Source: Candidatus Gerdarchaeota archaeon (GTDB lineage: Archaea > Asgardarchaeota > Heimdallarchaeia > JABLTI01). From it: a stretch of 5,153 nucleotides of DNA. Every line of letters begins with the position of its first letter. The first letter of the stretch is position 1. The position numbers were made by a program, and so were the translations under genes. Of the stretch, positions 1 through 5,153 are shown piece after piece. The notes under the pieces were generated by a model. That model was not told where the DNA came from. It did not search any database and saw only the letters and a program-made list of their open reading frames with translations. The DNA lies in contig JAEOUJ010000335.1 of the NCBI GenBank assembly GCA_016839405.1, positions 1 to 5,153 on the forward strand. Direction: 5' to 3'.

Positions 1-313
1 TAATCAGATTATAGATTATACAATTATTAGTTATTGTTTTTTGTATTTTTTCTTCTAAACCAGGTCTAAAGCGCAATTCATCATATCTTGAATGATCAAT
101 TAGTGAATCAATTCTAGATTTAATTTGTATTACAAATCTTTTTGCTTCATCAAAAAATTGACTTGATTTTTGTGAATTAATTATTAATTTACGACAATCA
201 ATTAAAAGAAAAGTATTTGCTTCTCTTAGTTTGCGTTCATATTGAGCTAATTTATGTAAATCTTTAGGAGTATCAACCAAGTCTTTTAAAGCAGAGAACT
301 TTTCTTCACTCAT
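1..313 (-). CDS. Hypothetical helical protein, partial (5' end only; runs off left edge)
   Basis: I do not recognise this gene. Read on the minus strand from ATG at 313-311, the frame stays open for 104 codons to the window edge with no stop, so the C-terminus is missing. The protein starts MSEEKFSALKDLVD and is rich in Lys, Glu, Asp, Leu and Ile, with no obvious membrane segment, signal peptide or metal motif. The charge and hydrophobic spacing (for example residues 15-70) suggest long amphipathic helices, possibly a coiled coil. Start choice: ATG 313 is the first in-frame start, and an in-frame TAA lies nine codons upstream. No strong Shine-Dalgarno precedes it. It is divergent from the small membrane protein at 475. 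That the frame is coding is inferred from its uninterrupted length in AT-rich DNA, where stops are frequent, and from plausible amino-acid composition. Confidence 0.65.
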   Translation of the reverse strand, partial: MSEEKFSALKDLVDTPKDLHKLAQYERKLREANTFLLIDCRKLIINSQKSSQFFDEAKRFVIQIKSRIDSLIDHSRYDELRFRPGLEEKIQKTITNNCIIYNLI

Positions 314-345
314 ACTATTAACCCATTGTTGTTTCTGTTACAAAG

Positions 346-383
346 TCACTGAAATAACATTAAAAAGCTATTGAAATCAGTGA
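346..383. repeat. Short inverted repeat in divergent intergenic region
   Basis: TCACTGA at 346-352 is the reverse complement of TCAGTGA at 377-383. The two 7-bp arms are separated by 24 bases that contain the candidate TATA box of the left gene. The right arm also sits in a small palindrome (GAAAT, six bases, ATTTC, at 373-388). This could be an operator for a dimeric regulator between two divergent genes, but the arms are short and chance is a real alternative. Confidence 0.3.
359..369 (-). promoter_or_regulatory. Possible TATA box for the left minus-strand gene
   Basis: Read on the minus strand this is AGCTTTTTAAT, a TATA-like element about 50 nt upstream of the ATG at 313. An archaeal start about 25 nt downstream would give a leader of roughly 25 nt. 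It rests on composition and spacing only, and AT-rich DNA throws up such matches often. Confidence 0.3.
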
Positions 384-420
384 ATTTCGCTAAATGTATT
401 TTAATTATCCTTGTTAATAA

Positions 421-430
421 TTTTTAATAA
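421..430 (+). promoter_or_regulatory. Possible TATA box for the 77-residue membrane protein
   Basis: TTTTTAATAA lies about 45-54 nt upstream of ATG 475. With archaeal spacing, transcription would start near 451, giving a leader of about 24 nt that includes the GGAG ribosome site. If correct, it also rules out translation from ATG 430, which lies upstream of that predicted start. Confidence 0.35.
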
Positions 431-462
431 TGATAATATTTAGTATTTCTGTAATTAATAAT

Positions 463-466
463 GGAG
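463..466 (+). promoter_or_regulatory. Shine-Dalgarno GGAG deciding the start at 475
   Basis: GGAG ends eight bases before ATG 475. No comparable purine-rich site precedes the in-frame ATG at 430, so the shorter reading (77 residues) is preferred over the 92-residue one. Confidence 0.6.
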
Positions 467-474
467 CTGGAATT

Positions 475-708
475 ATGAAAACACTTGGAAATTTAATGAA
501 TAATAAAAATGCAGCAAAAAGCAAAAAGGGTATAATAACAAGTGCTGTTATAGCTATTGTTATTGTTAGTATAGCATCTTTTGTTTTTGGAGGAGGAGGA
601 GGAACTGTTATTGGAATTATTCTTAGTGTTTTGGTTCTAGGAGCTATTGGTGCAGGATTATTCTTTTGGCTTAAAGCAGTGGATGATTTACCAGATGCAA
701 TTGATTGA
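475..708 (+). CDS. Small two-helix membrane protein, function unknown (77 aa)
   Basis: I do not recognise a family. The 77-residue product begins MKTLGNLMNNKNAAKSKKG, a short basic head, followed by two strongly hydrophobic stretches at about residues 20-38 and 44-66. These are joined by five consecutive glycines (39-43), and the protein ends in an acidic tail (DDLPDAID). This reads as a helical hairpin in the cytoplasmic membrane, with both termini probably in the cytosol by the positive-inside rule. The glycines are encoded by five identical GGA codons (589-603), a trinucleotide repeat that could change length by slippage. An in-frame ATG at 430 would add 15 residues, but the GGAG site before 475 and the TATA candidate at 421-430 favour the later start. 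The gene stands alone, with a T-tract about 60 nt after its stop. Confidence 0.7.
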   Translation: MKTLGNLMNNKNAAKSKKGIITSAVIAIVIVSIASFVFGGGGGTVIGIILSVLVLGAIGAGLFFWLKAVDDLPDAID

Positions 709-766
709 AAGTTGGTTATTAAGTTAATTATTATAAACGATTATTAATTATATAGATTATAATTTA

Positions 767-772
767 TTTTTT
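767..772 (+). terminator. Possible U-tract terminator after the 77-aa gene
   Basis: Six consecutive Ts, within a wider T-rich run, lie about 60 nt past the stop at 708. Archaeal RNA polymerase can terminate at U-rich tracts without a hairpin. This is weak evidence in such AT-rich DNA. Confidence 0.25.
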
Positions 773-867
773 CAATCAAATTACTACTTTTATAAGTTTG
801 AAAAAAACATCATTTTATTAAATATATAAAGAAAAATAATTGAAAATGAATATAGCTATAAGTGAAT

Positions 868-878
868 ACCTTTAAATA
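868..878 (+). promoter_or_regulatory. Archaeal TATA box (ACCTTTAAATA) for the small-RNA candidate
   Basis: TTTAAATA at 871-878 is a near-consensus archaeal box A, preceded by ACC. The usual spacing of about 26 nt from its centre predicts a transcription start at 900-901, exactly where the first GC-rich hairpin (GCGTGC) begins. No protein gene starts within 350 bases downstream, so the promoter appears to serve a non-coding transcript, or else a very long leader for the CYTH gene. Confidence 0.5.
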
Positions 879-900
879 AAATGTTAGCATAGTTAATATA

Positions 901-1003
901 GCGTGCATAATGCCATTTGGCACGCCATTTTGAATTATTGACTATTAAGACTATCTCCTGTTTCAACGCGGGACCTTTCTATTGAAAGTGTTCCCGCGTT
1001 TTT
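901..1003 (+). ncRNA. Candidate structured small RNA of about 103 nt, family unknown
   Basis: The stretch stands out as a GC-richer island in very AT-rich DNA and has the parts of an independent transcription unit. A TATA box is placed for a start at about 901, a 5' hairpin follows (GCGTGC 901-906 with GCACGC 920-925), then a mostly single-stranded middle, and a long 3' hairpin ends in a T-tract. I see no long open frame in it; the only short one is ATG 910 to TGA 933 (7 codons). It does not match tRNA, 5S, RNase P or SRP RNA in size or motifs. Box C (RTGATGA) and box D (CTGA) are not clearly present, and no H/ACA layout was recognised. It could instead be a 3' UTR of the upstream gene or a leader attenuator of the CYTH gene 258 bases downstream. 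Confidence 0.45.
965..1003 (+). terminator. Hairpin plus T-tract, intrinsic-terminator-like
   Basis: AACGCGGGA (965-973) pairs perfectly with TCCCGCGTT (992-1000). Inside, CTTTC (975-979) pairs with GAAAG (984-988) around a four-base loop, leaving a small asymmetric bulge. Ts run on from 999 to 1003. The T-tract is on the plus-strand side only, so the element points rightward. It would end the small-RNA candidate or read-through from the gene at 475. Confidence 0.6.
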
Positions 1004-1191
1004 GATTTCGAAGAAATAAAAATTAAAATTATTTTAATGTCACTTTTTTTCTTATTCATTTTTGTGATTGTAAAAAACACTAAAAAAAAGAAATATTTTA
1101 ATTGATATTTCGTTAATTATCTGAAGATATAAATCTTCTAATTTAATTCAAGACTATCCAATACACAAATGAATTTTTCTCAAAAAATTGT

Positions 1192-1204
1192 TTTAATATA
1201 AATA
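1192..1204 (+). promoter_or_regulatory. Possible TATA box for the CYTH gene
   Basis: TTTAATATAAATA lies about 60 nt before ATG 1261. With standard spacing, transcription would start near 1224 and give a leader of about 37 nt carrying the AAGGA site. Confidence 0.4.
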
Positions 1205-1244
1205 ATAAACAAATATTTTTACTGGTTTCTTTGTTATTTTAAAA

Positions 1245-1249
1245 AAGGA
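1245..1249 (+). promoter_or_regulatory. Shine-Dalgarno AAGGA for the CYTH gene
   Basis: AAGGA ends 11 bases before ATG 1261, slightly long spacing but the only purine-rich site there. It supports the start, as does the CYTH signature beginning at residue 3. Confidence 0.5.
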
Positions 1250-1260
1250 TTGATTTAATA

Positions 1261-1779
1261 ATGTTTGATATAGAAATAAAAGCATATTATGAAAATCATG
1301 ATAAGGTTAGGCAATTTTTAAAAAATAAAAATGCAAAATTCCATGGAGTAGACAATCAAATTGATATTTACTTTTATGTTAAAAATGGGCGTCTAAAATT
1401 GCGAAAAGGAAAAATAGAATCTGCTTTAGTATTTTACAAACGTGCAAATAAAAAAGGAATTAAAATTAGCGAATATCACTTATATCATTCAAAGAATATA
1501 GAAAAACTAGAATCAATATTAACTGACTCTTTGGGCATATTAATTGAAGTAAAGAAAAAACGGGAAATGTATTTTATCAATAATATTAAATTTAACCTTG
1601 ATGTAGTTGAAGGTCTAGGAAAATTTATAGAAATTGAAGCTATAACAGACAATGAATCAGATTTTACCAAATTACATGAAATTGTAAGCTCTTATATTGA
1701 AATTTTAGAAATAAATGAATCCGATTTACAAAGTCTTTCCTATAGTGATCTCTTATTAAAGAAAAGAAAAACCAATTAG
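1261..1779 (+). CDS. CYTH-domain protein, class IV adenylate cyclase (CyaB)-like
   Basis: A complete 172-residue protein spanning one CYTH (triphosphate tunnel) domain, the usual length for stand-alone members. The N-terminal signature is D-I-E-I-K (residues 3-7), the family's ExExK with Asp replacing the first Glu. Further family-like elements follow in order: QIDIYF (33-38), basic strand RLKLR (44-48), FYKR (58-61), EVKKKREMYF (96-105), LDVVEGLGKFIEIE (113-126), and the terminal SYSDLL (160-165). Charged residues from opposing strands (E5, K7, K46, R48, K60, R61, K98-R101, D114, E124, E126) would line the tunnel that binds a triphosphate and divalent metals. Family members are adenylate cyclases, thiamine triphosphatases or inorganic triphosphatases. 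Spacing and C-terminus resemble class IV cyclases, but archaeal homologues are mostly uncharacterised, so substrate is uncertain. It is probably soluble and cytosolic, and monocistronic: the next gene starts 217 bases on with its own promoter. Confidence 0.88.
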   Translation: MFDIEIKAYYENHDKVRQFLKNKNAKFHGVDNQIDIYFYVKNGRLKLRKGKIESALVFYKRANKKGIKISEYHLYHSKNIEKLESILTDSLGILIEVKKKREMYFINNIKFNLDVVEGLGKFIEIEAITDNESDFTKLHEIVSSYIEILEINESDLQSLSYSDLLLKKRKTN

Positions 1780-1959
1780 AATTTTAAATTCCATTTAAAA
1801 AATGATTTTTAATAATTGAATAGCTAAAGAATTATTAATATAACAAAATAATTATTAAAATAAATTCTTTATTTTAGTTTACCAAAGCTAAATATCAAGG
1901 TAAGTATTTTATTAAATATGAAAACCTAGCTCTCTTTGATTCATTTGAAATAAAAAAGC

Positions 1960-1968
1960 TATATAAAA
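1960..1968 (+). promoter_or_regulatory. TATA box (TATATAAAA) before the TauE/SafE gene
   Basis: TATATAAAA is a strong archaeal TATA match. Its centre predicts a transcription start near 1989-1990, only about 7 nt before GTG 1997 and about 19 nt before ATG 2009. A transcript starting there would lose most of the AGAGGA ribosome site, so this promoter fits the ATG start better, or else an upstream box (TTAAATAT near 1912-1919) is the real one. Confidence 0.45.
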
Positions 1969-1983
1969 TGAAAGCATATGTTA

Positions 1984-1989
1984 AGAGGA
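1984..1989 (+). promoter_or_regulatory. Shine-Dalgarno AGAGGA favouring the GTG start at 1997
   Basis: AGAGGA ends seven bases before GTG 1997, close to ideal spacing. It lies 19 bases from the alternative ATG at 2009, which is too far. This is the reason for choosing the GTG. Confidence 0.5.
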
Positions 1990-1996
1990 ACTTATT

Positions 1997-2977
1997 GTGG
2001 AAATAATTATGGAATTTAGTTGGTTGATAATTTTAATCATTTTTTTAGCATTTATTTGTGAATTTGCAGATTCATCATTGGGCATGGGTTATGGAACTAC
2101 ACTCACTCCTGTTTTATTATTACTTGGTTATGAATCAGCTCAAATTGTTCCAGCAGTATTAATCTCTGAATGTGTAACAGGCATTGTCTCAGCAATTTTT
2201 CACGTTGTTTTTAAGAATATGAGTCTTGGGTATAATAAAAAACCATTAAAGGAAAGATTAGATGTTGCAGCAAAACCATTAACACCTAAACCAAGCACTG
2301 ATTTACAATATGGTGGAGGAACTAGTGGAAATATAAAACCAGAAAAAATTTCATTAAAAGAAAGAATAAAGGAGTTAACCATTGACACAAAAGTAGTAAT
2401 CATATTAACTTTATTTGGAATTATTGGAACTTTAATTGCATCAATTACTTCAGCAGTTTATGGTTATAATGATATGTTCAAATTTATTGTTAAATTATAC
2501 ATTGGTATTATGGTAATTGCTATGGGAATTCTAATATTGGCTTTACGAAATAAGCAAATTAAATTCTCTTTCAAAAGAATTATTTCTTTAGGTGCAATTG
2601 CAGGTTTTAATAAAGGTATATCAGGTGGTGGATATGGTCCTTTAACAGTTTCAGGGCAAATCCTATCTGGTAGAGAAGGAAAAAATGCTATAGCTTCAAC
2701 ATCACTTTCAGAGGGTATTATTTGTTTTGTTGGAGCATCAGCTTTTATTATTACCAACGTAATTAGAAGTAGTTTAGATTCTGGACCGATAACTGTAGGT
2801 GAACTTGGACTAGCTCCATTTTTGATATTAGGAGCTGTATTATCCGCACCACTTGCAGCATTTACTACTAAAGCAGTGGATAATAAATGGTTAAAGCTGC
2901 TGGTAGGTATCGTTACTATTATTTTAGGTTCATTTACATTAATTAGAACAATACTTGGTTATTTAGGCATATGGTAA
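1997..2977 (+). CDS. TauE/SafE-family (DUF81) membrane permease
   Basis: A 326-residue polytopic membrane protein of the sulfite exporter TauE/SafE family, whose members move sulfite, sulfoacetate or other organosulfur and small anionic compounds across the cytoplasmic membrane. About eight or nine hydrophobic segments are visible. The family's internal duplication shows as two glycine-rich motifs, SSLGMGYGTTLTP (26-38) and KGISGGGYGPLTV (206-218), each followed by a polar/hydrophobic segment with a conserved Glu (ISEC at 57-60, SLSEG at 236-240). Between the first helices and the segment at 131 lies a hydrophilic loop of about 57 residues (74-130), charged and with a Gly-rich patch (GGGTSG), longer than typical linkers. 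Start: GTG with AGAGGA at good spacing; ATG at codon 5 is the alternative and costs only four residues. The substrate cannot be read from sequence, and no sulfur-metabolism gene is adjacent. It is probably transcribed alone. Confidence 0.88.
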   Translation: MEIIMEFSWLIILIIFLAFICEFADSSLGMGYGTTLTPVLLLLGYESAQIVPAVLISECVTGIVSAIFHVVFKNMSLGYNKKPLKERLDVAAKPLTPKPSTDLQYGGGTSGNIKPEKISLKERIKELTIDTKVVIILTLFGIIGTLIASITSAVYGYNDMFKFIVKLYIGIMVIAMGILILALRNKQIKFSFKRIISLGAIAGFNKGISGGGYGPLTVSGQILSGREGKNAIASTSLSEGIICFVGASAFIITNVIRSSLDSGPITVGELGLAPFLILGAVLSAPLAAFTTKAVDNKWLKLLVGIVTIILGSFTLIRTILGYLGIW

Positions 2978-2980
2978 CAA

Positions 2981-3022
2981 ATAAAAGAAAAGTGCTATCC
3001 CCCCAATTAAAGGGGGGATAGC
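2981..3022 (-). terminator. Hairpin plus U-rich tail ending the minus-strand RING-type gene
   Basis: GCTATCCCCCC (2994-3004) and GGGGGGATAGC (3012-3022) form a perfect 11-bp stem with a seven-base AT loop. It lies 21 bases past the stop of the minus-strand gene. On the minus strand the stem is followed by a T-rich run (ACTTTTCTTTTATTTG). On the plus strand no T-tract follows directly, so termination from the right is better supported, although the stem could also slow transcription from the TauE/SafE gene. Confidence 0.65.
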
Positions 3023-3043
3023 TAACCGACTCCCCAACATAAG

Positions 3044-5153
3044 TTAGTCCTTTTCCTGTGCGACGGATAATTTGTCAACTTTGAGTTTCTGTTGACAAAC
3101 AGGGCAAGTCCCCTTCACTTTAACCCATTCCAACAAATGTTCTTTATGAGCAATATTTTGACAATGATAACATTCAAGATAGTCTGAACCAAAAGAGATT
3201 GGTAATTTACAAACTGAACATTGAATTGTATCCATTCCACAGTTTGAGCAAGGCTCATTAACATTTGTTCTTTCCTCTCCGCATGAGAAACAACTGATTT
3301 TCCTCTTAGAAATTCTATCTTTGATTTCTTCATGATTTATAGGCACTGAAAATTCGGTTGGTGTAACACCTAGACTAATCAAACTTGTTATCTCAGTTAC
3401 AATTCTATTCTTTTCTTCTGTAGGAGCACTTTGATAAGCTAACTGCAAATAATTTAGTGAAGATTGTAGCTCCTCTATGTCTCTTAATGCTAAACCTAGT
3501 TGTTCTGCTACAAGATGTAGTGGAATATCAAGCACAATATTGAAAATTGCTTTTCTCAAATCTTTCATATCTCTCAAATTTTCAAATTCTTTTTGAAGTA
3601 AAGTAGCTTTTTCAGAACCTTTTTTATCGAAAATTGCTTTTACGAAATTTCTTAGAGGTGATAGCATCCAATCTAATATGTCATTTTGTTCATGCGTACC
3701 AATTTCCTCAAGAGTCTTTTGAGCTTCCTCCCAATATTTCAAACCCTCTCTAAATTTGCTTAATTTTAAGGCATTTTGTCCCTTATGTAACAATTCTTGT
3801 ACTTTAAACTTCTTAAAAGTAAATAAGTACGTTGAATTATAGTCTTTGGCTATTTTAATTCCTGCTTTCCAATTCTTAGTGCGTATATATTCTGTAATTA
3901 GATCATTTATAGCTCGATTTTTATTTAATTTAATATCTATGGTTATTGGTTTTTCTTCTGTATAATATTCATTATAACTTTGTTTTGTTTTTCTATATAT
4001 TGTTTCCATGAAAACTATGAAACCAATTAAAGTAAGTGCAAAAATCACACTTAATATGATAATAAGATCCATTTGTATGATTTTGAATTGATTAGTAACA
4101 ATTATTGGCAATGTTTGAATGAAAGTACCTATATTTGTTTTAATTGTAATTTCCAAAATATCTTCATATGTTGTATGAGGTTCTATTCCAGAAAATGAAA
4201 TCAAAACAGGATAGGTAAATTTTTCTTCTGGATTAATTAAATCTTGAAAATCCGAAGAATACGATACGCTTGCTAAAGTTAGCGATATATTGGCATCTAA
4301 ATAAATTGAAAGATTATTAGTCAATTCTATATCAAAGTATACACTCTTTGATTCGTCACTTCTTATTATAATAATAGAACTTGGAGTGGTTGTACTAATT
4401 TTCGGTGTATAATCAATTCCAATTGTTTTTATTATTTCATGAATTATAACCTCATTTGATTTCATTTTAATTGACAATTCATTTGCAATTGCAGTTGAAC
4501 TTAATTCTGGTATATCAAATGAAATTTCAGATGGAAAGGAGTTTATTACTTGTAATGAATCATCTATTTGCTGAATTTTAATTTCAGCTGATATATCATT
4601 TCTGTTCTTTAATTCACCAGTTAAAGTAGTTGTTTCTACAGTTAAATTATTTGATTTACCTTCAAGTAATATCTCACCATATCCTTTCACTATAAAAGGT
4701 ATATAATTTAATGAATAAAATGTTAAAGCATTCTGTGATATTGGATTTTTACCAAGAAAAATACCAAATTGATATCCTTCAATTGAAAGAATAGTACTAG
4801 CTTTTATTCTACGTAAATTTGCTAATCCTGAATCAATTTCTTGGAAACCTGAATTGGTAATAACATTATAATCACTAACAGATTCAGCTAATAAATCATA
4901 AGTGGTCATTATGATTTCATCATCACCATCAAGATCAATATCAACAGATAAGCCATCTAGTGACCAAAGAGGAGTTTTATCAATAAGATATTCATCAGTA
5001 ATTGTTGATATACCATCTTCAATTGCAAGTTTCAAACAGAATGGATAATTATCTAAACCATTTTCAATAAAAGTACCAAATAAAGCAATATCTTGTTTAT
5101 TGGTGTTAATGGTGTTAATGATTTCCGAATTATAAGCTCTAAAAATATGTGTA
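3044..5153 (-). CDS. Single-span membrane protein with propeller-like ectodomain and cytosolic TPR-like, zinc-ribbon and RING/PHD-type tail (5' partial)
   Basis: The frame is open from the right edge to TAA at 3046-3044, giving 702 visible residues (numbered from the edge). The N-terminus is missing. A TTG at 5035 could be mistaken for a start, but coding continues upstream. Residues 16-21 (DIALFG) and 70-80 (Ca-loop VDIDLDGDDEI) look like FG-GAP/VCBS propeller blades. Beta-rich, Ig/CARDB-like sequence follows to about 354. One membrane helix lies at about 358-382, with basic IYRKTK after it, so the C-terminus is cytosolic. Residues 416-594 are helical, with a TPR-like repeat at about 459-485. 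Then come a zinc ribbon (C621, C624, C635, C638) and a cross-brace finger, C645-x2-C648-x12-C661-x2-C664-x4-H669-x2-H672-x10-C683-x2-C686, ending CPVC. The finger resembles RING/PHD (Prok-RING-like) domains. A sensor or receptor that recruits partners, perhaps a ubiquitin ligase, is inference; no E1, E2 or ubiquitin gene is in view. Confidence 0.8.
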   Translation of the reverse strand, partial: THIFRAYNSEIINTINTNKQDIALFGTFIENGLDNYPFCLKLAIEDGISTITDEYLIDKTPLWSLDGLSVDIDLDGDDEIIMTTYDLLAESVSDYNVITNSGFQEIDSGLANLRRIKASTILSIEGYQFGIFLGKNPISQNALTFYSLNYIPFIVKGYGEILLEGKSNNLTVETTTLTGELKNRNDISAEIKIQQIDDSLQVINSFPSEISFDIPELSSTAIANELSIKMKSNEVIIHEIIKTIGIDYTPKISTTTPSSIIIIRSDESKSVYFDIELTNNLSIYLDANISLTLASVSYSSDFQDLINPEEKFTYPVLISFSGIEPHTTYEDILEITIKTNIGTFIQTLPIIVTNQFKIIQMDLIIILSVIFALTLIGFIVFMETIYRKTKQSYNEYYTEEKPITIDIKLNKNRAINDLITEYIRTKNWKAGIKIAKDYNSTYLFTFKKFKVQELLHKGQNALKLSKFREGLKYWEEAQKTLEEIGTHEQNDILDWMLSPLRNFVKAIFDKKGSEKATLLQKEFENLRDMKDLRKAIFNIVLDIPLHLVAEQLGLALRDIEELQSSLNYLQLAYQSAPTEEKNRIVTEITSLISLGVTPTEFSVPINHEEIKDRISKRKISCFSCGEERTNVNEPCSNCGMDTIQCSVCKLPISFGSDYLECYHCQNIAHKEHLLEWVKVKGTCPVCQQKLKVDKLSVAQEKD

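Follow-up and report, generated by a model that had tools for sequence, protein, structure and literature searches.

The window analysed here, a stretch of 5,153 nucleotides from a Candidatus Gerdarchaeota contig, ends in a gene that appears to join an exported domain to a cytosolic RING finger, and it raises the question whether an archaeal surface protein could pass a signal to ubiquitin. On balance we consider it somewhat probable that this gene encodes the RING-bearing half of a two-gene Heimdallarchaeota cell-surface receptor in which binding leads to ubiquitination. The protein was not described in the open-access literature searched.

The gene and its orthologs

The predicted features of the window are listed in Table 1. 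When the last 423 residues of the window ORF were used as the query, 24 proteins were returned and 22 of them were counted as orthologs (20 with 994-1029 aa, P0015 with 585 aa and P0016 with 898 aa). P0023 and P0024 were rejected as orthologs, having only the zinc region in common with the window protein. Because the full-length orthologs are longer than the 702 aa of the window ORF, about 300 N-terminal residues are expected to lie beyond the window. The full-length orthologs start with a basic-hydrophobic signal or anchor segment.

Table 1 Predicted features of the window; residue numbers refer to the ORF as it stands in the window
Feature	Position	Strand	Details	Basis
TM-RING receptor-like gene, 3' two-thirds	3044..5152	-	702 aa, ORF open at window edge	
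Beta-propeller, exported, C-terminal part	4703..5152	-	residues 1-150, including the Ca-type loop DIDLDGDDEI	P0001 model and alignment
Beta-sandwich ectodomain region	4088..4690	-	residues 155-355	P0001 model
Single transmembrane helix	3989..4075	-	residues 360-388, basic cytosolic flank	model, topology, orthologs
Cytosolic helical (solenoid-like) domain	3365..3937	-		P0001 model and conservation analysis
Zinc ribbon	3233..3301	-	C621-x2-C624 / C635-x2-C638	alignment, module model
C4H2C2 RING finger	3083..3226	-	C645, C648, C661, C664, H669, H672, C683, C686	alignment, profile, model
ESCRT-II Vps22/SNF8-like gene, N-terminal part	2-313	-		family profile matches SNF8 at 1.4e-9
CYTH-domain gene	1261-1779	+		
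TauE/SafE-type transporter gene	1997-2977	+		

The named orthologs belong to MAGs called Asgard group archaeon, Heimdallarchaeota or Thorarchaeota, with one Bathyarchaeia, and these names place the host among the Asgard archaea, in agreement with the archaeal genome suspected in a sequence-only reading of the window. The full-length RING protein was found in 8 of 227 Asgard genomes, and a contig-edge fragment was found in G064. Some neighbouring genes recur as well: the Vps22/SNF8-like fragment of the window is 55 % identical to the copy in locus L001 and such a gene lies near the RING gene in five of eight loci, while the CYTH-domain family is present in six of the eight.

Fold and membrane topology

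An AlphaFold2 model of the ortholog P0001 (mean pLDDT 84.6, pTM 0.58) contains 28 strands in residues 46-450 and more strands up to residue 653, which make up a propeller and beta-sandwiches. A helix at residues 660-699 contains the transmembrane segment, and further helices (708-892) lead to the zinc region. Together with the alignment of 21 sequences, the model bears out the domain order and the propeller/beta fold proposed from the window sequence, and it shows a predicted exported propeller and beta-sandwich ectodomain, one membrane span, cytosolic helices, a Zn ribbon and a C4H2C2 RING. Two finer labels were weakly supported by sequence. The Ca-loop propeller is seen as a fold in the model, and in Pfam scans of seven orthologs its family match stayed below the cut-off (FG-GAP_3, E 0.051, one ortholog). 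Likewise, the region read as TPR-like is helical in the model, and its TPR identity is hinted at by TPR_12 (E 0.035, also in one of seven).

N-glycosylation sequons are unevenly distributed. The ectodomain holds 9-16 of them in the 21 of 23 rows where it is complete or near-complete, and the cytosolic part holds 0-2 in all 23 rows; the partial ectodomain of the window has 3, versus a shuffle mean of 4.9, and carries no weight here. As the window carries only the 3' part of the gene, one might suspect that the RING and the ectodomain lie on one side of the membrane or that the gene is mis-assembled. We regard this as very improbable, given that the full architecture is carried by eight genome loci and 20 database orthologs (994-1029 aa) and that both the sequon asymmetry and the hydrophobic segments speak against it.

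The RING is the most conserved part of the protein (mean pairwise identity 75 %, compared with 32 % for the propeller and 24.5 % for the sandwich). A constant RING combined with a variable ectodomain is the pattern expected for a variable sensor with a constant output.

The Zn-ribbon-RING module

All 12 zinc ligands (four in the ribbon and eight in the RING) are invariant across 21 aligned sequences, and the eight Cys/His ligands of the RING are in cross-brace spacing. When the module was modelled alone, pLDDT averaged 84 overall and 90-95 in the blocks across residues 31-80 (RING 90-95), and the model forms the cross-brace that had been predicted for this eight-ligand finger.

A module profile was built from 38 modules and run against PDB sequences. 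It matched RNF126 (2.0e-8), Arkadia (4.6e-8) and EL5 (5.5e-8), and also ZNRF3 (4e-6) and RNF13 (4.5e-6). RNF4 gave 5.2e-10, but this construct holds two RINGs in tandem, of which each one scores about 2e-4. Pfam Prok-RING_1 (PF14446) was matched at E<0.01 by 25 of the 38 related modules; the window module itself had no match to it at E 0.01.

The Zn ribbon and the C-x2-C-x4-H-x2-H-x3-W RING pattern of GATOR2/IFT-A modules are likewise present in the window module, and its best whole-length structural match is WDR19 of IFT-A, a non-ligase. From this match to GATOR2 and IFT-A C-terminal modules comes the main rival explanation, a structural and non-catalytic role: the Zn-ribbon-RING would be a dimerisation or docking module as in GATOR2/SEA, with no ligase activity, in a receptor or scaffold that assembles cytosolic complexes. 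A passage of PMC9646525 gives the RING in SEA/GATOR2 a structural role. We consider this explanation possible, if unlikely, for the window protein. The RING of WDR24 itself is a point against it, being suggested to engage UBE2D3 in a passage of PMC10938194 that cites Jiang 2023.

Association with the Asgard ubiquitin system

Ubiquitin-type genes were compared between 12 genomes with the TM-RING protein or related modules and 14 controls (the first set). E2 was found in 12/12 related genomes versus 0/14 controls and Ub in 11/12 versus 0/14. ThiF-type genes were found in 12/12 but also in 12/14 controls and are hence unspecific. The eight genomes owning the full-length protein all contain E2 and ThiF-type genes, and seven contain Ub (absent in G002). 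The ubiquitin-type genes on which the sequence-only reading had staked its ligase proposal are thus present in related genomes, and none of the three outcomes that it named beforehand as refuting (no cross-brace, no propeller/beta fold, no ubiquitin-type genes) occurred.

Of 227 Asgard genomes, 168 have an E2 and 166 have the module at E<=1e-6 (both 163, E2 alone 5, module alone 3, neither 56; agreement 219/227), where genomes without a listed match were taken as negatives by their numbering. Fisher's p for the co-occurrence is 2e-43 with the kinship of the 227 genomes ignored. Such strong co-occurrence counts against a structural role of the module.

According to a passage of PMC5654768, most of what is known about archaeal ubiquitin comes from a compact operon that has a single small RING. 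When the E1/E2/Ub loci of the first set were checked for a RING, a clear one was seen in L071 alone (1/23), a helarchaeal locus where a RING of 103 aa precedes Ub, E2 and E1, all on the same strand. A RING was absent from the E1/E2/Ub loci of G003, G005, G007 and G008, which own the full-length protein. Another 23 Asgard genomes, selected in part for short RING ORFs, made up a second set; here a RING lies <1 kb from E2 in at least 14 genomes and <3 kb in at least 16. Among the 14 closest RING-E2 pairs listed, 11 are on the same strand and three are on opposite strands (G069, G081 and G082). These small RINGs beside E2 have no ribbon, and their frames span 83-132 aa, with one truncated at 60. 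The C4H2C2 spacing was seen in 16/16 RING loci opened (L071 and 15 others), L090 being cut before the pattern. Read ORF by ORF, L094 and L100 contain a RING, then an ORF that by eye is ubiquitin-like and ends in Gly-Gly, and then E2. That the same RING subtype adjoins E2 genes also argues against a merely structural module.

Near one Ub/E1/E2 cluster, L072:98-3406 (+) encodes a 1103-aa exported-looking protein with a weak RING-like stretch (E 0.0025), which scores 7e-4 in the shorter locus L029.

E2-contact residues and the linchpin position

In the window protein, the RING E2-contact positions are V647, W676 and P684, and the linchpin position is Q687. The contact Val, Trp and Pro are each kept in 22/22 complete-RING sequences (the window and 21 orthologs); E2 docking looks conserved in the TM-RING family, and this full conservation is another point against a structural role. 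The linchpin position is Gln in 18 of the same 22 sequences, including the window, and Lys in four. Among the wider modules (37 readable of 38), it is Q in 13, K in 12, L in 8, M in 3 and N in 1, with no Arg, and second-clade RINGs have Lys in 16 of 17. In the Caldiarchaeum RING protein, three residues at equivalent positions are reported to matter for activity in a passage of PMC5654768, namely Ile at C1+2, Trp, and Arg at the linchpin.

The proposal of a ligase therefore stands in part. It is favoured by the RING subtype found beside E2, the co-occurrence with E2 and the E2-contact residues; against it are the Gln linchpin and an equal resemblance to GATOR2/IFT-A. As Gln predominates at the linchpin, activity is not assured, and full ligase activity in the TM-RING family is uncertain as judged from these alignments. 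The linchpin was tested for Lys or Arg and the window protein has neither, for which reason it was not classed as a RING-type E3 ligase. We infer that it most likely works like one.

A vWA gene upstream of the RING gene

The gene directly upstream of the RING gene lies outside the window and so could not be seen from its sequence. In 8/8 ortholog loci (L001-L008) it belongs to one vWA (MIDAS) membrane protein family, on the same strand and 1-41 bp from the RING gene. The partner has a signal segment, a vWA domain (E 1.6e-8, above cut-off), a beta-rich region, a C-terminal TM as its single span and a very short, basic cytosolic tail, and VWA was the sole Pfam domain above its cut-off in the one partner scanned. 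The MIDAS motif D-x-SGS is kept in 6/6 complete aligned partners, in which the second MIDAS loop is variable and cysteines are few (by eye). The vWA copy of L004 is in two pieces and that of L005 is cut by the contig end. In addition, 10 of the 22 database orthologs are on contigs of the same size as the contig of a vWA relative, one of these being that of L003. From this gene order, the TM-RING protein is very probably paired with the vWA protein.

Relatives of the vWA protein over most of its length were found in the eight owner genomes and in G051-G053 and G055-G058. Twenty genomes with mid-range vWA matches were all opened (L150-L169). In 16 of them a distant vWA gene is directly followed (gap -29 to 7 bp) by a different membrane-type RING gene of 426-441 aa, the exceptions being L156, L159 (219-aa frame), L161 and L165. 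These proteins were judged by their RING and hydrophobic segments; both expected hydrophobic segments are above threshold in 9/16 and one of the two in 7/16. A third vWA group has a partner on the same strand in four of nine loci (L148, L149, L171 and L144, the last cut by the contig end). The zinc region of this group's partner was not matched by the module profile. The partner in L148 joins an exported WD40 propeller through a TM to zinc motifs in the cytosol. The two-gene arrangement looks like a receptor unit, and the recurrence of a vWA gene with a membrane RING gene appears to be new here.

In L165:677-2131 (-), the gene after the vWA gene encodes a membrane protein that carries a helix-turn-helix domain, a surface unit of the same kind with another output.

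Ectodomains with vWA and propeller folds are typical of adhesion proteins. The window protein might accordingly serve in adhesion at the cell surface, and its cytosolic zinc module might bind a partner that has nothing to do with ubiquitin, such as lipid, RNA or another protein. The type of ectodomain and the helix-turn-helix neighbour in L165 fit this explanation, which we nevertheless find improbable in view of the RING subtype and the co-occurrence with E2.

Module proteins in other Asgard genomes

In 12 Asgard genomes the module profile gave 5-28 matches per genome, a few weak ones being zinc ribbons alone. Many matches are on membrane proteins with varied ectodomains. A signal-ectodomain-TM-RING rule was applied (exactly two hydrophobic segments separated by 100 residues or more, of which the first is close to the N-terminus and the second precedes the RING). 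It fits 4 of 22 ORFs examined in G007 (28 matches), namely the window ortholog L007, L109, L111 and L120, and 7 of 25 in G071 (36 matches), namely L110, L128, L129, L133, two in L135, and L136. The ectodomains include LVIVD/TSP3 repeats in L120; matches to CARDB and Ig-like domains were also seen, but below the cut-off.

It is a tentative and rather doubtful extension that Asgard archaea have a repertoire of paired receptors (a vWA chain with a propeller-type chain, integrin-head-like) signalling by RING-tail ubiquitination, with the tail drawn from the stock behind eukaryotic membrane RING ligases and GATOR2/IFT-A modules.

Several other proteins carry the module. L115:187-1755 (-), a soluble Heimdall protein of 523 aa, has a WD40 propeller and, at its C-terminus, a Zn-ribbon-RING, an order like that of GATOR2 subunits. 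L108:2-10636 (-) is a frame of 3545 residues in which a long region looks exported; a hydrophobic segment lies near 3194, and the Zn-ribbon-RING is close to the end. By eye, L017:9332-10870 and L018:2233-3702 resemble signal peptidase I, to which a Zn-ribbon-RING and another hydrophobic region are added. L105, L106 and L107 (~695 aa) have repeated winged-helix-like stretches (by eye) and a Zn-ribbon-RING at the end, and frames of about this length recur among module matches in Asgard genomes. In L142, each of two adjacent ORFs has a hydrophobic N-terminus and carries the Zn-ribbon-RING module twice.

Proposed mechanism and significance

The evidence supports a membrane receptor-like protein whose output domain comes from the Asgard ubiquitin RING stock. 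For the two-gene receptor that we favour, the vWA and propeller membrane proteins would act together, and their ectodomains would bind a surface ligand or a neighbouring cell. The RING would recruit E2~ubiquitin of the Asgard Ub/E1/E2 system, and binding would then cause the receptor, its partner or the bound protein to be ubiquitinated, much as in eukaryotic transmembrane RING receptors. Against this proposal speak, besides the Gln linchpin and the WDR19 match, the first-set E1/E2/Ub loci in which a clear RING is absent, the RING-E2 pairs on opposite strands and the sparse partners of the third vWA group. We infer both the active ligase and its control by binding outside the cell; the protein may also sense an external ligand, as the sequence-only reading supposed.

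Asgard archaea are related to the ancestors of complex cells, and these results hint at a possible origin before eukaryotes for surface receptors coupled to ubiquitin. Should the RING prove active, ubiquitination under receptor control, which is a central mode of eukaryotic signalling, would have begun before eukaryotes, and one could then test what its first substrates were and how it connects to Asgard ESCRT. Through its likeness to GATOR2/IFT-A modules, the window module also offers an archaeal relative for part of the coat-like complexes.

Comparison with known systems

The srfp of archaeal ubiquitin operons shares with the window protein the key hydrophobic residue and the Trp, and the E2-adjacent small RINGs of Asgard genomes share its C4H2C2 spacing. 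The srfp of Caldiarchaeum has an additional cysteine near C3/H4 (a passage of Hennell James 2017, PMC5654768). Unlike the small operon RINGs, the window protein belongs to a family of membrane proteins of about 1000 aa, with a Zn ribbon and a Gln linchpin, and its full-length gene was not seen beside E1/E2/Ub.

GATOR2/SEA (WDR24, WDR59 and MIOS) and IFT-A (WDR19) resemble it in module sequence, fold and ligand spacing, and GATOR2/SEA subunits are likewise ordered as propeller, solenoid and RING. However, these are cytosolic coat-like subunits, whereas in the window protein a TM is predicted to separate the propeller from the helices (model and sequon asymmetry).

A propeller, beta-sandwich and TM chain encoded beside a vWA/MIDAS membrane chain recalls the integrin alpha/beta heads. 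The whole-model structural search had integrin alpha as its top matches, with other 7-blade propellers scoring almost as high, and no integrin sequence match was above cut-off; of the FG-GAP repeats that mark integrin alpha propellers, the sub-threshold FG-GAP_3 match in one of seven orthologs was the only trace. Integrin beta has PSI/EGF cysteine-rich repeats, which the vWA partner does not have, and a RING tail is, to our knowledge, not an integrin feature.

Eukaryotic PA-TM-RING (RNF13) and ZNRF3-type receptors consist of a signal segment, an ectodomain, one TM and a cytosolic RING. The window protein has the same layout as read from its orthologs, and the module profile matches both. It differs from PA-TM-RING proteins in having a modelled propeller and sandwiches instead of a PA domain, to which no match was listed in the Pfam scans, and in adding a helical domain and a Zn ribbon before the RING, together with a separate vWA partner.
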